DNA from: Bacteroidales bacterium
GTDB taxonomy: Bacteria; Bacteroidota; Bacteroidia; Bacteroidales; UBA932
Direction: 5' to 3'
Assembly: GCA_004555145.1 (NCBI GenBank)
Contig: SFJB01000080.1
Span: 1-7,315, forward strand
DNA: 7,315 nucleotides
Shown: in pieces, positions 1 through 7,315 of the stretch
Numbering within the stretch: the first letter of the stretch is position 1
Layout of the letters: each line of letters starts with the position of its first letter
The notes under the pieces: model-generated
What the model saw: only the letters and a program-made list of their open reading frames with translations
Told to the model about the DNA's origin: nothing
Databases searched by the model: none
Translations under genes and position numbers: made by a program

Positions 1-590
1 ACCATAACGATGGTGGTGCCTTCGGCGTTGAGTTCGGAAAGCAGGTCCATCACCTCCTTGCCGTTCTTGGAGTCAAGGTTACCCGTCGGTTCATCGGCGA
101 GTATGAGCTTGGGACCCGCCACCACGGCGCGGGCAATAGCCACCCTCTGCTGCTGACCGCCGGAGAGCTGCTGCGGGAAATGCTTGGCGCGATGGCTGAT
201 GTTCATCCTCTTCATTATCTCTGTAACCTTCTCCTTGCGCTCTGCGGCGGAGATGTTCAGGTAGCGGAGTGGGAGTTCTATGTTCTCATATACGTTGAGT
301 TCATCGATGAGGTTAAAGCTCTGGAAGACGAATCCGATGTTGCCTTTGCGGAACTTGGTGCGGTCCTTTTCCCTAAGTTTGCCCACCTCCTGGCCAAGGA
401 GCTCGTAGGATCCTTCGCTCGGATTGTCGAGAAGGCCGAGAATGTTGAGAAGAGTGGACTTGCCGCAGCCTGAAGGGCCCATAATTGCGACGAACTCTCC
501 GTCTTTGATTTCAAATGATACGCCTGAAAGTGCGGTTGTTTCGATTTCTTCTGTGCGGAACACCTTGCACAGGTCTGTTACTTTGATCAT
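1..590 (-). CDS. ABC transporter ATP-binding protein, MacB/LolD type (3' end outside window)
   Basis: This is the nucleotide-binding subunit that hydrolyses ATP to drive the FtsX-type permease encoded just upstream. I translated it from ATG 590-588; 196 codons are visible and the frame stays open to the window edge. The Walker A loop GPSGCGKST lies at residues 38-46, the Q-loop (VFQSF) has Gln90, the ABC signature LSGGQQQRVAIARA starts at residue 142, and Walker B plus D-loop LILADEPTGNLDS covers 162-174. The H-loop histidine and the C-terminus would lie beyond the left edge. Sequence style (Q-loop followed by FNLI, LSGGQQQR, ADEPTGNLDS) is that of the MacB/LolD/FtsE group, which acts on lipoproteins, peptides or cell-envelope substrates instead of importing solutes. 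The 25-nt gap after the permease stop indicates one operon. There is no clear Shine-Dalgarno sequence; the leader is AT-rich. The substrate cannot be deduced. Confidence 0.95.
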   Translation of the reverse strand, partial: MIKVTDLCKVFRTEEIETTALSGVSFEIKDGEFVAIMGPSGCGKSTLLNILGLLDNPSEGSYELLGQEVGKLREKDRTKFRKGNIGFVFQSFNLIDELNVYENIELPLRYLNISAAERKEKVTEIMKRMNISHRAKHFPQQLSGGQQQRVAIARAVVAGPKLILADEPTGNLDSKNGKEVMDLLSELNAEGTTIVM

Positions 591-615
591 AATAGTATAG
601 TTATTTGTTTATTTT

Positions 616-3027
616 TTATTCTGTTTTGATACCTTCTGACGGGTTGCGGCGCACTGCGCCCACGGTCTGCCAAAGCACGGACATCACGGCAATCAGCAGG
701 GAGACCACACAACTTGAGATGAAAATCCATATTCCCGGCGAAATGTGGTAGCTGAAACTCTGGAGCCACCTGTCAGAGATATAGTATGCCACCGGCACGG
801 CTACCACGCAGGATATCAGCAGCGGAGCGCAGAACTTGACGAGCATAAACAGGATGACGTCCTTGACGCTGCCGCCCATTATCCTTCTGACTGCAATTTC
901 GCTTCTGCGCTGGCGAATGAAGAAAAGCGACAAGCCTATGAAACCGAAGATTGAAATCAGGAGGGCTATTCCGGTAAACATCAACACTATATGCAGGACA
1001 TTCCTCTCTTCTTCAAACTGAGATGCCACACCTTCTTCGAGATTCTGCACCACCCAGTCCACATTCGTGCTGTTGGTCATCACCTCGGCAACTGCTGACC
1101 TGATCGTCCTGTATGCCTCCGGGGAGCCGTCTGTCTTTACTACATAGTCGGGGTTCTGTATCTTTCCCGCCTCCTGGTAAAAAATTGCAAATTCAGAGAC
1201 TTCTTGGAGTATGTTGCCCTTGTGAAAATTATTGATTACCCCGGCAAGGCTCCATATCGAGCCGTTCTGCCACTGAATCTCTCGGTCGGAATCTGACAGG
1301 CCAAGGTCCTCCTTCATCTTCTCATTGATATAAACCGCACCGTCGGAAGCTCCGTAATCATTCAGGATTTCCAGTCCATAAATCTCAAAGGCCGCCTTGT
1401 CAAGATTCGCCAGCATTATCAGGTGTTGAGCGTCGTTATTGTCCCTCATCATACTCACGGATGAGGGTCCTGCCGACAGGCAACTGCCGCTGCTCAGACC
1501 AATCTTCTGCACACAAGGAAGTTGCTCTAGAGCCGAGAGTATTGCGTCAGAGTCGCCAGGCTCGTCAGGCATGATGTAAACGACATCCTTGACATCGATT
1601 CCCAGAGGGGCCTTTACGAGTCCGTTGATCTGCAGCGCGACCACCAGCGACAGGGTGAGCATCACGACGGTAATGAGATTCTGGATCATTATGAACACGC
1701 GGCTGAATACCATTTTCGACTTGAAACGGAAGCTGCCTTTGACCACATCTATAGGTTTGAAGGCAGAAATCTGAAGTCCGGGTATGATTCCGGCGAGAAG
1801 GCCGGTCAGCACGACAAAGCCTATGCAGACGCTGACGGTTCCCGGGGTGAAGTCGTTTTCCAGCATTATCCTGCCCCGGAACATCGAGGCCATCTCGTCC
1901 TGGAAAAGGAAGGCAAGCCCAAGGCCCAGAAGGAAGGATATCAGCACCATAAGGGTGGATTCTCCCACGAGTTTGCCTATTATCTCCCGGGAAGAACCGC
2001 CCAAGAGCCTTCTCGTGGCCATTTCCCTGGCTCTCATTCCGGTATTTGCCACCGTCAGGTTGATATAGTTGGTGACGGCAAAGAGAAGTATGGCAATTAC
2101 GGCACTCAGAAGGATTACCAGAAGAACCTTGTTGCCTTTCTCCAGGCCGCTTCCGTTGTTCTGCGGATCAAACATCACTTTTCTCAGCGGAGTGATACTT
2201 GCAGACGATATGCCGCTTCCCTCAAAGAAAAACTCCATCATAGGGATATCAGCCTTGAGCATAGACCATATTTCTTCTCTCTTCGAGTCCAGGCTTGCTC
2301 CCTTGGCAAGGAGATAGAAGGTCTTGAAACAACCGTGTCCGGTGCTCACAAATACATCGGAAGTCATATTATAGCCCAGAATCTGCGGATGTCTGTCTAT
2401 TGAAGCTATAATCTTCGTGTCATTCGGTAATACGGTCTTGTCGAAATCCCTGACCACTCCGCTGACAGTATATACCAGGGTGCTGTCGTAAGGATCACGA
2501 CCACTGATGGTCACCGACCTTTGGCCTATTATCCTGAGAGCTTCTCCCATAGGGTCCACGTCCGGGAACAGCACATCTGCGAGGCTTTCGGTAATGACGC
2601 ATTTGTCCGGGGAAGACAGAGCGTTCCCGGGATCGCCTTCAACGAAATCGTATGAGAACATACTGAAGAAGGTCGAGTCTACAAGAAGCACAGGGTTCCC
2701 TTCCTCATCCTTGAAACTTTCCTCGTCTGTCCTGATTGTGCCTCCCTGGCTCACCACGCAACAGGTATTCTCGATTTCGGGATACATCCTGCCGATTTTC
2801 CAGGACTCCTCCGGCCATGACATATAGTCGCTCGAGCGGCCCAGAAGCACAATCCTGTCCTTGTTCGGCTGGGAATGGTCCACACTGAACTGCCTCCAGG
2901 TATAGTCTCCGATAAGGATTACGAACATAAGAGCAACAGACAATCCCACGATGTTGATCACCGTATAAAATGGGTTGCGTTTCAAGAATCTGAAAAATGA
3001 TTTCATTCCTTTACAATTATCCGTCAT
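616..3027 (-). CDS. FtsX/MacB-like ABC transporter permease, 803 aa
   Basis: This is an inner-membrane permease of the MacB/FtsX mechanotransmission type. Eight hydrophobic segments are readable: about residues 20-40, 300-323, 357-374, 395-417, 442-466, 678-704, 726-750 and 763-788. The first is followed by a large extracytoplasmic MacB-PCD-like domain (about 45-295), and a second such domain spans about 470-675. Each FtsX half has the cytoplasmic signature after its first helix: REMATRRLLGGSSREI near 335 and SEIAVRRIMGGSVKDV near 712. The C-terminus RRNPSEGIKTE is typical of the family. About 800 aa with two FtsX domains is the usual Bacteroidota form. Met8 (ATG at 3006-3004) preceded by AAAGGA is an alternative start. 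The gene is first in an operon with the ATPase; no adaptor (HlyD-like) or outer-membrane partner is visible here. Substrate unknown. Confidence 0.93.
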   Translation of the reverse strand: MTDNCKGMKSFFRFLKRNPFYTVINIVGLSVALMFVILIGDYTWRQFSVDHSQPNKDRIVLLGRSSDYMSWPEESWKIGRMYPEIENTCCVVSQGGTIRTDEESFKDEEGNPVLLVDSTFFSMFSYDFVEGDPGNALSSPDKCVITESLADVLFPDVDPMGEALRIIGQRSVTISGRDPYDSTLVYTVSGVVRDFDKTVLPNDTKIIASIDRHPQILGYNMTSDVFVSTGHGCFKTFYLLAKGASLDSKREEIWSMLKADIPMMEFFFEGSGISSASITPLRKVMFDPQNNGSGLEKGNKVLLVILLSAVIAILLFAVTNYINLTVANTGMRAREMATRRLLGGSSREIIGKLVGESTLMVLISFLLGLGLAFLFQDEMASMFRGRIMLENDFTPGTVSVCIGFVVLTGLLAGIIPGLQISAFKPIDVVKGSFRFKSKMVFSRVFIMIQNLITVVMLTLSLVVALQINGLVKAPLGIDVKDVVYIMPDEPGDSDAILSALEQLPCVQKIGLSSGSCLSAGPSSVSMMRDNNDAQHLIMLANLDKAAFEIYGLEILNDYGASDGAVYINEKMKEDLGLSDSDREIQWQNGSIWSLAGVINNFHKGNILQEVSEFAIFYQEAGKIQNPDYVVKTDGSPEAYRTIRSAVAEVMTNSTNVDWVVQNLEEGVASQFEEERNVLHIVLMFTGIALLISIFGFIGLSLFFIRQRRSEIAVRRIMGGSVKDVILFMLVKFCAPLLISCVVAVPVAYYISDRWLQSFSYHISPGIWIFISSCVVSLLIAVMSVLWQTVGAVRRNPSEGIKTE

Positions 3028-3051
3028 TATGACTTACATTGAGCGTGCCAG

Positions 3052-3059
3052 AAAACTTA
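3052..3059 (-). promoter_or_regulatory. Weak candidate -7 element for the ABC operon
   Basis: On the minus strand this reads TAAGTTTT, 7 of 8 positions matching the Bacteroidota -7 consensus TAnnTTTG. It lies 24 nt upstream of the permease ATG, a geometry similar to the promoter on the other strand. No TTG-like -33 element is seen at the expected distance, so the call is tentative. Confidence 0.25.
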
Positions 3060-3104
3060 TATTATTGGTTTTCAGCATTTTAGCGACGAGAGTAAAAGGG
3101 AGAA

Positions 3105-3145
3105 TGTAAAAATAATTTACACCTCCTGTAAAATTTCTTTACAGG
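3105..3145. promoter_or_regulatory. Four-half-site operator, alternating TGTAAA/TTTACA in 11-bp register
   Basis: Half-sites start at 3105 (TGTAAA), 3116 (TTTACA), 3127 (TGTAAA) and 3138 (TTTACA), and every spacer is exactly 5 nt (AATAA, CCTCC, ATTTC). They form two perfect inverted repeats of 17 bp each with centres 22 bp apart, about two helical turns. The second one extends to 8-bp arms, CCTGTAAA and TTTACAGG (3125-3145). The element sits between divergently transcribed genes. For the rightward promoter (TATTTTTG at 3173-3180, presumed start near 3186) its centre is near -62, an activator-like position. The arrangement suits two dimers, or a higher oligomer, bound on one face of the helix. 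The regulator is unknown. A terminator is unlikely because neither strand has a following T-tract and both flanking genes start here. Confidence 0.75.
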
Positions 3146-3172
3146 TCTGCCGGGAAACTCTGCAAAAAAACG

Positions 3173-3180
3173 TATTTTTG
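3173..3180 (+). promoter_or_regulatory. Bacteroidota-type -7 promoter element (TATTTTTG) for the GH20 operon
   Basis: The sequence is an exact match to the TAnnTTTG consensus recognised by the primary sigma factor of Bacteroidota. It lies 22 nt upstream of the GH20 ATG, giving a short leader of about 16 nt if transcription starts 5-7 nt downstream. A good -33 TTG is not present at the usual 19-21 nt distance, which would fit dependence on an activator bound at the operator just upstream. Confidence 0.6.
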
Positions 3181-3202
3181 TATAAACCAATTATGTAAAA
3201 TT

Positions 3203-4873
3203 ATGGCTCCATTTGTTCCTGTTCCGTCTCGGAAGCCTTTCAGGCAGCTGGCCGGGATTTTCATAGTCTCTCTCTCCATTGCGGCTTGCAGCACGCCTTC
3301 CTCGGATATTTCAGTAATCCCTATGCCCGCCGAGGTGGAAGTCTACAAAGGTGAATTCGACTTCGCCAAAGCTTCTTTTTCCTACGACTCTTCCATGGAT
3401 AAGCTCAGCCTGGACTATGCTCAGGCTTTCGAGGCATCCCTGAAGAGCGTGATGGGCAGCCCGGCAAAGGGTTGCGGGAAGGTAAGCTTTGTCCTTGACG
3501 ACAAGCTCGCAGCCGAAGAATACACAATAAGATCGACGCCGCGCCGACTCACTGTCAAGGCATCCTCCCTGAACGGCTTTGTATATGCAGTCCAGACCAT
3601 CAAGCAGCTGCTCCCGACAGCAATATGGAGCGGCAAGGCCGAGCCTGAAGCACAATGGACCGTCCCGGTGATGACCGTACGCGACTACCCGCGTTTCGCC
3701 TACAGGGGTATGCATTTCGACTGCGTGCGCCATTTCTTCTCCATCGGGGAGGTACGCCGCTACATCGACCTGCTTGAGATGCATAAGATCAACCGCTTCC
3801 ACTGGCACCTGACCGATGACCAGGGTTGGAGAATAGAAATCAAGAGCCATCCTGAAATCACGGCCAAGGGAGGCTGGCGCAACGGCACCATGATAGGGCG
3901 CGACTTCTCTTCCAACGACGGCATACGCTACGGCGGCTTCTACACTCAGGAAGAACTCCGCTCCATCGTGGATTATGCAGCCTCGAAGGGTATCACCGTC
4001 ATCCCGGAAATCGAGCTCCCTGGCCACACCCAGGCCATCATCACCGCCTATCCGGAACTCGGCTGCACGGGCGGACCTTACGAAGTGATGACCGTCTGGG
4101 GCATCTCGGACGAAGTGATTTGCGCTGGAAACGAAGCAGTCTTCCCTGTCATAGAGGACATACTCACCGAGCTCATAGACATCTTCCCTTCCGAGTACAT
4201 CCACATCGGAGGCGACGAGTGCCCGAAAGTCAACTGGGAAGCCTGCCCGAAATGCCAGGCCAAGATCCGCGAACTCGGACTGAAGGATGACGACAGATTC
4301 AAGGCTGAAGACTATCTCCAGAGCTATGTGATGAACCGCGTGGAGAAGTTCCTCAACGAACACGGGCGCAAGGTCATAGGCTGGGACGAGATTCTTGACG
4401 GCGACATTTCCCAGACCGCGACCATTATGTCCTGGAGAGGATCCGCAGGCGGAATCAAGGCTGCCAGGAGCGGACGCGACGCCATTATGGTACCGAACGA
4501 CTATTTCTATTTTGACTACTGCCAGAGCCGCAACATCGCAGAGGAGCCGCTCTGCATCGGAGGTTATGTTCCTGTTTACAAGGTATATTCCTTCGAGCCT
4601 TTCGAGAATCTGAGCGAGGATGAGAGCAGGCACATTCTGGGCGTGCAGGCCAATCTCTGGACCGAATACATACCGGAGTTCTCCGGCGTCGAATATATGG
4701 TTCTGCCTCGTATGGATGCCTTGAGCGAGGTGCAGTGGTGCGCCGCCGACAGGAAGGACTTCGGGCGCTTCCGCCGCAGTCTCCTGAAGATGAGGGACAT
4801 TTACGATGCAATCGGAGCGAACTATGCGACCCATATCTTCGACGGGCGTATGGATGAAGAAATGCTAAAATAA
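3203..4873 (+). CDS. Beta-N-acetylhexosaminidase, GH20 family, secreted lipoprotein
   Basis: The enzyme is predicted to remove terminal beta-linked GlcNAc or GalNAc from glycans by substrate-assisted catalysis. It begins with a lipoprotein signal: Arg/Lys-containing n-region, hydrophobic stretch, and lipobox IAAC with lipidated Cys29. A GH20b-type N-terminal domain (about 33-160) is followed by the catalytic barrel (about 163-510). Seen in order: YRGMHFDCVRHFF with substrate-binding Arg168, FHWHLTDDQGW at 199-209, HIGGDEC with the catalytic Asp338-Glu339 pair, and pocket tryptophans at 394, 411 and 486 (NLWTEY). At 556 aa it lacks the carbohydrate-binding or CHB_HEX modules of longer Bacteroides relatives. 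The residues after Cys29 (STPSSD) do not show the acidic lipoprotein export signal, so periplasmic location is at least as likely as surface display. The gene heads a three-gene operon. No Shine-Dalgarno sequence is evident. Confidence 0.95.
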   Translation: MAPFVPVPSRKPFRQLAGIFIVSLSIAACSTPSSDISVIPMPAEVEVYKGEFDFAKASFSYDSSMDKLSLDYAQAFEASLKSVMGSPAKGCGKVSFVLDDKLAAEEYTIRSTPRRLTVKASSLNGFVYAVQTIKQLLPTAIWSGKAEPEAQWTVPVMTVRDYPRFAYRGMHFDCVRHFFSIGEVRRYIDLLEMHKINRFHWHLTDDQGWRIEIKSHPEITAKGGWRNGTMIGRDFSSNDGIRYGGFYTQEELRSIVDYAASKGITVIPEIELPGHTQAIITAYPELGCTGGPYEVMTVWGISDEVICAGNEAVFPVIEDILTELIDIFPSEYIHIGGDECPKVNWEACPKCQAKIRELGLKDDDRFKAEDYLQSYVMNRVEKFLNEHGRKVIGWDEILDGDISQTATIMSWRGSAGGIKAARSGRDAIMVPNDYFYFDYCQSRNIAEEPLCIGGYVPVYKVYSFEPFENLSEDESRHILGVQANLWTEYIPEFSGVEYMVLPRMDALSEVQWCAADRKDFGRFRRSLLKMRDIYDAIGANYATHIFDGRMDEEMLK

Positions 4874-4879
4874 TAAGGA

Positions 4880-5695
4880 ATGAAAAGGTTTTTCACAATT
4901 TGCCTGGCAATGGCAATATCGGTCCTCACCCTCGCGGCGAGAGACTATGGTTTCGAGAACGGAATACTCTACAAGACGGAGAGGGACGCCTACTCCGACG
5001 AGATGTGCAAACTGGACGTAGCCTTCGAGCGCGGAGGCGAGAATCGCCCGGTGATAGTGTGGTTCCACGGAGGCGGACTTACCGGCGGCCACAGGGAAGT
5101 GCCACAGACCCTGCTCAGGGACGGGGCCGTGGTCGTAGGCGTAGGATACCGTTTCGTGAGCAAGGTGGAGCTGAAAGATGTCATTGAAGACGCTGCCGCC
5201 GCAGTTGCGTGGGTAGTGAAGAACATCTCCAGATACGGAGGCGACACGGGGAAACTGTACCTGGCCGGTCATTCGGCGGGCGGATACCTGGTGGATATGC
5301 TGGCGCTCGACAAGCAGTACCTGGGCAAGCACGGCATAGACCCGGACACCATGGCGGCGATAGTCCCTTACAGCGGCCAGGTGATCACACACTTCGCGCA
5401 GCGCCGTAAGAAAGGGATATCCGAACTCACCCCTGCAATTGACGAGTATGCTCCGCTGCACTTCGTCCGGGGCGACGCGGCGCCGTTCCTGGTGATCTCC
5501 GCAGACAGGGAGATGGAGCTGTATGGCAGATACGAGGAGACGGCGTACTTCGTGAGGATGATGAAGCTCAACGGTCACAAGGACATCACTTTCCTCGAAT
5601 TGGACGGCTTCAACCACGGGGATATGGCAGAGCCTGCGCACCTGCTGCTGCTCAAATACATACGCAGCCGCGAATCCGGGAATCAGCAGATATGA
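4880..5695 (+). CDS. Exported alpha/beta-hydrolase, esterase/lipase-like
   Basis: This is an alpha/beta-hydrolase of the hormone-sensitive-lipase/acetyl-esterase style. A signal peptide (KR followed by a hydrophobic core, likely cleavage after Ala20) indicates export; Cys8 lies inside the core and is not a lipobox. The oxyanion-hole motif HGGG is at 63-66, the nucleophile elbow GHSAGG has Ser132, and a complete triad is visible with Asp209 (ISADRE) and His246 (GFNHGD). The length of 271 aa is normal. It starts 6 nt after the GH20 stop; AAGGA abuts the ATG directly, too close for a normal Shine-Dalgarno sequence, so expression probably relies on coupling with the upstream gene. Context with an N-acetylhexosaminidase suggests removal of acetyl or other acyl esters from glycans (inference). 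A peptidase or general carboxylesterase role is not excluded. Confidence 0.9.
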   Translation: MKRFFTICLAMAISVLTLAARDYGFENGILYKTERDAYSDEMCKLDVAFERGGENRPVIVWFHGGGLTGGHREVPQTLLRDGAVVVGVGYRFVSKVELKDVIEDAAAAVAWVVKNISRYGGDTGKLYLAGHSAGGYLVDMLALDKQYLGKHGIDPDTMAAIVPYSGQVITHFAQRRKKGISELTPAIDEYAPLHFVRGDAAPFLVISADREMELYGRYEETAYFVRMMKLNGHKDITFLELDGFNHGDMAEPAHLLLLKYIRSRESGNQQI

Positions 5696-6444
5696 GTCAG
5701 GTGTGGATATGCGCGGCGGGCTTGAGCATCGCCACGGTTCTGGGTGCGGGATTGGGCTTCATCATCAAGGCTCTGCCCCATAAGTGGAACGACATCGTGC
5801 TCGGTTTCTGTGCCGGAGTGATGCTGGCCGCATCGACCATTGGCCTCATACTCCCGGCGGCGCAGGAAGCGGGTGCCTCCGGGTGGTGGACGGTGCTGCT
5901 CGGGGTTGTGGCAGGTATGCTGTTTCTCAACCTGCTGGACCTCGTGACCCCGCACCTTCACAAACTCACCGGTCTGGATCGGGAGACGCACCGCAACAAT
6001 GCTTCACTCAACAAAATCCTCCTGTTCGTGATGGCTATTGCCCTGCACAAACTCCCCGAGGGCATTGCGGCCGGAGTCGGGTTCAACTCTGAGGAGGTGT
6101 CAGGAGCCTGGGCAGTTGCCCTGGGCATCGCGATTCAGAACATTCCCGAAGGAATGGTGGTGATTGCGCCTCTGCTGCTTGCCGGCGTGACCCGCTTGCG
6201 CACCTTCGTCATTTCGCTCGCCATCGCTATGCTGGAGCTGGTCGGGGTGTGGATAGGGTACGGACTTGGTGCCATCTCCACGGTGCTGCTCCCGAGCCTT
6301 CTCGCCTTTGCCGGCGGCGCCATGCTCTACGTCGTGAGCGTGGAAATGATTCCGGAAACTCACGCCCACGGCTACGAAAAGTACGCCACCTACGCCCTCG
6401 TGCTCGGCTTCGTAACCCTGGTCTTCTTCGACCTGGCCTTCTAG
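5692..6444 (+). CDS. ZIP-family divalent metal transporter (GufA/ZupT-like)
   Basis: This 250-aa integral membrane protein belongs to the ZIP family, which moves Zn2+ or other divalent metals into the cytoplasm. About eight hydrophobic segments fill the protein, with a polar loop near residues 88-106. The metal-site helices are clear: HKLPEG with His119 and Glu123, and QNIPEG with Gln149 and Glu153. A third motif, VEMIPE, is at 217-222. The Gln in the second motif is usual for the GufA-type bacterial subfamily. Lys120 is unusual: two-metal ZIPs generally have Asn there as a ligand. The start codon overlaps the esterase stop (ATGA), indicating translational coupling in the GH20 operon. The N-terminus is immediately hydrophobic, which supports this start. 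Direction and metal preference cannot be told from sequence. Confidence 0.92.
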   Translation: MSQVWICAAGLSIATVLGAGLGFIIKALPHKWNDIVLGFCAGVMLAASTIGLILPAAQEAGASGWWTVLLGVVAGMLFLNLLDLVTPHLHKLTGLDRETHRNNASLNKILLFVMAIALHKLPEGIAAGVGFNSEEVSGAWAVALGIAIQNIPEGMVVIAPLLLAGVTRLRTFVISLAIAMLELVGVWIGYGLGAISTVLLPSLLAFAGGAMLYVVSVEMIPETHAHGYEKYATYALVLGFVTLVFFDLAF

Positions 6445-6448
6445 CGGA

Positions 6449-6465
6449 GGTCCCGCTACGGGGCC
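6449..6465. terminator. Possible hairpin between convergent genes
   Basis: A 7-bp stem (GGTCCCG with CGGGGCC, including one G-U pair) closes a CTA loop 5 nt after the ZIP stop codon. A competing 6-bp stem, TAGCGG with CCGCTA, overlaps at 6442-6458. Neither has a T-tract on either strand. The position between convergent genes suits a terminator, but the structure is weak evidence. The remaining bases up to 6520 show no gene. Confidence 0.3.
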
Positions 6466-6520
6466 GCAGGGAAAGGCGCGGGCGCAAGACCCGTCAGAGA
6501 GCACTCTGCGATGAAATAAG

Positions 6521-6871
6521 CTACCCGTGCTGTATTTCGTAGCCGAACCAGCGGTCCAACTGCATTTCCACCTTCTGGAGGATTTGAGGGGTGACGTGGT
6601 CCTTGATCCTCTTGACCACATAGGCCACGGCTGCGACATCGTCCGTGATGCCGAGCAGGCCGAAGACGCGGCGGGGCAGCAGGTCTCCCGGCACGAGAAC
6701 ATACAGCAGAGCGGCATAAATCCACGCTTTCTGAGCAGAAGTCATATCTCCCTCCGTTAAGACAAAATAGAGAATAAGCAGTTGGCGGGTGGTGGCCCGT
6801 CCGAGACGCTTGGCCAGAACGGCCATTTTGGAGAAAAGTGCGGTGAATTTTCCGTCCATAATCATTTGCAT
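6521..6871 (-). CDS. DUF1232 (YkvA-like) small membrane-associated protein
   Basis: The protein matches the DUF1232/YkvA family: a hydrophobic helix followed by a YVLVPGDLLPRR motif (the family's usual pattern is xxPxDLIPD), then GITDD and AAVAYVVKRIK. In numbering from the start chosen here these lie at about 58-67, 74-78 and 80-90. Function is unknown across the family; members are small proteins associated with the membrane. The open frame extends to an ATG at 6901-6899 (126 aa), adding the residues MFAFFTNFVE. I prefer one of the clustered ATGs at 6871, 6865 or 6859, because a promoter-like TAATTTTG overlaps the longer N-terminus and because family members begin soon before the F-K-A-K-R-L-G stretch. 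The Asp that usually ends the DLIPD motif is Arg here. The gene follows dapF but is separated from it by a terminator hairpin. Confidence 0.82.
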   Translation of the reverse strand: MQMIMDGKFTALFSKMAVLAKRLGRATTRQLLILYFVLTEGDMTSAQKAWIYAALLYVLVPGDLLPRRVFGLLGITDDVAAVAYVVKRIKDHVTPQILQKVEMQLDRWFGYEIQHG

Positions 6872-6876
6872 TTCGA

Positions 6877-6906
6877 CAAAATTAGTGAAAAACGCGAACA
6901 AAGCAA
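6877..6906 (-). promoter_or_regulatory. Bacteroidota-type promoter (TTG-N19-TAATTTTG) for the DUF1232 gene
   Basis: On the minus strand, TTG at 6906-6904 is followed after exactly 19 nt by TAATTTTG at 6884-6877, matching both the -33 and -7 elements of the Bacteroidota consensus. It sits just downstream of the dapF terminator hairpin. Transcription would start near 6872-6870, which implies a leaderless or very short leader mRNA and a start codon at 6871, 6865 or 6859, downstream of the outermost possible ATG. Confidence 0.5.
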
Positions 6907-6914
6907 TAATAATA

Positions 6915-6944
6915 TCGGGACGAAGGTTTAGGTCTTCGTCCCGA
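6915..6944 (-). terminator. Hairpin terminator downstream of dapF
   Basis: A perfect 11-bp inverted repeat (TCGGGACGAAG and CTTCGTCCCGA) closes an 8-nt loop, 6 nt beyond the dapF stop codon. In the dapF direction the stem is followed by the T-rich TATTATTATTG, consistent with intrinsic termination. In the other direction no T-rich tail follows. It insulates dapF from the DUF1232 gene. Confidence 0.75.
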
Positions 6945-6950
6945 GTGCTT

Positions 6951-7315
6951 TCAGCCGATGAGTTCGGCGGGACCTATGAGAAATACCCCTGTGAAGGCGT
7001 CTCCGGGATGACAGGGAGGCACAAACTCCACGGCCAGATCGGCAATGCGGGCACGAAGGTCCACTCGGACGGCATTGCGGGGACAGTCCGGCAGCTGCGC
7101 TGAAACGCTTCCGGCTTCCAATGCGCGAAGCCAGGATGCGAGGGCACAGGCGGTGAGCCCGGTGCCGCAGGCAAGGGTCTCGTCCTCCACACCCTTCTCA
7201 AAAGTGCGCACCTTGAGGCGTCCGTCCGGCAGGACAGCGACGAAATTGGCATTCACACCCACGGGAGCAAAGGCTGGGTCGTGGCGATAGCGCGGGCCCT
7301 CAAGCCCTATTTGCA
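6951..7315 (-). CDS. dapF: Diaminopimelate epimerase, C-terminal part (5' end outside window)
   Basis: DapF interconverts LL- and meso-diaminopimelate in the cytoplasm, the last step before meso-DAP enters peptidoglycan or lysine synthesis. 120 residues before the stop are visible, and the frame is open to the right edge. Recognisable family features are FAPVGVNANFV (substrate-binding Asn at codon 7253-7251) and FEKGVEDETLACGTGLTA, in which the Cys at codon 7169-7167 is the second of the two catalytic cysteines. The first cysteine lies outside the window. The usual ERG triplet before GVEDET is EKG here (Lys codon 7196-7194). That Arg normally contacts the substrate carboxylate. The residue after the catalytic Cys-Gly is Thr, common in Bacteroidota. 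An 11-bp hairpin terminator follows the stop, so dapF is the last gene of its transcript. Confidence 0.95.
   Translation of the reverse strand, partial: QIGLEGPRYRHDPAFAPVGVNANFVAVLPDGRLKVRTFEKGVEDETLACGTGLTACALASWLRALEAGSVSAQLPDCPRNAVRVDLRARIADLAVEFVPPCHPGDAFTGVFLIGPAELIG

Follow-up and report, generated by a model that had tools for sequence, protein, structure and literature searches.

A tandem TGTAAA-N5-TTTACA array as a probable enhancer of a sigma-54-like promoter before a MacB-type permease operon in a Bacteroidales bacterium

Introduction

Enhancer-dependent sigma-54 promoters assisted by IHF are well known, and the accessible part of PMC7057263 places sigma-54 enhancers at 100–150 bp and describes looping with the help of IHF. 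For FtsX-type permeases (COG0577) of Bacteroidia, a 2025 paper predicted control by sigma-54 and called this first evidence (PMC12316311); in the available portion of its main text, none of the terms UAS, "upstream activat", "palindrom", and IHF appears. For the sigma-54 regulon of Flavobacterium psychrophilum, the available text of PMC9723704 places a −24/−12 motif ahead of genes for envelope stress and protein quality. The TyrR box of Escherichia coli and its relatives, with the consensus TGTAAA-N6-TTTACA and paired boxes, is described in the accessible part of PMC4374768. Here, we analyze an array of TGTAAA half-sites in a 7,315-nt stretch of a Bacteroidales genome (assembly GCA_004555145.1, contig SFJB01000080.1), hereafter the window, and compare it with these systems.

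Results

The array and its genomic setting

Between a leftward MacB/FtsX-type permease gene with its ABC ATPase and a rightward GH20 gene (Table 1), the window contains the exact 39-bp array TGTAAA-AATAA-TTTACA-CCTCC-TGTAAA-ATTTC-TTTACA (3105–3143). All 24 of 24 half-site letters are intact, and the two palindromes lie 22 bp apart from center to center, a layout like that of a two-dimer site on a single DNA face, most likely serving activation. An earlier note on this DNA had described four half-sites with three 5-nt spacers, which the window matches exactly, and had drawn the end of the array at 3145, 2 nt too far. The clean edges it reported were also found, with no half-site at the next register positions (3094–3099 and 3149–3154). 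Two lone half-sites lie outside the array, beside the permease start (3010–3015) and the GH20 start (3194–3199). The 39-bp pattern appeared in 0 of 200 dinucleotide shuffles of the window. TGTAAA occurs 8 times in the window on both strands, 4 of them within the array, compared to a shuffle mean of 1.7, and a count of at least 8 was reached in 1 of 200 shuffles.

Table 1. Features of the window, with the roles proposed for them.
Feature	Position	Strand	Remarks
ABC ATPase	3..590	−	Pfam ABC_tran; same operon as permease; truncated by window edge
MacB/FtsX-type permease	616..3006	−	Pfam FtsX and MacB_PCD; proposed first gene of controlled operon
Sigma-54-like −24/−12 promoter TGGCACGCTCAATGTA	3050–3035	−	54-nt gap to array; just before divergent permease
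IHF-like block AACCAATAATATA	3058..3070	−	7/9 consensus letters; at relatives' offset from −24
Promoter-proximal palindrome TGTAAA-N5-TTTACA	3105..3121	.	Exact; first proposed activator dimer site
Distal palindrome TGTAAA-N5-TTTACA	3127..3143	.	Exact; second proposed activator dimer site
GH20 gene	3203–4873	+	Followed by esterase-like protein and ZIP transporter

For the permease, a start at 3006 was preferred over one at 3027. Its product is 71% identical, over the full length, to a permease of another genome (L095 in G291) that is encoded third in an operon of the order TolC-adaptor-permease-ATPase; there, an array precedes the TolC gene. In NCBIfam, the window ATPase comes closest to DarD, the ATPase of the darobactin exporter, with a score below cut-off; an adaptor in a relative's locus (L078:11119-12372) is also closest to darobactin exporter families, again below cut-off. 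Judged by Pfam domains, the window encodes no activator with a sigma-54 AAA+ domain. Candidatus Cryptobacteroides is the name given for 3 of the 120 protein relatives listed for the GH20.

Recurrence of the array in relatives

Locus L001 lies in an uncultured Bacteroidia MAG, and the family of that genome, together with its order, served as the comparison set. L001 is the closest GH20 relative found, at 52% identity, and its family may not be the window's own. The search of related genomes for the 39-bp pattern that the earlier note had suggested recovered it, with at most 3 mismatches, in 34 of 398 genomes of this family versus 2 of 398 for the reversed-pattern control, with some 3-mismatch rows (e.g., G108, G155, and G272) looking like chance matches. 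Arrays with zero mismatches occur in 9 of the 398 genomes, 2 of which (G088 and G282) share one sequence; sites from related genomes are in general not independent of one another. The arrays are surrounded by genes for TolC-type outer membrane proteins, HlyD/MacA-type adaptors, FtsX permeases, and MacB-type ATPase, and a frequent form of the palindrome is TGTAAAG-N3-CTTTACA. A second, distal palindrome matching 10 or more of 12 letters occurs at 23 of 44 nonredundant relatives' sites. Its spacer is mostly 4 or 5, which makes the window's strict 11-bp register one of two forms that are common. In the arrays of L085, L091, L104, L106, and L107, CGTAAA replaces some of the TGTAAA half-sites, with pump genes downstream in several of them, which suggests related activators with a shifted preference.

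A sigma-54-like promoter at a near-fixed distance

The −24 element of the window, TGGCACG, is intact, and at −12 the TG is in place within a triplet that reads TGT, not TGC. The array centers ~75 bp from the −24 element, and the chance of finding TGGCAC at gaps of 54–56 nt on either side is ~0.0016 at the window's own frequency. A −24-like hexamer lies 54–56 nt from the array edge in 30 of 32 distinct arrays of relatives, the exceptions being L064 and L072. These arrays were collected without a promoter condition; they are the sequences from L044–L109 that carry no more than 2 mismatches, counted once each and with 3-mismatch arrays excluded, and they were scanned for TGGCAC and its one-letter variants up to 150 nt on either side. 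Every other gap observed holds one or two hexamers.

A second search pattern combined one palindrome, a free gap of 40–70 nt, and TGGCAC. It was found in 56 of 398 genomes of L001's family (reversed control 1 of 398), with the gap falling at 53–57 nt in 75 of the 80 listed rows. The five deviating rows have match lengths of 69, 69, 87, 88, and 89, and the three longer ones show a degenerate −24-like hexamer where it would usually stand. The two of length 69 (L119 and G234:C29:47901-47969) have a spacing about one helical turn (9–10 bp) short. Across the order, 22 of 393 genomes contained the pattern (reversed control 3 of 393), and 34 of the 43 listed rows had a match length of 75–80, with nine outside this range. 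Two genomes, G787 and G716, have 8 and 5 listed matches, respectively, meaning that the regulon can span several promoters. This near-invariant spacing is the most unusual feature of the module.

For alignment, we drew on 60 loci (L110–L169) representing part of the free-gap rows. They gave 60 unique matches including the window, of which 50, again including the window, had a length of 75–80; the other ten were dropped. Removing sites at least 70% alike over 50 nt left 44 relatives' sites, in which the proximal palindrome lies about 53–57 nt from TGGCAC. Both of these elements were imposed by the search, and the −12 element and the IHF-like block described below were not. At the −12 place, the aligned relatives have TG (G in 93%), followed by T in 52% and C in 36%.

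An IHF-like block in the spacer

The aligned relatives share a block, ATCAA-N4-TTA, located 19 to 8 nt before TGGCAC, that corresponds to the IHF consensus WATCAANNNNTTR as printed in the accessible part of PMC5963220. At this common offset, at least 7 of the 9 consensus letters are present in 26 of the 44 relatives' sites and at least 8 in 18 of 44, while no other offset reaches 7 of 9 in more than 9 of 44. The score of the window's own block, 7 of 9, is reached by ~1.1% of shuffles of the window spacer at that offset. A gene of the HU/IHF family (PF00216) was present in all 12 array genomes examined, two of them with a second match. Ten of the 12 have a single PF00216 match, though the consensus seen at the sites is that of a heterodimer, the IHF of E. 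coli.

Genes downstream of the promoter

The first gene downstream of the −24 element is a pump component at 38 of 49 distinct relatives' sites (window excluded), namely, TolC at 23, permease at 7, ATPase at 7 (one weak, 26 bits), and adaptor at 1. The remaining 11 sites include ten with other genes and one without a called gene downstream. On their far side, the 49 sites have pump genes in 6 cases, kinase or activator genes in 6, other genes in 35, and no gene in 2. Nine of the ten non-pump genes were examined after their start codons had been re-chosen: three encode DUF2807 (toastrack) proteins, four CarboxypepD-domain proteins (one match just below cut-off), one a DUF3836 protein, and one a carboxylesterase. 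The loci in which the promoter module precedes toastrack proteins are L147, L155, and L164; the toastrack domain has been tied to PSP-like envelope stress systems (PSP/Lia) in the accessible part of PMC11237479. Recurrence in the family, combined with pump genes downstream in the relatives, bears out the earlier note's view of a conserved regulatory element that is not randomly placed. Its choice of target, the rightward GH20 promoter, was not borne out: the relatives' −24-like elements mostly precede pump genes, and that of the window lies on the minus strand, before the permease.

Candidate regulators

Of the 36 regions fetched around arrays, ~10 kb each way and many cut by contig ends, 8 contain an NtrC-type activator gene scoring above 400 bits (L096 is the query itself, and L085 and L107 are from related genomes), and three further regions have activator matches at 204–265 bits. 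Assuming 3 activators per 2.2 Mb, the probability of 8 in 36 is ~5e-6. Domain analysis of four activators from relatives confirmed them as sigma-54 activators of the NtrC type, and such regulators occur together with histidine kinases in some of the relatives' array loci. RpoN is found in 230 of 249 genomes of L001's family.

With one activator as query, matches at 1e-50 occur in 247 of these 249 genomes, so that presence alone says little. Below 1e-100, the same query matched 27 of 34 genomes with free-gap sites versus 81 of 215 others, a contrast that weakens when the genomes with 39-bp arrays are added (31 of 45 versus 77 of 204). A one-to-one pairing of this activator with the sites was not found, as a match below 1e-100 is missing in 7 of the 34 site-bearing family genomes and present in 81 of the 215 others. 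Approached from the activator side, 12 of 30 activator loci (L170–L199) have a palindrome with at least 8 of 12 letters, scored against the N5 template, before a −24/−12-like element, several with a visibly shorter spacer. The imperfect pairing may thus be due in part to sites with other inner spacers. Membership of the ArgR and BlaI families was considered and not adopted. The earlier note had raised ArgR purely as an architectural analogy; the regulators linked to the sites in relatives are of the NtrC type, and the genes downstream of those sites belong to pumps and the envelope.

Discussion

Proposed mechanism and alternative readings

We consider it highly probable that the array is an enhancer for two activator dimers serving the sigma-54 promoter of the MacB permease-ATPase operon. 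Each palindrome would be bound by one dimer of an NtrC-type response regulator, a protein with receiver, sigma-54 AAA+, and Fis-type HTH domains. An IHF/HU-type protein would bend the ~55-nt spacer, and the activator would remodel the RNA polymerase-sigma-54 at TGGCACGCTCAATGTA. Transcription of the divergent operon would follow once a partner histidine kinase senses its signal, from a predicted minus-strand start around 3024, which is ~18 nt ahead of the permease ATG (3006). From these sequences we infer binding, bending, activation, a signal, and the existence of such a regulator in this organism. The array, the near-fixed spacing, the −24/−12-like and IHF-like sequences, the pump genes, and the activator and kinase genes at some loci of relatives are all directly observed. 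What argues for the enhancer is the spacing in 30 of 32 arrays and the window's own gap of 54 nt, the free-gap searches with their controls, the common offset of the IHF-like block, the pump genes at 38 of 49 sites, the linked activators, and the distribution of RpoN. Against it stand the TGT at −12 and the two letters by which the IHF-like block is off in the window, the 2 arrays of 32 lacking the spaced hexamer, the 10 non-pump sites of 49, and the imperfect tracking of the activator.

The array could also be read as driving the rightward GH20 gene, alone or with the permease operon, from an ordinary Bacteroidota promoter with a −7 element TATTTTTG at 3172–3179. The array is intergenic and closer to the GH20 start than to that of the permease, the −7-like box is present, and a further array outside the 49 sites, that of L100, also adjoins a GH20 gene. 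In L100, however, the array adjoins the 3′ end of the GH20 gene, and the −24-like hexamer is directed away from that gene, to an outer-membrane barrel gene on the opposite side. At the 49 relatives' sites, GH20 is neither the first downstream gene nor the far-side neighbor in any case (0 of 49), and the plus side of the window has no correctly spaced −24-like hexamer among those listed. The palindrome is also absent from all 43 GH20-relative loci (L001–L043; L001 and L031 share a genome, identity to the window GH20 does not exceed 56% in any of them, and some have short upstream flanks), and GH20 was rejected as the regulated gene on this count. We regard this reading as very unlikely.

Less probable still is that a regulator independent of sigma-54, such as a repressor, occupies the array, with the −24 and IHF-like sequences being coincidental. 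Many regulators bind palindromes of such size, which speaks for this reading; against it are the near-fixed distance to TGGCAC, the pump targets, and the activator genes in relatives' loci. The window copy might, finally, be a decayed and non-functional member of a real family of sites, as its off-consensus −12 element and IHF-like block would allow. We give this the lowest probability of all, in view of the 24 intact half-site letters, the perfect −24 element, the conserved distance, and the fact that TGT is the commonest −12 triplet in the relatives.

Implications and comparison with known systems

If the array is a sigma-54 enhancer, the MacB-TolC-type exporters of gut Bacteroidales, most of them uncultured, gain a likely operator and a likely family of regulators, where the 2025 paper, in its available portion, predicted sigma-54 promoters only. 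The composite pattern of palindrome, 54–56 nt, and TGGCAC allows the regulon to be listed in further genomes, and the distance between enhancer and promoter, near-fixed in so many of them, lends itself to testing how rigid sigma-54 looping can be. We see even odds for a broader proposal, in which a Bacteroidales-wide sigma-54 envelope regulon, comprising MacB-TolC pumps, DUF2807/toastrack proteins, and CarboxypepD-domain proteins under NtrC-type two-component control, would use a hard-wired enhancer. In it, the TGTAAA palindromes, the IHF-type bend, and the −24 element would keep a near-invariant distance, and activation would be set by one fixed loop geometry, as opposed to flexible looping.

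In openly licensed PMC papers, our searches turned up neither this operator or its geometry nor a connection between it and a family of activators. The half-sites of the TyrR box, TGTAAA/TTTACA, are identical to those of the window, but the TyrR spacer, according to the accessible text, is 6 nt (G-N14-C), while both window palindromes have 5 nt. The regulators linked to the sites in relatives also differ from TyrR in carrying a receiver domain, as does the promoter in being −24/−12-like, and membership in the TyrR system was not adopted. The Flavobacterium psychrophilum regulon belongs to the same phylum but has other target genes, and the available text of PMC9723704 names no activator operator. 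NtrC/PspF-type enhancers, as far as the accessible descriptions go, share with the module, as proposed here, a position ~100 bp upstream of the start, a −24/−12 promoter, an IHF-type bend, and an AAA+ activator, and the two exact palindromes of the window form a tandem inverted-repeat element ~100 bp upstream of the predicted start. They differ from the present module in its tandem TGTAAA-N5-TTTACA sequence, its near-invariant distance across the sampled relatives, its MacB-TolC targets, and a −12 element that often reads TGT. The system predicted in PMC12316311 shares both target class and sigma factor with this locus as interpreted here, and to what its available portion describes, the present analysis adds the enhancer, the IHF-type block, the spacing, and the linked activators.
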